Below are positions 1 to 64,000 of a stretch of 64,000 bases of DNA, piece by piece. Origin of the DNA: Gelidibacter algens. Lineage in GTDB: Bacteria; Bacteroidota; Bacteroidia; Flavobacteriales; Flavobacteriaceae. The notes beneath the pieces are model-generated. The model was not told the DNA's origin. It searched no databases and saw nothing but the letters and a program-made list of their open reading frames with translations. Made by a program: the position numbers and the translations under genes. The stretch's first letter is position 1, and the number at the start of each line of letters is the position of its first letter. The stretch covers positions 1 to 64,000 of the forward strand of contig NZ_LZRN01000019.1 of NCBI RefSeq assembly GCF_001678675.1. The letters run 5' to 3'.

Positions 1-680
1 GTTAAGCTTTTGACTGAAGAGTGCACATCTCGTTTTGAGTAACGAATAACGAATAACGAATAACGAATAACGAATAACGAATAACGAATAACGAAGTTTG
101 AATTGTGAAGTTGGTGAGATTAGTCTGGAAGCTAGAAGTTGGAAGCTAGAAGAAGGAAGCTAGAAGTTGGAAGCAAGAAGCTGGAAGATTGAGAGTATAC
201 GAGTGAAGCTTACAATTTTTGTAAATGATTTATACGGATTATTCTGCGCTAATCTGCGTTATCTGCGGGAGGATTTTAATTATTACAGTTAAGCTTTTGA
301 CTGAAGAGTGCACATCTCGTTTTGAGTAACGAATAACGAATAACGAATAACGAATAACGAATATCGAATAACGAATAACGAATAACGAATAACGAAGTTT
401 GAATTGTGAAGTTGGTGAGATTAGTCTGGAAGCTAGAAGATGGAAGCTAGAAGTTGGAAGCTGGAAGTTAGAAGTTAGATGTTAGAAGATAGAAGCAAGA
501 AGATAGAAGCTAGAAGCTGGAAGCTAGAAGAAGGAAGCTAGAAGTTAAATGTTAGAAGATTTCCAGGCGAATTGATGATTGACTGATCAGAGCAAATAAA
601 AAGACTCCTGTCTCTCGGATTACGCTGATTTTTGCAGAAAGTATCAACTGGAGGCTACTACTACAGAACTACAAACCACA
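1..680. repeat. Intergenic block of short tandem repeats with a 287-bp duplicated unit
   Basis: There is no gene here. A segment beginning GTTAAGCTTTTGACTGAAG at position 1 recurs at 288. Each copy holds a unique leader, then a run of the 7-mer AACGAAT (about 41-94 and about 328-395, with one TATCGAAT variant in the second), then a shared stretch starting GTTTGAATTGTGAAG. Purine-rich runs of the form GAAGCTAGAAG/GAAGTTGGAAG follow (about 128-190 and 427-560). The two copies differ in repeat number, so slippage as well as duplication has shaped the block. It lies downstream of the minus-strand lnt gene and shows no coding potential. Confidence 0.9.
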
Positions 681-688
681 AATTATTC

Positions 689-2278
689 CTAAGAGATTTT
701 AGACTTTCTGAACATGGTGATTAGAAAGACAAAGATTGCGATAAAGATCGCTATTCGTGCTATATAGTCGCCGGCCCAGGTGTAAAAGGTCATTTTATCA
801 TTTGTTGTTAGGGTTCCTGATAATGCCCCTTGGGTGCCATAGGCTAATGATGATGTGATGTCGCCTTTGGCATTTATGAAGGCAGAGATTCCTGTGTTTG
901 CACTCCTGACAATATCCCGGCGGGTTTCTATAGCTCTCAAACGCGCATAACTTAAGTGTTGTTTGTGACCTTGGGTTTCGCCCCACCACGCATCATTGGT
1001 AACGATGGCTAACACCGTAGCACCGTTTCTGACATACCCGGTTACAAACTCGCCATAAACAGATTCATAACAAATAATAGGCCCAACCTTCAAATTGGGG
1101 TTTTCTGTCACAAAAACACTACGCGCGTCTTGCGTAGTTTTCATTGCTAAGGTGCCGCCCAAATCAATCATAAAATCGCCTATAAGTGGTTTTATAATAT
1201 CCTTATAAGGTAAAGTTTCAACACCTACAACCAATTTTGATTTGTGGTAGAGTTGAATACTATCACTGGTGTTGAGCATCATGGCCGAATTATAGTCATC
1301 ATACCAAAAACCGCTGCTATGGTAATTGGATTGTTCTTTTATTTGTGAAGCATCAGTAATGAAATTTATAAATGAGATGCCGGTAAGGATGTTGAGGTTG
1401 GGGTGTTTAGAAATATACAGATCGAGTTTTCGTTTAAAATACGCATCTTTCAGCTGGCTGATTTTTACATTATCTGCAAAGACCGTTTCTGGCGCCACAA
1501 CAAGGTCGGTGTGTTCTGTAATCTCATTATTTGTCAGCTGTAACAATAAATCGGCTATAGCTTCATTGGGCACATTGTACTTCTCAGAATAGGGATCAAT
1601 GTTGGGCTGTAACGCAATCACATTAATTTGTTCTCCCTCAGTTGTGTAGGTGTAATAAAGGGTTAAAGAAAAAATTATCGGCAAGCAAACCACACAGAGG
1701 ATAATGATGCCGTCCTTTTTTAGGTTTTTTACAGATTTTTCAAACTGATATTTGATGATGAGTTTATAAATGAGAATGTTGACAATCCATACCCATAAGG
1801 TGCCACCAAAAGTGCCTGTATATTCATACCATTGGATCCAGGTGAAATATTCTGAAAACCCGTTACCCAAATTCAGCCACGGCCACGAAAAATCCCATCC
1901 CAAATGGAGCTTTTCAAAAGACATCCATAAACACATCAAAAACAGCAAACTAATAGTCGATTTTGCCCGTTTGGCAACACTGTGGTATAGCACCATCAAA
2001 AGAGCCATTAATAGCGAATTCACCAAGATGGCAAAACTGGCTCCAAACACGTCAGCATATTGCAGCCAATTTGTGGTGATGAAATTCCAGATGACAAAGG
2101 AGACATAACTGTATCCGAAAACGGTCCATTTTTTCCAGCGTATTTGAGAAATTCTGAGGTCTCGTTCTACCAATAAAATTGGGACAAATCCTATAAAAAG
2201 TAAGACGGGAAAACCATAGGTGGGCCAACCAAATGCTAAAAGTAATCCTGAAAGTACCGCTAAAAGTAAGTGTTTCAT
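689..2278 (-). CDS. lnt: Apolipoprotein N-acyltransferase
   Basis: This inner-membrane enzyme adds the third acyl chain to the N-terminal cysteine of lipoproteins, using a phospholipid donor. The 529-residue length fits the family. About six hydrophobic segments occupy residues 1-210, followed by a periplasmic nitrilase-fold domain (about 215-490) and a last membrane helix near 505-525. The nitrilase triad is visible as Glu264 (APETVF), Lys346 (YHKSKLV) and Cys403 (IICYES). The start codon is followed by MKHLLLAVLSGLLLAFGWP, a typical Lnt first helix. The gene is transcribed alone on the minus strand. Its role fits the many predicted lipoproteins in this window. Confidence 0.95.
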   Translation of the reverse strand: MKHLLLAVLSGLLLAFGWPTYGFPVLLFIGFVPILLVERDLRISQIRWKKWTVFGYSYVSFVIWNFITTNWLQYADVFGASFAILVNSLLMALLMVLYHSVAKRAKSTISLLFLMCLWMSFEKLHLGWDFSWPWLNLGNGFSEYFTWIQWYEYTGTFGGTLWVWIVNILIYKLIIKYQFEKSVKNLKKDGIIILCVVCLPIIFSLTLYYTYTTEGEQINVIALQPNIDPYSEKYNVPNEAIADLLLQLTNNEITEHTDLVVAPETVFADNVKISQLKDAYFKRKLDLYISKHPNLNILTGISFINFITDASQIKEQSNYHSSGFWYDDYNSAMMLNTSDSIQLYHKSKLVVGVETLPYKDIIKPLIGDFMIDLGGTLAMKTTQDARSVFVTENPNLKVGPIICYESVYGEFVTGYVRNGATVLAIVTNDAWWGETQGHKQHLSYARLRAIETRRDIVRSANTGISAFINAKGDITSSLAYGTQGALSGTLTTNDKMTFYTWAGDYIARIAIFIAIFVFLITMFRKSKIS

Positions 2279-2417
2279 GGGGTGAATTTACAAACTAATT
2301 TGTTATTGTGCGAGAAATGAACCAAGGCCGTTTTATGATTTACGATTTTTGATTCCTGAAAAGTAGAATATTGTGGCGATTAGAATTTAATAGAACAACA
2401 ATTAATTAAAGGTGGTA

Positions 2418-3488
2418 CTATCGGAACACACTGAAATCTAATTTTAAGGAAAACACGTTGGAGTAGAGGGCCGCACTTTGATCGCCAATATCGGTAAACG
2501 CATAATCAATTTGAATGCCCCTGTATTTGAAACCAACACCAAAATTGGGTTGAAAGGTTAAACTTTCAGAGCTATCGAGTTGGAGCTCATTTTGAAAATT
2601 CCCGACACCTGCTCTTAAAAAAACCAAATCGGTATACCCGAATTCAAACCCTAAAGAGGGCGTGACACTTGCAAAGGAGTTGGAGATGATATCATTATTT
2701 TGCTCAAAACGGACATTGAGGTCCAAAGCGGTTACTAGGGAATAATCATAGTGAAATATAAACTTTTTGGACATGCCCAACTGCAATTTAGGGATGGTCA
2801 ATTCTGTAGATTCCGGTACTTCCTGATTTTGGCCTTCCACAGCGTCTTCAATGGCAGCCAACTTGTCCTTGTCAAAAGACCACGCATTAAATGTGGTGGT
2901 AATATCTCTTGCCATCAAGCCAAACTTCCAATCATTTTGTGATTGAAACTGAATGCCTAAATCGAGACCAAATCCCCAAGAGGAAGCAAAATCTCCAATA
3001 ATCCGGCGGATGACCTTCGCATTCACTCCATAACTAAAACCATCCAAAGGAATTTTTCGCGCATAGGAAAACGTGAGTCCATAATCGGCGGTGGAGAAGA
3101 GGCTGATTCGATCATAATTAATAGTGCCCTGATCATCAATTAATTGGGTAGTATCGAGGATGTCATCAACGCCAAATCTGATCAAAGACAAACCAATGGC
3201 ACTTCTATCATCTAAAGGCATTGCAAAGGCCGCATAATTATAGTTGGCAATATTGGCAAAATAACTGGAGTGCATCAATGCGATTTGATTGTCTTCAATA
3301 CCCGTCAATCCCGCAGGATTCCAATACCCAGAATTCACATCGGCCGATTGGGATACCACGGCATTGCTCATCCCCAACGCTGCGGCATCAACGCCTATAT
3401 TCATAAACTCATTGGAGTATTTACGAGCGGTTTGTCCATAAACAACGATGGTCAGCAGGAAAGATGCAACAAAGATATTCGTTTTCAA
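2418..3488 (-). CDS. PorV/PorQ-family outer-membrane beta-barrel protein (PorV2-like)
   Basis: The protein is a predicted outer-membrane barrel of the PorV/PorQ/FadL-like group, whose best known member PorV is the shuttle of the type IX secretion system. The mature part opens with a motif of the type NIGVDAAALGMSNAVV, with SGYWNPAGL downstream, both typical of the group, and ends in strands with a terminal aromatic (LDFSVFR). The frame is open to 3602, but a signal peptide (KTNIFVASFLLTIVVYGQ) starts immediately after an in-frame TTG at 3488, which I prefer as start (356 residues). The long form would bury the signal peptide under about 38 charged residues. Whether it works with T9SS or is only a relative cannot be told from sequence alone. 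Confidence 0.75.
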   Translation of the reverse strand: MKTNIFVASFLLTIVVYGQTARKYSNEFMNIGVDAAALGMSNAVVSQSADVNSGYWNPAGLTGIEDNQIALMHSSYFANIANYNYAAFAMPLDDRSAIGLSLIRFGVDDILDTTQLIDDQGTINYDRISLFSTADYGLTFSYARKIPLDGFSYGVNAKVIRRIIGDFASSWGFGLDLGIQFQSQNDWKFGLMARDITTTFNAWSFDKDKLAAIEDAVEGQNQEVPESTELTIPKLQLGMSKKFIFHYDYSLVTALDLNVRFEQNNDIISNSFASVTPSLGFEFGYTDLVFLRAGVGNFQNELQLDSSESLTFQPNFGVGFKYRGIQIDYAFTDIGDQSAALYSNVFSLKLDFSVFR

Positions 3489-3898
3489 CAGCAAAATTTT
3501 TACAAAGATGCACAATATTTTTGTTAGTGAAACTCTGTTTTGAAAAGTTACGACGAAGTACTTTAGTGCCTCTCGCTCAATCTTCTGAAAATTTTGAAAC
3601 AAATTTCACCGATTTTCACTGATTCACCAATTGCTTAAAATAAGGGTGTATATCGTTACTGTAAATTTCGCTAATGCAAAAGACTTTCAGTCTGTTTTAA
3701 AATACCATTGTCACACTTTAGTCTATAGTTGTTAGTTAAACTTCAAAATGGCATTACATATTGTGTCCTGCGTTATTTGAAGCAACAGCAACAATTACAT
3801 TTTATCAGCTTTTACTTTTTAATAAAATAAGTTTTCAATATTGGTCACTATACATATTCTTATAAAAATAGTTTGCTATTTTTACACAAACTTATACT

Positions 3899-4657
3899 AT
3901 GGCTCTCAAAAGACACCTTCCCAATATCATCACCCTGCTCAATTTATTTTGTGGCAGCATTGCGGTTTTATTTGCCGTTCAAAATAATTTTGTTGCCGCA
4001 GCACTCTTTGTGTTTTTAGGAATTTTCTTTGATTTTTTTGATGGTCTCGTGGCTAGAAAATTGAATGTACAGAGTCCGCTGGGTCTCCAATTGGATTCTT
4101 TGGCCGATATGGTGACTAGCGGATTGGTGCCCGGAATTGTCATGTTTAAACTGCTGACTCTAGCGACCAATGCTTCTACCAGCTTTAGATTGGGTGATGC
4201 TTGGGATAGCAGCATGAATTGGATCTCCATACAATTTTCGCCGATAGCATTGATAGGCCTTTTGATCACCTTAGCTTCGGCTTACCGATTGGCAAAATTT
4301 AACCTTGACGAGGATCAGCAGTCTTCTTTTACAGGATTGCCAACCCCGGCCAATGCGTTATTGATCCTTTCCTTGCCTTTAATTATGGAGTTTCAAAATA
4401 GCAATGCCATAAATGCGATCATCCTGAACCCTTGGTTTTTGGTTGCCATGACATTGTTGAGCTGTTACATGCTAAATGCAAACATTAAACTTTTTGCCTT
4501 GAAATTTAAGGACTGGGGATTTAAAAACAATGCCGTCCGTTATATTTTTATTGTCATGTGTGCCATCTTTATTGTACTTTTTAAATTCTTGGCCATACCC
4601 ATTATCATCGTTTTTTATGTGTTGTTATCCTTATTTTCCAAATCTTTAAGCAAATAG
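3899..4657 (+). CDS. pssA: CDP-diacylglycerol--serine O-phosphatidyltransferase
   Basis: The enzyme makes phosphatidylserine from CDP-diacylglycerol and serine, the first step to phosphatidylethanolamine. The CDP-alcohol phosphatidyltransferase signature (DGxxAR then G, D and D) is complete near residues 42-66: DGLVAR, then GLQLDSLAD. The remainder of the 252 residues is hydrophobic with about seven membrane segments, as usual for the type II enzyme. The start is followed by MALKRHLPNIITLLNLFCG, the typical opening of flavobacterial PssA. It stands alone between a minus-strand barrel gene and the DUF808 gene. Confidence 0.93.
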   Translation: MALKRHLPNIITLLNLFCGSIAVLFAVQNNFVAAALFVFLGIFFDFFDGLVARKLNVQSPLGLQLDSLADMVTSGLVPGIVMFKLLTLATNASTSFRLGDAWDSSMNWISIQFSPIALIGLLITLASAYRLAKFNLDEDQQSSFTGLPTPANALLILSLPLIMEFQNSNAINAIILNPWFLVAMTLLSCYMLNANIKLFALKFKDWGFKNNAVRYIFIVMCAIFIVLFKFLAIPIIIVFYVLLSLFSKSLSK

Positions 4658-4712
4658 AATTACAATCACTTTTAGCAATTTCTATTCATTTCATTAAAAT
4701 AATTATAACGAC

Positions 4713-5589
4713 ATGGCCTCAGGATTTTTTGCACTTTTAGATGATATAGGAACACTTATGGATGACGTGGCCTCAATGGCTAAAATATCCACAAAAAAAA
4801 CAGCCGGAATTTTGGGTGATGACCTCGCGGTTAATGACGGAAAAAGCCTCCGGTTTTGTGGCCTCTCGAGAAATTCCTGTATTGTGGGCCATTACGAAGG
4901 GTTCATTTATCAACAAAATTATTATTTTGCCCATTGCTTTTTTATTGAGTGCTTTTTTACCAGTGGCTGTAACGGTTGTGCTGATATTAGGCGGAATTTA
5001 TTTGGCTTATGAAGGTGCTGAGAAGCTATATGAATATATCGTGCCGCACAAACATGCGACTGAGAACGTACAAACCGAGGGTCTTAGCGAAGCAGATATT
5101 TTGGAAATTGAAAAGTCAAAAATTAAATCGGCTATCATTACTGATTTTATCCTCTCTGTAGAAATTGTCATTATCGCCCTTGGCAGTGTTGTTGGTCTAC
5201 CACTTTTAAATCAAGTTTTGGTGGTGACCATTGTCGCGCTTATCGCCACGGTTGGTGTGTACGGCATTGTTGCTTTAATTGTCAGAATGGACGATTTTGG
5301 TTTCAGGTTGATCCAAATGAATGAAAAGGACAAAAGTATCTCTGACTTTTTTGGCCACCTATTGGTCAACGGCTTGCCATGGGTCATCAAGAGTTTGGGG
5401 GTTATTGGTACTATTGCTTTATTGTTGGTAGCAGGAGGTATATTTGCTCATAATCTGGAATTTTTGCACCACTTTTTGGAGACTTGGCCATCTATTCTCA
5501 AAGAGTTTCTTTTGGGCATTGTGTTTGGTTTCGTGGCCTTACTGGTTTTTAATGGGGTTAAGAAGTTGATTGGGTTGGTTAGGAAGTGA
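4713..5589 (+). pseudogene. DUF808 (YedI-like) membrane protein gene, frameshifted
   Basis: Two frames together encode one DUF808 protein, a family of inner-membrane proteins of unknown function that includes E. coli YedI. The first frame from ATG 4713 reads MASGFFALLDDIGTLMDD and continues through KKTAGILGDDLAVND. The second frame takes over at about 4840 with EKASGFVASREIPVLW and runs through four to five membrane segments to the stop at 5589. The switch is at GACGGAAAAAGCC (about 4839-4850) and is explained by one extra base. Without it the protein would be about 291 residues, a full family length. This is either a true frameshift or a sequencing error. Nothing suggests programmed slippage. 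Confidence 0.8.
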
Positions 5590-5598
5590 GTTTAAAGT

Positions 5599-5857
5599 GT
5601 TGTTGGTGGAAAACACCAACAACGGCATTAAGGGTTTAAATTAGTTTTCTATACGTGTTGATGAAACGCCAATGTTGGTGTTTTTCACCAACAGTTTACT
5701 CCTTGTTTAAATTAAGTTAACAGGTAGCTTTTATCTTTGGGTTGTCGTTAGTAATGGTAATTTTTAGAGAGAGTGTTGTTGGTGGAAAACACCAACAACG
5801 GCAGAAGTAGCCCTGATTTATAGAGAGAGAGAGTTGTAGGTGGAAAACACCAGCAAC
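5599..5857. repeat. Four copies of a palindromic hairpin element
   Basis: Four hairpins lie between the DUF808 gene and the antitoxin gene. Copies at 5599-5623 and 5775-5799 are identical: a perfect 10-bp stem GTTGTTGGTG/CACCAACAAC around a GAAAA loop, followed by GGCA. Copy 5673-5693 is in the opposite orientation (8-bp stem, loop TTTTT). Copy 5833-5857 is diverged, with two stem mismatches. The first could end transcription of DUF808, but repeated copies and the lack of T-tracts fit a REP/MITE-like element better. Confidence 0.85.
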
Positions 5858-5946
5858 GGCATAAGATTTTGATTTTTTTTATTTAGGTATCTACGCCAAA
5901 GCCAGAATCTAAGATAGAATTTTCATAAATTAGTCAAAAGAATATC

Positions 5947-6192
5947 ATGGAGACAATTAAATTAAGAAAAAAGCTCATAAAACAATTTGAAGTTATTCTC
6001 AAGGATGAAGCAAAACTTCACGCCTTAGAAGGTCTTTTGGATGCTCTTAATTCTGGTCAGGGACTTTCAAATGTTCCCAATGCTCATTATGATCTCATAC
6101 ATGAAACGCGGAAGGAATATCTTAATAAAGATTGCGAAGGTAAGAGTTGGGAGGACGTAAAGCAAAGCTTGATCGTCAAATATGGGTTATAA
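5947..6192 (+). CDS. Predicted antitoxin of a RelE/ParE-type toxin-antitoxin pair
   Basis: This is a small protein of 81 residues with a charged, helical N-terminal half (METIKLRKKLIKQF) and a C-terminal stretch resembling the short addiction-module proteins that precede ParE/RelE-like toxins. Function is inferred mainly from position. Its last codons overlap the ATG of a toxin-like frame at 6182, the usual translational coupling of antitoxin-toxin operons. No DNA-binding motif can be named with certainty. It lies directly after the hairpin repeats. Confidence 0.55.
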   Translation: METIKLRKKLIKQFEVILKDEAKLHALEGLLDALNSGQGLSNVPNAHYDLIHETRKEYLNKDCEGKSWEDVKQSLIVKYGL

Positions 6193-6474
6193 TTTAATTA
6201 TTCTTCCGCTTGCTCAGCAAGAAATCGGCTACGCGATAAACTGTATGAACTCAAGCAAAAAGGACTAGGAGGTGAATTCATAACCTATCTTGATAACTAT
6301 TTATTAACACTTAGAGCGGGAGGAGCGATTTTTAAAATCAGAAAGTATCCCTATTTTAGAGAGTTGCCATTAAAGAAATTTCCGTTTGTGATTATTTACG
6401 AAATAAGGGATAATGATATCTTAATCTATTCAGTCTTCAACACCCATCAAAATCCAACCAAGAAATTGGATTAA
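6182..6474 (+). pseudogene. RelE/ParE-like toxin gene, frameshifted
   Basis: From ATG 6182 the frame reads MGYNLIILPLAQQEIGYA and hits a stop about ten codons later. A second frame from about 6235 continues with DKLYELKQKGLGGEF and ends with YSVFNTHQNPTKKLD at 6474. Joined at about 6232-6235, with one base missing in this sequence, they give roughly 97 residues. The layout is that of a ParE/RelE toxin: an N-terminal strand, a helix with LAQQEI, the KGLGGEF segment, then strands with FRELPLKKFPFVIIYEI. The first frame overlaps the antitoxin by 11 bases. The toxin is probably inactive if the shift is real, and the antitoxin is intact. Confidence 0.7.
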
Positions 6475-6492
6475 CAAAAGCAGGTTGGGCCA

Positions 6493-7233
6493 CTAAAAAA
6501 AGAGTTTCTTTTTACGCAATTCAAAATTCTGGCCCAAATATACTTTACGTACCATTTCATCTTCAGCCAATTCTTCTGGTTTTCCGGCTTTTAAAATATT
6601 GCCCTCAAACATCAAGTAAGTTCTGTCCGTAATGGCCAAGGTTTCCTGCACATTGTGGTCGGTGATCAGGATGCCAATATTCTTTTTGGTCAGTTGCGCC
6701 ACAATACGTTGAATGTCTTCTACAGCAACGGGATCTACACCCGCAAAAGGTTCATCTAATAATATAAAGTTAGGATTTGTGGCCAAAGCGCGTGCAATTT
6801 CCGTACGTCTGCGTTCACCCCCTGATAATAAATCGCCTCTACTTTTTCTGATATGCCCCAATCCAAATTCTTCTATTAGAGACTCCATCTTATCCTGCTG
6901 TTCTTTTTTTGACAATTTTGTCATTTGGAGTACGCTCAAGATATTGTCCTCAATACTCAATTTTCTGAACACAGAAGCTTCTTGTGCCAAATAGCCAATT
7001 CCATTTTGGGCACGTTTGTACATGGGGTATTTGGTAATTTCTTTATTGTCAAGATAAATGTTGCCCCCATTAGGTTTGATCAAGCCTACGATCATGTAAA
7101 AAGAGGTGGTTTTTCCCGCTCCATTTGGTCCAAGCAAACCTACAATCTCTCCTTGATTAACTTCTAAGGAGACATTTTTAACCACTTGACGCCCACTGTA
7201 GGACTTCATTAAATTTGATGCACTTAGCTTCAT
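6493..7233 (-). CDS. lptB: LPS export ABC transporter ATP-binding protein
   Basis: This is the cytoplasmic ATPase that powers lipopolysaccharide extraction from the inner membrane with LptFGC. All ABC motifs are present in 246 residues: Walker [10 protein letters not shown] (about 35-43), signature LSGGERRR (about 137-144), Walker [13 protein letters not shown] and the H-loop ITDHNV. The FAGVDP form after Walker B is characteristic of LptB. It is the last gene of a minus-strand operon that begins with kdsD, with only 12 bases from the preceding gene. The pairing with a Kdo-pathway enzyme supports an LPS role. Confidence 0.93.
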
Positions 7234-7245
7234 TGATTTTGTTTA

Positions 7246-8055
7246 TTAGAGCAAACTTACAATTTTTAATTTTATTAAAACACGTTTAAAGAAACTCCAA
7301 ATCGTGCTTAAACGTATTGCAAACTCTGATTTTAACTTAGTTTTAGGGTTGCCAAAATTATTTGCACAAAAATCATTTGTTTCAGGAAAGTTTAATTTTT
7401 CAGCATTTGAGATGTTTTGATCGTGGATGACCTGCATCCAGAGCGGTTGGGTGTTTAAGATGACATGTTGTGTATCATGCCACTCTAAGTGCGGTCTGCT
7501 CAAAATCGTTTGAAAATTATCACAGTATTCTACAAAACTCAAAAACGGATTATACGCCACATTCATGATCCTGACCACATCGCTTTTTTTACCAGGAATG
7601 AATTGAAAGCCTCTAACGGCATCAACAATAAAAGGGTCTTGTGATTTAAAAGCTCTCTGAATAGTTTCTATGAATGACTTATGCAGGGCATCATCATTAT
7701 CCATACGTGTAGTGATGATATGAGTGTCAGAAGACGTTAAGTACAATTTGATTTCCGCTGTTAGGACGTCAATAATATTTGTAGATGCTGAGAGATAGAG
7801 CGGCTTGAAATTTGGATAGGAGTGTGATATTTCAGACACTTTAGTTTTGAAAACATCTGGTGTTTCAGAGTCAAAACAGACCAACCATTTAAAATTCTGA
7901 TTGGTCTGTTGAGTTACTGACGGCAGACAATAGGTGTTGAAAAGCTCAAATCGGTTTTTTAGCCATGCTTCAGACACCACAGGTTCCCCCTTTTTAGTAG
8001 TTTGCCACTCCTCAAGTTTGAGATTAAAGCGAGTGATTAAAAAATGTTGAAACAT
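7246..8055 (-). CDS. Putative rhamnosyltransferase-like glycosyltransferase
   Basis: The 269-residue protein begins MFQHFLITRFNLKLEEW and carries an acidic nucleotide-sugar/metal site of DxD type in RMDNDDAL (about residues 117-124). A strand reading FKWLVCFDSET precedes it, as in a GT-A fold. The pattern matches the family annotated as putative rhamnosyl transferases. Substrate cannot be read from sequence. The gene sits 9 bases after the carboxymuconolactone-decarboxylase-like gene and 12 before lptB, which suggests a surface-polysaccharide or LPS role. Confidence 0.7.
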   Translation of the reverse strand: MFQHFLITRFNLKLEEWQTTKKGEPVVSEAWLKNRFELFNTYCLPSVTQQTNQNFKWLVCFDSETPDVFKTKVSEISHSYPNFKPLYLSASTNIIDVLTAEIKLYLTSSDTHIITTRMDNDDALHKSFIETIQRAFKSQDPFIVDAVRGFQFIPGKKSDVVRIMNVAYNPFLSFVEYCDNFQTILSRPHLEWHDTQHVILNTQPLWMQVIHDQNISNAEKLNFPETNDFCANNFGNPKTKLKSEFAIRLSTIWSFFKRVLIKLKIVSLL

Positions 8056-8064
8056 TTGAGAATC

Positions 8065-8415
8065 TTATGACTGTTGCTCAAGGGCCTCCCAAAATTCATA
8101 AGCTCTGCGAAGGTGTGGAACCACAATAGTACCACCTACCAGGGTAGCAATCCCTAAGGCTTCATTGATTTCTGCTTTAGTAAGTCCATGTTTGTAGCTG
8201 GTTTCTAAATGGTATTTAATACAATCATCACATCGTAATACCGCAGAAGCCACTAAACCTAAAAGCTCTTTGGTTTTAACATCCAGCGCACCTTCCGCGT
8301 AAGCGTTGGTATCTAAATTGAAAATACGCTTGATAATTTTGTTGTTGTCATCACCCAAAATTTTTGCGTTCATTTTGGTGCGATAGTCATTAAATTCTTT
8401 GACAGTATCAGACAT
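8065..8415 (-). CDS. Carboxymuconolactone decarboxylase/AhpD-family protein
   Basis: This is a 116-residue all-helical protein with a CxxC-x3-H motif in LRCDDCIKYH (about residues 57-66). That is the AhpD-type redox pair, so a peroxidase or disulfide-reducing role is more likely than aromatic decarboxylation. It overlaps the tatC stop by 8 bases, so the two are probably translated together. The conserved ending (ATLVGGTIVVPHLRRAYEFW) is common in small Bacteroidota members of this family. The true substrate is unknown. Confidence 0.85.
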   Translation of the reverse strand: MSDTVKEFNDYRTKMNAKILGDDNNKIIKRIFNLDTNAYAEGALDVKTKELLGLVASAVLRCDDCIKYHLETSYKHGLTKAEINEALGIATLVGGTIVVPHLRRAYEFWEALEQQS

Positions 8416-9232
8416 GTTTCTTATTTTTTCGTTTCTGATTTCTGACCACTATGGCAGAAATGTAAATGCTTATTTGGTATAATATAAGAATAGGAATGGC
8501 CACAATAACCTGACTCGCAATATCTGGAGGTGTGATGACTGCAGAGATAATCAGGACGCCTACCAATGCATATTTTCTGTATTTTTTAAGAAATTCTGGG
8601 GTAACCAATCCGATTTTGGTCAAGAAATAAATGATGATGGGCAGCTCGAACACCAGGCCTGCAGCTATAGATGACGATCGGACAAGACTAATATAGGAAC
8701 TGATATCAAATTGATTGGTGACTTCACTACTGACAGAATAGGTGCCTAAAAAGTTTATGGATAATGGGGTGATGACATAATAGCCAAACAAGACGCCCAA
8801 AAAGAATAATAAAGAGGAAATAATGATAAATCCGCGTGAACTTTGTCGTTCGTTATCCAACAAGCCGGGGCTGACAAAAAGCCATACCTGGTAGATGATA
8901 TAAGGGAATGCAATAATGAATCCAGCATAGATGGAGGTCCAAATATCGGCAGAGAATTGCCCTCCCATTGTTCTACTTTGAATGGTAAATGGAAAGGATT
9001 CTGCGCAAAATGTAGAATCGACACGTAAAAAGGTTGACAATTTGCACAAGTACTTATAAGTGGGGAAATCCATACTCTTCGGCCCAAAAATAATGTTATC
9101 AAAAATCCATCGAGAAAAAATGAATGCCACAAGTCCTGCAATAACAATACTTAGGGTGATACGGATGAGATGCCAGCGTAAATCTTCAAGATGATCTAAA
9201 AAGGACATCTCATTGGAGGGTTTTTTTGCCAT
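8408..9232 (-). CDS. tatC: Sec-independent protein translocase subunit TatC
   Basis: TatC is the receptor of the twin-arginine pathway, which exports folded proteins. The N-terminus has the conserved MSFLDHLEDLRWHLIR segment that contacts the signal peptide, and six membrane segments follow within 274 residues. An extended periplasmic first loop with several cysteines (about residues 60-85) is a feature of the Bacteroidota form. It overlaps kdsD by one base and the next gene by 8 bases, so it belongs to the same operon. No tatA is in the window. Confidence 0.95.
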   Translation of the reverse strand: MAKKPSNEMSFLDHLEDLRWHLIRITLSIVIAGLVAFIFSRWIFDNIIFGPKSMDFPTYKYLCKLSTFLRVDSTFCAESFPFTIQSRTMGGQFSADIWTSIYAGFIIAFPYIIYQVWLFVSPGLLDNERQSSRGFIIISSLLFFLGVLFGYYVITPLSINFLGTYSVSSEVTNQFDISSYISLVRSSSIAAGLVFELPIIIYFLTKIGLVTPEFLKKYRKYALVGVLIISAVITPPDIASQVIVAIPILILYQISIYISAIVVRNQKRKNKKHV

Positions 9233-10197
9233 TATATGATACCTTCTTTAATGAGGTTATGAATATGCACTACACCAGCATATTTACCATCATGTTCTAC
9301 TAAAAGTTGTGAGATTCCATTATTTTCCATAAGTTCTAGGGCATCGACAGCCATTGCGTTTTCATCAATCCGTTTTGGGTTGGAACTCATAATATCTTTT
9401 GCCGTGAGGTGGATAAATGCATCATTCTTGGTCAGCATGCGTCTCAGATCGCCATCTGTAATAATGCCTATAATTTTATCATCTTCAACTACTGCGGTTA
9501 CGCCCAACATTTTCTCAGAAATCTCAACAATTATCTGCTTAACATTGGTGGTCAAATTTACTTTTGGTTTTTCATTGACTGAAGACAAATCGCTAACTCT
9601 CAAATATAAGCGTTTTCCCAAAGCGCCTCCAGGGTGGTATTTGGCAAAATCCTTACTTGAAAAACCTCTTAATTCCAGCAGGCAAATTGCAAGCGCGTCG
9701 CCTATAACCAACTGGGCGGTAGTACTTGTGGTAGGTGCTAAATTATGGGGACAAGCTTCATGTTCAACGTAAGCATTTAAAATATAATCGGCTTGTTGCC
9801 CTAAAAAGGACTTGATGTTTCCTGTAATGGCAACCATTTTATTATTGGCATTTTTTATTAAAGGCACCAAGACTTTGATTTCTGGAGTATTCCCGCTTTT
9901 AGAGATGCAAATCACCACATCATCCTGCAAAATGAGGCCGAGGTCACCATGTATGGCATCTGCTGCATGCATAAAAACTGCAGGAGTGCCGGTGGAGTTT
10001 AGGGTGGCCACAATTTTATTGGCAATAATGGCACTTTTCCCGATTCCTGTAATAATTACCCTTCCTTTAGAGTTGTAAATGAGTTCTACTGCGTTGGAAA
10101 AATCGTCAGTCAATAAATTGGCAAGGTTTGAAATTGCTGAACTCTCTAAGTCGATGGTTTTTTTTGCGGTACTTAGAATAGAATTTTTAATATTCAA
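9232..10197 (-). CDS. kdsD: Arabinose-5-phosphate isomerase (KpsF/GutQ family)
   Basis: The enzyme interconverts ribulose 5-phosphate and arabinose 5-phosphate, the first committed step to Kdo for LPS. A SIS domain (about residues 35-170, with GRVIITGIGKSA and the CISKSGNTPE loop) is followed by two CBS repeats (about 205-320). Length 321 is normal. It is the first gene of the five-gene minus-strand operon that ends in lptB. It diverges from recQ across 87 bases, which must hold promoters for both directions. Confidence 0.92.
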   Translation of the reverse strand: MNIKNSILSTAKKTIDLESSAISNLANLLTDDFSNAVELIYNSKGRVIITGIGKSAIIANKIVATLNSTGTPAVFMHAADAIHGDLGLILQDDVVICISKSGNTPEIKVLVPLIKNANNKMVAITGNIKSFLGQQADYILNAYVEHEACPHNLAPTTSTTAQLVIGDALAICLLELRGFSSKDFAKYHPGGALGKRLYLRVSDLSSVNEKPKVNLTTNVKQIIVEISEKMLGVTAVVEDDKIIGIITDGDLRRMLTKNDAFIHLTAKDIMSSNPKRIDENAMAVDALELMENNGISQLLVEHDGKYAGVVHIHNLIKEGII

Positions 10198-10215
10198 AAT
10201 TTATTGATTTTTGGG

Positions 10216-10246
10216 TTTGATGCATATAAAGAAATTAGTATCTTTA
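10216..10246 (+). promoter_or_regulatory. Predicted recQ promoter
   Basis: A TTTG at 10216-10219 is followed after 19 bases by TATCTTTA at 10239-10246, one mismatch from the Bacteroidota -7 consensus TAnnTTTG. The recQ ATG is about 40 bases downstream. Confidence 0.5.
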
Positions 10247-10284
10247 ATCCTATGCAAATGTATATAAAATACTAATAGGGATTA

Positions 10285-12486
10285 ATGAACAAAGAAGAAA
10301 TTGACTTACATGCATCGCTAAAAAAATACTTCGGATTTTCTAAATTCAAGGGTCTTCAGGAAAGCGTTATAAAAAGCCTAGTATCAGGAGACAACACATT
10401 CGTTATCATGCCAACCGGTGGTGGGAAATCATTATGTTATCAGTTGCCAGCGTTGATTGAAGAGGGGACAGCCATCATTGTATCTCCGCTTATTGCGTTG
10501 ATGAAAAACCAGGTAGATGCGATTAGAGCGGTGTCCCAACATGACGGTGTTGCCCATGTTTTGAACTCTTCTCTGAATAAAACCGAAATAAAACAGGTTA
10601 AAGAAGATATTAAAAGCGGAATCACAAAACTACTTTATGTGGCTCCAGAATCGTTGACCAAAGAAGAAAATGTTGAGTTTTTGAGATCTGTCACCATTTC
10701 TTTTATGGCGGTTGATGAGGCCCATTGTATAAGTGAGTGGGGGCACGATTTTAGGCCAGAATATAGAAATCTCAGACATATTATTAAGCGTATTGGGGAC
10801 AATATTCCCATTATCGGATTGACCGCCACTGCGACCCCTAAGGTTCAGGAGGACATTCTTAAAAGTTTGGATATTACAGATGCCAATACCTTTAAGGCGT
10901 CTTTTAACAGACCCAATCTTTATTACGAAGTCCGTCCAAAAACGAAAAATGTAGATGCTGACATCATCAGATTTGTGAAACTAAACGAAGGCAAGTCAGG
11001 TATTATTTATTGTTTGAGTCGTAAACGTGTAGAAGAATTGGCGCAAGTACTCCAAGTAAATGGGATAAAAGCGGTGCCTTACCATGCAGGATTGGATGCC
11101 AAAACTAGGGTGAAGCATCAAGATATGTTTTTGATGGAGGATGTAGATGTGGTGGTGGCTACTATCGCGTTTGGAATGGGGATTGATAAGCCAGATGTCC
11201 GCTTTGTGATCCATCATGATATTCCAAAAAGTATAGAAAGCTATTATCAAGAAACAGGTCGAGCAGGACGTGATGGGGGTGAAGGCCACTGTTTGGCGTT
11301 CTATGCCTATAAGGATATTGAGAAACTAGAGAAATTTATGTCTGGTAAACCTGTTGCAGAACAGGAAATAGGGCACGCGCTATTGCAGGAAGTGGTGGCT
11401 TTTGCAGAAAGTTCATTATCAAGACGTCGATTTATTCTTCATTATTTTGGGGAAGAGTTCGACAATGAAACCGGTGAAGGCGGTGATATGGATGACAATG
11501 TCCGTTATCCTAAAAAACAGCACGAAGCACAAGATAATGTTGTGGTGCTTTTGGATACTGTGGAGCGCACAAATGATAAATACAAGTCTAAGGATCTGGT
11601 ACACGTGATCACTGGAAAGTCAAATGCCCTGATTGCATCCCATAAAACTGATACAATGCCATTTTTTGGTAATGGTCAGGACAAGGACAAACGCTATTGG
11701 ATGGCCCTGATTCGTCAGGTATTGGTGGCGGGATTGCTTAAAAAAGATATTGAAACTTACGGCGTGTTGCGGTTGACCGATGGTGGGAAGGAATTCTTGA
11801 AATTGCCGCGATCTTTTAAAATGTCTGAAGACCACGTGTTTGATGAAACCACAGATGATAGCATTATTACGGCATCCAAGGGTGAAGGTGCTGTTGCTGA
11901 TGAACGTCTTATGGCGATGTTGAAAGACCTCAGAAAACGCAATGCGAAAAAATTGAGTGTGCCGCCATTTGTGATATTTCAGGACCCTTCTTTAGAAGAT
12001 ATGGCGCTCAAATACCCAGTTACCATAGAGGAACTGGGCAATGTCCATGGCGTTGGCGATGGGAAAGCGAAAAAATACGGCCAAGACTTTGTTGGACTTA
12101 TTGCCCAATATGTTGAAGAGAATGATATTATTAGGCCAGACGATTTGGTAGTTAAAAGTACCGGAAGCAATTCCGCTTTAAAGCTGTATATCATTCAGAA
12201 TATTGACCGTAAATTGCCTTTGGATGATATTGCTTCTGCCAAAGGTATGAACATGAAGGATTTTATTAAAGAAATGGAGGCCATCGTGTTTTCTGGGACG
12301 AAATTGAATATTAATTATTGGATTGATGATATTCTTGATGAAGATCAACAAGAAGAAATCCACGATTATTTTATGGAATCCAATACCGATAAAATTGATG
12401 TGGCCATAGACGAATTTGACGGCGACTATGATGATGAAGAGTTGCGTTTGTACCGCATTAAATTTATTAGTGATGTTGCTAATTAA
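10285..12486 (+). CDS. recQ: ATP-dependent DNA helicase RecQ
   Basis: This is a 3'-5' DNA helicase for recombination and fork repair. Walker A TGGGKS is at residues 44-49 and the DEAH box at 144-147. Motif VI has the expected form QETGRAGRDG. A winged-helix RQC region and an HRDC-like domain (about 520-600) follow. The zinc-binding cysteines of E. coli-type RecQ are absent: the region around residues 370-420 reads SSLSRRRFILHYFGEEF and then an acidic GEGGDMDDN stretch without cysteine. The 733-residue length reflects a C-terminal extension (about 600-733) with an acidic tail. Confidence 0.93.
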   Translation: MNKEEIDLHASLKKYFGFSKFKGLQESVIKSLVSGDNTFVIMPTGGGKSLCYQLPALIEEGTAIIVSPLIALMKNQVDAIRAVSQHDGVAHVLNSSLNKTEIKQVKEDIKSGITKLLYVAPESLTKEENVEFLRSVTISFMAVDEAHCISEWGHDFRPEYRNLRHIIKRIGDNIPIIGLTATATPKVQEDILKSLDITDANTFKASFNRPNLYYEVRPKTKNVDADIIRFVKLNEGKSGIIYCLSRKRVEELAQVLQVNGIKAVPYHAGLDAKTRVKHQDMFLMEDVDVVVATIAFGMGIDKPDVRFVIHHDIPKSIESYYQETGRAGRDGGEGHCLAFYAYKDIEKLEKFMSGKPVAEQEIGHALLQEVVAFAESSLSRRRFILHYFGEEFDNETGEGGDMDDNVRYPKKQHEAQDNVVVLLDTVERTNDKYKSKDLVHVITGKSNALIASHKTDTMPFFGNGQDKDKRYWMALIRQVLVAGLLKKDIETYGVLRLTDGGKEFLKLPRSFKMSEDHVFDETTDDSIITASKGEGAVADERLMAMLKDLRKRNAKKLSVPPFVIFQDPSLEDMALKYPVTIEELGNVHGVGDGKAKKYGQDFVGLIAQYVEENDIIRPDDLVVKSTGSNSALKLYIIQNIDRKLPLDDIASAKGMNMKDFIKEMEAIVFSGTKLNINYWIDDILDEDQQEEIHDYFMESNTDKIDVAIDEFDGDYDDEELRLYRIKFISDVAN

Positions 12487-12523
12487 TTTTTCCCGGCTTC
12501 GAAAAAGCCGCAAACGGGCAAGT

Positions 12524-12606
12524 GGTCTTCAGTCATCGGTCTTCAGTCATCAGTCATCGGTCATCGGTCATCGGTCTTCAGTCATATGTCCTCTGTCCTC
12601 TGTCTT
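12524..12606. repeat. Short tandem repeats of CGGTCAT/CAGTCAT type
   Basis: Between the convergent recQ and the next gene lies a run built from 7-mers CGGTCAT and CAGTCAT with interspersed GTCTTCAGTCAT, ending in two CCTCTGT units. It is non-coding and resembles in unit length the 7-mer arrays at the left edge, though not in sequence. Confidence 0.8.
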
Positions 12607-12671
12607 CCCGCCTTCTCTAAAGCTACGGACGGGCAGGCGGTCAGCCCAAGGCCTATAGGATTAATAAACAT

Positions 12672-13187
12672 TTATTCTCCTTCCAATGGTTCCGCTTCAT
12701 CAGTTAATCCGGCATTTGTCAAGCCCTCATCATAGCCGCCTTCTATAATTGAAAATTCTATCCGGTTCTTTTTAGAGCTAAGCGTCATGCTTTCAATACT
12801 TGCTTTAGTAATTTTAGAAACATCCGCGCTATCAATTTCAAAATCGATGCGTGTAATACTGCGGTGAGAACCATTTGAAGTTTCTGATTGCAGTTCCACC
12901 ATATCCGATTGTAGTTCTAGTTTAAAATCATTGCCATTTACAAGCAATGTTGCGCCGTTAAAAGTATTGATCTGAAACGTGCCAATAATAATGGTTTTGA
13001 AGTAGTGGTATCCTGCCAGTTCGCTCAATCCGGCGTACATCACATTGGTTTTGGAGATGGCAAACGGCACCCCTTCTACATCATTGATAATGTCTTCCGT
13101 ATAGGTATCCGTCTGCGACTCATCAATGGTTTTTGTAGCACCAAGAGTGGCACGGAGCTTCTTTAATGAGAATTTCATGGCTTTCAA
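12672..13187 (-). CDS. Hypothetical protein
   Basis: This 171-residue soluble protein has no recognised motif. It starts MKAMKFSLKKLRATLG; a second start, MKFSLKKL, is at 13178. The middle is strand-rich (YHYFKTIIIGTFQINTFNGATLLV) and the C-terminus is acidic (ending EAEPLEGE). There is no signal peptide or membrane segment. It stands alone on the minus strand between recQ and the lipoate ligase gene. I cannot assign a function. Confidence 0.6.
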   Translation of the reverse strand: MKAMKFSLKKLRATLGATKTIDESQTDTYTEDIINDVEGVPFAISKTNVMYAGLSELAGYHYFKTIIIGTFQINTFNGATLLVNGNDFKLELQSDMVELQSETSNGSHRSITRIDFEIDSADVSKITKASIESMTLSSKKNRIEFSIIEGGYDEGLTNAGLTDEAEPLEGE

Positions 13188-13330
13188 TTTTTGTAAAACT
13201 AACCTTATATGATAGAACTACCAAATTCCAAATTTTAAATAACAAATACCAAATTCTCAATTCATTGGCAGCGTGCATTCTTCGTAACTGGTAAACAATT
13301 AGTTAGCTTTGTGTAAAACCTAGCAATACC

Positions 13331-14332
13331 ATGATTTTTATAGAAAACGAAGGCCAAACCAATCCGAAGTTAAACCTGGCTTTGGAAGAGTATATCTTAC
13401 GGAATTTTAGCGCTGATAATGATTATTTGCTGTTCTATATTAATGAGCCATCTATCATCATTGGTCGCAACCAAAACACTTTAGAAGAAATTAACCAAAA
13501 CTATGTGGAGGAAAAGAAGATTCATATTGTGAGACGTGTGTCAGGCGGCGGAGCTGTCTATCACGATTTTGGAAATCTGAATTTTAGCTTTATCACTGAC
13601 CACGATGGAAAGAGCCTCAATAATTTCAAAAAATTTACCGCGCCAGTCATCAAAGTCTTGAATAATTTAGGCCTTAATGCTGAATTGAAAGGAAGGAACG
13701 ATATACAGGTTGATGATAAGAAAATTTCTGGAACCGCACAGTTTTCTACAGGCAAACGGATGGTAAGTCACGGAACACTATTATTGGATACAGATTTGGG
13801 TGAAGTTGTCAATGCGCTCAACGTAAAAATGAGTAAAATTCAATCTAAAGGACATAAATCGGTGCGTAGCCGTGTGGCCAATATTTCCGAATTTTTAAAA
13901 GAGCCTCTAAAGATTGAAGAATTCCGACAATTGGTGTTGGAAGGACTTTATGAAGAAAGCGAACCCTTTGAAACCTATCATTTATCGGATGCAGAATGGC
14001 AAGGCGTCCATCAATTGAAAACGGAAAAATATGAGAATTGGGATTGGAACTATGGCCGATCACCAAAATTTAACATACAGCGCAGCAAGCGTTTTCCTGT
14101 GGGTGAAATAGATCTGCGAATTTTTGTTGAGAAAGGCTATATTAAAGATTTCAAAATCTTTGGAGATTTTTTTGGAAAAGAACCGGTAGAACGTATAGAA
14201 CAATTGCTTACAGATGAACGTTATGAACGCACCACTGTTTCAGAAGTATTAAAGAATGTTGAGTTAAGTGACTACTTTGGGGAAATTTCGGAAGAAGATT
14301 TTATTGATTTGATTTATGGAGATGATGAGTGA
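13331..14332 (+). CDS. lplA: Lipoate--protein ligase
   Basis: The enzyme attaches lipoate to E2 subunits of 2-oxoacid dehydrogenases and GcvH. The N-terminal BPL/LplA fold carries the lipoyl-AMP binding motif RRVSGGGAVYHDFGNLNFSF (about residues 68-87) and the catalytic-lysine region around DDKKISGTAQF (about 128-138). A C-terminal accessory domain (about 240-333) is present, making a 333-residue full-length ligase. A TAGCTTTG -7-like box lies at 13304-13311, about 20 bases before the start. Confidence 0.93.
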   Translation: MIFIENEGQTNPKLNLALEEYILRNFSADNDYLLFYINEPSIIIGRNQNTLEEINQNYVEEKKIHIVRRVSGGGAVYHDFGNLNFSFITDHDGKSLNNFKKFTAPVIKVLNNLGLNAELKGRNDIQVDDKKISGTAQFSTGKRMVSHGTLLLDTDLGEVVNALNVKMSKIQSKGHKSVRSRVANISEFLKEPLKIEEFRQLVLEGLYEESEPFETYHLSDAEWQGVHQLKTEKYENWDWNYGRSPKFNIQRSKRFPVGEIDLRIFVEKGYIKDFKIFGDFFGKEPVERIEQLLTDERYERTTVSEVLKNVELSDYFGEISEEDFIDLIYGDDE

Positions 14333-14400
14333 ATAGGGTTTGTAGTTTAAGGTCTGGAATTTGTTGATCAATTTTATGATTAGTATCGGGAGTTTAGTTC

Positions 14401-14431
14401 TAAAAAAAAGCCGTAATATAAATTACGACTT
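14401..14431 (-). terminator. Terminator of the azurin gene
   Basis: Read on the minus strand, a 10-bp stem (arms 14422-14431 and 14408-14417, one G-T pair) with a 4-base loop is followed by eight T residues. It begins 24 bases after the azurin stop. Confidence 0.8.
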
Positions 14432-14454
14432 TATAAGCTGAAAATAAGTTGATC

Positions 14455-14967
14455 TTATTCAACAATAAACTTACCATTCATTAAGGCGTAATGGCCTGGA
14501 AAAGTACACATAAATGTATAAGTTCCTGCTGCCGGCGCTTCAAATTCTATCGTGACGCTTTCGCCTCCCCCTAGCATTTTAGTATACACAATAATCTTAT
14601 CTGACATATCTTCAGGGATATAATCGTTATCTGCAGCAGCAGCAGCAGCCTGACCTACGGCAGCCATATCAGCATCTTGTGTAAGCAAAGCCCAGTTGTG
14701 GCCCATGACTGCTTTATCCATTTTACCTACATGCGTTAACGTAAGTTTTACTGTCTGACCCGCTTTAACCCGAATCTCGTCTTTATTGAATTTCATTTGA
14801 TCGTTACCCTCAATGCTTACAACAGCCACCTTGGAGTCAGTTGCTTCTGCTGGAGCAGTTTTCTCCTCCATTTGGGTACTGATATTTAATTCTGGTTTTT
14901 CTTCTTTCTTGCTTTCGCCACAGCTAAATGCTACGGCAGCTAAACATACTACGACTAATTTTTTCAT
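14455..14967 (-). CDS. Azurin-like blue copper lipoprotein
   Basis: This is an electron-carrier cupredoxin anchored by a lipoprotein signal (MKKLVVVCLAAVAFSCGES, with acylated Cys at residue 16). A low-complexity linker of about 30 residues precedes the azurin domain. Type 1 copper ligands are visible: Gly-His in MGHNW, then Cys-x4-His-x3-Met in CTFPGHYALM near the C-terminus. An Ala-rich stretch (AVGQAAAAAADNDY) is the usual azurin helix region. At 170 residues the domain is complete. Its partner is unknown. Cytochrome c peroxidases often take electrons from azurin, and a di-haem peroxidase is encoded at 41587. Confidence 0.92.
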   Translation of the reverse strand: MKKLVVVCLAAVAFSCGESKKEEKPELNISTQMEEKTAPAEATDSKVAVVSIEGNDQMKFNKDEIRVKAGQTVKLTLTHVGKMDKAVMGHNWALLTQDADMAAVGQAAAAAADNDYIPEDMSDKIIVYTKMLGGGESVTIEFEAPAAGTYTFMCTFPGHYALMNGKFIVE

Positions 14968-15322
14968 ATTGTGTAAATTTTTAGATGTTCACTAATTACT
15001 GTAAAATTAAGGGCTATTTTCAGCACTGCAAAATCATTCACATCATTTTTTCAAAATATTTTAAAAGTGACACTGCATATGATTTCAGGATACGGTTTTT
15101 GTGATGAATGGGCATGAAATAGAATGATAACCAATCCGTTGCATCGTTTTTTACCTTTCTTTGGAAAGTACGACCCAACTTGATGAAATTAAAATGGCAG
15201 CACCCAGCCATATTCCAATCCATCTCATGAAAGCTATCACCTACAGATGGTAAATTGGAATTGGTAAATCATTTTTCCTAAGCAATTCGTATCTTTACAA
15301 CTTCAAATTAAAAACAAAAACA
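14968..15322. other. Intergenic region, 355 bases
   Basis: This region holds the divergent upstream regions of azurin and the fused PPIase. A 25-codon minus-strand frame at 15151-15228 would encode a single hydrophobic helix (MRWIGIWLGAAILISS), but nothing else supports it as a gene. Confidence 0.5.
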
Positions 15323-16255
15323 ATGCAAGACGGCTTATATGCGAAATTCATCACCAATAAAGGTGATATTTTGGTGAATTTAGAATACAAAAGAACCCCG
15401 GGTACAGTTGGCAATTTTGTGGCTTTGGCAGAAGGGAATTTAGAGAACTCTGTAAAACCACAAGGTAAACCTTATTATGATGGTTTGAAATTTCATCGTG
15501 TGATTCCTGATTTTATGGTTCAAGGCGGTTGTCCGCAAGGCACAGGAACAGGAGATCCAGGCTATAAATTTGACGATGAGTTTCATCAAGATTTGAGACA
15601 TGCCGCTCCAGGCGTTTTGTCAATGGCCAATTCAGGTCCAGGATCTAATGGAAGTCAATTTTTTATCACTCATATTGCAACGCCATGGTTAGATGACAAA
15701 CATACTGTTTTCGGGAATGTGGTTGAAGGACAGGATGTGGTTGATGCTATTGTTCAAGGTGATAAGATTGAGAAGGTGGAGATTGTCAGAAATGGGTCAG
15801 AAGCTGAAGATTTTAATGCCGTTGAGGCGTTCAGAACTTTTGAAGGTTCACGAGAACAACTTATTGCTGAAGCGCGCCAAGCGAACGACGCTGAACTCGA
15901 TAAATTAGCTGCTGGTTTTGAACAAACAAAGAGCGGTTTGCGATATAAAATTCTTCAAAAAGGAAACGGGAAGTCTGCAGAAAAAGGCCAGATGGTTTCA
16001 GTACATTATAAAGGCCAATTGGCTGATGGTACGGTTTTCGATTCGTCCTACAAACGCAATCAACCTTTAGATTTTCAGGTAGGTGTTGGTCAGGTCATTT
16101 CTGGATGGGATGAAGGTATTTGCTTATTAAACATTGGTGATAAAGCGCGACTGGTCATTCCTAGTGATTTAGGATATGGCGCACAAGGTGCAGGTGGCGT
16201 GATTCCTCCAAACGCTATTTTGGTGTTTGATGTGGAATTGATGGCAGTCAAATAA
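15323..16255 (+). CDS. Dual-domain peptidylprolyl isomerase (cyclophilin-FKBP fusion)
   Basis: One 310-residue protein joins two unrelated prolyl isomerase folds. Residues about 1-155 are a cyclophilin, with FHRVIPDFMVQGG containing the catalytic Arg and SQFFIT. Residues about 205-310 are an FKBP domain (VSVHYKGQLADGTVFDSS, GWDEG, YGAQGAGGVIPPNAILVFDVEL). A charged helical linker separates them. There is no signal peptide, so it is cytoplasmic. Such fusions, called dual-family immunophilins, are known from flavobacteria. A strong terminator follows. Confidence 0.93.
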   Translation: MQDGLYAKFITNKGDILVNLEYKRTPGTVGNFVALAEGNLENSVKPQGKPYYDGLKFHRVIPDFMVQGGCPQGTGTGDPGYKFDDEFHQDLRHAAPGVLSMANSGPGSNGSQFFITHIATPWLDDKHTVFGNVVEGQDVVDAIVQGDKIEKVEIVRNGSEAEDFNAVEAFRTFEGSREQLIAEARQANDAELDKLAAGFEQTKSGLRYKILQKGNGKSAEKGQMVSVHYKGQLADGTVFDSSYKRNQPLDFQVGVGQVISGWDEGICLLNIGDKARLVIPSDLGYGAQGAGGVIPPNAILVFDVELMAVK

Positions 16256-16276
16256 TTGCTATGATATGTAAAATGT

Positions 16277-16306
16277 AAAACGCAACTCAAAAGGTTGCGT
16301 TTTTTT
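16277..16306 (+). terminator. Rho-independent terminator after the PPIase fusion
   Basis: The 10-bp arms AAAACGCAAC and GTTGCGTTTT enclose a 7-base loop and run into a T-tract. Confidence 0.9.
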
Positions 16307-16400
16307 ATGCGGTTGTTCCATTGTTTCAAACAAATTTATTAAAACCAATTTATGGCGCAATAATGATGCTGTTTATGAAAAATGGACTTTGATATTTTAT

Positions 16401-16637
16401 TTACTCGGAATACACCTCGCCGCGATGCGGTTTTAAAGCATCTCTCAAAGGCTTCATCTGCGCTTCAGGGACTACTAAAAAGGCAATGGCGTGGAACTCA
16501 CTCAAAGCTTCAAAACCGGTTGGGATGTCCTGATAATTTTCAATTTCTATAAATTCTTTAAGATGGATAGCATGATGTTCAGCTATCTTTATACCGTCCG
16601 GACCTTTAAAGTCCCAAATCAATTTGAGTTTACGCAT
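16401..16637 (-). CDS. Conserved hypothetical protein
   Basis: This is a small soluble protein of 78 residues that begins MRKLKLIWDFKGPDG and ends LRDALKPHRGEVYSE. The frame extends upstream to 16664, but the ATG at 16637 gives the more compact form and an 8-base overlap with the upstream gene, the usual sign of translational coupling. Histidines cluster in AEHHAIHLKEF. I do not recognise a function. It forms a two-gene unit with the SRPBCC protein. Confidence 0.6.
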   Translation of the reverse strand: MRKLKLIWDFKGPDGIKIAEHHAIHLKEFIEIENYQDIPTGFEALSEFHAIAFLVVPEAQMKPLRDALKPHRGEVYSE

Positions 16638-17085
16638 CAGCAACGGAAATTCCATTTTCGACAAAGTTCTTAAAATCTTTCATGTATCGCAACGTTTGTT
16701 TCTTGAATGTTCTTGGCATGACCCAAAGTTTTAAGTGCATCCTAAAATTTAAAGGAAAAAATTCATTGATGCTCGTCCATTGGGTTTGGTTTTCGGACGT
16801 TGCCTTAAAAAAGTTTTCTTGAATGTTGTCTGCGCCATCTGTTGTGTAGGTGGCATACCACTCATGAGGTAAATTTTTATGCGTTATGGTTTCAATGACT
16901 GATATGGGCCGTTTTCGGAGGGTATAGTGCATTTTCATTTTTGCACAAAATTCTCCAGGAGTTCCAGAAATGTGCTCAATAGTCGTCAAGCCGCGTTGCC
17001 AATGTTTCATGTTTTCTGAATTGGCGAATGTTTTCATACATTCGTCCAATGGCATCTCGATTACTATGTCAAGTGTATATTTCAT
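16630..17085 (-). CDS. SRPBCC-fold protein
   Basis: The protein has about 151 residues and a START/polyketide-cyclase-like pattern: an opening strand (MKYTLDIVIEMPLDECMKTF), a helix with NMKHWQRGL, a central antiparallel sheet, and a long C-terminal helix with LRYMKDFKNFVENG. Proteins of this fold bind hydrophobic ligands, but no ligand can be named. The frame is open to 17094, and the ATG at 17085 starts directly at the first strand. It overlaps the next gene by 8 bases. Confidence 0.65.
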   Translation of the reverse strand: MKYTLDIVIEMPLDECMKTFANSENMKHWQRGLTTIEHISGTPGEFCAKMKMHYTLRKRPISVIETITHKNLPHEWYATYTTDGADNIQENFFKATSENQTQWTSINEFFPLNFRMHLKLWVMPRTFKKQTLRYMKDFKNFVENGISVADA

Positions 17086-17308
17086 AAATAACATAAAGAT
17101 TTGTGTGGTATGGTCTTCGCAAAGATAAGGTTGACTGACAAAACAATTGATCTCTTAGAGTTTAAAAGCTTAAAAGAACTGCTCAGATGCTATAGGCGTA
17201 ACATCTTCCATTATTAAACTATAAAACTGGATCTCAATGGGTCGCTTTTTTTTCTAAATCATCTTTTTAAATACTAAATTTAGAGATGCGCCGTTTGACA
17301 AAAGCAAC

Positions 17309-17338
17309 TTGTTTAATACACTAATTATATTATTTTTG
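17309..17338 (+). promoter_or_regulatory. Predicted promoter of the foldase operon
   Basis: TTG at 17309-17311 and a perfect TATTTTTG (-7 consensus TAnnTTTG) at 17331-17338 are 19 bases apart. About 98 bases of leader separate it from the first gene. The rest of the 17095-17436 gap shows nothing else. Confidence 0.65.
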
Positions 17339-17436
17339 CAACCATTGCCAACCACATTTAATTAAAAAGATGAGGCTGTTCTTTCTAAACACGATAGGAA
17401 TGCCATATCTTAATCTAAAGATATCAAAATAGCATC

Positions 17437-19383
17437 ATGAAAGTATATGTCAGTTTACTAGTGCTTTTGCTCACTGCCTTTGCAAATGCACAAATGTCAT
17501 CAAAAGATGTGTTGTTTACCGTTGATGGCGAGCCTATAAAGGCCGAAGAATTTATTAGGGTTTACAACAAAAATTTGGACCTGGTCAAGGATGAAAGCCA
17601 GAAGGATATTGATGGTTACCTTAATCTATTTATCAATTACCAGCTAAAGATCAAAGAAGCAAAACGTCTGGGATTGGATAATGATCCAAGTTATATTAAG
17701 GAGTTTTCTGGTTATAAAGACCAATTGGTTAAAAATTATTTGTCAGATTCAAAAGTTACCGAGGCCCTAATGAAAGAAGCCTATGATAGAATGGGTTATG
17801 ACTTGAAAGCGTCACACATTTTGATCCGTATGGAGGAAAGTGAAACAGACACCTTAAAAGTGTATCAAGATTTGATGGACTTAAGAGACCGTGTTATAAC
17901 AGAAGGGTTTGATCAAGTGAAAGCTGAGGTTCACGATGGTCAAAATGTTTTTGCTGAAAATTTGGGATATTTTTCAGCCTTCAAAATGGTTTATGAGTTC
18001 GAAAACGCAGCCTACAATACGAAAGTTGGAGATGTCTCAAAACCTTTCAGAACACGGTTTGGGTACCATATTGTGAACGTTGAGGATAAGCGTTCCTCAT
18101 TAGGCGAGGTGACTGTGGCGCATATTATGGTAACCGCTAAAGAAAACGATAGTCTAATAGATCCTGAAAAGCGAATCAACGAACTCTATAAAAAGATTTC
18201 CCAAGGTGAGAATTTTGAATCTTTGGCAAAGCAGTTTTCTGATGATAAAAGTTCGGCCAACAATGGTGGCGAATTGGGCGCATTTTCAAGTGGGCAATTG
18301 AGTGCTCCAGAATTTGAGGCTGTTGCTTTTGGATTAAAGACTGTGGACGACATCTCAAAACCGTTCAAAACAAATTATGGTTGGCATATTGTGAAGTTAT
18401 TGGATAAAAAAGGCATACCTCCATATGAAGACGTGAAGTATGATATTGAGAACAAAATAAAGCGCGACTCGCGTTCTAAACTTATTAACACCACATTGGC
18501 AAATGATTTGAGAACAACCTATCAGGTCACAATCAACCCCAAAGCTAAGGCTTATTTTGAGTCTATCCTTAACCCTGATTTTTTCTCAAGTGCTTGGCTA
18601 TTGCCTAAAGATTTTAAAAATGAGCAGACTTTAGTGACTGTTCAAAATGAAACCATTACTTACGGAGACTTTGGAAATCACTTAATGAGTATCCAAAAAG
18701 TTTATGCCGGTAAAACAATGCCGTTTAAAACTATTATTGAAAAGGAGTACAACGGATTTGAGGAAGATGCTCTTTTAGCCTATCATGAAGAACATTTGGA
18801 ATTTGAAAATGAAGAATTTGGACAGATTTTGAAAGAGTACAGAGATGGTCTCTTACTTTTTGACCTGATGGAAAAGGAAGTTTGGAATGCTGCCGCTTTA
18901 GACAGTGTAGGTCTGCAAAACCATTATAACACGCACAAAGATGATTATGTTTGGGAAGATCGTGTAGACGTGATCATTGCTACCTCGGCGAAAGAGGATG
19001 CTATCAAAACTGTTGAGAAACTCCTCAAAAAAGGAAAATCATCTGAGGCCATTAGCGAAGCATTGAACACAGATCAAGAACAAAAGGTGATCTTTACCAA
19101 AGGGATAAAACCATTGGATTATCAAGGGTTTCCCAAGGATGCGGTTGTAAAGAAAGGACTTTCTAAGGTGTATCAATACAATGATGCCTACCATATTATT
19201 AAAGTAGAAGCCATGCTACCCAAAACCAACAAAACCTTTGAGGAGGCAAAAGGTAAAGTTATCAGTGATTATCAAAACACTTTGGAAAAAAATTGGTTGA
19301 ATGAACTGAATCAACGTTATGAAGTAAAGGTGATTGATGCTGTTCTTCAAGACGTTAAATTTCAAATTAAACAAGAAAATTGA
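17437..19383 (+). CDS. Periplasmic parvulin-type peptidylprolyl isomerase
   Basis: This is a 648-residue exported foldase with signal peptide MKVYVSLLVLLLTAFANAQ. Two PpiC/rotamase domains are visible: about residues 121-225 (KASHILIRME, FGYHIVNVEDK) and about 228-330 (VAHIMVTAK, then GGELGAFSSGQL and YGWHIVKL). A long helical C-terminal part of about 300 residues has no clear domain. It leads an operon of three chaperone-like genes. The next gene starts at a TTG overlapping its stop. The likely role is folding of outer-membrane proteins in the periplasm. Confidence 0.9.
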   Translation: MKVYVSLLVLLLTAFANAQMSSKDVLFTVDGEPIKAEEFIRVYNKNLDLVKDESQKDIDGYLNLFINYQLKIKEAKRLGLDNDPSYIKEFSGYKDQLVKNYLSDSKVTEALMKEAYDRMGYDLKASHILIRMEESETDTLKVYQDLMDLRDRVITEGFDQVKAEVHDGQNVFAENLGYFSAFKMVYEFENAAYNTKVGDVSKPFRTRFGYHIVNVEDKRSSLGEVTVAHIMVTAKENDSLIDPEKRINELYKKISQGENFESLAKQFSDDKSSANNGGELGAFSSGQLSAPEFEAVAFGLKTVDDISKPFKTNYGWHIVKLLDKKGIPPYEDVKYDIENKIKRDSRSKLINTTLANDLRTTYQVTINPKAKAYFESILNPDFFSSAWLLPKDFKNEQTLVTVQNETITYGDFGNHLMSIQKVYAGKTMPFKTIIEKEYNGFEEDALLAYHEEHLEFENEEFGQILKEYRDGLLLFDLMEKEVWNAAALDSVGLQNHYNTHKDDYVWEDRVDVIIATSAKEDAIKTVEKLLKKGKSSEAISEALNTDQEQKVIFTKGIKPLDYQGFPKDAVVKKGLSKVYQYNDAYHIIKVEAMLPKTNKTFEEAKGKVISDYQNTLEKNWLNELNQRYEVKVIDAVLQDVKFQIKQEN

Positions 19384-20234
19384 TTAAACACACGGTTTTT
19401 ATAATATTGGGTTGTTGTTTTTTAGTCTCCTGTGATTTTTTCAAGCAGACTGATGACAGAACCCCAGTTGCTAGAGTAGGAGACTCTTATCTCTATGAAG
19501 AAGATGTTGAAGATTTAGTGGCAGAAGGAACTTCTGTAGAAGACAGCACGCTTTTGGTCAATGGGTTTATAACACGATGGGCCACACAACTCTTATTGGT
19601 TGATGGAGCCAAAAGAAATTTACCAGAAGATTTGCAAAATGATTTTAATAAATTGGTCAATCAGTATCAAAATGACCTGTTTACCAGAGCCTATGTAGAA
19701 GCCTTGGTGAAGCGAAGTATAGATACCACTGTGTCGTTGTCTGAAGCCCAAAATGTATATGATAACAACAAAGAATCCTTTAAGCTTAATGAGGAGTTGA
19801 TAAAATTAAGATATATCAACCTGTCCCAAAATGCAATCAATAGGGACGAGATTGAAAAACGCTTTAAAAGATTTAATGAAAAGGACAAGCGTTATCTTGA
19901 CTCTTTGGATATTCAATTCAAGTCGTTTTCCTTAAATGATTCCATTTGGATCAAGGCTTCCCAAGTGGTCCAAAAAATCCCGGTGGTCAATGCTGATAAC
20001 AAAAAAGAACTGTTAAAAATATCTAATTTTATACAGCTCAAAGATTCATTAGACCTATATTTGATCCAAATTAATGAGGTTTTACAGCAAAACGAATATG
20101 CACCATTAGAATATGTGAAACCTACAGTGAATCAAATCATAATCAATCGAAGAAAATTAGAACTCATCAAACAATTTGAAAAAGATATTACAAGAGATGC
20201 CATCAAAAACAACCAATTTGAAATTTACAACTAA
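19380..20234 (+). CDS. Lipoprotein, SurA/PPIase-associated
   Basis: The protein of 284 residues begins at a TTG that overlaps the previous stop by 4 bases (TTGA). Its lipoprotein signal is FIILGCCFLVSCDFF, with the lipidated Cys near residue 19. It has the chaperone-like helical N-domain pattern seen in SurA relatives (VARVGDSYLYEEDV, and a helix-rich middle), but no PpiC active-site motif. It is a probable non-catalytic partner of the two flanking foldases. The order isomerase-lipoprotein-SurA is widespread in Flavobacteriaceae. Confidence 0.75.
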   Translation: MIKHTVFIILGCCFLVSCDFFKQTDDRTPVARVGDSYLYEEDVEDLVAEGTSVEDSTLLVNGFITRWATQLLLVDGAKRNLPEDLQNDFNKLVNQYQNDLFTRAYVEALVKRSIDTTVSLSEAQNVYDNNKESFKLNEELIKLRYINLSQNAINRDEIEKRFKRFNEKDKRYLDSLDIQFKSFSLNDSIWIKASQVVQKIPVVNADNKKELLKISNFIQLKDSLDLYLIQINEVLQQNEYAPLEYVKPTVNQIIINRRKLELIKQFEKDITRDAIKNNQFEIYN

Positions 20235-21648
20235 GCTTAAGTTCATCTTAACATTATTTGTCCTACTAACTTATACTTTTAGCCCTGCCCAAGAAATCAT
20301 TATTGACAAGGTCATAGAAAAGGAAATTGTCAAGGATACCTCTACTCAAAAACGTGTAAAAATTGACGGTGTTGTCGCCGTTGTGGGAGATTATATTGTT
20401 TTAGACTCCGATCTTGATAAACAATTAGCCCAATTGGAAGCCTCTGGGGTTTCTAAATCTGACTTGCCTAATCGCTGCCAATTGTTCGGAAAGTTATTGG
20501 AAGATAAATTGTATGCCCATCACGCTATCCAGGACAGTATTGTGGTAAATGATATAGAGGTGCGGTCTCAAATAGATCAACAGTTCAGTTATATTTTAGA
20601 GCAAATGGATGGCAATATGGATAAAATGCTCAAATTTTATAATAAAGATTCTGAACAAAGTCTGCGTGACGAGATGTTTGAAATCAATAAAAGCCAGCAG
20701 TTAGCAAGCAAGATGAAGGAGAAAATTGTTGACGAAATTGAAGTAACTCCAGAAGAAGTAAGACAATATTTTAATGATATCCCTAAAGAGGAGCGTCCAT
20801 ATTTTGGAACAGAGTTAAAGGTTGCTCAAATTGTCATAATCCCCAAAATTGCTCAGGAAGAAAAGCAAAAGGTGATTGACAGACTTAAAGAATTTAAGGC
20901 AGACGTTGTAGAACGTGGCGCTAGTTTCACGTCTAAAGTGGTTTTGTATACTGATGATGTGGCCTCTCGAAAAACAGGAGGGTTGTACACCTTGAATAGA
21001 AAACGTCCACAGATGGTAAAAGAGTTTAGAGATGTGGCTTTCGCCATGCAGGAAGGTGAAATTTCAGACCCTTTTGAATCAGATTTTGGATACCATATTA
21101 TTTATTTGGAAAAAATTAGAGGACAGGAATATGATGTACGTCATATTTTGCTGCGTCCAGAAGTCACCCAGAAAGCGATAACTGAGGCAAAGGAAACAAT
21201 GGATTTGGTACGAAAGCGAATTGTTGACGGCGAAATTACATTCAAGCAAGCGGCAAGAGAATTTAGTGATGAAGACGAAACTCGTAATGACGGTGGCCAA
21301 CTGATCAATCCGAGAACTCAAGACTACAGTTTTGAACTGACTAAAATGGATCCAGAGCTCTATACGCAAATTGAAAGTTTGAAAGATAATGAAGTCACCT
21401 TAGTGCTTCAAGATGAAGACCGCATCAATCCCATCAAATTTAAAATCATGACCGTGACTGATAGAATTAATGAGCATGAGGCTGATTTTGCTAAAGATTA
21501 CCTCAAAATTAAAAATCTGACAGAACAGGATAAGCAATTTAAAGCCATCGAAAAATGGGTCAATGAGAAAATCACGGATACCTATATCAATATTAATGGC
21601 GAGTATAGAGAATGTGACTTTAACAGTAACTGGTTAAAAAAGGAATAA
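20197..21648 (+). CDS. SurA-like peptidylprolyl isomerase
   Basis: This is a periplasmic foldase. The frame is open from a TTG at 20176, but ATG 20197 yields a clean signal peptide (LKFILTLFVLLTYTFSPAQ) after a basic start, giving 483 residues and a 38-base overlap with the lipoprotein gene. A SurA N-domain (VDGVVAVVGDYIVLDSDL onward) precedes two PpiC domains, one opening ELKVAQIVIIPK and one DVRHILLRPE. Its role is probably delivery of barrel proteins to the BAM complex. Confidence 0.88.
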   Translation: MPSKTTNLKFTTKLKFILTLFVLLTYTFSPAQEIIIDKVIEKEIVKDTSTQKRVKIDGVVAVVGDYIVLDSDLDKQLAQLEASGVSKSDLPNRCQLFGKLLEDKLYAHHAIQDSIVVNDIEVRSQIDQQFSYILEQMDGNMDKMLKFYNKDSEQSLRDEMFEINKSQQLASKMKEKIVDEIEVTPEEVRQYFNDIPKEERPYFGTELKVAQIVIIPKIAQEEKQKVIDRLKEFKADVVERGASFTSKVVLYTDDVASRKTGGLYTLNRKRPQMVKEFRDVAFAMQEGEISDPFESDFGYHIIYLEKIRGQEYDVRHILLRPEVTQKAITEAKETMDLVRKRIVDGEITFKQAAREFSDEDETRNDGGQLINPRTQDYSFELTKMDPELYTQIESLKDNEVTLVLQDEDRINPIKFKIMTVTDRINEHEADFAKDYLKIKNLTEQDKQFKAIEKWVNEKITDTYININGEYRECDFNSNWLKKE

Positions 21649-21652
21649 AGAT

Positions 21653-22606
21653 ATGTCAGATGTTGCTGCCGTAGAACTATTTGTAAAAAAATATAAAGCT
21701 TTAAAGAGTGAGGTTGCCAAAGTTATTGTAGGACAGGATGCCGTGGTTAACCAAATTCTGATTTCTATTTTTTCTGGCGGACATGCACTGTTGATTGGCG
21801 TTCCCGGATTAGCAAAAACCTTAATGGTCAATACCATCGCCCAAGCTTTGGGTCTCGATTTTAAGCGCATCCAATTCACACCAGATTTAATGCCAAGTGA
21901 TATTCTTGGGAGTGAAATTTTGGATGAAAACAGACAGTTTAAATTTATAAAAGGTCCCATTTTTGGCAATATTATTTTGGCTGATGAGATCAATAGAACA
22001 CCTCCAAAAACCCAAGCAGCCTTACTGGAAGCTATGCAAGAGCGTTCTGTAACAGTTGCAGGACAGCATTATCAGTTGAGTTTGCCTTATTTTGTATTGG
22101 CCACCCAAAATCCAATTGAGCAGGAAGGAACGTATCCTTTACCAGAAGCACAGTTGGACCGTTTTATGTTTGCCATCACCTTAGAATATCCTTCTTTTGC
22201 GGAAGAGGTGCAAGTGGTCAAAGCCACCACCTCCGATTTAAAACCGACCGTCAATCCACTGTTCTCAGCTCAGGAAATTATCGAGTTCCAAAACCTGATC
22301 CGTCGTATTCCAGTAGCAGATAATGTTATTGAGTATGCGGTAACTATGGTGAGTAAAACGCGTCCTAAAGAAGCATTAGCTTCAGCCTTGGTTAAAGAAT
22401 TTGTTGACTGGGGAGCAGGTCCAAGAGCGTCACAAAATCTTATCCTAGCGGCCAAAACGCACGCCGTTATCAACGGTAAATTTTCACCAGATATTGAAAA
22501 TGTCCAAGCAGTAGCGAGCGGTATTCTTCGTCACAGAATCATCAAGAATTATAAGGCAGAAGCTGAAGGTATTTCTGATGAGCAGATTATAAAGAGTTTG
22601 TTTTAA
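21653..22606 (+). CDS. moxR: MoxR-family AAA+ ATPase
   Basis: This is a 317-residue chaperone-like ATPase. Walker A is GVPGLAKT (about residues 47-54) and Walker B is IILADEINRTPPK. The sensor region FVLATQNPIEQEGTYPLPEAQ is diagnostic for MoxR. MoxR proteins often act with VWA and DUF58 proteins, but none follow here. Instead it trails the foldase operon by only 4 bases, so it is likely co-transcribed and may help maturation of envelope proteins. Confidence 0.93.
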   Translation: MSDVAAVELFVKKYKALKSEVAKVIVGQDAVVNQILISIFSGGHALLIGVPGLAKTLMVNTIAQALGLDFKRIQFTPDLMPSDILGSEILDENRQFKFIKGPIFGNIILADEINRTPPKTQAALLEAMQERSVTVAGQHYQLSLPYFVLATQNPIEQEGTYPLPEAQLDRFMFAITLEYPSFAEEVQVVKATTSDLKPTVNPLFSAQEIIEFQNLIRRIPVADNVIEYAVTMVSKTRPKEALASALVKEFVDWGAGPRASQNLILAAKTHAVINGKFSPDIENVQAVASGILRHRIIKNYKAEAEGISDEQIIKSLF

Positions 22607-22921
22607 ATCTTCCTTTAAATGGCTTTCTTGGTCTTCATCTATGGAAATGCTAGTACTATCGCAATAGAAATCTGAGATAAAATTAACACGGTATATCCTT
22701 CTATGTGATTTTTTTGAAGCTGCTATATTGTTAATTTAATATTTTATCAATTACTATTTTATCAAATTCCTTATTTGGAGCTCAATAAATCTGTATTCAT
22801 TGAATTATCTTCAATGCTTTTTTGATTTCATTACATATTTTTAAAAGTCTTTGAAATTTTGTAATTTTGCATACCCTGAAACTTCAGGAATCGAATAAAC
22901 ATCAACCTTAAAATATAGTCT
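22607..22921. promoter_or_regulatory. Intergenic region with aconitase promoter
   Basis: This gap of 315 AT-rich bases has no coding signal. A perfect -7 box TAATTTTG is at 22862-22869, about 50 bases before the aconitase start. No well-placed -33 element is seen. Confidence 0.5.
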
Positions 22922-25186
22922 ATGGCATTTGATATTGACATGATTAAAAAAGTTTACAAAACTATGCCTGAGCGTGTGGACAAAGCGCGCGAAATAGTTG
23001 GTAAGCCTTTAACTTTATCTGAAAAGATTTTATACGCCCATCTGTGGGATGGAGAACCGACAACAGCTTTTAAAAGAGGGAAGGATTATGTAGATTTTGC
23101 TCCAGACCGTATTGCGTGCCAAGATGCTACAGCTCAAATGGCCTTGCTTCAGTTTATGCAGGCAGGGAAACCTAAAGTTGCGGTACCTACAACGGTGCAT
23201 TGTGACCATTTAATTCAAGCAAAACAAGGTGCAGTACCTGATTTAAAGCGAGCCAATGAAACTAGTAGTGAAGTTTTTGACTTTTTGGCATCGGTATCTA
23301 ATAAATATGGTATCGGTTTCTGGAAGCCAGGAGCAGGGATTATTCACCAAGTAGTTTTAGAAAATTATGCATTTCCAGGCGGAATGATGATCGGGACCGA
23401 TTCCCACACTGTTAACGCAGGTGGATTGGGCATGGTTGCCATTGGTGTTGGTGGTGCAGATGCTGTTGACGTGATGGCCGGAATGGCTTGGGAGTTGAAA
23501 TTTCCTAAGCTTATAGGGGTGAGACTGACCGGAAGCCTTAGTGGCTGGACGGCTTCAAAAGATGTCATCTTAAAAGTGGCTGGTATTTTGACCGTTAAGG
23601 GTGGTACTGGTGCCATTGTAGAATATTTTGGACCTGGTGCGAAAAATTTATCGTGTACAGGTAAAGGTACCATTTGTAATATGGGTGCCGAAATTGGTGC
23701 AACCACTTCAACTTTTGGTTACGACGATTCTATGGAGCGCTTTTTAAGAGCTACAGACCGATCTGATATTGCTGATGAAGCCAATAAAATTCGTGAGTAC
23801 TTAACTGGCGATGCTGAAGTATACGAGAATCCAGAGCAGTATTTTGATGAAGTTATTGAAATCAATTTAGATACGTTACGTCCGCATTTAAACGGTCCAT
23901 TTACGCCAGATTTGGCAACTCCTGTTGGCGAGCTTGGAAAACTGGCCAGAGAAAAAGGATGGCCAATTAAGGTCGATTGGGGTTTGATAGGCTCATGTAC
24001 CAACTCTTCTTATGAAGATTTAACGCGTGCTGCTTCCATTGCGAAACAGGCCGTAGATAAAAAAATAAAGCCAAAATCTGATTTCGGGATCAATCCAGGT
24101 TCAGAGCAAATCCGTTTCACAGCAGAACGTGATGGCATTTTAAAAGTATTTGAAGATTTAAATGCAACTATTTTCACTAATGCTTGCGGACCATGTATTG
24201 GGCAGTGGGATAGAAGTGATTTGAAAGGTGAAGAGAAAAACACGATTGTACATTCATTCAACCGTAATTTCTCAAAACGTGCTGATGGAAATCCAAATAC
24301 GCATGCGTTTGTAGGATCGCCAGAAATGGTGGCCGCAATTGCCATTTCAGGTCGTTTGGATTTTGATCCTATGAATGATACGTTGATCAATGAAGATGGA
24401 CAAGAGGTAAAATTGGATATCCCACAAGGTATTGAATTGCCTCCAAGAGGTTTTGACGTAGAAGATGCAGGATACGTTGAGCCGGTTAAAGATGGCAGCC
24501 ATATCGATGTGTCTGTTAGTCCAACTTCAGAACGTTTACAATTATTGACACCATTTAAACCTTTAGGAGACACTATTAAGGGTGCAAAACTACTGATCAA
24601 AGCTTTCGGGAAATGTACTACAGACCATATCTCAATGGCTGGACCGTGGTTACGTTACAGAGGACATTTAGATAATATTTCTAACAATATGCTTATTGGA
24701 GCCGTCAATGCTTTTGGTAAGAAAACTAATTTTGTCAAAAACCAATTGACTGGCGAGTATGGTGGTGTTCCTGATGTAGCGAGAGCTTACAAAGCAAAAG
24801 GCATCCCTACGCTTGTTGTGGGCGACCATAATTACGGCGAGGGCTCTTCACGTGAGCACGCTGCGATGGAACCGAGACATTTGGGCGTTGCTGCTGTATT
24901 GGTGAAATCATTCGCGCGTATCCATGAAACAAACCTCAAAAAGCAAGGGATGTTAGGGTTGACATTTAACACTGAAAGTGATTATGATTTAATCCAAGAA
25001 GATGATACCATCAATTTCTTAGATCTGGATCAATTTGCGCCAGACAAACCGTTGACTATCGAGTTTGTACATGCTGATGGTAGCAAAAATGTGATCATCG
25101 CAAACCATACTTACAATCAAGCACAAATTGATTGGTATAATGAAGGGTCTGCGTTGAATTTGATTAAAAGACAAAACGCGTCCTAA
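22922..25186 (+). CDS. acn: Aconitate hydratase (mitochondrial-type)
   Basis: The enzyme isomerises citrate to isocitrate in the TCA cycle with a [4Fe-4S] cluster. The 754-residue length and motifs match the mitochondrial-type class rather than bacterial Acn[14 protein letters not shown], the cluster cysteine in GSCTNSS, and the CxxC pair in [10 protein letters not shown]. The swivel domain near the C-terminus carries [15 protein letters not shown]. It is monocistronic, ending in a near-perfect palindromic terminator. Confidence 0.96.
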
Positions 25187-25210
25187 TTGTAGAACGTAAC
25201 TAATTTAATA

Positions 25211-25241
25211 AAACTCCCGATAGCTATCGGGAGTTTTTTAT
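25211..25241 (+). terminator. Terminator after aconitase
   Basis: A 26-base perfect palindrome (13-bp arms, 25211-25223 and 25224-25236) is followed by T residues. It ends right at the ATG of the next gene, so it may also dampen read-through into that gene. Confidence 0.9.
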
Positions 25242-25818
25242 GTTTAAGCAAATGAAAATCTCAAAAAGTCAACGCAATAATATTATTTTCCTGGTGATTA
25301 TTTTGATTATGGTTATCCCGCAAACCCGTCAGCCTATTCAAATTTTATTACAGAAAGGTTTGGCGATGTTCAGTCCGTCAGTTGTTGATGAAGAAAACCG
25401 GATCTTATTGACTGATTATGACTGGCAGCTTGTAGATGAAAATGGAATGGCTTACAATTTCAATGATGCCAAAGGTAAAGTGGTCTTTATCAATTTTTGG
25501 GCTACTTGGTGTCCGCCATGTATCGCTGAAATGCCGAGTATGGAAAAATTATATCAAGATTATAAAGAAGATGTGGTCTTTCTGTTTGTTTCCAACGAAA
25601 AGCAGGAGGTCATTTCTAAGTTCAAGGAAAAGAATGATTATGAGTTTTTAGTACATGCTGCTCTAACTCCAAATCCTGAACTTTTGGAAACCTCTTCAAT
25701 ACCGAGAACCTTTGTCATCGATCAACAAGGCAACATCGTTATTGATAAATCTGGCGCTGCAGATTGGAACAGTGCTAAAGTAAGAGCACTTTTAGACCAC
25801 TTGCTAAACCTTGAATAG
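25240..25818 (+). CDS. TlpA-like thiol-disulfide oxidoreductase
   Basis: This is a membrane-anchored thioredoxin-fold protein of 192 residues. One N-terminal helix (NIIFLVIILIMVIPQT) is followed by a periplasmic TlpA domain with active site WATWCPPC (about residues 87-94) and the cis-Pro loop SSIPRTFVID. It probably reduces periplasmic or cytochrome c apoprotein disulfides. ATG 25240 lies on the upstream terminator. A second ATG at 25252 (MKISKSQRNN) is a reasonable alternative. Its 3' end overlaps the convergent crtY stop by 15 bases. Confidence 0.88.
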   Translation: MFKQMKISKSQRNNIIFLVIILIMVIPQTRQPIQILLQKGLAMFSPSVVDEENRILLTDYDWQLVDENGMAYNFNDAKGKVVFINFWATWCPPCIAEMPSMEKLYQDYKEDVVFLFVSNEKQEVISKFKEKNDYEFLVHAALTPNPELLETSSIPRTFVIDQQGNIVIDKSGAADWNSAKVRALLDHLLNLE

Positions 25819-26958
25819 GACTTTAAAGAATGCTTTAATAAACGCCATTGAAAAGAGCGATTTCATAATGGCCAAGTCTTCTGAAAATGAGGTTTCTTCA
25901 TCTAAAAATCGGAACATCGTTTTAATTGAGTTCTTGGAATAGAACTGTTCAAAGATCCAAACACCTTTTTCGTTTTCGTCATTAAGGACTGTCAAAAAAA
26001 TCTTATCATAAAACTTGAATTTCATTTGAAATAAATCATGTGAAGGTTTTTTTCCAGCCTTGATATTCTCAACTAATTTAAACACATTCTTTTCAGTGTG
26101 TTTAAAAGAATACCCTGTAGATCCTTTAACCCAACCACCACCAGTGCCAATCTTCGTAACGTTGTTAGTGTGGTAATTCCAAAATGGGAAATCGGTCATA
26201 GGGATGTTGCCTACTTCAGTGTCTACTAGTTGATAATTGGATACCTTGAATTCCTTCTGCAGATACTCTTTAATGACAGTATCATAAACCTTGGTTTCTA
26301 CGGTAAATGGCGTAAAAAAGGTAAACTCCACTAGCGCTTTGGTTGCCGAAAATGGCAAGACATAAATAAAGCTTGTGGAATCTTTATATTGAAACCTGTA
26401 GTCCATCATGGTGAAAACTTCAGGTTGAAAGCAAGGTGTCTCAGTCTCGATGACCACACCTTTAAAATGCTGATGTATAAGTGTGTATTTGGATTGTTCA
26501 GTATAGAATTCTTTAGGGATTCTGCTATCAAACACATGTGTTGCAGTATAACTTTGGTTATCGCCAATGACTGTTAAACCACTATGTTCTTCAATTGTTT
26601 GGATGGTGTCTAAAATGAAAGTGAAATTAGATTTTGACAGCAGCTGATTTTTCGCATAGGTGTAAAAATCAATGGACCTAATGGTTTTATAATGATAGTC
26701 GTGGAGCGGAAGAAGCAACGACACCTCATCAGATTCGAACTTTGCAGTGTGCCACACCTGTTCTACAATAGAGTCCCATTTTCCTGCGCCTACTTCCCAG
26801 AAACTCCAGGTTTTATCGTTTGATGTTTTATGGGAAGGGTCAATAAGTCCTATCTTATGGCTGTCAAAAAACGGATCGTTTGAAAGTTCCAATGCCAGCT
26901 GCAACCCAGCAAGACCATTTCCAATGATGAGATAATCAAAAGAGGTATTATCCTGCAT
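25804..26958 (-). CDS. crtY: Lycopene beta-cyclase
   Basis: The enzyme converts lycopene to beta-carotene. The N-terminal dinucleotide-binding motif is DYLIIGNGLAGLQLALEL and the family motif TWSFWE is near residue 52. The 384-residue length fits the CrtY/lycopene cyclase family, with a hydrophobic C-terminal helix. It is the last gene of the minus-strand crt cluster, 21 bases after crtZ. The frame is intact, in contrast to crtI and crtZ. Confidence 0.9.
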   Translation of the reverse strand: MQDNTSFDYLIIGNGLAGLQLALELSNDPFFDSHKIGLIDPSHKTSNDKTWSFWEVGAGKWDSIVEQVWHTAKFESDEVSLLLPLHDYHYKTIRSIDFYTYAKNQLLSKSNFTFILDTIQTIEEHSGLTVIGDNQSYTATHVFDSRIPKEFYTEQSKYTLIHQHFKGVVIETETPCFQPEVFTMMDYRFQYKDSTSFIYVLPFSATKALVEFTFFTPFTVETKVYDTVIKEYLQKEFKVSNYQLVDTEVGNIPMTDFPFWNYHTNNVTKIGTGGGWVKGSTGYSFKHTEKNVFKLVENIKAGKKPSHDLFQMKFKFYDKIFLTVLNDENEKGVWIFEQFYSKNSIKTMFRFLDEETSFSEDLAIMKSLFSMAFIKAFFKVLFKV

Positions 26959-26979
26959 AGTTGAAAACGGCCTAAGTAA

Positions 26980-27430
26980 TTATTTTTTAAAGTATTTGAA
27001 AGGGACTACGAGCATGCCAAAGCATTCGCCATCATCTTTTCCTAAGTGTTTGTGGTGCATTTTGTGAGCGCGGCGCACACCTTTGGCGTACCAATTGTTG
27101 GCGTTTCGGAAGATTTTAAAGCGTTGGTGAATAAAGATGTCATGAACAGTAAAATAGGCAATACCATAGGCTAAGATGCCGAGCCCAATAGGCAGACAAT
27201 ACCAAATATTTTCATAGCTCCATAAGTAGAAACAAGTGATACTTACAATGGCATAAAAAATAAAAAAGGCATCATTGCGCTCAAACCTAACTTTTGTGGT
27301 CTTTTTTATGGTGATCTCTATGCAAATTCCATAAAACGCCGTGCATAATGTATTTATGAGTAAACCAAGCCATAAATTCCATAATAGAAAATACGCTTAC
27401 AAAAATGAGTATCCAAAGAAAAATTCGCAT
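26980..27430 (-). pseudogene. crtZ: Beta-carotene hydroxylase gene, frameshifted
   Basis: The product would hydroxylate beta-carotene to zeaxanthin. From ATG 27430 the frame reads MRIFLWILIFVSVFSIMEF and includes histidine motifs THKYIMHG and HRDHHKKDH, then stops at TAG. The other frame continues with KVRFERNDAFFIFY and supplies the remaining histidines (FTVHDIFIHQR and RRAHKMHHKH), ending at 26980. The switch is at a run of four T (27292-27295; three would restore the frame). All histidine clusters of the di-iron hydroxylase family are present across the two frames. It lies 8 bases after crtB. Confidence 0.88.
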
Positions 27431-27438
27431 CTACAAAT

Positions 27439-28278
27439 TTACATTAAATTGAGTTGATATTTGACGTAGCTCCGGGTCAAAAGTTCAAACTTCTTGTAGT
27501 TAGGTACTCTTATGCGAGTTGACTTAATATCCAGGGCAGGTGTATTTTTTAATTTCTTGAGAAGTTGGTTATAATAGCGATAGGCCATAAAAACGCCAAA
27601 CTTAGCTTCAATTGGAAGTTCCTTAATGCCTTTAAGACCTAGTGCGAAGTCATTTTCAATATCAGTAATGATTGCATTTTTAGAAGCTTCATCCAGTTGG
27701 TTCAAATTTGTGTTAGGAAAATAAGTCCTGCTCAAATCATCATGATCAGCTTTTAAATCCCTCAAAAAGTTCACTTTTTGAAACGCGGAACCCAGACTCA
27801 TAGCGCCACCTTTTAAGGCTTCATATTTTTTGCGATCCCCTTTTACAAAAACTTTAAGGCACATCAATCCAACCACATCGGCTGAACCGTAGATGTACAT
27901 TTTATAGTCTGCCTCAGTTAAATAATCAGTTTTATGCAAATCTAAACGCATACTTTTCATAAAGGAAGTGACAAGGTGTTTGTCAATATCATATTTATGA
28001 TAGGTTTCCTGAAAAGCATTGAGAATAGGATTCAAACTAATTTTGTGCTCAAGCGCAAGTTCTAAATCTTCTTCAAAACGATCAAAGAGGGTTCTCTTGT
28101 CGTAATCATGGAAAGAATCAACAATTTCATCTGCAAAACGCACAAACCCATAGATGTTGTAAACATCCTGTCTGATGCTATTGGCCAACATTTTGGTAGC
28201 AAGAGAAAATGAAGTACTGTAAGAGTTTGTTACGGCCTTACTGCATTTATGGGAAACGATGTCAAATAGCGCTTTCAT
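27439..28278 (-). CDS. crtB: Phytoene synthase
   Basis: The enzyme condenses two geranylgeranyl diphosphates to phytoene. Its two Asp-rich motifs are visible: FVRFADEIVDSF (about residues 45-56) and KVNFLRDLKADHDD (about 167-180). SRTYFP follows the second motif as usual. The 279-residue length is normal for flavobacterial CrtB. It overlaps the end of crtI by 17 bases, so the two are translationally coupled. The frame is intact. Confidence 0.94.
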   Translation of the reverse strand: MKALFDIVSHKCSKAVTNSYSTSFSLATKMLANSIRQDVYNIYGFVRFADEIVDSFHDYDKRTLFDRFEEDLELALEHKISLNPILNAFQETYHKYDIDKHLVTSFMKSMRLDLHKTDYLTEADYKMYIYGSADVVGLMCLKVFVKGDRKKYEALKGGAMSLGSAFQKVNFLRDLKADHDDLSRTYFPNTNLNQLDEASKNAIITDIENDFALGLKGIKELPIEAKFGVFMAYRYYNQLLKKLKNTPALDIKSTRIRVPNYKKFELLTRSYVKYQLNLM

Positions 28279-29749
28279 ATGTTTTAATGGTGTGATGTTT
28301 TTTAATAAGTTCAGAAACCAATTTTCCAGAAATCAATGATGGCGGAACTCCCGGACCTGGTACTGTAAGTTGTCCAGTAAAATAAAGGTTATTTACCTTT
28401 TTGCTCTTCAATTTAGGTCTTAAAAAGGCAGTTTGCAAGAGGGTGTTTGCCATTCCGTATGCATTGCCTTTATAAGAATTGTAATCGTCAATAAAGTCCT
28501 TTACACAAAAAGACTCCTTAAATATAATATTATTTTTGACGTTTTGTGAGGTTAAATTCTCAAATCTGTCCATTATTTTGTCAAAATAGAGCGCTCTAAG
28601 TTCTGGAGTATCTTCCAACCCTGGTGCAAGCGGAATTAAGAAAATGCCTGCTTCTTGCCCTTCTGGTGCAACACTCGTATCAGTTAACGACGGGAAACTA
28701 GCATAAAACAATGGGTCTTTTGGCCATTTTGGCGTGTCATAAATTTCTTTAGCGTGCGCCTCAAAATCGACGTCAAAGAATAACGTATGATGATTGACAT
28801 TTTCCAGCTTTTTATCAAACCCCACATAAAACAGTAGGGAAGAAGGTGCAAACACTTTCTTTTCCCAATATGCTTCAGAATATTGACGGTGTACTTTGTC
28901 TAGCAATGTCTCTGAATGGTGATAATCTGCACCACTCAAAACGATGTCGCAGTGGTACGTTTCTCCGTTGGAGACTATGCCGGTAGCCTTATTATCTGTA
29001 ACATTAATTTTTTCAACGGACTGTTCTGTTTTTATGGTCACTCCCAAACTTTTGGCAAGTTCTTCCATGGCCAAAATAACTTCGTACATGCCTTTTTTTG
29101 GATGAAAGGTGCCAATTCCAAAATCGGCATAATTCATAAAACTATAGAAAGACGGCGTATTATCAGGTTTTGCACCCAAGAATAACACCGGAAATTCTAA
29201 AATTTTAGCCAATCGATCATTCTTGAATTCCTTGCGGACGTCCTTTTTAATGGTACTAAAAAATTGATCAATTTTTTAATAGTAACAGGAGTCATCAACT
29301 CAAAGGGTGAGACTCCTGGCCTATACACTAAATCTTTAATGGCAACATCATAATTATGTTGCGCATTGGCAATAAATTTTTTGAGCTTTTGGGAGCTTCC
29401 TTGTTCTTCTTTTTCAAATGTTTCGCAAATTTTTCCCAAAGTATCTTCAATTGTAATGAAATCGTCTTTTGCAAAATAAACGCTATAGGCCGGGTTTAGT
29501 TTTTCCAACTGATAATATTCAGAAGGATGTTTTCCAAAATCGCCAAAAAAGCGTTCAAATACATCAGGCATCCAGTACCAAGTTGGTCCTATGTCAAATG
29601 TAAAGCCATTCTTTTTTAAGCTGTCTGGCGCGACCGCCAATAGTCTTGTTTTTTTCAAAAATGGTGACATCATAGCCGTCTTTTGCGAGATAGCATGCTG
29701 CAGATAATGCAGAGAAACCGGAACCGATAATAGTAATACGTAATTTCAT
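28262..29749 (-). pseudogene. crtI: Phytoene desaturase gene with two frameshifts
   Basis: The product would desaturate phytoene to lycopene. Three frames join into about 495 residues, a normal CrtI length. Segment 1 from ATG 29749 has the FAD motif ITIIGSGFSALSAACYLAKDG and FEKNKTIGGRARQL. Segment 2 starts KKNGFTFDIGPTWYWMPDVF. Segment 3 starts after FFSTIKKDV and ends with the C-terminal FAD motif GQLTVPGPGVPPSLISGKL. Switch 1 is at six T (29612-29617; five expected) and switch 2 at six A (29258-29263; seven expected). Both shifts lie in homopolymers, so sequencing error is a live explanation. Confidence 0.9.
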
Positions 29750-29757
29750 TTTTTAGA

Positions 29758-29796
29758 TTGTTTAACAAAAGTAAACAAAAGTTAAACAAGAAACAA
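29758..29796 (-). promoter_or_regulatory. crtI promoter with inverted-repeat operator
   Basis: On the minus strand, TTG (29794-29796) and a perfect -7 box TACTTTTG (29766-29773) are 20 bases apart, with the crtI ATG at 29749. A perfect 9-bp inverted repeat TTGTTTAAC...GTTAAACAA (arms 29781-29789 and 29758-29766, 14-base spacer) covers the -7 box and the expected transcription start. That is the placement of a repressor operator. The neighbouring CarH-like regulator is the obvious candidate (inference). Confidence 0.6.
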
Positions 29797-29806
29797 TTTT
29801 AAAGCA

Positions 29807-30706
29807 CTAAATAGTCGCCATTAAACTGTCTATTGATTTAAATGTTTTGATTGATTTTGGTAAAGATTGGCTGTCAATATGTTGGGTCATATAACCAAGT
29901 ACCCACAATTCGTGATTGTTGTTTGTCAGAAGCTTGGATTCAAACTCAGCGAGGTAATTTGAAAGTTCCTCTTTTTCAGGTCTGATAGTAAAATAAGATA
30001 TAAACGTAACTTTTTCGTAATAGGCTAAAATGTCTGTTAGGCTGTCAATGGGAACGCTTGATCCCAAAAAGATGCAACGTTCCCCTTTAGAAACCATTTC
30101 AAAATTTACAAACATCAAGCCGAGTTCATGAATTTCATTATCCGGAAGAAAAAGAACAAAAGCATTATTGTGCTTTATTTTATTTTGAGCTTGCAAACTC
30201 TCAGTGTTGACCAACAGTTTTTGTCTGATAAGGGAGGACAAAAAATGTTCATGCGCCGGAGTGATCGTGTTTGTTTGCCAGAGCATTCCAACTTCGGAAA
30301 GTAAAGGCAAAAAGACTTGATAGAACAACTCTTTGAATGATTTGTCTTTGATAAGGCCATTATAGGTTTCATAAAAGAGCTCTTGGTCAAAATCCAACAT
30401 CGCCATTTTAAAGGTATTGATGGCGTGATTTTTCAGGTGGCCTTTACTGGCAAGTTCTCTGACCTCTTGGTGTATTTCCTGAGTGGTCAATGAGGCAATC
30501 TTCGAAATTTTTTGGCCATTATTGTTTAAGAAGCTAATGTTCAATAACTTCTGAAGATGGCTTAAATTGTAAAATCTTATATTGGTATCTGTGCGCTCAG
30601 GTTCGAGCAATTGGTATCTTTTTTCCCAAATTCTGATCGTGTGGGCCTTGATTCCCGTGAGATTTTCTAAATCCTTTATACTGAAAATGGTCTTAATGTT
30701 GTTCAT
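29807..30706 (-). CDS. CarH/CarA-like MerR regulator with B12-binding domain
   Basis: This is a predicted light- or cobalamin-responsive repressor of carotenoid genes. The N-terminal MerR winged helix (residues about 5-72) has GIKAHTIRIWEKRY. A helical cap region (about 90-170) carries W143-x9-E153-H154, the Wx9EH motif that packs over adenosylcobalamin in CarH. A Rossmann-like domain holds E191-I-H193-E-L-G, the ExHxxG motif with the lower axial histidine. In Thermus CarH the residue after the Trp is the His that forms the light-state bis-His link; here it is Gln144. It sits 57 bases upstream of crtI on the same strand. Confidence 0.88.
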   Translation of the reverse strand: MNNIKTIFSIKDLENLTGIKAHTIRIWEKRYQLLEPERTDTNIRFYNLSHLQKLLNISFLNNNGQKISKIASLTTQEIHQEVRELASKGHLKNHAINTFKMAMLDFDQELFYETYNGLIKDKSFKELFYQVFLPLLSEVGMLWQTNTITPAHEHFLSSLIRQKLLVNTESLQAQNKIKHNNAFVLFLPDNEIHELGLMFVNFEMVSKGERCIFLGSSVPIDSLTDILAYYEKVTFISYFTIRPEKEELSNYLAEFESKLLTNNNHELWVLGYMTQHIDSQSLPKSIKTFKSIDSLMATI

Positions 30707-30727
30707 TCTTTATTAAAAAATATGAAA

Positions 30728-30759
30728 CAAAATTAAACTATTTTATGATATAATATCAA
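30728..30759 (-). promoter_or_regulatory. Promoter of the CarH-like gene
   Basis: TTG (30757-30759) and a perfect -7 box TAATTTTG (30728-30735) are 21 bases apart on the minus strand. The surrounding GTTTAATTTTGTTT matches one half of the crtI operator (GTTTAACTTTTGTTT) except for one base, which suggests autoregulation. Confidence 0.5.
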
Positions 30760-30848
30760 GGAATTTCTTAATAATGTAAATATAATGGAGATGGTTTCAA
30801 AAAAAATCAGAAATCTTCTCTTGACTAATTTCATTCGATCGAGCCGTT

Positions 30849-31144
30849 CACGAGAATCCCGAACTGTCGGGAGAACTTCCACGTTAAACTAGTTTTTGTT
30901 TATGTGCGCACGAGAATCCCGAATTGTCGGGAGAACTTCCACGTTAAACTAGTTTTTGTATATGTGCGCACGAGAATCCCGAACTGTCGGGAGAACTTCC
31001 AGGTTAAACTAGTTTTTGTTTATGTGCGCAGGAGAATCCCGAATTGTCGGGAGAACTTCCACGTTAAACTAGTTTTTGTTTATGTGCGCACGAGAATCCC
31101 GAACTGTCGGGAGAACTTCCACGTTAACCTAGTTTTTGTTTATG
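30849..31144 (-). repeat. Five 60-bp tandem repeats carrying copies of the tRNA-Leu 3' end
   Basis: Five units with an exact 60-base period, differing by zero to three bases, lie directly downstream of the minus-strand tRNA-Leu. On the minus strand each unit contains GTGGAAGTTC, then a 6-bp hairpin TCCCGA/TCGGGA with a 4-base loop, then TTCTCGTGCGCACATA, then an AT-rich spacer. The first and third pieces copy the T-arm region and the acceptor end of the tRNA. The layout resembles the tRNA-linked repeats of E. coli tyrT. The open frame across the repeats is an artefact of the period being a multiple of three. Confidence 0.9.
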
Positions 31145-31228
31145 TGCGCACGAGAAGACTCGAACTTCCACGACCTAATGGTCACCAGCCCCTCAAGCTG
31201 GCACGTCTACCAATTCCGCCACGTGCGC
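31145..31228 (-). tRNA. tRNA-Leu (anticodon GAG)
   Basis: Read on the minus strand from 31228, the acceptor stem GCGCACG pairs with CGTGCGC, and discriminator A is at 31145. The D-arm is GTGGCGGAATTGGTAGACG. The anticodon arm is CCAGC-TTGAGGG-GCTGG, which gives GAG. A long variable arm typical of Leu/Ser tRNAs follows, then a T-arm with GTTCGAGTC. CCA is not encoded. Confidence 0.95.
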
Positions 31229-31682
31229 ATTAAAATTTTAATCAAAGGATGTAAAAATTCAGCATTTGCTTAACTTTTCGCGCCTTGGTTGGTATCCAAA
31301 AACTCATCCTAAAAGAACTTTAGCGGTGCAAATATAAAAAATCAATTATTTTAAAGCAGCTATTTTTAATTTACTTTTAAGGAGTCTCTATTTTAATTTT
31401 GATTTAGGCCAATTGCGAACAAGGAGCTCGACATCTTCCATCTTTTATCTTTCAATATAGAACTAGCGTTGGCTTTTTTTGGAAATTAAGAGGGATACGC
31501 TATGAAACTTGTTCTTGATAGCGCTACAAATAAATTCTTATGAAGTCATTTGCCAAATGAGGATTTCTTAGATTTTAATGCATCAAAATAGACGCTAGAA
31601 GCTAGACAATAGATAGCCGACACTAGACACTAGAGGAAATCAATGCGCATCTCTATCTTTATAATAAATTAAAATAACTTAT
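31229..31682. other. Intergenic region between tRNA-Leu and ku
   Basis: This region holds upstream sequence for the minus-strand tRNA and the plus-strand ku gene. A short imperfect repeat of CTAGA/GACACTAGAC type lies at about 31590-31635, similar in style to the GAAGCTAGAAG runs at the left edge. No gene is seen. Confidence 0.6.
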
Positions 31683-32456
31683 ATGAAATCAGTTTGGAAT
31701 GGCACCGTTAGTTTTGGTCTCGTATCGATTCCCATAAAAATGTACTCCGCTTCAGAAAGTAGGAATATAGACTTGGATATGCTCGATAAGCATGACCATG
31801 CAAGAATACGCTATAAACGCGTCAATGAAGATACCGGCGAGGAAGTGGTATGGAAGGATATCGTTAAAGGCTTTAAGAAGGATGATGCTTATATTATTCT
31901 TGAAAAGGAAGATTTCGAGAATGCCAATGTCAAGAAAAGTAAAACGATTGATATTGAGGAATTTGTTGAGGAAACTGAAGTGGCTGATATGCTCTTTAAA
32001 AGCCCTTATTACCTCGAGCCCCAAAAGGAAGGTGGAAAAGCTTACAATCTGTTGCGGGATGCTTTGAAGAAAACGGGCAAACTGGGCGTAGCTACTTTTG
32101 TGATGCGCCAAAAGGAAAATCTGTCGCTTATTGGCGTCTATAAAAATGTGATTGTTTTACATGTGATTCGGTTTGCTGAAGAAATTCGAGATCCGAAAGA
32201 GGTGAAGATTCCCTCAACAAAACCATCTAAAAAAGAGATTTCAATGGCAGAAGACTTGATTGAGAATTATACTGAAAAATTCGATTTCAAAAAATATAAA
32301 GATGTTTATAATAAGCAATTGCTTAAGATTATTGACTCCAAAGCCACAGGGAAAAAATTCAAAGTCGAAAAAACAGAGAGCGAACCTACGGCGGCAAAAG
32401 ACTTAATGGCCAAATTAAAAGCCAGTTTGGATCAACGCAAAAAGAAAGCTTCTTAA
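31683..32456 (+). CDS. ku: Ku protein, non-homologous end joining
   Basis: The homodimeric DNA-end-binding protein recruits LigD to double-strand breaks. The 257 residues contain the bacterial Ku core from MKSVWNGTVSFGLVSIP onward, with RYKRVNEDTGEEV, SPYYLEPQKEGGKAYNLLRDAL and the VMRQKENL strand. The short lysine-rich C-terminus (ending DQRKKKAS) is the DNA-contacting tail of bacterial Ku. The ligD ATG follows after one base, so the two form an operon. Confidence 0.96.
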   Translation: MKSVWNGTVSFGLVSIPIKMYSASESRNIDLDMLDKHDHARIRYKRVNEDTGEEVVWKDIVKGFKKDDAYIILEKEDFENANVKKSKTIDIEEFVEETEVADMLFKSPYYLEPQKEGGKAYNLLRDALKKTGKLGVATFVMRQKENLSLIGVYKNVIVLHVIRFAEEIRDPKEVKIPSTKPSKKEISMAEDLIENYTEKFDFKKYKDVYNKQLLKIIDSKATGKKFKVEKTESEPTAAKDLMAKLKASLDQRKKKAS

Positions 32457-32457
32457 T

Positions 32458-34884
32458 ATGGGGTTGGAAGAGTACCGTAAGAAACGAAGTTTTCAAGACA
32501 CGCCAGAACCAAAGGACATCCTTGATGATGATAACAAATTCCGTTTTGTCATTCAAAGGCATCGCGCAAGCCACTTGCATTATGACCTCCGTTTGGAGAT
32601 GGAAGGTGTCCTCAAAAGTTGGGCTGTACCCAAAGGACCGTCCATGAACCCTAAAGACAAGCGGTTGGCAGTCCATACAGAAGATCATCCCGTTGCCTAT
32701 CTTACTTTTGAAGGCGTTATCCCTAAGGGTAACTATGGCGCAGGTAAAATGACTGTTTGGGATACCGGATATTATCAAAACTTATATCCTGAGCAGAATT
32801 TATCTTCAGATTACGCAGATGGCAAATTGAAAATCACCATTCATGGAAAAAAAGTCAAAGGAATTTTCACCTTGGTGCGATCGTCTTCAATGAACAAAAA
32901 AGACCAATGGTTACTTATTAAGCACGACGATCAATTTGCAACCAATCTCAATTATGATGCTGAGGATTTTAATTTGGAAGCGTTTTCCAATAACGATCAT
33001 CATAATGCTTCACCACTAAATTTGAAATCCTTCGTAAAGCCCATGTTGGCATCTCCTGGCACCAAGATTTTTAATGATAAAAACTGGATTTATGAATTAA
33101 AATATGATGGCTATCGCGCCTTGGCCAATATTGAATCGGGTGGTGTAGAACTGTATTCCAGAAACGGAATTTCGCTCAATGATAAATTCAAAAGCGTTTA
33201 TATGGACTTGGCAGATTTAGAGCATACTGCCATCCTAGATGGAGAAATTGTGGTGTTGGATGCCAACGGGTTACCACAATTTAATGCTTTGCAAAACTAT
33301 GATGAGGCTACCACCAAAGGCATCTTAGTCTATTATATTTTTGATTTGTTGCATCTTAACGGCCACGATACTCTGGAGCTCCCATTGTTGGATAGGAAAC
33401 AATTATTGAAAGAATTGATTCCAGATACGCCGCATCTTCAATACTGTGATCATGTGGAAGCTATGGGAATTACCGTTTACGATCAGGCCATTAGCATGGG
33501 AATGGAAGGTGTGATTGCCAAAAAGGCCAGTTCCAAATATGACACAAATGCGCGCTCTTCAGAGTGGTTGAAATTCAAGAAAATTGAAAATACTGAAACC
33601 ATCATCTGTGGGTATACACTTTCTACAACCAAATCCCGAAAATTTGCCTCCCTGATCTTGGGCATGGTAGAAGACGGTGTTTTGGTATATGTGGGCACTT
33701 GTGGGTCTGGATTTTCAGAACAGCAAATCACCGCACTATACCATAAGTTTGAGGTGCTAAAAACAGTGGAACCTGCTTTTGAGATCCGTCAACATCTTAA
33801 AGGAAGGGAAGCTGTCTGGCTAATTCCTAAATTGGTGTGTGAAGTGAAATTTTCAGAATGGACTCCAGCCAGCGTGATGCGACATCCTGTGTTTTTAAGA
33901 CTACGAGAAGATAAGGCGCTTGAGTTTGAAACCTCAGGACCAACCTCAAAGTCAGCCATAAGACAAAAATCTCCTGATGCTGAATTTTCATTAGAGGTGG
34001 ATCAAATTCAAGTGTCAATCACCAATCCTGATAAACTCTATTGGCCCAATCCAAAGCTGACCAAGTTTGACCTCTTGGATTATTATATTAAAATGTCTGA
34101 GTACATTCTGCCCTACCTAAAAGACCGTCCAGAAAGTTTGCACCGGCATCCCAACGGCATTTTGGGAGATTCTTTTTATCAAAAGGATCATGAAAATTTA
34201 CCAAAATGGATAGAAACGGTTGCCATTCAATCAAAATCTTCAGAAAAGGAAATCAATTACCTATTGTGTCAAAATCAGGCGAGTTTGCTTTACATGAATA
34301 ATTTGGGATGTATAGAATTGCACCCCTGGCATTCGACCATCTATCAACTGGACAAGCCTGATTATGCCATTATTGATTTGGATCCGTCGGCAGAGAATAC
34401 GTTTGAACAGGTTATAGAAACGGCCCTAATTGCTAAAGACATTTTGGATAGTGCAAAAATAAAAGGGTTTTGTAAAACTTCGGGGGCATCAGGACTCCAT
34501 ATTTACATACCTATGGGAGGTTTATACACGTATGAAGAGGCAAGGGATTTTACAAAACTACTGTGTGTTTATATCAACGAAGCGCTGCCAAACCTAACCA
34601 CGTTGGAGCGCTCTCTTAAAAAACGGGGCCCCAAGATCTATCTCGATTATTTACAAAACCGAAAGGGACAAACCATCGCTTCAGCTTATAGTGTGAGACC
34701 AGAAAAGTACGCCACGGTATCCACACCATTACGTTGGTCAGAAGTCAAGTCCGGATTGGAAGTGACAGACTTCACCATTCAAACGGTGCCCAATCGGGTG
34801 CTTACCCAAGACGATCTATTTAAAGGAATTTTGGGCGCAGGAATTAATATGGAGAAAGCGATAGATCTCTTAATGGAAAATTAA
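32458..34884 (+). CDS. ligD: Multifunctional DNA ligase D
   Basis: This 808-residue NHEJ enzyme has its modules in the order phosphoesterase-ligase-polymerase. The PE domain (about residues 20-155) has QRHRASHLHYDLRLE. The ligase domain (about 205-510) has the adenylation motif ELKYDGYRA with the nucleophilic Lys and DGEIVVLD. The polymerase/primase domain (about 520-800) has KLYWPNPKLTKFDLLDYY and the metal-binding IDLDPS. All three are complete. It is coupled to ku upstream. The small basic protein at 34983 follows. Confidence 0.96.
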   Translation: MGLEEYRKKRSFQDTPEPKDILDDDNKFRFVIQRHRASHLHYDLRLEMEGVLKSWAVPKGPSMNPKDKRLAVHTEDHPVAYLTFEGVIPKGNYGAGKMTVWDTGYYQNLYPEQNLSSDYADGKLKITIHGKKVKGIFTLVRSSSMNKKDQWLLIKHDDQFATNLNYDAEDFNLEAFSNNDHHNASPLNLKSFVKPMLASPGTKIFNDKNWIYELKYDGYRALANIESGGVELYSRNGISLNDKFKSVYMDLADLEHTAILDGEIVVLDANGLPQFNALQNYDEATTKGILVYYIFDLLHLNGHDTLELPLLDRKQLLKELIPDTPHLQYCDHVEAMGITVYDQAISMGMEGVIAKKASSKYDTNARSSEWLKFKKIENTETIICGYTLSTTKSRKFASLILGMVEDGVLVYVGTCGSGFSEQQITALYHKFEVLKTVEPAFEIRQHLKGREAVWLIPKLVCEVKFSEWTPASVMRHPVFLRLREDKALEFETSGPTSKSAIRQKSPDAEFSLEVDQIQVSITNPDKLYWPNPKLTKFDLLDYYIKMSEYILPYLKDRPESLHRHPNGILGDSFYQKDHENLPKWIETVAIQSKSSEKEINYLLCQNQASLLYMNNLGCIELHPWHSTIYQLDKPDYAIIDLDPSAENTFEQVIETALIAKDILDSAKIKGFCKTSGASGLHIYIPMGGLYTYEEARDFTKLLCVYINEALPNLTTLERSLKKRGPKIYLDYLQNRKGQTIASAYSVRPEKYATVSTPLRWSEVKSGLEVTDFTIQTVPNRVLTQDDLFKGILGAGINMEKAIDLLMEN

Positions 34885-34982
34885 GAAATGTGCTCTTTTT
34901 GAGTTCGAATTTTGATTTTTTGGATTCGATGTCTGATCAAATGTTGGTTAATTTTATTTTAAACTTTTAAAATACATATAAA

Positions 34983-35102
34983 ATGGGCACTCAAGACAAA
35001 AATCACAAAAAGGAAACTCCGAAGAAATCAGATGAGCAAAACGCTCCTAAAAAAGCACCTGCTGCTGCTGGCAAAACGGCGAATGCTCCTAAGAAAAAGT
35101 AG
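34983..35102 (+). CDS. Small Lys/Ala-rich hydrophilic protein
   Basis: This short frame of 39 residues opens MGTQDKNHKKETPKKSDEQ, continues with APKKAPAAAGKTANAPKKK, and is followed by a clear terminator. Composition resembles histone-like or intrinsically disordered tails. Support is the position 98 bases after ligD, a proper ATG and the terminator just downstream. Function is unknown; a DNA-associated role would be guesswork. Confidence 0.5.
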   Translation: MGTQDKNHKKETPKKSDEQNAPKKAPAAAGKTANAPKKK

Positions 35103-35119
35103 AACGCCGTGTACTCCTT

Positions 35120-35160
35120 AAAAACTCTTGTGCCATGATGTGGTGCAAGAGTTTTTTTTG
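35120..35160 (+). terminator. Terminator after the ku-ligD region
   Basis: A stem of AACTCTTG/CAAGAGTT, extended by CCA/TGG across a small internal loop, is followed by eight T residues. Confidence 0.85.
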
Positions 35161-35322
35161 TTTTTGAACCAAAAAATAATCAAGACTCAATTCAATTGCC
35201 TGCATTGTTTGAAGCTATTTAGCGCCGCTGGTGGAATCGTTAAGAGCAATCATTTATTCAAATGAGAAAATGTATGTGATTATTTGAGTTTATTTTTGTT
35301 CAGAACTAAAAATCAAATAATT

Positions 35323-35787
35323 ATGAAAATTCACCACCAATTAGCAGTCGTCTTGATAATGACTTTGACAATGTCATGTGATTTTGGTAAAAACAATTCT
35401 CCAGATCACAGTACCGAGGGTAGGACTGTACCTGAAAATAAAGAGATCACCAATACAACCAATTATAGAGAAACTGGAAATTTCGATACCATGGATGAAA
35501 CTACCGTAGGGAATGGGATTTCGGATAGTTTAAATGAGAATTGGAATTTGGATGATCCGGAGCGACAAGAAAATTTGTATTCCCGCTTTCGTATGTCGCA
35601 AGATCAAATCCAACGTTATGAAAAGGCATTGAAAGAGTGGAAGGACGTTGAAAAAGGCGAGGCCTACAAACTGCTTTCTGCCAATGAGAAAATTAAAGAA
35701 GAGGATCGGATTTTAAAGGAGATCCTTGATGCCTCCCAGTATGATCAATATCAGCAATGGTCTGATGCCAATGATCTAAGAAATTAA
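35323..35787 (+). CDS. Hypothetical lipoprotein
   Basis: The start at 35323 gives a lipoprotein signal (MKIHHQLAVVLIMTLTMSC). The frame is open further upstream to 35284, but that would bury the signal. The linker is disordered and Asn/Thr-rich. The C-terminal 70 residues (about 85-154) form a helical domain with MSQDQIQRYEKALKEW and LKEILDASQYDQYQQW. The same spacing of residues occurs in the protein at 45528 (MTEDQSRRFERDYQAIMGDW, LKAVLNEAQFAMY), so the two appear to be paralogues. Function is unknown. Confidence 0.7.
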   Translation: MKIHHQLAVVLIMTLTMSCDFGKNNSPDHSTEGRTVPENKEITNTTNYRETGNFDTMDETTVGNGISDSLNENWNLDDPERQENLYSRFRMSQDQIQRYEKALKEWKDVEKGEAYKLLSANEKIKEEDRILKEILDASQYDQYQQWSDANDLRN

Positions 35788-35804
35788 GTAATTTTGATAT
35801 AAAG

Positions 35805-35834
35805 AAACTCTTACTCAGGTAGGAGTTTTTTTTT
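35805..35834 (+). terminator. Rho-independent terminator
   Basis: The 10-bp arms AAACTCTTAC and GTAGGAGTTT (one G-T pair) enclose a TCAG loop and are followed by T residues. Confidence 0.85.
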
Positions 35835-35934
35835 GCTTTGTTGTTTACAAATCGGTATTGCGCTATTTATTAATGGAAAAACGATAACTATACAGCTATA
35901 AAATTTAGAGATTTGTAAGACTATTCAAAGTTAA

Positions 35935-36909
35935 ATGCTTTTAAAAATACTCGTTATGAATGATTTGCGCAGTTTTGAGATACGGGAGGGCCATACCAAA
36001 AATGCTCGATATTTTAAGGGTTCGATTGAGAAACAAAAACTTACAAACACTTTGGATTATTATGGATTTCGGATCAAATGCATCCATGATTTTACGATCA
36101 ATCTGCGAACAGAAAAAGAGTCTTCACTGTATTTGTGCGTCAATTTGGCTGATAAGTCTTCTTTACAGATGACCTGCGGTACCAGCGTGACTTCTGTCCC
36201 TTCATTTGCGAGTGCGTTGGTTCCTTTTAAAAATACTGAAACCATTTCTTTTGACTGCAAGTCTCATAAGGACTACGATTTTTTATTATTAAAAATAGAG
36301 AAATCTGATTTGGACCAAGATCAAACAGAATTGTTGGAACGATTACAGCATGAGGGCGCCCTGATAGCTTCATCTAATATCCCTAAAATTTTGACGCCAA
36401 ATCTTGGGATGTGCGAGGTGTCAAGAAAATTAAAAGACATAGATAAAACATTATGTGAAAATAAATTTATTGCTAGAGGGTATAGCAATATTCTCATTGG
36501 GTTGAAATTGAAAGAGCTGCTTAATGGGGAACATTTTCAAACTAAAATGGCTTATCTGCGCAATTTTGAAATTCAACAGTTGGAGTTGCTAACTGAAAAA
36601 ATCAAGGTCAATCCGCAACAGCAATACGCCATTAAGGAATTATGCAAACAAACAGGCTTGTCAGTTTCTAAGCTTCAAATGGGGTTTAAGGAAATGCACA
36701 ATTGTACGGTGGCCATTTTTATAAGGAACGTACGCTTAGAAAAGGCCTTGGAAATGCTACGGAATACAGATTTGAATGTTTCGGAAATAGTTTATTCTGT
36801 TGGGCTTACCAGCAGAAGTTATTTTTGCCGGGTATTTAAAAAACGTTTCAAGTGCTCACCCAAATCATATCAGCAGCAATTGAAAGTGCCAAATACGCTC
36901 GCCTCTTAA
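35935..36909 (+). CDS. AraC-family transcriptional regulator
   Basis: The 324-residue protein has a C-terminal pair of helix-turn-helix motifs (about residues 215-318): YAIKELCKQTGLSVSKLQMGF and NVSEIVYSVGLTSRSYFCRVF, then KSYQQQ. The N-terminal 200 residues form a strand-rich sensing domain with no recognised ligand motif. An alternative start is the ATG at 35956 (MNDLRSF). It is flanked by stress-type genes, but the target is unknown. Confidence 0.88.
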   Translation: MLLKILVMNDLRSFEIREGHTKNARYFKGSIEKQKLTNTLDYYGFRIKCIHDFTINLRTEKESSLYLCVNLADKSSLQMTCGTSVTSVPSFASALVPFKNTETISFDCKSHKDYDFLLLKIEKSDLDQDQTELLERLQHEGALIASSNIPKILTPNLGMCEVSRKLKDIDKTLCENKFIARGYSNILIGLKLKELLNGEHFQTKMAYLRNFEIQQLELLTEKIKVNPQQQYAIKELCKQTGLSVSKLQMGFKEMHNCTVAIFIRNVRLEKALEMLRNTDLNVSEIVYSVGLTSRSYFCRVFKKRFKCSPKSYQQQLKVPNTLAS

Positions 36910-37040
36910 AGTCAAATAGTTGACAATTGTGATTTGTTCTTCTTAAATTTTGTAGAAGAATTTCTTTTTTTTATCTGTGATATTTCTAAATATATGCTGT
37001 AATCGTCTCTACTGGTCGGCGTGCAGTTGGCTAAGGTCTA

Positions 37041-37670
37041 TCAATACTCCCGATGCATCATCTGCCGTTGGTTATATATACTTTTATCCATTTCAAAAGT
37101 AGTGTTACATATATCGTCAATTGGCATGTCTTGATTTAAAAAATCCGAATACTTGTCCGCTGCAACAATGATGGGTTTTGGATCTTTTAAATGGTAATGG
37201 GAAGAACCATTGGAATGGGTAAGAATACTACAAGACATAAAACCATCCTCTAAAATATTATAAATTCCTGCAAAGCAAAATACATCATGGCTCTTTAATT
37301 GGTTGTGAAATGTCTTCACTTTATGGTTTTCAAATTCGGCAGTAAAAAACCCTGTCGCTACAATCAAACAACGTCTATATGTTAAGGCTTCAAAAAGCCA
37401 TGAGGTTTCTGGGATTAACTCATATTCAATTTCGAGGGTGTTGTGGAAGGACTGAAAACTTTTCCAACTATCTATAAAACCTCTAGGCAGGATGCCCCAT
37501 ATTCCATATTGGATCCGGTCTGGTGCCTGTGCGGTAATGACGCATACCGAAGATTCTTTAAAACCATTTATGATAGAGGTTGGCTCATAGAGATAATCAT
37601 AGTCAAATTTTGAGTTGAGCTGGATTTCTATGTCTTTAAGAGATGCGGTATTTGAGATACGTGACAGCAT
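37041..37670 (-). CDS. Degenerate SRAP (YedK/HMCES-like) protein
   Basis: The sequence follows SOS-response-associated peptidases that crosslink abasic DNA: an opening RISNTASLKDIE, then YGIWGILPRGF, then RRCLIVATGFF and an ILTHS strand. The catalytic residues are not there. SRAP proteins start Met-Cys, and here the family-equivalent start (ATG 37670) gives Met-Leu. The GFYEW glutamate is replaced in GFFTAEF. The frame is open to 37805, which adds 45 basic residues without similarity. It may be an inactive relative or a decaying gene. Confidence 0.6.
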   Translation of the reverse strand: MLSRISNTASLKDIEIQLNSKFDYDYLYEPTSIINGFKESSVCVITAQAPDRIQYGIWGILPRGFIDSWKSFQSFHNTLEIEYELIPETSWLFEALTYRRCLIVATGFFTAEFENHKVKTFHNQLKSHDVFCFAGIYNILEDGFMSCSILTHSNGSSHYHLKDPKPIIVAADKYSDFLNQDMPIDDICNTTFEMDKSIYNQRQMMHREY

Positions 37671-37986
37671 ATTGCGAATTAAACCATTAGTACAAACAAG
37701 TGCTTGCTTTAAAAAAATTATTTTTAACCTTGCACGTCTTAACTTACGATAGAAATATAATAGCGGTTTTAAATCTTTGAGTTCAACAGTGTTTTTGTCT
37801 AACACTGCATGTTGAAGTTTAAACTGATTTTATAACAATAACAATCCAAAAAAACAAACACCTGCAACTATCTCCATTTCAAAAGTGTCTTTCTTATTTT
37901 TTTCGAGTAATTTTTTAAGGAATAAGATACAAGTGTCCTGTGCAAATAGTCTAATTTGAATTTTATAATTTTAAATTAAACTATAA

Positions 37987-38247
37987 ATGAGCAAACAGCA
38001 AGACACACAAGACGATGACAATCATAGTGGCTATAACAAGGATAATTTAGCAGGGAGGTTTAACGATGAGCTTGAAGGACGATGGTCAGCCATTCAACAG
38101 GACTACCGTAAACAATATCCAAACATTACTGAAGAAGACGTGACCTATAGAACAGGTGAATTTGATTTGATGACCGAAAAAATAGCCAAGAGAACAAATA
38201 GAAGTCGGGATCAGATTGCAGATGAAATTAAGAATTGGAAACCCTAA
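37987..38247 (+). CDS. CsbD-like stress protein
   Basis: This is a small acidic protein of 86 residues. The C-terminal 60 residues fit the CsbD pattern: a helix with GRWSAIQQDYRKQYP, then ITEEDV, then a long helix ending IADEIKNW. CsbD proteins are general-stress proteins of unknown mechanism. It lies among other small hydrophilic genes that probably form a stress-induced group. Confidence 0.7.
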   Translation: MSKQQDTQDDDNHSGYNKDNLAGRFNDELEGRWSAIQQDYRKQYPNITEEDVTYRTGEFDLMTEKIAKRTNRSRDQIADEIKNWKP

Positions 38248-38363
38248 GACAAATTGAGTACTACATTTTTAAAAATATACATATACTAAATAAGGCATGG
38301 TAAATTTAAATTAATAGACATGTCATCTTCAATAAACAAATAACAAAGCTAAAACGAACAATC

Positions 38364-38543
38364 ATGACAGACAAAACAGACAAACGCAAAAACAAAGAAT
38401 TTGATCCAGAAAAAAACAAAGAGGTTGAAAATGGACCCTTAAAGTCAAAACATGTAAATCAATATGGCGAGAAGCACGATAAGAAAGACAGAAACATGTC
38501 TAAGCGAGTGGATGGTGAGGAGGATAAAGAAGATAACACCTAA
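38364..38543 (+). CDS. Small hydrophilic hypothetical protein
   Basis: This 59-residue frame (MTDKTDKRKNKEFDPEKN...) is almost wholly charged and has no hydrophobic core, like stress-linked disordered proteins. A proper ATG is preceded by an A-rich stretch. The support is composition and position between two stress-type genes. Function is unknown. Confidence 0.5.
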   Translation: MTDKTDKRKNKEFDPEKNKEVENGPLKSKHVNQYGEKHDKKDRNMSKRVDGEEDKEDNT

Positions 38544-38850
38544 CATAGGTCAGTGTTTTATAATTAAATAACACTACAATTCAATTTCCTGTTATATACG
38601 CAGTTGTCTTTTTGAAGAAAGTTTGTAGGAACTTATTAAGGCGTTGAGAAGCTCAAATTAAAAAATCAGTCCTCAGTGCTTTAGTTGAAATCTTCTGTTG
38701 CAGACTAGTCATCAAAATTTATAATAAAGAGATGCATTGGGGTTAACATATTATCTATTAGAGCCTTATTCAGCTGTTTAGTTTAATTAACTTTATATCG
38801 TTCATGCCTGAGATCAGGTTGGGAGCACAAATTAACTTAAATAGAAAATT
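38544..38850. other. Intergenic region, 307 bases
   Basis: This region is AT-rich with no frame of note. It probably holds the promoter of the membrane protein gene at 38851, but no clear -7/-33 pair is seen. Confidence 0.4.
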
Positions 38851-39494
38851 ATGGCAGAAATAAAAATCGAAAAAAACGTCCTGTTTGGCCTTGGGTCGTC
38901 TTAATCTTAATCGTTTTGGCAATTATAGTGTATTTTATCTACGAAAATCGAGATAACGATGACTATAATGACGACCTAAATGATGGTACTACTACTGAAC
39001 AGATGGACGATTCCATCGACCTACAGTCGGACAGCACTTATGATCCCAACCAAAATTACAGTAGCACTTTTGATGAGTTTTCTGCTTTTGAAGAATCCAT
39101 CTCAGATTCTACACGGATAGCCGTAGATTCATCTTATACCAAAAAGGCGTTTTCAAATTTGGCCAAAGCGGTCGTAGCGAAGGCTGACGAGAGCGCTTTG
39201 CAGAATTCAGAAGCTTTAAATTATTTGAGAGATTATTCAACACTCAGCGCCAACATGTCGAGTACGACACAAGGCATGGAAGCATCTAAGAATTTTAAAA
39301 CTCCCAGTGAGGAGATTGTTACTGTATTAGGAGCTATACAATCTAAAAAGTACCCAGCACTCCAATCACAAGTGTCAGATTTGAAACAAATCGCTGCTAA
39401 GGTTGACGGTTCCAAGAGAATGGATGGGCAACAAGCATTTATGAATTCCTTTTTAAACAAGGCTAAAGATGTATTACAAGCAATGAACAACTAA
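38851..39494 (+). pseudogene. Single-span membrane protein gene, frameshifted near its start
   Basis: From ATG 38851 the frame reads MAEIKIEK and then leaves the coding frame at a run of seven A (38870-38876). With eight A the protein continues KKRPVWPWVVLILIVLAIIVYF, a basic patch and one membrane helix. A long acidic, Ser/Asp-rich region and a helical C-terminus (about 140 residues, ending FMNSFLNKAKDVLQAMNN) follow. The total would be about 214 residues. The body is open and well formed, so a sequencing error in the homopolymer is likely. The PRC-barrel gene follows 12 bases downstream. Confidence 0.7.
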
Positions 39495-39506
39495 AATATA
39501 AAAATC

Positions 39507-40253
39507 ATGACAGAACAGAATAAACACCTCTATTATATTGATGACCTTTCTGATTACAAAATTTCTGATGGCTACCCAGACATTAGAGGATGGGATGTTA
39601 AGGACATCGACAATCGGGTTATTGGTAAAGTGGATAATCTATTGGTCAATAAAGAGGCCGAACGCGTGGTCTATCTTGATGTTGAAGTAGACGAAAGCAT
39701 TATTGACGCCAAATATGATCCCTATGGTAGACCCGCCCAGACTGACATCCGAGAGTTTGTAAATAAGGAAGGTCAAAATCACATTATAATACCTATCGGA
39801 TTGGTTGATTTAAACCAGGATTCCAATTATGTTTACACGGATACGATTAATCACCGCACCTTTGCTGAAACAAAAAGGTACCGAAAAGGTGATACAATTG
39901 ATAGAAGCTATGAAGACCAAGTGTTAGGTTCTTACGGACGTCGACAAACCTCAGATGAAGAGCAAAAAAAATCTAGTGCTTCTGAACATGAACTTCGATT
40001 GAGGGAAATTATACGTGAGGAAATTAGAAAATACCATCATGATTCTAATAAAAACACAACCTATAGTAATTCAGAAGCCTATCATCAATCAGAAGGCGTA
40101 TCAGAAGATGTAGAGGACTCAGAAATTATGACAGATCAAGAAATGGAATTGAGAAGAAGAAGAGACAATGAGGCGTCTTCTAATGACGTTGATTTTTACG
40201 AGCGCAGAGAATTTGATGACAAACATTTTAAAAAGCGCACGCCAGGCTTGTAA
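39507..40253 (+). CDS. PRC-barrel domain protein
   Basis: The N-terminal part (about residues 8-125) is a PRC-barrel: DIRGWDVKDIDNRVIGKVDNLLVN and a strand reading ERVVYLDVEV. The C-terminal half is charged and probably disordered, with helical EHELRLREIIREEIRKY. PRC-barrel proteins of this type occur in stress-induced clusters with CsbD-like and small disordered proteins, as here. It lies 12 bases after the membrane protein gene and ends at a strong terminator. Confidence 0.85.
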   Translation: MTEQNKHLYYIDDLSDYKISDGYPDIRGWDVKDIDNRVIGKVDNLLVNKEAERVVYLDVEVDESIIDAKYDPYGRPAQTDIREFVNKEGQNHIIIPIGLVDLNQDSNYVYTDTINHRTFAETKRYRKGDTIDRSYEDQVLGSYGRRQTSDEEQKKSSASEHELRLREIIREEIRKYHHDSNKNTTYSNSEAYHQSEGVSEDVEDSEIMTDQEMELRRRRDNEASSNDVDFYERREFDDKHFKKRTPGL

Positions 40254-40284
40254 TTTTCAACAGTTAAAATACGTAATGCCTTTG

Positions 40285-40324
40285 AAAAAAGAGAACTTAT
40301 TATTTGTAAGTTCTCTTTTTTTAT
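40285..40324 (+). terminator. Terminator after the PRC-barrel gene
   Basis: A long stem (AAAAGAGAACTTA paired with TAAGTTCTCTTTT) has a 7-base loop and a T-run. Confidence 0.9.
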
Positions 40325-40426
40325 AAAAATTATCATGTCATCAATTGATGTTTCAAACATCGCAAACGGCACTAATTTAAATTTTTTTGAAACTAAATTC
40401 AACGCTGATTTCATAGTGTTCCGTCT

Positions 40427-40957
40427 TTATGGTTTTAGCCGTACGCCTGATAACAACGTTTTATCAAAATTTTCATTACTATCGCTACTGCCTTTGTGCA
40501 AAACAGAGATATCGCCTGTTGACTCCAAGACAACGGCATATACTTGTTCAAAATTCAACACGTTGGCTTCCCGTAGTTTATAAAACAGCTGTTTTTCTTC
40601 AATTCTGGCAGATTTCATATTGTCATATAGGATTGTGCTACCGTCCATGAGCAATAATGGTGCGTTTGAAATTACCTTACTTAAGGTCTTAAATCTTCGT
40701 TGTAAATAAGAAAAAATAAAGGTTAAGAACAGTAGACCTGCAATTGCGACCGAGCCATGAACTACAGATGTGCTTGAGGTAAGAGTAGATGATATGATAC
40801 TGCCTATGGCAATTGTGAAGGCAAAATCATACGCTGTAAATTTTGCAAATGCCCTCAGACCAACCAATCGCGTTAAAACAATAATCAATACAAATAAAAG
40901 AAAACATGCTATTAGGGTTTCAAGTATGGGGTCGCTGTTGTTGTATATCCAATCCAT
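40427..40957 (-). CDS. DUF421 (YetF-like) membrane protein
   Basis: This 176-residue protein has three N-terminal membrane segments (about residues 10-80), including LTRLVGLRAFAKFTAYDFAFTIAIGS, the DUF421 hallmark. A small cytoplasmic domain (about 95-165) has LLMDGSTILYDNM and LREANVLNFEQVYAVVLESTGDISV. Relatives such as YetF and YdfR are linked to spore or stress biology in Bacillus, but the role in Bacteroidota is unknown. Confidence 0.85.
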   Translation of the reverse strand: MDWIYNNSDPILETLIACFLLFVLIIVLTRLVGLRAFAKFTAYDFAFTIAIGSIISSTLTSSTSVVHGSVAIAGLLFLTFIFSYLQRRFKTLSKVISNAPLLLMDGSTILYDNMKSARIEEKQLFYKLREANVLNFEQVYAVVLESTGDISVLHKGSSDSNENFDKTLLSGVRLKP

Positions 40958-41586
40958 ATTTTTTTTTATAAGTTAGTGTGGCCATAATTAGATTTCTACA
41001 TTGTTGACACTATTGTGGCGCGCTTGACTAAAAATACATAAAATCAAATAGTTGTAGTCTTTTAAGCTTGGATATTTAATAAATACTGTGGTAGACAACT
41101 TTTGGTTGTAGGCTTTTAATTAAATATTCCAATTGACAGTTTTAGAGTACTATGTGCGCTAGATTGACGATTTGGAGCTACACATAAAAGATTGGCAATA
41201 TAATAATGAGCGCATTAATGAATTGGGATATAGTGAAAAAGAGCTCCTCTTATACCAAATTCCCACAACAGAAAAGATCTTCATTTCGAAGGCGGAGTTA
41301 TTCAAAATAGTTTAGGCCCGTAATTAAGGCTGTAAAAGTAAACCAGCAAATAGATTTGACAAAAACAAAGAAGTTAAACAATTAGTGAGCTAACCGTGAG
41401 ATGCTCATAATTCTTCGAAGTTTTTAATTAGATCTGGTTTATGGTTTTCATCAATTTTAATTGAACTGAGCTACTTCAATATCACAACCAAAATTTGGCA
41501 CTTCACTTTTGCATGTCTAGTAATAATTTAATCGTTTGTGGAAAACTCAAAAAGACATTTGGTTCTTTAATAATTCCCGTTTAGCT
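40958..41586. other. Intergenic region with a possible gene fragment
   Basis: This stretch of 629 bases has no full gene. A 50-codon frame without a start (41163-41315, e.g. DWQYNNERINELGYSEKELLL) has coding-like composition and may be a decayed remnant. The remainder is AT-rich and featureless to me. Confidence 0.4.
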
Positions 41587-43398
41587 TTAGTAAGATTCAA
41601 CATCCGTATCGTTCAGCGTTTTGAGAAATGCAATGATTGCCTTCTGCTCTGATTCGGTCAAATTAAGCTCGTCGAAAGGTAAAGTTTGATGTTCGAGCTC
41701 AAAACCCATTCCGCCACCGCCACCAAGATTGTAGAAATTGAGCACTTCTTCTAAAGTTTCATAAACACCATTATGCATATAAGGAGCCGTTAAGGCACTG
41801 TTGCGAACCGTAACGGTTTTAAACATCCCTTTGTGCAATGGCGATCCATATTTCCAGTAGAAACCTAAATCATCATCCAAGCTCTTGTTAGTTGCGGTTT
41901 CTGGCACGCCAATGACTTCTTTTTCAGTCTCTCCAAAGAATGGAGGAACCGTTCCGTTAGTAAGTGGAATAAAGTGGCAAGTAGCACAAAGCGCCTTTCC
42001 CATAAATAAATTATAGCCCAACTTTTCTTCATCTGTGTAAGTGTCAACTTCGGCTCTCATATTTTGATCAAATTTGGAATTGAAGCCATTAAGCTCAGAA
42101 ACATACGAGGAAATGGCTTTGATAACATCTGTGTTCCTTGTAGAGATACTTCCAAAAGCGTCTTTAAAAAGTTTGTTGTAAGTTGAATCCTTTAAAATCT
42201 CCGAAGAAAATTCATGAACGTTTGTGTTGAATTCATCTTTGTTGGTAAACACTGAAGATATTTGGTCTAAAATTGTCTCCGAGCGTCCATCCCAAAAAAA
42301 GCTTTGCTGAAAAGCAGAATTGATAAGGGTTGGTGTATTACGACCCAGTGGTTTGCCATTGTTATCACTATTAGCTGCCATGCCATCAGCGTAAGCCTTA
42401 TCTGGATTATGGCAGGTTGCACAGGCCATTAAACCGTTCGCAGATAGATTAGTGTCAAAGAATAGTTTTTTTCCTAGTTCGATTTGTTTGTCGGTCGGGT
42501 TTTTATTCACATTGGGCATAAAGAAATTTGAGTTAAATGCATTTTTTTCAAAAAACGTAGGAGCATCAAAATTGAATGGTTCGGTATCTACGGGTTCCCA
42601 TAAATCAGACGTTTTGCGAATGTCGACCCAATTGCGCATGATCGGGTTGAAATATTCCCGTGTAAATGTATATCTATCAAATGTGTCGAAGTCTGGGTTA
42701 TCCTCAATGAACTTTACGGCTTTTTCAATATGATTCTGAAAATCTGTGTCCAGTTTGGAATTCTTGTCCTTTATAATATATTGGATGCTGTGTTGATAGA
42801 TTTCGTATAAACTTTCAAGGGATATGGCAGTTTCTGAAATGCCCAAATGGCTCACTGGCGTGTCAAAACCGGCAATTGCCAAACTGACGATCCTAAATAG
42901 TTGTTGATGCGTAGCGATGAAAAAACGCTGTGGATTTAGTTCCCTCTTTTCGATATTGCTTTGTAGATTTATCAAAAGCCCTTTCGTGATATAAAGCTCC
43001 TCCTCATAATCTGCTTTACTTGTTTCACCTTCGTAGATGCTTTCCTCTATTTTTTGGAAGCCAACCGGCTTAAGCACCTTGTTATTATCCTCTTTAAAAA
43101 TCGGTAGGGCAGGGCCATTAGCTCTATGTCCTACATCAGGATTGAGGTAGGTAGCATAAGGTTCTGCTTTCTTAAAGGCAATACGAGCTTCCTTAAATAA
43201 GTTTTTGGCGTTTTTTCCATCAAAGCCTTCAACTTTTAAGCTGTCAAGATATTGGATGGATTTGGTAATGTTTTCTAGATAATAATTTTGGGCATAGGTC
43301 CACTCAGAAATAGGAACTAGTTCTTCTTTTTCCTTTTTACAGGAAAGAAATAATGCAAAACTAAATAGGACTAATAGGGGGGAAGAGAAGTGCTTCAT
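41587..43398 (-). CDS. Di-haem cytochrome c peroxidase-family lipoprotein with imelysin-like N-domain
   Basis: The 603-residue protein has a lipoprotein signal (FALFLSCKKEKE, Cys20). Residues about 30-270 are helical and imelysin-like, with GFQKIEE where imelysins have GxHxxE (Gln replaces His). Residues about 295-600 are a MauG/cytochrome c peroxidase fold with two haem c motifs, CATCH at 326-330 and 471-475. The protein would act in the periplasm, reducing peroxide or oxidising a protein substrate. It lies 77 bases downstream of the PhoX-like gene on the same strand, so they are probably one operon. Confidence 0.85.
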   Translation of the reverse strand: MKHFSSPLLVLFSFALFLSCKKEKEELVPISEWTYAQNYYLENITKSIQYLDSLKVEGFDGKNAKNLFKEARIAFKKAEPYATYLNPDVGHRANGPALPIFKEDNNKVLKPVGFQKIEESIYEGETSKADYEEELYITKGLLINLQSNIEKRELNPQRFFIATHQQLFRIVSLAIAGFDTPVSHLGISETAISLESLYEIYQHSIQYIIKDKNSKLDTDFQNHIEKAVKFIEDNPDFDTFDRYTFTREYFNPIMRNWVDIRKTSDLWEPVDTEPFNFDAPTFFEKNAFNSNFFMPNVNKNPTDKQIELGKKLFFDTNLSANGLMACATCHNPDKAYADGMAANSDNNGKPLGRNTPTLINSAFQQSFFWDGRSETILDQISSVFTNKDEFNTNVHEFSSEILKDSTYNKLFKDAFGSISTRNTDVIKAISSYVSELNGFNSKFDQNMRAEVDTYTDEEKLGYNLFMGKALCATCHFIPLTNGTVPPFFGETEKEVIGVPETATNKSLDDDLGFYWKYGSPLHKGMFKTVTVRNSALTAPYMHNGVYETLEEVLNFYNLGGGGGMGFELEHQTLPFDELNLTESEQKAIIAFLKTLNDTDVESY

Positions 43399-43475
43399 AT
43401 CTGTTGGTTTTATCTATAAAAAGAATCTCCATTTATAAAAAATGGAGATGTCTCTATTGAAATTATAATTATTAA

Positions 43476-45068
43476 TTATCTAGGCAATCCTTTTAGTAAG
43501 ACTATTTGCGACGCTTGTTTGTCTTCGCGACCACCTGTATCTCCATTTGAAGCTGGTGTACCTTTTATGAAATTATGACCATCCAATTCGCCGAAGGAAT
43601 CACTTACCCAATAATGAGGCTGTAAAGCCAATATAAAGGTTCCAGGAATTCCTACTTTATCAGAAATATCTATCAATGCACCATATTCGCCTTGATCACC
43701 ATCCATCGGACCTACACTATTATCTTCAGCTAAATCCTGACGCACGATAAACTCCAAAACTTTATTAGGATTTTTTCCATTGATATCAGTTTGATAGATA
43801 TAGGCTGTATGTCCTTTGCTGAAGGAGTTGGGGTCTTCTTGGATATAGATGAAATTTTCAGTCACACAAATGTTATCAGGACTTTGAAGATCGGGTAAGT
43901 TCCCGTCCATATTGTTTGTGTTTGTGTTTCCACTTACGATCTGTTTCACTGTTCCTTGTAATGGATTTTCTGGATCTAATTTGAGGTTATAAACTGTTCC
44001 CCAATCATTATAAGTCCCGGTGCCTGGACCTTTACCAGTAACAGCGAAAAAGATATTACGGCCATTGGCATCGCTTCCTTTTTGATAATCAACATCTTCA
44101 ACACGCATAAATTGAGAGGCATTGATAGCAGTACATGCGGTATCCATTTCACTTTGGGTCATACTGGCTCCATCGACAATTTCTACGAATTCAACAGCGT
44201 AAGTCTGACCAAAATCCAAGCTGCCTTCATTATAAGTTGTACTGGCAGATACATCTTGTAAACCGCCTGCACCATCTGAAATTTGCTTAAAGCGCATCAC
44301 ATAAATTTTACCGTTATTAAAGTCGGCATCACCTTGTGTTGAATAGTACATCGTCACCTGACCTTGTGAACCGCTTGAATCATCATCACCACCAATGATA
44401 AGTGTTTTGCCTGAATAGGCATCTTTTGGAAGTGGCACAGCATTCTCCCAAGAGAACTCTCCTAAAGCATCTAACCCAAAATCGGCATTTGGCGTTGGTG
44501 TGGTGACTCTTGGGTCAATTCCTTTAACATCATAATGAAACCTTTCAGATGCAGACAAAAAGATATCTTTAGAACCTCCATGCACCGCCGCTTCAAACAT
44601 GGTACCTGAACATTGTCTTGAAAAGTCAGAAACACCTGAGTTCAATAAGTAATCTCCAGTAGTTGGTATTAAATTTTTATCTAGAAAAATACGGGACACT
44701 GAATAACTGTCTTCGTTATTCACCACATAAATATAGCCACCTTGATTGTCACTGAGAAATCCAGCACCATCAGCAGATCCGGCCAACTGGAAATTGCCGC
44801 CTATAACATCTGGAGTACTTATTAATGAGTATGCTTTTACAAAATTAAATTGTGGAGACATCGCCACTAACGGAGGCGTGCTTGATTTGTCTGCAAATAT
44901 TGTAGGTTCTGGAACGAAATCTTGACCGTCTTGACCGTCTTGGCCATCAGTTCCATCGACACCATCAATACCATTGATCCCGTCTGTGCCATCTTCACAG
45001 GCATTGAATGTTAAGCCAACTGCTAGAGCAATGAGGGCGCTTAATAAGATTTTTTTAGTAGTTTTCAT
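43476..45068 (-). CDS. PhoX-like (DUF839) lipoprotein with collagen-like linker
   Basis: This is a 530-residue lipoprotein (LTFNACEDG, lipidated Cys24). A Gly-x-Asp/Ile-Asp collagen-like stretch (about residues 25-50, repeats of DGxDGQ type) precedes a beta-propeller-like body. Segments such as MRVEDVDYQKG, DNICVTENFIYIQEDPN and the internal NIFFAVTGKG resemble the PhoX/DUF839 family of Ca-dependent phosphatases. Full catalytic residues cannot be confirmed by eye. Upstream lie hexamer repeats of Pho-box type and a consensus -7 box, which supports a role in phosphate acquisition. Confidence 0.7.
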   Translation of the reverse strand: MKTTKKILLSALIALAVGLTFNACEDGTDGINGIDGVDGTDGQDGQDGQDFVPEPTIFADKSSTPPLVAMSPQFNFVKAYSLISTPDVIGGNFQLAGSADGAGFLSDNQGGYIYVVNNEDSYSVSRIFLDKNLIPTTGDYLLNSGVSDFSRQCSGTMFEAAVHGGSKDIFLSASERFHYDVKGIDPRVTTPTPNADFGLDALGEFSWENAVPLPKDAYSGKTLIIGGDDDSSGSQGQVTMYYSTQGDADFNNGKIYVMRFKQISDGAGGLQDVSASTTYNEGSLDFGQTYAVEFVEIVDGASMTQSEMDTACTAINASQFMRVEDVDYQKGSDANGRNIFFAVTGKGPGTGTYNDWGTVYNLKLDPENPLQGTVKQIVSGNTNTNNMDGNLPDLQSPDNICVTENFIYIQEDPNSFSKGHTAYIYQTDINGKNPNKVLEFIVRQDLAEDNSVGPMDGDQGEYGALIDISDKVGIPGTFILALQPHYWVSDSFGELDGHNFIKGTPASNGDTGGREDKQASQIVLLKGLPR

Positions 45069-45096
45069 GTAAACTTATTTTGGTTTTTAATTGATT

Positions 45097-45104
45097 CAAA
45101 AGTA
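45097..45104 (-). promoter_or_regulatory. -7 box of the PhoX-like operon
   Basis: TACTTTTG on the minus strand is a perfect TAnnTTTG, 28 bases upstream of the start codon. No -33 TTG is well placed, consistent with a need for an activator. Confidence 0.55.
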
Positions 45105-45157
45105 GGTTTAGACTTCAAATAACCTGTTAGGAAATTAAGGTGGTTTGATTACCATAA

Positions 45158-45193
45158 GTTTAAGGTACTGTTAAGGTGTTAACTCAACCTTAA
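45158..45193 (-). promoter_or_regulatory. Pho-box-like direct repeats upstream of the PhoX-like gene
   Basis: On the minus strand the sequence reads TTAAGG-N5-TTAACA-N2-TTAACA-N5-TTAAAC. Within each pair the hexamers start 11 bases apart. The Bacillus PhoP box is TTAACA-like with the same 11-base period, and PhoB boxes also repeat every 11 bases. The block lies about 55-90 bases upstream of the -7 box. Binding by a PhoB/PhoP-type regulator is inferred. Confidence 0.55.
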
Positions 45194-45199
45194 CGAACA

Positions 45200-45527
45200 A
45201 TGGATATAAGGAGATTTTGAGTGTTTTATCAAGTATCAAAGATTTGAAGGTCACTAAATTTTTACAGAAAAATTCAATAAAACCATAGTTCAGCCGGTTA
45301 CTTGGATACAAATCTTCTTTATTCCGACCAAGGGATTAAAGTTTTAGAGTACGCTATTTCTTCTAAATGGCATTAAAATCATTAATGGTTACATAGATGT
45401 TTCAACTGGAAGTGTTTGTTTCATTTGAGCAAAAATTGAAATTATTAAGGATCATCCTTTTAACTAGTAACACCTATTTTTATAACAGATAAAATGTAGA
45501 ATGAATTTTTAACTTTAATAACACATT
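45200..45527. other. Intergenic region between divergent genes
   Basis: This AT-rich spacer separates the PhoX-like operon control region and the gene at 45528. No frame and no further repeats are seen. Confidence 0.4.
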
Positions 45528-45962
45528 ATGAATAAGACAAGCAAATTTTTAGCATTTATGGGTATACTCGCTTCATTAACCACTTATTTGGCTTTCAAGG
45601 TTACTCGTAATACATCTGTAAGGGATGAAAATTCTTCAGGTCCGCCACGGAATCCTAACCACAATTCCTTAAGAAATGAAAAGTCAAATTCATTTGAGAA
45701 CCGCAGGAATGAAGAAAACACCAAAAGTCCATCAGATGACAAGACACAATTGATGTATAAGGATTTAGGTATGACAGAAGATCAAAGCCGACGATTTGAG
45801 AGAGACTACCAGGCTATTATGGGCGATTGGGAAAAGACCAATCCAGGTATTGACATGGATAATCAACAAAAAGAGGATAGTCATGTTGCCGCTTTGAAGG
45901 CAGTACTCAATGAAGCACAATTTGCAATGTACCGTGAAGGCCCGTACAAAAAGCGCTCTTAA
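45528..45962 (+). CDS. Hypothetical protein with N-terminal helix
   Basis: This 144-residue protein has an N-terminal hydrophobic helix (FLAFMGILASLTTYLAFKV) that is a signal anchor or uncleaved signal. A disordered Asn/Arg/Ser-rich linker follows, then a C-terminal helical domain with MTEDQSRRFERDYQAIMGDW. The C-terminal domain matches that of the lipoprotein at 35323 in pattern. Function is unknown. Confidence 0.7.
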   Translation: MNKTSKFLAFMGILASLTTYLAFKVTRNTSVRDENSSGPPRNPNHNSLRNEKSNSFENRRNEENTKSPSDDKTQLMYKDLGMTEDQSRRFERDYQAIMGDWEKTNPGIDMDNQQKEDSHVAALKAVLNEAQFAMYREGPYKKRS

Positions 45963-46069
45963 TTTATGCTTGTGATTTTTAGGACTTGATTTTCATCTTA
46001 AAGACGTGTTTTAACGGATTTAAGAAGAATTTTCAATTGGCTAATATGACGACGCTCGTTTTCTAAACA

Positions 46070-46846
46070 TTGGAAAAACACAAATATTTCGACGAAAATT
46101 CAATGGCTGTCATAGATGCCATTGCAAACTCTATTGCCATTGGGATGAAGCCAGCTGATCCTGAAACTAAAATCATTGTTACAATTCCTGCCCATAATGA
46201 AGAAAAGGTTATTGTTACATGTCTTGAATCTTTGTTCAATCAATATTCGGTCTTTAATCAAAACTTGGTGGCTCGGTTAAAGGCTACTTTTGTACCGGAA
46301 GAATGGGATTTTGCTCCAAACCATGCCGATAATTCAGGGCCTAGTTTGGCAGTCAGGGCTGATGTTTACGAGGCCGTAGGAGGTATGCGGCCCTTAGGAT
46401 TTTGTGAAGATATTGCGTTTTACGATTCCATAATATACGGAGGTTTTAAAGTTAGACATTGTCCAGAAACAATTGTGACCACGTCAAGTAGACAAGACCC
46501 TAGAGCGCCTTGGGGGTTTGGAGCGGAATTAAAAACATGGAATGATGAGTCCTCAATTATTTTTGAGGTTGAAGGCCTTAAAGCACTTCTGGAAAGACTA
46601 AAAATCTATAATCTGGTGGAAGCGTTATATTTGACCAAGACCCAGAAATTTTTGGAGAGGGCCAGCTTTAAAAGCGGTTTGGATAAAGATCAACTAACGG
46701 ATTATTTTTTAAAATATCCCACTTTCAATGCAATGAACCTTAAAATTGAAAAGGACCTCGATGAACTAGCATCGTGGCGCGAAAGGTTTCCTAAACAAAA
46801 TGTGTGTCTGGCAGTACAGGACCTAGAGGATTTTTTGACCAATTAA
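46070..46846 (+). pseudogene. Family 2 glycosyltransferase gene with its catalytic core missing
   Basis: The 258-residue frame starts at TTG 46070 (first ATG is 46104). The beginning of a GT2 domain is present (KIIVTIPAHNEEKVIVTCLESLFNQ), and so is its far end (SGPSLAVRADVYEAVGGM, EDIAFYDSIIYGGFKV). The middle, including the DxD metal site and about 100 residues, is absent: LFNQ runs straight into SVFNQNLVARLKATF. The deletion is in frame. The protein is unlikely to be a working transferase. The neighbouring methyltransferase suggests remnants of a known methyltransferase-glycosyltransferase-deacetylase gene set. Confidence 0.6.
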
Positions 46847-46869
46847 TTGTTGGCTTTTCTCCAGACTTG

Positions 46870-47502
46870 CTACCTATATAAATCATGCCGTTCGTTAGAC
46901 AATTCTTCATAACCACCCAACATTTTAGCTTTTTCTGCAAAATTATCGTGAACTTCATCGCCACTTAATGGATACTCTGGCACGAAGGGCGTCCAATGTA
47001 CAAGCAATAGTTTTCCATCCGGAGACAGATGCTCGTCAATATTTTTAAATAAGACTGATAAGTCCATGGGGTTTAAATAGTATCCAATTTCACAACATGT
47101 AATGAGATCAAACATACCAGCGGGGAAATCTTTGGTAATATCAGCGACCTTAAATTCTATATTGTCAAGATTTGAACAAGATGCTTTGGCTTCATTTATA
47201 GCGGTCATACTAATATCAATGGCCAATACCTGGTCAGAAATTTGAGACAACATTGCTGTTTGTATACCTATGGAACATCCGAGTTCTAAGCAATTTCTAT
47301 AGCAGTCACCCTTTAATGCTTTTATGGATCTTTTATATTTCGACTGCTCATAGGTACTATCTCGAAAATTCCAAGGATCAATTTTAGTCGTATATAAGGC
47401 TTCGAAGTATTCAGTGTCCAAGGTTTCCAGATGTTGTCTTTTGGTCAAAAAGAAGTATTCCGTAGGTGTATTGAAAGGTTCCAGCAAGTTTTGAGTTAAC
47501 AC
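46870..47502 (-). CDS. NodS-like SAM-dependent methyltransferase
   Basis: This is a 210-residue class I methyltransferase. The SAM-binding motif I is NCLELGCSIG (about residues 71-80), with acidic motif II in VLAIDISMTAI. The upstream DTEYFEALYTTKIDPWNFRDS is typical of the NodS-like group that occurs next to GT2 glycosyltransferases and PIG-L deacetylases. Here only the truncated GT2 is next to it, convergently. The original partners appear lost. Confidence 0.8.
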   Translation of the reverse strand: MLTQNLLEPFNTPTEYFFLTKRQHLETLDTEYFEALYTTKIDPWNFRDSTYEQSKYKRSIKALKGDCYRNCLELGCSIGIQTAMLSQISDQVLAIDISMTAINEAKASCSNLDNIEFKVADITKDFPAGMFDLITCCEIGYYLNPMDLSVLFKNIDEHLSPDGKLLLVHWTPFVPEYPLSGDEVHDNFAEKAKMLGGYEELSNERHDLYR

Positions 47503-47548
47503 AAAGCCACACGGTTGACTTTAGTGAATTGATAGTGCAGGGTATTCC

Positions 47549-50500
47549 TTATTCTTGTTGCCTATATAAATAGAACCCACCTTCTTTGTCATAGCTACAA
47601 AAAATCAACAATTTTCCATCTGGTGAAATACCTATCCCACGAGGTTCAGCCCCTTGAACTTCTGGTAAATCCAAAGTCCACATCTCTTGCTTTTCGCTAT
47701 TTCGGTAATGGAAGGAGGAAGGTGAGATCCCGTTAGATCGCACTGCAAAATAGAGGGCATGATCACGAACTTGTAGCGCACTGGAGCCCGCGTTTAAACT
47801 TCTAATAGGGGCTGCTTTTTTATAGATATCCCCATCCTCGCTATGGTATACTTGGGTTAGTGCGCTACCGGGTTCTGGGAAGTACAGGGTGCGTCCATCG
47901 AAACTCATATCAAAAGTCCGGGAAAGATTACGATCTTTCAATTCTATAGTTTTTATAAGATCAAATCGATGGCCATTTTGTTTCAAAATAAAATTCGAAT
48001 CTTCTCCAAATAAAGACATGGCAAAAATAGTCCCGTTTTTAGCCGCTCTTGGGCTGGTGATGGCTCTGTTGCCCTTAGGTACTTCCCATACGGCAATGCC
48101 CTGTCCAGTTTTAGCGTCTATTTTGATGAGGTGTCGATTGATGCCAACCAGAATATTGCCGTCCAGATCTTTTCCTATACCGTTTACGGGGTGCAGCGGA
48201 TACTGCTTTCCGTCGATTTCAACCTCGGTAAGTGGAGAGAATTTTGCAGAATCTCCGCTAGGATCTCTAATAAGCAATCCGCGGTTATAGTCGGCCAACC
48301 AAACATTATGCTCATCGTCCCATAGCGCCCCATAACCAGCAGCGGAATTTTCAATTTGTTCTATAAATTTGTAATTGGGAGGTGCCACCTCGGCAAGATC
48401 GGTTAGCTCTTCATCAGATTTGAGCAGTTTTAATTTTGAAATTCCTGAACTTATGCCAAGACTGCCATCACTGGCCAAAACGCGATGGTAGAAGATTTCT
48501 TCTTCACCAATCTTTGAATCTGTCAGCAATTCAAACCAGTCTTTTTCCTCAAACTTTAGTATTGAATTACGCCCTATATTTTGCTGAAAGATAATTTTCG
48601 AAAATTCGGGATTTGAAGCTATTTGATAGGTATAGGTCACAAAATCGCCATCTGGGTCAATTGCAGGAGTCCATTTCACGGTACCTAGGACCTTTAGATC
48701 CCGAACGCCATAGGTATTTTTTGGATGGTGAGTAGTGATATTCGGTTTTTTTGGCGGTTGGTTTTGGGACGGATATAGTTGCCCTCGCAAACTGTCATTT
48801 TTTGCTGAAACGCTGATATACACGCCTCCTACGGCGAGAAGATCTTCTAATTTTTCGGTTATTGTTAGTGTTCCTGAAAAATGTCTTTTTCCATTTTTGA
48901 TTTTGCCAGTATATAATTTTTTTAGAAGGGTTCCGGTTTCACCATTTCTGCCTTGAAATAACGCAACTTCAACGTGTCGATCCTTATGGGTTTTTGGAAG
49001 GGCAAAACGTCCTGAAATCTTTAATTCTTTTTCTACAAGTACTGCTGAAAATTCGCCGTTTTCTGAGGTGTTTTCTCCTTCGTGAATAGAATGGAAGTAG
49101 CCTTTTCCTTCCTTAAATTTTTCATGATCATTGCGTAAAATATATCCATTTACTCCAAAAATTACCGAAGGTAGCTGGCGGATATCGAAAACTTCCATAT
49201 CTGAAGCTTTTTTCTCTTTGATGGCGTATGTTGTATAGACTATTTCACGGCTTTCGTAAAAAATGTCCATAATAGTAATAGTGTTGGTTGGTGGTAGCTC
49301 CTGTGTTAGCCAAGAACGAGCTCCAGAGCCTGCAGCTCCGGTATTGAGTAGTTGTAGTTTGCCACGCTTTCCAGGATAAAAAGCGTGTTGGTGACCACTA
49401 ATGTAAGTATGTACCTTGTAACGTTCAAGAAGCGCCCGTAATTTTTCAGGATTTTCGAGAACATCTCCTTTAGAATCGCGTTCTTGGGCCACACTGTAAA
49501 GCGGCATATGTCCCATCACAAAACGAAATTTGGCCTTTTTTGCAGCAGGTAGTTGAAATTGTTTTTCCATCCACTCTAAATTTTCTTCAGTAATTTTAGC
49601 AGACGAGGCTTCCCAAGAAACGATAAAAACACCGTTTATGACAAACGAATAGTAATTGGGGAAACGGCTGTCATCAACGAAATTTAGTTTCGGCTTGTTT
49701 TCACTTTTATTCCAATAGGCATTGGCAAAATCATGCTCTACTTTATAGGAGCGCGGGCCATCGTGGTTGCCTAATGTAAAAGCGAAAGGAATACCGTTTT
49801 TTATAAGTGGGGCGGCAATATGCTTTGTAAATCCATCCCACATTTTTTGCAAATGGTCAGTGTCTGAAATTCCCATCCCAGCCACAAGGTCACCACCGGA
49901 AATAACCAAATCGGGTTTCCAAATGCGGGGCATTCTATTAATAATGCTATCCACCTGCCATTCGTAATCGACGGCACCAAGTCCCGAATTAAGATCAGAA
50001 ATCACCCCAATCCGCAAGTCTCCGCGTTTAGGCACTTCCGGAATGTCGTGAATGGGAACCAATCGAACGGCATCGCTAATAAATTGATTTCCTTTAGTGC
50101 TTCTAATTTCAAGTGAATCTTCAGGTGTTAATTGATAGTCACCTAAAATTCTCCATTTGCCTAAATTGTCAAGATCAGATTGATCAACTTTTAGCGTATC
50201 GGTTGTGCCGGATTGATGTAAAATGTACTGCACTTCCATTGAATTTTCAGCAGTATCCAAAGCAAACCAAGCTCCCAACTGATATTTTCTAGGGCTGATG
50301 CCTCTAAAGCGATAACTTGCCTTATTGATGGGGTTCGACACCGCCACTCTTGATGCCGATTTTCCGTAATAATTAAATAAATTGCTGTCTTTCCATATCC
50401 CGGTTTCGGCATATGCGACATCATCGGTGTCAAAATAAATGGGTTTCTCAGGTTTTGATGACACTTTTTCTGAAATGATGATAGCACCCGCATTTTTCCG

Positions 50501-51337
50501 CAGGTCGTTACGATCACCGCCAGAAACATGAGACGGCACGTTTACCACTTCATTGGCAGCAATCATAGTAGAAGATCCGCCTCCATCTAAATTGACAGCT
50601 GCTATCGTCCCTAAACTTTGCATAATTTCGGCCAGTTCAATAAGGGTGGTTCCTACACTGGCCTCCTGCCGACCGTCCACTACCAAAATCACGATCGTAT
50701 GGTCATCTCTATATCCAATGGCCGTCCTGGGATGGCGGGCAGTATGGTCTTTAGCAAAACCCTCCGCAGTGGTGTTGACCTGTATTTCACCATTTTTTAG
50801 TAATACAGGTCCGCCTCCGACCGCTTGGGAAGCCAGCCATTTTTCAGAAGAACCATCGTCGTTGCTTACGTTGAATTTAAAAGCGAAATCTCCATCTGGG
50901 GCTGGCGTTGTCCAGGTCACTTCTGGTTTTCCGTTTTTGAGCCCAAAAGCACCGCGTGGCGTATTATGGGTTCCTTTTGATACTACCTCTCCGTCTTCAA
51001 TGATTAAACTCACTGAGGAATTACTGGCAAAATAGCCGCCATTTATTGCAAATATGGCATTGTTTTTCTGGTAGGTTTCCGCAGTGGTCTCCCTGAAGAT
51101 ATCACTTCCTATAGAACGAAATTTTAAATTCTTATCCCGAAGGTCTATTTCGGCATACATAGCCCTGAGAGGTTTCCCGTCCGGTAAATTTCCATAAGTG
51201 TCATATATTTTTATTGAAGACGGCAGTTCGGTATTAAGATCTATTCGAGGGTTCCAGTGCAAGTTGATGTCTTGACCATGAACACTACCAAACCAAAGAA
51301 AACTTAAAAAAATGAAGATGATTTTTAAAAAGTTCAT
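47549..51337 (-). CDS. Giant phosphodiester-glycosidase/calcineurin-type phosphoesterase
   Basis: This exported protein of about 1262 residues has a signal peptide (FLKIIFIFLSFLWFGSVHGQ); start 51337 is preferred over the upstream frame to 51367. Domain order by eye: an NAGPA/DUF2233 phosphodiester glycosidase (about 50-290, FAINGGYF, VNLDGGGSSTM); a golvesin-like strand domain (about 305-440); a calcineurin metallophosphoesterase (about 445-680, GVISDLNSGL, SGGDLVAGMG, LGNHDGPRS, GHQHAF); a CHRD-like domain (about 740-870); a fibronectin-III-like part; and a C-terminal NHL/SMP-30-like propeller (about 1000-1262). It should act on phosphodiester-linked sugars in the periplasm. Confidence 0.8.
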   Translation of the reverse strand: MNFLKIIFIFLSFLWFGSVHGQDINLHWNPRIDLNTELPSSIKIYDTYGNLPDGKPLRAMYAEIDLRDKNLKFRSIGSDIFRETTAETYQKNNAIFAINGGYFASNSSVSLIIEDGEVVSKGTHNTPRGAFGLKNGKPEVTWTTPAPDGDFAFKFNVSNDDGSSEKWLASQAVGGGPVLLKNGEIQVNTTAEGFAKDHTARHPRTAIGYRDDHTIVILVVDGRQEASVGTTLIELAEIMQSLGTIAAVNLDGGGSSTMIAANEVVNVPSHVSGGDRNDLRKNAGAIIISEKVSSKPEKPIYFDTDDVAYAETGIWKDSNLFNYYGKSASRVAVSNPINKASYRFRGISPRKYQLGAWFALDTAENSMEVQYILHQSGTTDTLKVDQSDLDNLGKWRILGDYQLTPEDSLEIRSTKGNQFISDAVRLVPIHDIPEVPKRGDLRIGVISDLNSGLGAVDYEWQVDSIINRMPRIWKPDLVISGGDLVAGMGISDTDHLQKMWDGFTKHIAAPLIKNGIPFAFTLGNHDGPRSYKVEHDFANAYWNKSENKPKLNFVDDSRFPNYYSFVINGVFIVSWEASSAKITEENLEWMEKQFQLPAAKKAKFRFVMGHMPLYSVAQERDSKGDVLENPEKLRALLERYKVHTYISGHQHAFYPGKRGKLQLLNTGAAGSGARSWLTQELPPTNTITIMDIFYESREIVYTTYAIKEKKASDMEVFDIRQLPSVIFGVNGYILRNDHEKFKEGKGYFHSIHEGENTSENGEFSAVLVEKELKISGRFALPKTHKDRHVEVALFQGRNGETGTLLKKLYTGKIKNGKRHFSGTLTITEKLEDLLAVGGVYISVSAKNDSLRGQLYPSQNQPPKKPNITTHHPKNTYGVRDLKVLGTVKWTPAIDPDGDFVTYTYQIASNPEFSKIIFQQNIGRNSILKFEEKDWFELLTDSKIGEEEIFYHRVLASDGSLGISSGISKLKLLKSDEELTDLAEVAPPNYKFIEQIENSAAGYGALWDDEHNVWLADYNRGLLIRDPSGDSAKFSPLTEVEIDGKQYPLHPVNGIGKDLDGNILVGINRHLIKIDAKTGQGIAVWEVPKGNRAITSPRAAKNGTIFAMSLFGEDSNFILKQNGHRFDLIKTIELKDRNLSRTFDMSFDGRTLYFPEPGSALTQVYHSEDGDIYKKAAPIRSLNAGSSALQVRDHALYFAVRSNGISPSSFHYRNSEKQEMWTLDLPEVQGAEPRGIGISPDGKLLIFCSYDKEGGFYLYRQQE

Positions 51338-51883
51338 AGTATAAATGGATAGCTTTATTTGGCACATAGTGGCTAATTTATAAATAGTTTTTATACTTGA
51401 ATGTAAAAACCTTGTTCTCGTGGTTGCTTCAAATATGACCCCAATCTTCTGACGAACATGGATTATATAATAGTGCTTGGCAGTTTCAACGCTATTACGT
51501 CTTCAACTTGATTGCGTTTAAAGATATAGAGATTTTTCGAAAAGATAAGGGAAGCCATTTATTTCGAAGATTTGAGACAGGCGATGAGTGGTGGAGTTCA
51601 AAGACTTTAATTTATAGCCTTTTTAAATTTGAAGGTCTTTTAACTCTATATTTGATTTTAATTTATACGATTGGATAAAACTTTTAGCAAATTTATTTTT
51701 GCTTATTTTTGAAATTAAACAGTGATTGGGCAATGAGTTTGAGCGCCAAGTATTTTCTAAAATTAATGCCATATAGAGCGGTTTTTTTATCTTTAAGTGT
51801 TTTAAAAAAGCATAATACAAATTTTAAATTGTCAATATTGAACTATCATTTTAACTCCAGTTTAAATTAACCAATGATTATTT
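51338..51883. promoter_or_regulatory. Divergent intergenic region upstream of susC
   Basis: This AT-rich region of 546 bases holds no gene. Near the susC start, TTTAAC (51850-51855) and TTTAAA (51861-51866) are 11 bases apart, with TTAACC at 51867-51872. This resembles the Pho-box-like repeats elsewhere in the window but lies only 12-34 bases from the start codon, so it is weak evidence. Nothing matching is seen upstream of the phosphoesterase gene. Confidence 0.35.
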
Positions 51884-54800
51884 ATGAAGAAAGAAATTTT
51901 AATGAAAGGAAAATTGCACATCAAGCTTCTTACATTTGCTCTGTTTGCAATAAGTACTATTGTCTATGGGCAAACTAACCCGTATGTGTTTAAAGGAAAT
52001 GTAACAGATAATGCAACCGAACAGCCCATAGCAGGTGCGTCTGTATTTATTGAAAACACCAATGTTGGTAGTGTTACTGATTTTGATGGAAACTATAGTT
52101 TCGCAGCTTCATTAAAAGCTGGTGATTATACCATAGTAGTAAGTTATTTAGGTTTTTCAACGAAAAAAGTCAAGGTTACGACCTCAGGTGATGTGATTGA
52201 AACCAATGTCAGTCTTAATGAAGATTTGTTAAGTTTAGATGAGGTTGTGATTACAGGAAATACCGTTGGTGTAAATAAGCGCACTTTGGGAAATGCCATT
52301 TCAACGGTAAGCGCTGAAGATTTAGTCAACAATGGAGCAACTTCTGTAGATCAGGCCATTTCGGGCAAAATTACAGGTGCTTTAGTCCAACAAAATTCTG
52401 GAGATCCAGCTGGTGGTATCAGTATTCGTCTGAGAGGACCGAGCACAGTATTAGGTAATTCCGATCCACTTTACATTGTTGACGGCATTATTATTAGTAA
52501 TTCGAGTGCTGAACTTGTTGATTTAGGTGGTAATACCCAGAACCGATTAGCTGATATTAATCCAAACGATGTTGAACGCATAGAAATTATAAAAGGTGCA
52601 GCAGCAGCGGCCATTTATGGCTCTCGAGCGAGTAATGGTGTTGTACAGATTTTTACGAAAAAAGGAAAAAGTGGGGATCCAAGATTCTCTTTTTCAACGA
52701 ACGTGAAAGTAAATGAATTACGAAAAAAGATTGATTATAATACTACTGAGTTAGCTTGGGTAAATGCAGGTGATCGCAATAATCTAGAGACAGTTCCGGT
52801 GGAGCGTTATGATTTACAAGAAAGTTTTTTTGGCACAGGCTACGGAACTGAAAATTACTTTTCAGTAAGTGGTGGCACTGATAAAACAACATATTACTTA
52901 TCTGCATCGCAATTGGATAATGAAGGAATTATCGTCAACTCAGATTTCAAAAGAATTGGCTTTAAGGCCAATATTTCTCAAAAAGCTTTTGATTGGTTAA
53001 CTATAAAGGGTGGTTTCAATTACATCAGAAGTAATAGTGATGATATTCCAAATGGTGGTATTAGCAATCCATACGGTGCAATAACGGGTTTTTTGTTTAG
53101 TCAGAACTCGGTGAATCCAAATCCTGATGAGTCGGGCGTCTATCCTGTGACATCTTTGTTAGTGCCAAGAACCAATCCATTAGAGGCGGTAAATCGTTTC
53201 AAATTTGGACAAAAAACCAATCGGTTCATTACAAGTATAGCCTTGGACGCAAACATTACTGAAAAACTATCAGCGAGCTACACCCTTGGAATAGATTATT
53301 ACAACCAATCTGCAACTGCTTTTATACCAATCAAAAACACTTCACCCAATCCTAATGGTTATGCAAGACGTTCTGATATTAATAATTTCCAATATAACAG
53401 TGACCTGAATTTAAGTTATAAAACAGCATTGTCTAAGGTCATAAATTCTACTACTACTTTGGGTGGATCATGGCAATATGAAGAATTTGATCGCATTGGG
53501 ATTACTGCTGATGGCCTTCCTCCAATAGTTGAAACTGCAGAGAGTGGAAGTATTTTGGCACAAGGAGAGAGCAGATCTCAAATATCTTACTGGGGCTCAT
53601 TTGTACAACAATCTTTTAGCTATAAAGACAAACTGTATGTAAATGGCGCTGTACGTATGGATGGTGCATCTACCTTTGGTAAAGATGAGCGCAATCAATT
53701 GTATGCAAAAGCCAGCTTATCCTACATCATGTCAGAAGAGGATTATTGGATAAATACTTTTGGAGATACCTTTAATGTATTTAAAATAAGAGGGTCTTGG
53801 GGACAGGCAGGTAACCTAACTGCGTTATCGGCATTTCAAAGATTTACAGTGTTAAGCCCGGGTGCTATCAACGGATCCACGAGTTTAATTCCTAGCACAC
53901 AACAAGGCGATTTAAATATCGCACCAGAGCGCCAGGAGGAAATAGAATTTGGTTTTGATGCCGGTTTTTTAAGTAATAGATTAGGATTGGAATTTACATA
54001 CTATAAACAACGTGTATCCGAATTATTGTTACCTAGAGAATTGTCACCATCCACTGGTTTCAGTTCAAGAATTGAAAATATCGGAAACTTAGAAAATGAG
54101 GGGATAGAAATATTGTTGAGAGGAACTCCTATAAAAACTCCTAGTTTTTCTTGGGATGTAACTGCGACGTATTCTAGAAATGAAAACGTGGTTACCAAAG
54201 TTGCTGGGGGTGGACAATTTGCACTGGGCGGTAGTTTCTCTACAAACTATGTCATAGAAGGTGAGGCACTAGGCGTTTTCTATCGTCAGTACTATGCACG
54301 AAACCCCGATGGAACCCTGTTATTGGATGCTAATGGATATCCTCAAACAGAAAAAGGAAATACCTCCACTGGTGAAATAGGTAGAGATGGCAATGGCCAA
54401 CCTGTAGGATCAGCACTCAGTAAGGTGATAGGAGATCCTAACCCAGAATGGTTTGGTTCCTTAATTAATGAATTTGCATTTAAAGATTTCGAATTGAGAA
54501 TACAATTTGATGCCGTTCAGGGTTATGATATTTTCAACTGGAACAGACGTTTGATGGATAATAGACTTTTTGGAGGAGGCTATAACTACGGTCAAGAATT
54601 GGCGGGTAATAGACTAAAAAATCTGGGGCAAGCACAAGCCAATATTTTTGAAGAGTTTGTTGAAGACGCATCTTTTGTTAAGTTAAGAGAATTGGCAATA
54701 AGTTACAATTTAAGATCTCCATTTAAGAATATCAACAATATTGAGATCAGTCTTGTAGGCAGAAACTTAGTTTCATGGGACAGTTATTCGGGTTGGGACC

Positions 54801-54904
54801 CGGAAATTAATACGGCTGGTCAAAGTAATGGTGTTAGAGGTTTTGATTTTGCTGGGGTTCCCATCCCAAAAACATATCAATTAGGTATTAATGTTAGTTT
54901 CTAA
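51884..54904 (+). CDS. SusC/RagA-family TonB-linked outer-membrane transporter
   Basis: This is an outer-membrane import channel of 1006 residues. A signal peptide ends at TIVYGQ. A carboxypeptidase-regulatory-like domain (about residues 30-115, with AGASVFIENTNVGSVTDFDG) precedes the plug (about 125-235, with DPLYIVDGI, DVERIEIIKGAAAAAIYGSRASNGVV, all SusC hallmarks), then a large barrel ending in LGINVSF. The substrate cannot be read. The flanking phosphodiesterase and nuclease genes suggest a phosphate-containing polymer or nucleotide rather than a plain glycan (inference). Confidence 0.93.
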   Translation: MKKEILMKGKLHIKLLTFALFAISTIVYGQTNPYVFKGNVTDNATEQPIAGASVFIENTNVGSVTDFDGNYSFAASLKAGDYTIVVSYLGFSTKKVKVTTSGDVIETNVSLNEDLLSLDEVVITGNTVGVNKRTLGNAISTVSAEDLVNNGATSVDQAISGKITGALVQQNSGDPAGGISIRLRGPSTVLGNSDPLYIVDGIIISNSSAELVDLGGNTQNRLADINPNDVERIEIIKGAAAAAIYGSRASNGVVQIFTKKGKSGDPRFSFSTNVKVNELRKKIDYNTTELAWVNAGDRNNLETVPVERYDLQESFFGTGYGTENYFSVSGGTDKTTYYLSASQLDNEGIIVNSDFKRIGFKANISQKAFDWLTIKGGFNYIRSNSDDIPNGGISNPYGAITGFLFSQNSVNPNPDESGVYPVTSLLVPRTNPLEAVNRFKFGQKTNRFITSIALDANITEKLSASYTLGIDYYNQSATAFIPIKNTSPNPNGYARRSDINNFQYNSDLNLSYKTALSKVINSTTTLGGSWQYEEFDRIGITADGLPPIVETAESGSILAQGESRSQISYWGSFVQQSFSYKDKLYVNGAVRMDGASTFGKDERNQLYAKASLSYIMSEEDYWINTFGDTFNVFKIRGSWGQAGNLTALSAFQRFTVLSPGAINGSTSLIPSTQQGDLNIAPERQEEIEFGFDAGFLSNRLGLEFTYYKQRVSELLLPRELSPSTGFSSRIENIGNLENEGIEILLRGTPIKTPSFSWDVTATYSRNENVVTKVAGGGQFALGGSFSTNYVIEGEALGVFYRQYYARNPDGTLLLDANGYPQTEKGNTSTGEIGRDGNGQPVGSALSKVIGDPNPEWFGSLINEFAFKDFELRIQFDAVQGYDIFNWNRRLMDNRLFGGGYNYGQELAGNRLKNLGQAQANIFEEFVEDASFVKLRELAISYNLRSPFKNINNIEISLVGRNLVSWDSYSGWDPEINTAGQSNGVRGFDFAGVPIPKTYQLGINVSF

Positions 54905-54914
54905 AAAAAAGAAA

Positions 54915-56258
54915 ATGAAGAATAGATATAAAAAAAATAGCATATTTGCTTTAAGCATGATTTTAACCCTTTTGGTAAGTTCATGTGAGACAGATTTTGA
55001 TAATCCTAATGCGGCAACTGCTGAACAGACCTTTTCTTCAAGAGAAGGCATTTTATCAGCTGCTGTAGGAATGCAACAGTTATATGCCACTTCAGGGCTT
55101 AGATGGATTATTGAAACCCCGGCAATTACAACGCGTGAAGCTGGTATTACCACAACATTTCAAAATATGATTGAATTGGAAGAAGGTGGCTCTAGTTTGC
55201 CTAATTTCAATTCGAATGTACAAGGGTTGTGGTCTAATATGTTGAGGGTTATGAAGATTTCAGAAGACATTCAGGCCAATATTGATAATGTTGAGTTGGC
55301 ACCAGGAACAAAAAGCGGTTTGCTCGCTTATGCTAAGCTTTTCAAAGCGATGGCAATAGGTAGCTTGGCACAAAACTATGAGCAGGTAATCATTCAGACC
55401 AGTAATAATAATGATGCTTTATTTGTTACAAGAAATGAAGGTTTTTTAGCAGCGATTGCGCTATTGAATGAGGGTAAAGCGGCACTAAACGCAACACCAG
55501 TTTCAATGGAATTTACCAATGAAATCACTTTAGGAAACATTGATGTGCTTAATTCTATAAATGCATATTTAGCGCGATACAATCTTTTTGCTAATAATTA
55601 TGAAGCTGCAATTGCAAATGCCAATAATGTGAGCACTACTTCAACGTCAGTTTTTGCTTACGATAGCCAAAATTTAAATCCAGTTTACAACCGTGTATTT
55701 TTGAATGGGATTTCGAATTTTAAACCGAGAGATAATTTCGGTTTACCAAACTCAGAATTTACATTTGATCCTGCAGATGGTCGCGTTGCATTTTATCTTT
55801 CAAGCTCGCCCAACGTCAATCAGAATGGATTGCCCGTTGAAGATTTACTCGGTTTTTTTGATATGAATACAGAATCAATTCCACTATATATTCCTGATGA
55901 GATGAAGCTTATTATCGCTGAAGCAAATTTGAGAAAAGCAAATCCAGATATCCCCGCCGCTATAATGGCTCTGAATGATGTTCTAACAGATACAGATGAT
56001 GTGTTTGGGATAAACGCTAATGTGGCTGCGTATTCAGGTCCAAATACGATAAACGATATTTTAAAGGAAATATATAAAAATCGCAGAGCAGAACTGTTCT
56101 TATCTGGCTTGAGTTTAGAAGACAGTCGCCGTTTTAGCAGACCACAACCAAGTGGTTCAGCGTCAAACTTTTCTGAAGAGAGAAATAGAAACTTTTATCC
56201 TTATCCTGACTTAGAACGTAATAGCAATCCTAATGTTCCAGCAGATCCATCTATTTAA
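54915..56258 (+). CDS. SusD/RagB-family surface lipoprotein
   Basis: This is the substrate-binding lid of the SusC transporter. The start at 54915 gives a lipoprotein signal (NSIFALSMILTLLVSSCE). The frame is open to 54891 inside susC. The helical TPR-like body has the SusD C-terminal pattern ILKEIYKNRRAELFLSGLSLEDSRRF. At 447 residues it is at the short end of the family. The susC stop is 10 bases before this start, so the pair is one operon, closed by the terminator at 56277. Confidence 0.92.
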   Translation: MKNRYKKNSIFALSMILTLLVSSCETDFDNPNAATAEQTFSSREGILSAAVGMQQLYATSGLRWIIETPAITTREAGITTTFQNMIELEEGGSSLPNFNSNVQGLWSNMLRVMKISEDIQANIDNVELAPGTKSGLLAYAKLFKAMAIGSLAQNYEQVIIQTSNNNDALFVTRNEGFLAAIALLNEGKAALNATPVSMEFTNEITLGNIDVLNSINAYLARYNLFANNYEAAIANANNVSTTSTSVFAYDSQNLNPVYNRVFLNGISNFKPRDNFGLPNSEFTFDPADGRVAFYLSSSPNVNQNGLPVEDLLGFFDMNTESIPLYIPDEMKLIIAEANLRKANPDIPAAIMALNDVLTDTDDVFGINANVAAYSGPNTINDILKEIYKNRRAELFLSGLSLEDSRRFSRPQPSGSASNFSEERNRNFYPYPDLERNSNPNVPADPSI

Positions 56259-56276
56259 ATTCAGTTGAGTTATATT

Positions 56277-56316
56277 AAAAAGGCCTACATTCAAGTGACG
56301 AATGATAGGCCTTTTT
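56277..56316 (+). terminator. Terminator of the susCD operon
   Basis: The stem pairs AAAAAGGCCTA with TAGGCCTTTTT and is extended by CATTC/GAATG, followed by T residues. Confidence 0.88.
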
Positions 56317-56469
56317 CTTTAAAATCATAATAAAAGAAACACTTTGTATCACGCGTATTCTGAAAAGTGTTTATCAAAATCATTAAGTTTTTCAAGAGGA
56401 TTCGGCTCCTCAATTTTCAATCGAAATTGAGGTCATGTGCCACATCCGATAGCAATTATAACATCTATC

Positions 56470-57138
56470 ATGAAAGAAACTACTATAAAAACATCCTGGG
56501 AAATTAATGCTGAGCGTTGGATAAAAGTTATGGATAATCAAGAGATTGCGTCTCGGATATTTACCAATGAAGCAGTTGTTAATCTTTTAAAGAATTCTAA
56601 AGCAAATAAAATATTGGATATTGGGTGTGGCGAAGGTTGGCTGACCAGAGCCATCACTAATATGGGAAAAACCGGCATAGGCATTGATGCCACCGCTATA
56701 CTATTGGAAAACGCGAAAGAGAAAGGAAAAGAGACCTATTATCATTTGAGTTATAAGGATCTTTCAGAAGGTAAAAAACTTGCCGAAGCTCCTTTTGAAG
56801 CCATCGTTTTTAATTTCTGCATTTACCAAAATGAAGAGCTGATTCCACTTTTGAAAAAATTAAGAGAGAGCTTGACTATCACTGGCGAAATTATCATTCA
56901 AACAATGCATCCTTTTTTCTTGATCCAAAATAGCTTGCCATATACCTCGCAATGGATTCCAGATTCATGGAAAGGTTTATCGGGGAATTTTTCAGATGGT
57001 CATGCATGGTACGCGCGTACTTTTGAAGGTTGGCTTGATGATTTCCAAAAAGCTGGGTTAATTTTAAATGAAATCATTGAAGTGACCAATCAAGATTTGA
57101 CACCTGTTTCAGTAATTTTTAAAACACAAGTAAAATGA
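56470..57138 (+). CDS. Class I SAM-dependent methyltransferase
   Basis: This soluble methyltransferase of 222 residues has motif I in ILDIGCGEGWLTRAI (about residues 47-61), acidic GIGIDATAILLE, and a motif IV-like VFNFCIY. The start at ATG 56470 is preferred over GTG 56437. The substrate is unknown. Its stop overlaps the anmK start (ATGA), so the two are translationally coupled, an arrangement that suggests a linked role. Confidence 0.8.
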   Translation: MKETTIKTSWEINAERWIKVMDNQEIASRIFTNEAVVNLLKNSKANKILDIGCGEGWLTRAITNMGKTGIGIDATAILLENAKEKGKETYYHLSYKDLSEGKKLAEAPFEAIVFNFCIYQNEELIPLLKKLRESLTITGEIIIQTMHPFFLIQNSLPYTSQWIPDSWKGLSGNFSDGHAWYARTFEGWLDDFQKAGLILNEIIEVTNQDLTPVSVIFKTQVK

Positions 57139-58211
57139 AAATATATAAAATTATAGGGCTGATGTCGGGTACTTCATTAGACGGACTAGATTTAGCCTAC
57201 TGCCATATTTGGGAAGAGAATAGGTCTTATAAATTTGACATAAAAGCATCTAAACATATTCCCTACGCCAAAGAAATGGAGTTAAAACTCAAAGATGCCA
57301 TTTTTCTTACGGCCGATGAATTATTGCAGTATCACAATAGCTATGGTACTTGGCTGGGTAAGCAAGCAAAAATTTTTATAGATGAAGAGCAATTAGAGGT
57401 GGACTATATTTCAAGTCATGGGCATACCACACACCACCAACCTCAAAAGGGAGTCACATTTCAAATTGGTTCCGGTCAGCATTTAGCGAATGAATCAGGT
57501 CTATCGGTAATCTGCGATTTTAGGTCTAACGACGTGGCTTTGGGAGGACAAGGCGCGCCTTTAGTGCCTATTGGCGATGCGTTATTTTTTGAATCGTATG
57601 ATTTTTGCCTCAATTTAGGAGGCATCAGTAATATGTCATTTGAAGTTGAGGGAAAAAGAATCGCTTACGATATTGGGCTTGCAAATATGGGTTTAAATTA
57701 TAGCACTCGAAAAGCTGGTTTTAATTACGATGATGGTGGCAAGATTTCACGCAAGGGTAAGATCAATCCAACTATGTTAGATGCCTTAAACAGTTTGGAT
57801 TATTATGATTTACCTTTTCCTAAATCCATAGGATATGAGTGGTTCGTTGAAAAGGTTGTTCCTATAATTGAAGCAACAAATGATTCAATCGAAAATATTC
57901 TCCATACTTCGGTAATGCATGTAGCCGAAAAAGTTGCTAAAGAGATTTTGAGAAATTCAAAAAAAACAGAACATACGGTTTTAGTAACAGGAGGTGGAGC
58001 GCTTAATCATTTTCTCATTGAAACCTTACAAGCCAAATTGGGTGACACTGTACTGCTTGTTATTCCATCCAAAAAAATTATCGACTATAAAGAAGCTCTA
58101 ATTTTTGCTTTAATGGGTGTACTAAGAATCACCCATCAAATTAATGTCTTAGCGGCAGTTACTGGTGCCGCTAGAGATTCATCAAGTGGAGTTGTTTATT
58201 TGCCTTCTTAA
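57135..58211 (+). CDS. anmK: Anhydro-N-acetylmuramic acid kinase
   Basis: The enzyme phosphorylates and opens 1,6-anhydro-MurNAc from peptidoglycan turnover, giving MurNAc-6-phosphate. The family motif GLMSGTSLDGLDLAY is at residues about 8-22. The ASKHA-type phosphate and adenosine motifs are CLNLGGISN and VLVTGGGALNHFL. The 358-residue length is normal. It is co-transcribed with the methyltransferase gene at 56470. No MurQ partner is in the window. Confidence 0.94.
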   Translation: MKIYKIIGLMSGTSLDGLDLAYCHIWEENRSYKFDIKASKHIPYAKEMELKLKDAIFLTADELLQYHNSYGTWLGKQAKIFIDEEQLEVDYISSHGHTTHHQPQKGVTFQIGSGQHLANESGLSVICDFRSNDVALGGQGAPLVPIGDALFFESYDFCLNLGGISNMSFEVEGKRIAYDIGLANMGLNYSTRKAGFNYDDGGKISRKGKINPTMLDALNSLDYYDLPFPKSIGYEWFVEKVVPIIEATNDSIENILHTSVMHVAEKVAKEILRNSKKTEHTVLVTGGGALNHFLIETLQAKLGDTVLLVIPSKKIIDYKEALIFALMGVLRITHQINVLAAVTGAARDSSSGVVYLPS

Positions 58212-58969
58212 AGTTTTTATATTTTAAAGCTATCCTCTGTTTTGACATACGTCAATTGGAAAATTACTAATTGCGCATGGGTGACACCATAATTCTTTGA
58301 GTGTTATTCAGAAATGGCTTCTTGTTCCTTTGGCTAAAATGATAAATGACATAAGATCATTAATGTAAAAAATAAAATTCGCGATGATATATGTTAGGAT
58401 GACGATAAATTTTAAATCGGCATGTATTCAGGATAATAGAGAGAATGAATATTCCGAATTATTGTGAAACCTAAAATAATAAAAAATTAAGATGGGCACT
58501 TTGAATCATATTAAAACTGATACTTTAATTAGTAAAAAATAAGGTTGCTAAAAAGTTCTTAGTAAAAAATAAGTAAAAGTGTATTGACTTTTCACTAAAG
58601 GGCCTCTATAGGTGGTGTCATCATATGCCACTCCTGATTTTGGCAATATCAAAGGCTTGTTTCAAAAAAATTATATACACCGCTATCAGTAACTGTTTTT
58701 TGCTCTTCCCCCTTGCTACGAGCCACTGTTAATTTCTCCTATGTGCCTAGTTATATTTGCATGCGTGTGTATAGGCCGTTGCTGAGTCTGCGACTATATG
58801 GGAAATCCATGGAAATTTTACAGCAGAGTTTTGTGATTTTTAATGTCCTTGTGTGAGAAACCTTTGTGCCGACAGGCAGGCGCATCGACTCTAAACATAA
58901 ATTGTTTGCTACACCCTGAAATCACTAAACCAACTAAAGAGATAGTTTAAACTAAATATTTAGTTATAT
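58212..58969. other. Intergenic region, 758 bases, no gene found
   Basis: This AT-rich stretch has a short direct repeat AGTAAAAAATAAG at about 58530 and 58560. A perfect 12-bp palindrome TAGTTTAAACTA lies at 58943-58954, and a perfect -7 box TATATTTG at 58965-58972 belongs to the next gene. The palindrome is where a -33 element or operator would sit. Confidence 0.5.
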
Positions 58970-58996
58970 TTGACTTCAACATTAAAATTTAATATT

Positions 58997-59548
58997 ATGA
59001 AATTCAAAACTATTTTGAGCACAATTTTTATTGTTTCAATTATTTTTGGAAATAGTGGATGCAAAGAAAAAAACGAAAATAAAGCTAAACTTGCTGATGG
59101 AGAAAAAATAGAAACAGTTGATAATGAAAAGATCGAAATAATTTCTGTATTCAACTATGATAATCCAAAAGAATTATCTGAATATAATGCACTGAATTTA
59201 GATGCAACTCATCCAAATTTATTAAACCCTCAAATTTCTTCATCTGATTATGATTCAGTGATTAAATCTTGGACTGAGTTACACCAAAGAATTGGTGCCT
59301 ATTTATCTGAAAATGGATTTAATTGGGAAGTTGAAGACAAAACAATTAGTATAGTTCATAAAATCTATTTTAAATCCAACGGCGAAATTGAAAACTATTT
59401 CTTTAAGGTTTTGAACGAGAATGTTACCAAAGAAAAAAAGAAACAGTTTGCTAATCTGATTTCAGAATTTCCCAAGGACATCCGAATAGAATTTGAAAAT
59501 GACGGGAGCTTTGCCCAATGCGGAAAAACAAAGTATATAAACGACTAA
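58997..59548 (+). CDS. Hypothetical lipoprotein
   Basis: The 183-residue protein has a lipoprotein signal (FIVSIIFGNSGCKEK). The frame is open to 58970, but the ATG at 58997 gives the signal. The mature part is acidic then strand-rich (ISIVHKIYFKSNGEIENYFF, KDIRIEFENDG), suggesting a small two-layer domain. No family is recognised. The promoter is a perfect -7 box 25 bases upstream, with the palindrome at 58943-58954 at the -33 position. Confidence 0.65.
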   Translation: MKFKTILSTIFIVSIIFGNSGCKEKNENKAKLADGEKIETVDNEKIEIISVFNYDNPKELSEYNALNLDATHPNLLNPQISSSDYDSVIKSWTELHQRIGAYLSENGFNWEVEDKTISIVHKIYFKSNGEIENYFFKVLNENVTKEKKKQFANLISEFPKDIRIEFENDGSFAQCGKTKYIND

Positions 59549-59893
59549 ATACTTTTGCAATTAAAACACCGTGGTAAAAACAAGTAACTTAACGCATTAT
59601 ATTTTTTGGAGCTCAGTCCATCTGCCTGCAGCATCACGTCATCACTTCAGAGCTCAGATCTCACTTAACTTAATCATTAAAATATCCAGAGCTCAATCAA
59701 ACCTGCAACTATGATCAACCTTTCAGGATCTTCTCAATTCTAGCTAACAAAACGCCTCCAATATTAACCCTACGTTAACCTTCTATGTCCTACAAGGTTT
59801 TTTAAAACAATACCTATAGTTTTGTTTTTAGAAAAAGTACTTACTAAATGATTAGTTTGATACGGTAAATAAACAATACTTAAAAGATTGAAA
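59549..59893 (+). promoter_or_regulatory. Upstream region of the ExeM-like nuclease gene
   Basis: Two copies of TTAACC (59764-59769 and 59775-59780) start 11 bases apart with a 5-base spacer, a Pho-box-like arrangement. A perfect -7 box TAGTTTTG lies at 59817-59824, without a clear -33 element, consistent with activation by a bound regulator. The repeats lie about 37 bases upstream of the -7 box. Confidence 0.55.
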
Positions 59894-62800
59894 ATGAAAA
59901 AAAAATTACCCTTGTACTATTTGATTGCCCTATTTCTCTGTGTAACATCAAATTATGCACAAACAACCCTAGGGTTTGAAGATTTCGATGGCAACGCTCT
60001 AAACCTTAACTCCACAACCAATGTAGCCGAATATGGAATGGCGGGAGGAATAGGGGGCGATGTGTTTGGCCGTGTAGATGGTCAGTCAGGCGGCATAGGA
60101 ATGCCGTTTGATGTAGCAGATGATACCGCAGTAGATGTAAGCGGCGCAAGAATGGGAGGTAACTTTTCTGGCGATACCTCGGGTCTTGCTGGACAAAACT
60201 CTACAGCTTTTTTTGCGTTAAATGATGCAGATGGCGTGCCAGGAGCACCAAATAACGCCACATGGACTTTTAGTGGTTGGGGCGCGGCGACACTAAGCTC
60301 TATAGAAGTAAATTTGGCAGCTATTGGTGATTTTGAAGCGAGTTCTAAGGATGGTTTTTTGATTGAAGCCTCTGTAGACGGTGGTGCATTTCAAGAATTG
60401 TTTAGAGCTGCAACCAATGAAAGCGCTTCAAAAACTTACCGTGCATTGGACGGAGGTTTTGTACCAGACTTAAATGATCCCTTAGAATTGTTTATAGATG
60501 GCAATCCAACCTCCGCTGGTTTTTTAGACAAATGCGATCCTGTAACTGGGGCTTTTGACATTTATAGTTCTAATCTATTAAATGGGATAACGGCAGCTTC
60601 GGTTACCATTCGTTTAAGCTGGAGCGGTTCACCTAGTGGGTCTGAACCGATGGGAGTGGATGACATTACCATTAAAGGGGAAGTTAGTGATGTACTGCCA
60701 TTACTCTTAAGTGAAGTGACAGTAACTCCAACCGCTGGCGAGTTTATAGAAATATATAACCCAAACGGAACAACAGTAAAGTTAACAGACGTTTATATAA
60801 CCGATGCAACATTTGCAGGAAGTAGCACCTACTACTACAACATTGTTACAGGAGCTAACGCCGGTGGTGGTGGTTTTGGAGACTTTTTAGCACGTTTCCC
60901 TAATGGCGCAACTATAGCTGCAGGAGAATACCAAACGCTGGCCATTAATGGTTCAGAGGATTACAGAACTACTTATGGAACAGATCCAACATACGAGCTG
61001 TATGAAGATGGTAGTGTGTCAGATGGTATTCCAGACATGCTTGAAGGACTGCCAGGATCTATTAACGACCAGGGTGGTTTGACCAATAGTGGCGAAGTAG
61101 CCATTCTTTTTTATTGGGATGGTAAAAGCGATTTGGTAACAGACCTTGACTATGTAATTTGGGGAGATACTGCGGAAGCGGTAGACAAAACAGGAGTGCG
61201 TATAGATGGCCCAGATGCGGATGCTTTATCGAGCACCTATGCAAACGATACACCAATTGCAAATCAAGTGGTGGTATCAACGTCCGCACACGGTACTGGA
61301 GATTCGTACCAAAGACAGGATTCAACTGAAGGCTCCGAAGTTTCTGGATCTGGAAACGGTATTAATGGAGATGATGAATCATCTGAAGACCTAAGTAGCA
61401 CTTGGTGTACGTCTCCGTCAACTGCTGGAGTGGTTAATGATTGTGGAGTGGTCATTCCGGTCACAGTCCTTATTAGTGAAGTACAAGGAAGTACTGGTAA
61501 AAGTCCATTAGAAAACACTACTGTATTTGTAGACGCTATTGTAACTGGAGATTTCCAAGCAGATAATCAGTTGCGTGGATTCTTTATTCAGGAAGAAGAT
61601 GCAGATGTAGATTCAGACATGATGACCTCTGAAGGCATCTTTGTATTTTGTCAGTCTTGTACGGTAAATGTAGCTGTGGGTGATCGTGTGGAGGTTTCAG
61701 GAAAAGTGGTCGAGTTCTCGGGAACAACACAAATAGATGTAACTGGAAGCGGAAGTGTGAACATTATGAGTAATGCGAATACACTACCATCACCAACACT
61801 ATTAACACTACCTGCGCCTGCAGGCACGGATATGGAAGCTACTTATGAAAGTGTGGAAAATATGCTCATCACATACGCAACAGACCTTGTCGTGAGTGAG
61901 TACTTTAATCTAGCGCGTTATGGCGAATTAGTGTTGAATGCAAACAGCAGGGCCAGACAATTTACAGATGCCAATGAGCCAGATGTTGATGGCTATGCGG
62001 CTTATGTTTTACAATTAGAGTCATCACGCATTATCTTGGATGATGATAACAATATCCAGAATAGCAACATTAATGGTCCAACGGACGAGCCATATTTTTG
62101 GCCACGTCCAGGACTGAGCAACACTAACTTTATTCGTGGTGGTGACAAAATTAGCAACCTCACAGGAATTATGCATTGGTCTTTTGCAGGGCAAAATGGT
62201 ACAGACGCTTGGAGAATCAGACCTGTGATAGATGAGTTTTCGTACGACTTTACAAGCATAAACCCAAGAACTGCTGCACCGGAAGAAGTAGGGGGGAGCC
62301 TGAAAGTTGCTAGCTTCAATGTACTAAACTACTTTACGACCTTAAATGAAAGAGGAGCGAATTCTACCGCAGAATTAAATCGCCAGCGCGAGAAAATCGC
62401 TGCTGCTATTTGTGGATTGAATGCGGATATTGTAGGCCTTATTGAAATAGAAAACAATGGCACCGAAGCCATTAACGATTTGTTGAACGGTACCAACGGT
62501 ATTAATGCAGTGTGTGGAACAACTTATGCTGCGTTGGATACCGGAGTTATTGGGACAGACCAGATCGCCGTCGCTTTTATTTACAATACGGCAACCGTGA
62601 GTTTAGAAGGTACATTTGCCATTCTAGATGCTTCTGTAGACCCACGTTTTAATGATAATAGAAACCGTCCTGCCTTGGCACAAACGTTTAGACAAATTTC
62701 TACAGATGGTGTTCTTACTGTAGCTGTGAATCATTTGAAGTCAAAAGGTTCTTCATGTGCTGGTGCTGGCGATCCAGATTTAAATGATGGTGCAGCCAAC

Positions 62801-63547
62801 TGTAACATTACAAGAGCAGAAGCTGCTGCTGCATTAGTGGATTGGTTGGCTACAGACCCTACTTCAAGCAATGATCCAGATTATTTGATTATTGGTGATT
62901 TGAATTCGTACAAAAACGAAGACCCAATCGATAATATCTTATTAGGAAGCGATGATACCGACGGTTCTGCCGATGATTACACTAATCTCATTGAAGACTA
63001 CCAAGGAGTAGATGGCTATAGCTATGTATTTGATGGACAGTTAGGATATTTAGATTATGCGTTAGCTACAAGTAGCTTGACAGATCAAATAACTGGAACA
63101 ACTGTTTGGCACGTAAATGCAGATGAAATAAGCCTTTTCGATTATAATGGAGATATCCAAGATCCAGGCGAGGCTGCATTCCAAAGAGAATCTAGTGCGC
63201 TTCCTATTTACGAGGCAAATGCCTTTAGAGCTTCAGATCACGATCCGGTGTTGGTAGGTATCGAATTAGTAGGCTCTACCTTGGCTATTGAAGACGTGTC
63301 TTTTGGTAACAGTGTTATGTTGTTTCCTAACCCTGCCGATGGGTCTGTTACACTTTCAATCCGAAATAATACTGGATTACAGCGAGCAACTATCACAGAT
63401 TTAAGCGGAAAAACTATCCAAGTCATCAATCTTTCTGATATGAGGACTGAAAAGCAGTTTGATATTTCTCGACTGGCTCCAGGATTATACTTCATCACTA
63501 TTGAAGGGGAACAGCAGGCTGTTACTAAGCGTTTCATAAAGCAATAA
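59894..63547 (+). CDS. ExeM/NucH-family extracellular nuclease with T9SS sorting domain
   Basis: This is a secreted nuclease-type protein of about 1217 residues. A signal peptide (YLIALFLCVTSNYAQ) is followed by a strand-rich N-domain, a lamin-tail-like domain (about 275-420, with LLLSEVTVTPTAGEFIEIYNPNG), an OB-fold/YhcR-like region (about 520-650) and an endonuclease/exonuclease/phosphatase domain (about 800-1130, with ASFNVLNYF, DIVGLIEIENNG, DYLIIGDLNSY and FRASDHDPVLVG). The last 80 residues are a type A T9SS tail (MLFPNPADGSVTL, ITDLSGKTI, LAPGLYFI). It would degrade extracellular DNA for phosphorus and nitrogen. Confidence 0.9.
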   Translation: MKKKLPLYYLIALFLCVTSNYAQTTLGFEDFDGNALNLNSTTNVAEYGMAGGIGGDVFGRVDGQSGGIGMPFDVADDTAVDVSGARMGGNFSGDTSGLAGQNSTAFFALNDADGVPGAPNNATWTFSGWGAATLSSIEVNLAAIGDFEASSKDGFLIEASVDGGAFQELFRAATNESASKTYRALDGGFVPDLNDPLELFIDGNPTSAGFLDKCDPVTGAFDIYSSNLLNGITAASVTIRLSWSGSPSGSEPMGVDDITIKGEVSDVLPLLLSEVTVTPTAGEFIEIYNPNGTTVKLTDVYITDATFAGSSTYYYNIVTGANAGGGGFGDFLARFPNGATIAAGEYQTLAINGSEDYRTTYGTDPTYELYEDGSVSDGIPDMLEGLPGSINDQGGLTNSGEVAILFYWDGKSDLVTDLDYVIWGDTAEAVDKTGVRIDGPDADALSSTYANDTPIANQVVVSTSAHGTGDSYQRQDSTEGSEVSGSGNGINGDDESSEDLSSTWCTSPSTAGVVNDCGVVIPVTVLISEVQGSTGKSPLENTTVFVDAIVTGDFQADNQLRGFFIQEEDADVDSDMMTSEGIFVFCQSCTVNVAVGDRVEVSGKVVEFSGTTQIDVTGSGSVNIMSNANTLPSPTLLTLPAPAGTDMEATYESVENMLITYATDLVVSEYFNLARYGELVLNANSRARQFTDANEPDVDGYAAYVLQLESSRIILDDDNNIQNSNINGPTDEPYFWPRPGLSNTNFIRGGDKISNLTGIMHWSFAGQNGTDAWRIRPVIDEFSYDFTSINPRTAAPEEVGGSLKVASFNVLNYFTTLNERGANSTAELNRQREKIAAAICGLNADIVGLIEIENNGTEAINDLLNGTNGINAVCGTTYAALDTGVIGTDQIAVAFIYNTATVSLEGTFAILDASVDPRFNDNRNRPALAQTFRQISTDGVLTVAVNHLKSKGSSCAGAGDPDLNDGAANCNITRAEAAAALVDWLATDPTSSNDPDYLIIGDLNSYKNEDPIDNILLGSDDTDGSADDYTNLIEDYQGVDGYSYVFDGQLGYLDYALATSSLTDQITGTTVWHVNADEISLFDYNGDIQDPGEAAFQRESSALPIYEANAFRASDHDPVLVGIELVGSTLAIEDVSFGNSVMLFPNPADGSVTLSIRNNTGLQRATITDLSGKTIQVINLSDMRTEKQFDISRLAPGLYFITIEGEQQAVTKRFIKQ

Positions 63548-63565
63548 GAAATTTCTTATATATTG

Positions 63566-63600
63566 AAAAGCCGCTCTTTAACAAGAGCGGCTTTTTTTAT
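63566..63600 (+). terminator. Terminator after the nuclease gene
   Basis: A perfect 13-bp stem AAAAGCCGCTCTT/AAGAGCGGCTTTT has a TAAC loop and a T-tract. Confidence 0.95.
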
Positions 63601-63713
63601 GTGTTCATATGCCTTTTTACTGTTTACCTCAAGTTATCGCTACCCACAACATTAGGAATGAAGAATGTTAATGATGCTTTAAATTGGAATATCATAGCAC
63701 TTGTAGGATACTA

Positions 63714-63750
63714 AAAACAAAAAACCTCGCTAATTTTAAATTAGCAAGGT
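63714..63750 (-). terminator. Minus-strand terminator beside the tRNA scrap
   Basis: Read on the minus strand, AACCT-GCTAATTT pairs with AAATTAGC-AGGTT (one mismatch) and is followed by six T, a G and five T. It would end a transcript coming from the tRNA fragment at 63775, so it is probably the terminator of a former tRNA gene. Confidence 0.65.
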
Positions 63751-63774
63751 TAGTAATAATTGTGTTTCCACTTT

Positions 63775-63797
63775 GTGACCCGACTGGGGCTCGAACC
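63775..63797 (-). other. tRNA 3'-end fragment, possible att site
   Basis: On the minus strand these 23 bases match the end of a tRNA: a T-loop GGTTCGAGC, T-stem half CCCAG, an acceptor half TCGGGTC and discriminator A. No cloverleaf precedes it: the 5' side does not supply the T-stem partner or an anticodon arm. Such scraps mark the far end of elements that integrate into tRNA genes. The window ends about 200 bases further on, so the element itself cannot be checked. Confidence 0.5.
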
Positions 63798-64000
63798 TAT
63801 AGTTTGGTTCACAGTCACAGCAAGGGTTATGCTAATTTTCACAATCTATGTTGACGATTTGTGAACTTTTATGATTACGTATGTCAAAGTAACTTTCGTG
63901 CTGCAAATATAACCAATCTGTTTTGGTAATTTCTATAGTATTCAATTATTTATCTCGTTACATTTTTTTAAGAAAGTAATTTGGAAATTAAAAATTTCAA
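63798..64000. other. AT-rich end of window, no gene seen
   Basis: No frame of useful length and no repeat is visible from the tRNA scrap to the window edge. Confidence 0.4.

Follow-up and report, generated by a model that had tools for sequence, protein, structure and literature searches.

Five tRNA-derived units behind a tRNA-Leu gene

The window, the 64,000-nt stretch of the Gelidibacter algens genome that we analysed, has a sole tRNA gene according to ARAGORN, an intact tRNA-Leu(GAG) on the minus strand (31144..31228) with a score of 50.3 bits for the Rfam tRNA model. Downstream of it, on the same strand, lies an array of five 60-bp units. Tandem Repeats Finder describes the segment 30849-31156 as 5.1 copies of period 60 with 95% matches and no indels (score 574), and in a separate repeat search consecutive copies were spaced by exactly 60 bp. 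Repeat finding and alignment place unit 1, the nearest to the tRNA, at 31089..31148, and units 2 to 5 at 31029..31088, 30969..31028, 30909..30968 and 30849..30908, respectively, all on the minus strand. The opening bases of unit 1 are also the final bases of the tRNA.

Read on the tRNA strand, each unit has CGTGGAAGTTC, which corresponds to the 5' strand of the T-stem followed by the TTC of the T-loop. A 16-nt palindrome, TCCCGA-N4-TCGGGA, comes next, where the tRNA-Leu itself has GAGTC. Past this hairpin, TTCTCGTGCGCA represents the 3' strands of the T-stem and of the acceptor stem, and is followed by a 21-nt spacer (11+16+12+21 = 60); in unit 5 the acceptor copy past the hairpin ends at TTCTCGTG. 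The T-loop of the tRNA-Leu, GTTCGAGTC, is the boundary of the copied part. Pattern matching located the GTTC and hairpin that take the place of the T-loop at 31097..31116, 31037..31056, 30977..30996, 30917..30936 and 30857..30876 in units 1 to 5 (minus strand), with loop sequences that alternate between CAGT (units 1, 3 and 5) and CAAT (units 2 and 4). This anatomy agrees with an initial sequence-only reading, which had noted five copies of the tRNA 3' end at an exact period, each comprising part of the T-arm and the acceptor 3' strand interrupted by a short hairpin; that reading had named no strand.

The units differ by single bases, and four of the five carry a private substitution. Together with the alternating loops, these differences argue against a simple duplication at assembly. 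The pattern probably reflects growth of the array by doubling, and not an assembly echo.

On the plus strand, a 109-aa open frame (30904-31233) runs through the array, the period of 60 being a multiple of three; it is probably meaningless. Elsewhere in the window, TAACGAA heptamer arrays (8 and 10 copies) and GAAGCTA-type arrays are found close together (40-95, 327-396 and 125-560). A phytoene-desaturase-like gene, named from its translation, is apparently split into two overlapping ORFs on the minus strand (28262-29212 and 29197-29673), near other carotenoid-like genes.

Insertion at tRNA-Leu and at three other tRNA genes of the genome

We searched eight relatives of the same genus with the tRNA and its array as a query, and in all eight only the tRNA end of the query was matched. 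None of them has a tail or a hairpin within 500 nt after its tRNA-Leu. In seven of these relatives, the native flank of the tRNA-Leu aligns locally with the sequence past the array, and the eighth did not align. This flank (30300..30791, minus strand) comprises the upstream region and the start of a MerR-like gene, named from its translation. The alignments start between 30803 and 30735, and at 30791/30792 in L005 and L012, the two that reach nearest to the tRNA (41-48 nt from it); the segment 30792-30848 is outside most of them. The alignments thus place the insert between the tRNA-Leu and its native flank.

The genome of G. algens has three other GTTC-hairpin sites, which adjoin tRNA-Gly(GCC), tRNA-Met and tRNA-Cys genes. 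At each of them, GTTC is retained, GANTC is replaced with the 16-nt palindrome and the copy continues into the 3' end of that same tRNA. At tRNA-Gly, the insert measures 89 nt, counted from position 57 in the T-loop up to where the palindrome ends. All four relatives viewed are empty there, with the native flank resuming past the hairpin-marked tail. The insert at tRNA-Met is 101 nt long, and the flank of the relatives likewise comes after the tail; the probe matched four of the nine relatives fetched, all four of them empty. The insert at tRNA-Cys (119 nt) is close to a contig end, and no empty site was seen for it. The inserts measured in this genome thus span 60-119 bp.

As the flank of the relatives resumes past the tail, the current 3' half of the tRNA either came with the insert or copies it, and the old half is the one behind the hairpin. 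These gene-less inserts share two features with homing elements, namely a fixed target, with a GTTC|GANTC boundary and viewed relatives that are empty, and the delivery of a new gene part while the displaced part remains, as the comparisons with the empty sites at tRNA-Gly and tRNA-Met indicate.

Two other loci of the same genome (L002 on contig C26 and L003 on contig C23) each have one or more partial, hairpin-less copies of the tRNA 5' half before a tRNA-Leu gene.

A class of tRNA-gene inserts in Bacteroidota

Searching 299 genomes of the family with GTTCTCCCGANNNNTCGGGA yielded 16 sites in seven genomes, five of which form the array described above. As a reversed control gave no site, this pattern is not due to chance. 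By inspection, all 16 sites are tRNA-derived, the one in L049 being a truncated tRNA-like piece and that in L047 being part of a tRNA-Arg-like gene that is whole apart from it. At two places (L047:1451-1540 and L112:6290-6380), a whole tRNA-Arg-like gene with the hairpin as its T-loop is found within a multi-tRNA cluster.

A broader scan of genome_contigs for exact GTTCTCCCGANNNNTCGGGAC collected at least 119 stretches, and we analysed the 80 loci listed, with 95 sites. Among these, 51 sites have a same-strand tRNA within 2.5 kb and 44 do not. The flanks of 41 of the 51 sites match the neighbouring tRNA at 20 or more of 23 nt, and those of the other 10 do not; with random tRNAs of other loci, 44 of 1900 comparisons gave such a match. 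All matched sites but one (40/41) are downstream of their tRNA in these 80 loci. The part lost from the T-loop amounts to exactly five nt in 36 of the 41 matched sites, six in 4 and four in 1. The matched tRNAs of the listed loci are those for Phe (8), Cys (8), Ala (7), Tyr (5), Pro (4), Met (3), Leu (2), Arg (2), Lys (1) and Ser (1).

The 31 listed loci with matched sites belong to Bacteroidota (29), Chlorobiota (one) and Ignavibacteriota (one), with 23 of the 31 in Flavobacteriaceae. The 49 listed loci devoid of a matched site are from Bacteroidota (41) and other phyla (8). By reading, some of the remaining sites are tRNA-like tails clipped by the edge of the locus, and 10 scan sites fit an unrelated motif resembling a leader. 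This motif, ATGAAACGAGCCAT ... ATGGCGAGTTC-TCCCGA-N4-TCGGGA-CAGGCTATGTGGC, often lies shortly 5' of an ATG in Bacteroidota. A simple pattern for it fits 10 of the 80 listed loci (L127:1283-1440, and also L096, L100, L130, L146, L151, L156, L159, L164 and L174). Three of these loci were tested against Rfam and gave no match at the gathering score; the motif possibly is an undescribed structured RNA.

Two or more sites are present in 11 of the 80 listed loci. Among them, the nearest parallels to the array of the window are those of Gillisia hiemivivida, with three units spaced by 67 bp at a tRNA-Tyr, and of Psychroflexus aurantiacus, with seven hairpins spaced by 91-93 bp at a tRNA-Ala, in an array that is gene-less. 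These sequence comparisons make the array behind tRNA-Leu a member of a larger class of inserts at tRNA genes, which is found widely in Bacteroidota. In the layout that the alignments reveal, a copy of the tRNA 3' part, starting at the T-loop, is followed by a spacer, then by a copy of the T-stem 5' strand together with TTC and by the 16-nt palindrome, past which lies the displaced 3' end. Titles and abstract openings of the open-licence literature gave no account of elements of this kind on the chromosomes of bacteria. A viral origin was considered and set aside, as the exact 21-base pattern has no match in viral_contigs.

Small GIY-YIG proteins encoded in some of the inserts

Eight of the matched sites in the 80 listed loci lie 334-349 bp from their tRNA. 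In seven of them (Phe, Ala), an ORF for 82-95 residues lies in this interval; the remaining one belongs to the gene-less Psychroflexus array, as one of its later units. We tested 19 proteins of the class against PF01541, and all matched it above the cut-off. These proteins are ~80-105 residues long, barely more than a GIY-YIG domain, and by sequence the nearest solved structure is that of a UPF0213 protein, a weak match (E 0.02).

Gene-bearing units can also occur in tandem, as in Flavobacterium sp. 11 (L126), where two complete ones follow each other. In genome G142 (L220), a single tRNA-Phe is followed by three gene-less units and then by one gene-bearing unit with the same ends. This locus is the direct link between gene-less arrays like that of the window and nuclease elements. 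Similarly, tRNA-Ala genes have both forms, gene-less (L107) and gene-bearing (L133, L141). A GIY-YIG gene in the same layout is found at tRNA-Met in a Chlorobiota and a Chitinophaga MAG. Among the listed loci, we came across no unit with a gene at T-loop tails of the Cys, Tyr, Pro, Leu or Arg tRNAs.

In the window, the 60-bp units harbour no endonuclease gene, and thus the internal nuclease gene of a homing element is missing from them. The G. algens genome has seven PF01541 matches, and none of the seven is on the contigs of the four T-loop-tailed tRNAs. The units must therefore be satellites or fossils, or be independent of a nuclease. One of the four matches viewed (the other three being in long frames) is at a tRNA-Ala, and this locus (L078, G000:C5, 1420-1810) looks like a mirror image of the others: a tRNA-Ala pseudo 5' half, in which the D-arm region has a GC-rich hairpin, is followed by a GIY-YIG ORF that at its end runs into the tRNA, and then by the intact tRNA-Ala.

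We then used one class protein as a query against 149 genomes of the family and obtained matches in 89. Several of these genomes have exact tandems, with steps of 391 bp in G130 and 349 bp in G108. For 30 of the 89 genomes, we analysed the locus of the best match: a tRNA is present in 28 of the 30 loci, with a further copy of that tRNA in 23, which is partial in 22. By comparison, of 20 hand-picked GIY-YIG places with lower scores, five have a tRNA and 15 have none. The idea that tRNA-less GIY-YIG loci might be next to other structured RNAs was abandoned, as Rfam gave none at the gathering score in 19 loci, a result that applies to the 15 lower-scoring ones too.

By reading of the GIY-YIG loci, the hairpin takes the place of the T-loop at Phe and Ala, of the anticodon arm at Val, Arg-TCT and Met, or of the variable region at Asn, or it lies within the D-arm (Asn, Arg-TCG and the tRNA-Ala of G. 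algens). Some Val copies have the T-loop form, and one Phe locus has its hairpin between the D- and anticodon arms. Some D-arm and anticodon-arm cases rebuild the tRNA from the other side. In addition, palindromes of the CCTGCCTGCC, TCCGCC and CCCGCC types fill the loops at other tRNAs. A TCCGCC-type palindrome was also observed behind the anticodon in two copies of tRNA-Met-like pieces (L215, G005:C101:1-900, 100-400), where ARAGORN calls no tRNA.

For a phylogenetic tree, 58 protein rows were retained; L234 and the masked ORF of L233 were dropped, as were, except in L223, extra ORFs of an already represented locus. The proteins were labelled with the adjacent tRNA, and L050, L095 and L262 were left unlabelled. 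On this tree, the label needs 14 changes versus 36.3 after shuffling, and none of 200 shuffles gave a value as low. The ten Phe proteins, from several genera, form a single clade (98/91), and the Asn, Val, Pro, Met and Ala labels need two or three changes each. In this set of 58 proteins, the nuclease lineage thus follows its target. Such clustering is what target-specific nucleases would give, and shared descent would add to it.

We also looked for empty sites of gene-bearing inserts in the genera of G155 (three genomes) and G142 (a single genome), and found none. In the first genus, one relative also has a hairpin-tailed tRNA-Phe and the other gave short matches only.

A tRNA-invading element as the favoured explanation

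On balance, and by a modest margin of confidence, we take the array to be a nuclease-less, tandemly amplified relative of GIY-YIG elements that invade tRNA genes. This interpretation builds on features visible in the sequence comparisons, namely the insertion, the replaced tRNA half, the near-constant boundary, the presence of nuclease genes and the way these genes go with the identity of the tRNA; the cutting and the origin of the hairpin are what we infer from them. The nuclease would cut the tRNA gene in its T-loop, at or near GTTCGANTC, acting in cis or, where a unit has no gene, either in trans or at some earlier time. Repair from a copy of the element would bring a new 3' half, and the tRNA would survive. 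The palindrome would deprive the displaced spare copy of its cut site. Later breaks at the intact tRNA, mended out of register, would lengthen or shorten the array. The units would then be leftovers of breakage and repair, with no designed set of small RNAs. As it lacks a nuclease, the window copy falls short of a full homing element and works like the satellite of one.

A precedent is SegB of phage T6, which the passages available from its description (PMC13096335) present as a free-standing GIY-YIG homing endonuclease of T-even phages, with break peaks within tRNA genes. According to the same passages, the motif RAWTSGAAC is present in 23 of 83 sites, and SegB can act in trans and drives tandem repeats of a tRNA-Tyr-segB segment, aided by homologous recombination. 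Its GIY-YIG domain, its proximity to tRNA genes and the tandem amplification of a tRNA with its nuclease all resemble the features of the class described here. The reverse complement of the SegB motif, GTTCSAWTY, would correspond to the consensus of T-loop positions 53-61. A hairpin in place of GANTC destroys the stretch that matches this reversed motif. The tRNA-Gly and tRNA-Cys of G. algens fit it exactly, and its tRNA-Met and the tRNA-Leu of the window (GTTCGAGTC) are one base off. In contrast with the proteins of our class, SegB is phage-borne, and the survey in PMC13096335, as far as its available parts go, covers proteins of phages and archaeal viruses; these parts mention no hairpin-marked, displaced tRNA half. 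Further differences are the small size of our proteins (~80-105 residues) and the one-base departure of the tRNA-Leu T-loop from the motif.

We considered whether a changed T-arm might make the rebuilt tRNA immune. In 41 rows of tRNA-Phe genes (two genes being fetched twice), 13 are tailed and 28 are tail-less. The T-arm sequence GGTTCGATTCC is present in 7 of the 13 tailed and in all 28 tail-less rows; the other six tailed rows, all from Flavobacterium, have GGTTCGATCCC, and no tail-less row is known to be from that genus. The proposal thus fails outside Flavobacterium, as tailed and tail-less tRNA-Phe genes of the other genera do not differ in their T-arm. As the presumed site is kept in both cases, something else must limit self-cutting, a question that is also raised for SegB in the available text of PMC13096335. 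Other points that weigh against the tRNA-invading element are the T-loops of tRNA-Leu and tRNA-Met that are one base off the motif, the position of all seven PF01541 matches of G. algens on contigs other than those of the four tailed tRNAs, the absence of gene-bearing units from the Cys, Tyr, Pro, Leu and Arg tails seen, the 15 of 20 lower-scoring GIY-YIG loci that are tRNA-less, and the scan sites of the listed loci that do not match their tRNA (10 of 51) or have none in reach (44 of 95).

Alternative explanations

The main rival is a history in which the palindrome came first: a mobile, REP-like TCCCGA-N4-TCGGGA would have entered the hairpin loops of ordinarily duplicated tRNA pieces, slippage would have made the arrays, and the nuclease would be a later passenger. 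Short GC-rich hairpins, some of them inside the loops of other hairpins, are known as REP-like palindromes and as mitochondrial double-hairpin elements, and sponge mitochondria reportedly contain RHE hairpin elements (PMC2800124); the hairpins described here differ in their link with copies of tRNAs and with genes for nucleases. The genome has the core CCCGA-N4-TCGGG at 37 places versus one for the control, and 29 of these are not tRNA tails, which speaks for this rival. In the tandem units of Flavobacterium sp. 11, the loops of the terminator-like hairpins of both distal units (L126:1205-1220 and 1594-1609) are TCCCGA-N4-TCGGGA, unlike the terminator-like hairpin beside the intact tRNA, whose loop has no palindrome. 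A relative of the same genus as G. algens (L214, G003:C13:12000-13000) has a near-complete pseudo-tRNA-Val(GAC) at 392-490, upstream of an intact tRNA-Val(GAC), with TCCCGA-type hairpins in both its D-loop (405-422) and its T-loop (464-479). The hairpins are thus also found where no single cut is marked, and the lack of class ORFs at the Cys, Tyr, Pro, Leu and Arg tails fits this history as well. It sits poorly, however, with the palindromes of other types at other tRNAs, which suggest that a hairpin as such is needed, with the near-constant loss of five T-loop nt in the listed loci, and with nuclease clades that track tRNA identity. We therefore consider the palindrome-first history unlikely, though deserving attention ahead of the other alternatives.

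A second possibility is that the array produces regulatory small RNAs of the tyrT/rtT type, the transcript of the tRNA running through it and being cut into five similar molecules, as the sequence-only reading had proposed. That reading had pointed to a parallel with E. coli tyrT, which turns out to be closer than it had supposed. The tyrT and tyrV loci of E. coli K-12 have four displaced copies of the tRNA-Tyr 3' end, each identical over 19 of 19 nt, and all four start at GTTCG|AATCC, inside the T-loop. Their start, AATCC, is within GTTCGAATCC, one base away from the GTTC|GANTC boundary of the array. The array thus has in common with the tyrT/rtT type (rttR, tpr) that its units stand in tandem after a tRNA and contain the 3' end of this tRNA, starting in the T-loop. 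The E. coli repeats differ by their 178-bp steps, by 3'-end copies that no T-stem 5' copy immediately precedes, by junctions devoid of the TCCCGA hairpin and by the absence of a nuclease gene from the annotation of the 3 kb viewed. This analogy suggests that a break in the T-loop may be behind both the E. coli tyrT repeats and the array.

As for the small RNAs themselves, the E. coli layout includes an annotated one, rttR, and no terminator-like site was found at 30650-31500 of the window, which would let transcription continue. Against them, the predicted fold of a 60-nt segment from one unit is no better than those of its shuffled versions (z -0.41), and none of the eight genus relatives has a tail behind tRNA-Leu. 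In other loci of the class, we saw by eye a terminator-like hairpin with a T-run before each tail (L107, L126 and L046) or before three of the four units (L220); at Gly and Tyr, the same visual inspection revealed none. In the array region of the window, Rfam reports nothing but the tRNA above the gathering score, and a sub-threshold microRNA match at 31432-31502 was taken as chance. The anatomy and the tyrT parallel of the sequence-only reading have thus held up, and its ladder of five released RNAs has found no support. We regard a small-RNA role for the array as possible but unsupported, and rather improbable.

Debris from an attachment site, left by a phage, ICE or satellite with a tyrosine recombinase, is a very improbable source of the array: tRNA 3' ends are classic attB sites and the insert does rebuild the tRNA and displace its old end, but the inserts measured in the genome are just 60-119 bp long, the gene of gene-carrying inserts is of the GIY-YIG type, the 21-base pattern is absent from viral_contigs, and there are D-arm and anticodon-arm cases, some of which rebuild the tRNA from the other side. 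No integrase was recognised among the ORF translations read at 25-37 kb of the window, and 60-bp units are too small for a gene.

Relation to known elements and significance

Returning to the tRNA-invading element as our preferred explanation, its replacement of a gene end has a counterpart in mitochondria. In the fungal mobile ORFs (mORFs) of Allomyces and Glomus, which have a carboxy-terminal duplication, as the available parts of PMC3630166 report, an endonuclease gene arrives along with a substitute for the end of the gene that it enters. The resulting hybrid is expressed, and the native end that was displaced persists downstream. The same parts of that source assign mORFs to mitochondrial protein genes, with LAGLIDADG enzymes in three of the four Glomus cases. 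In contrast, the class described here involves bacterial tRNA genes and GIY-YIG proteins, with a hairpin at the junction and tandem arrays.

Tentatively, and with less confidence than we have in the origin of the array itself, we propose a Bacteroidota family of GIY-YIG homing elements specific for tRNA loops, in which each nuclease clade would cut one part (T-loop, anticodon arm, variable region or D-arm) of a single tRNA gene. The half brought by the element would rebuild the tRNA, and a palindrome that cannot be cut would mark the displaced half. Gene-less units would multiply as tandem satellites, and the tyrT repeats of E. coli would be a fossil left by the same break in the T-loop.

If this is true, a large phylum harbours a parasite of tRNA genes that spares the host gene by swapping one half of it, with a nuclease so short that it resembles a generic GIY-YIG protein. 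On the chromosome, such elements would parallel the amplification of tRNAs that SegB drives in phages, and their hairpins would offer a collection of naturally occurring site variants that may resist cleavage. The proposal makes testable both the role of small chromosomal GIY-YIG proteins encoded beside tRNA genes and the origin of tandem tRNA 3'-end repeats such as those of E. coli tyrT.
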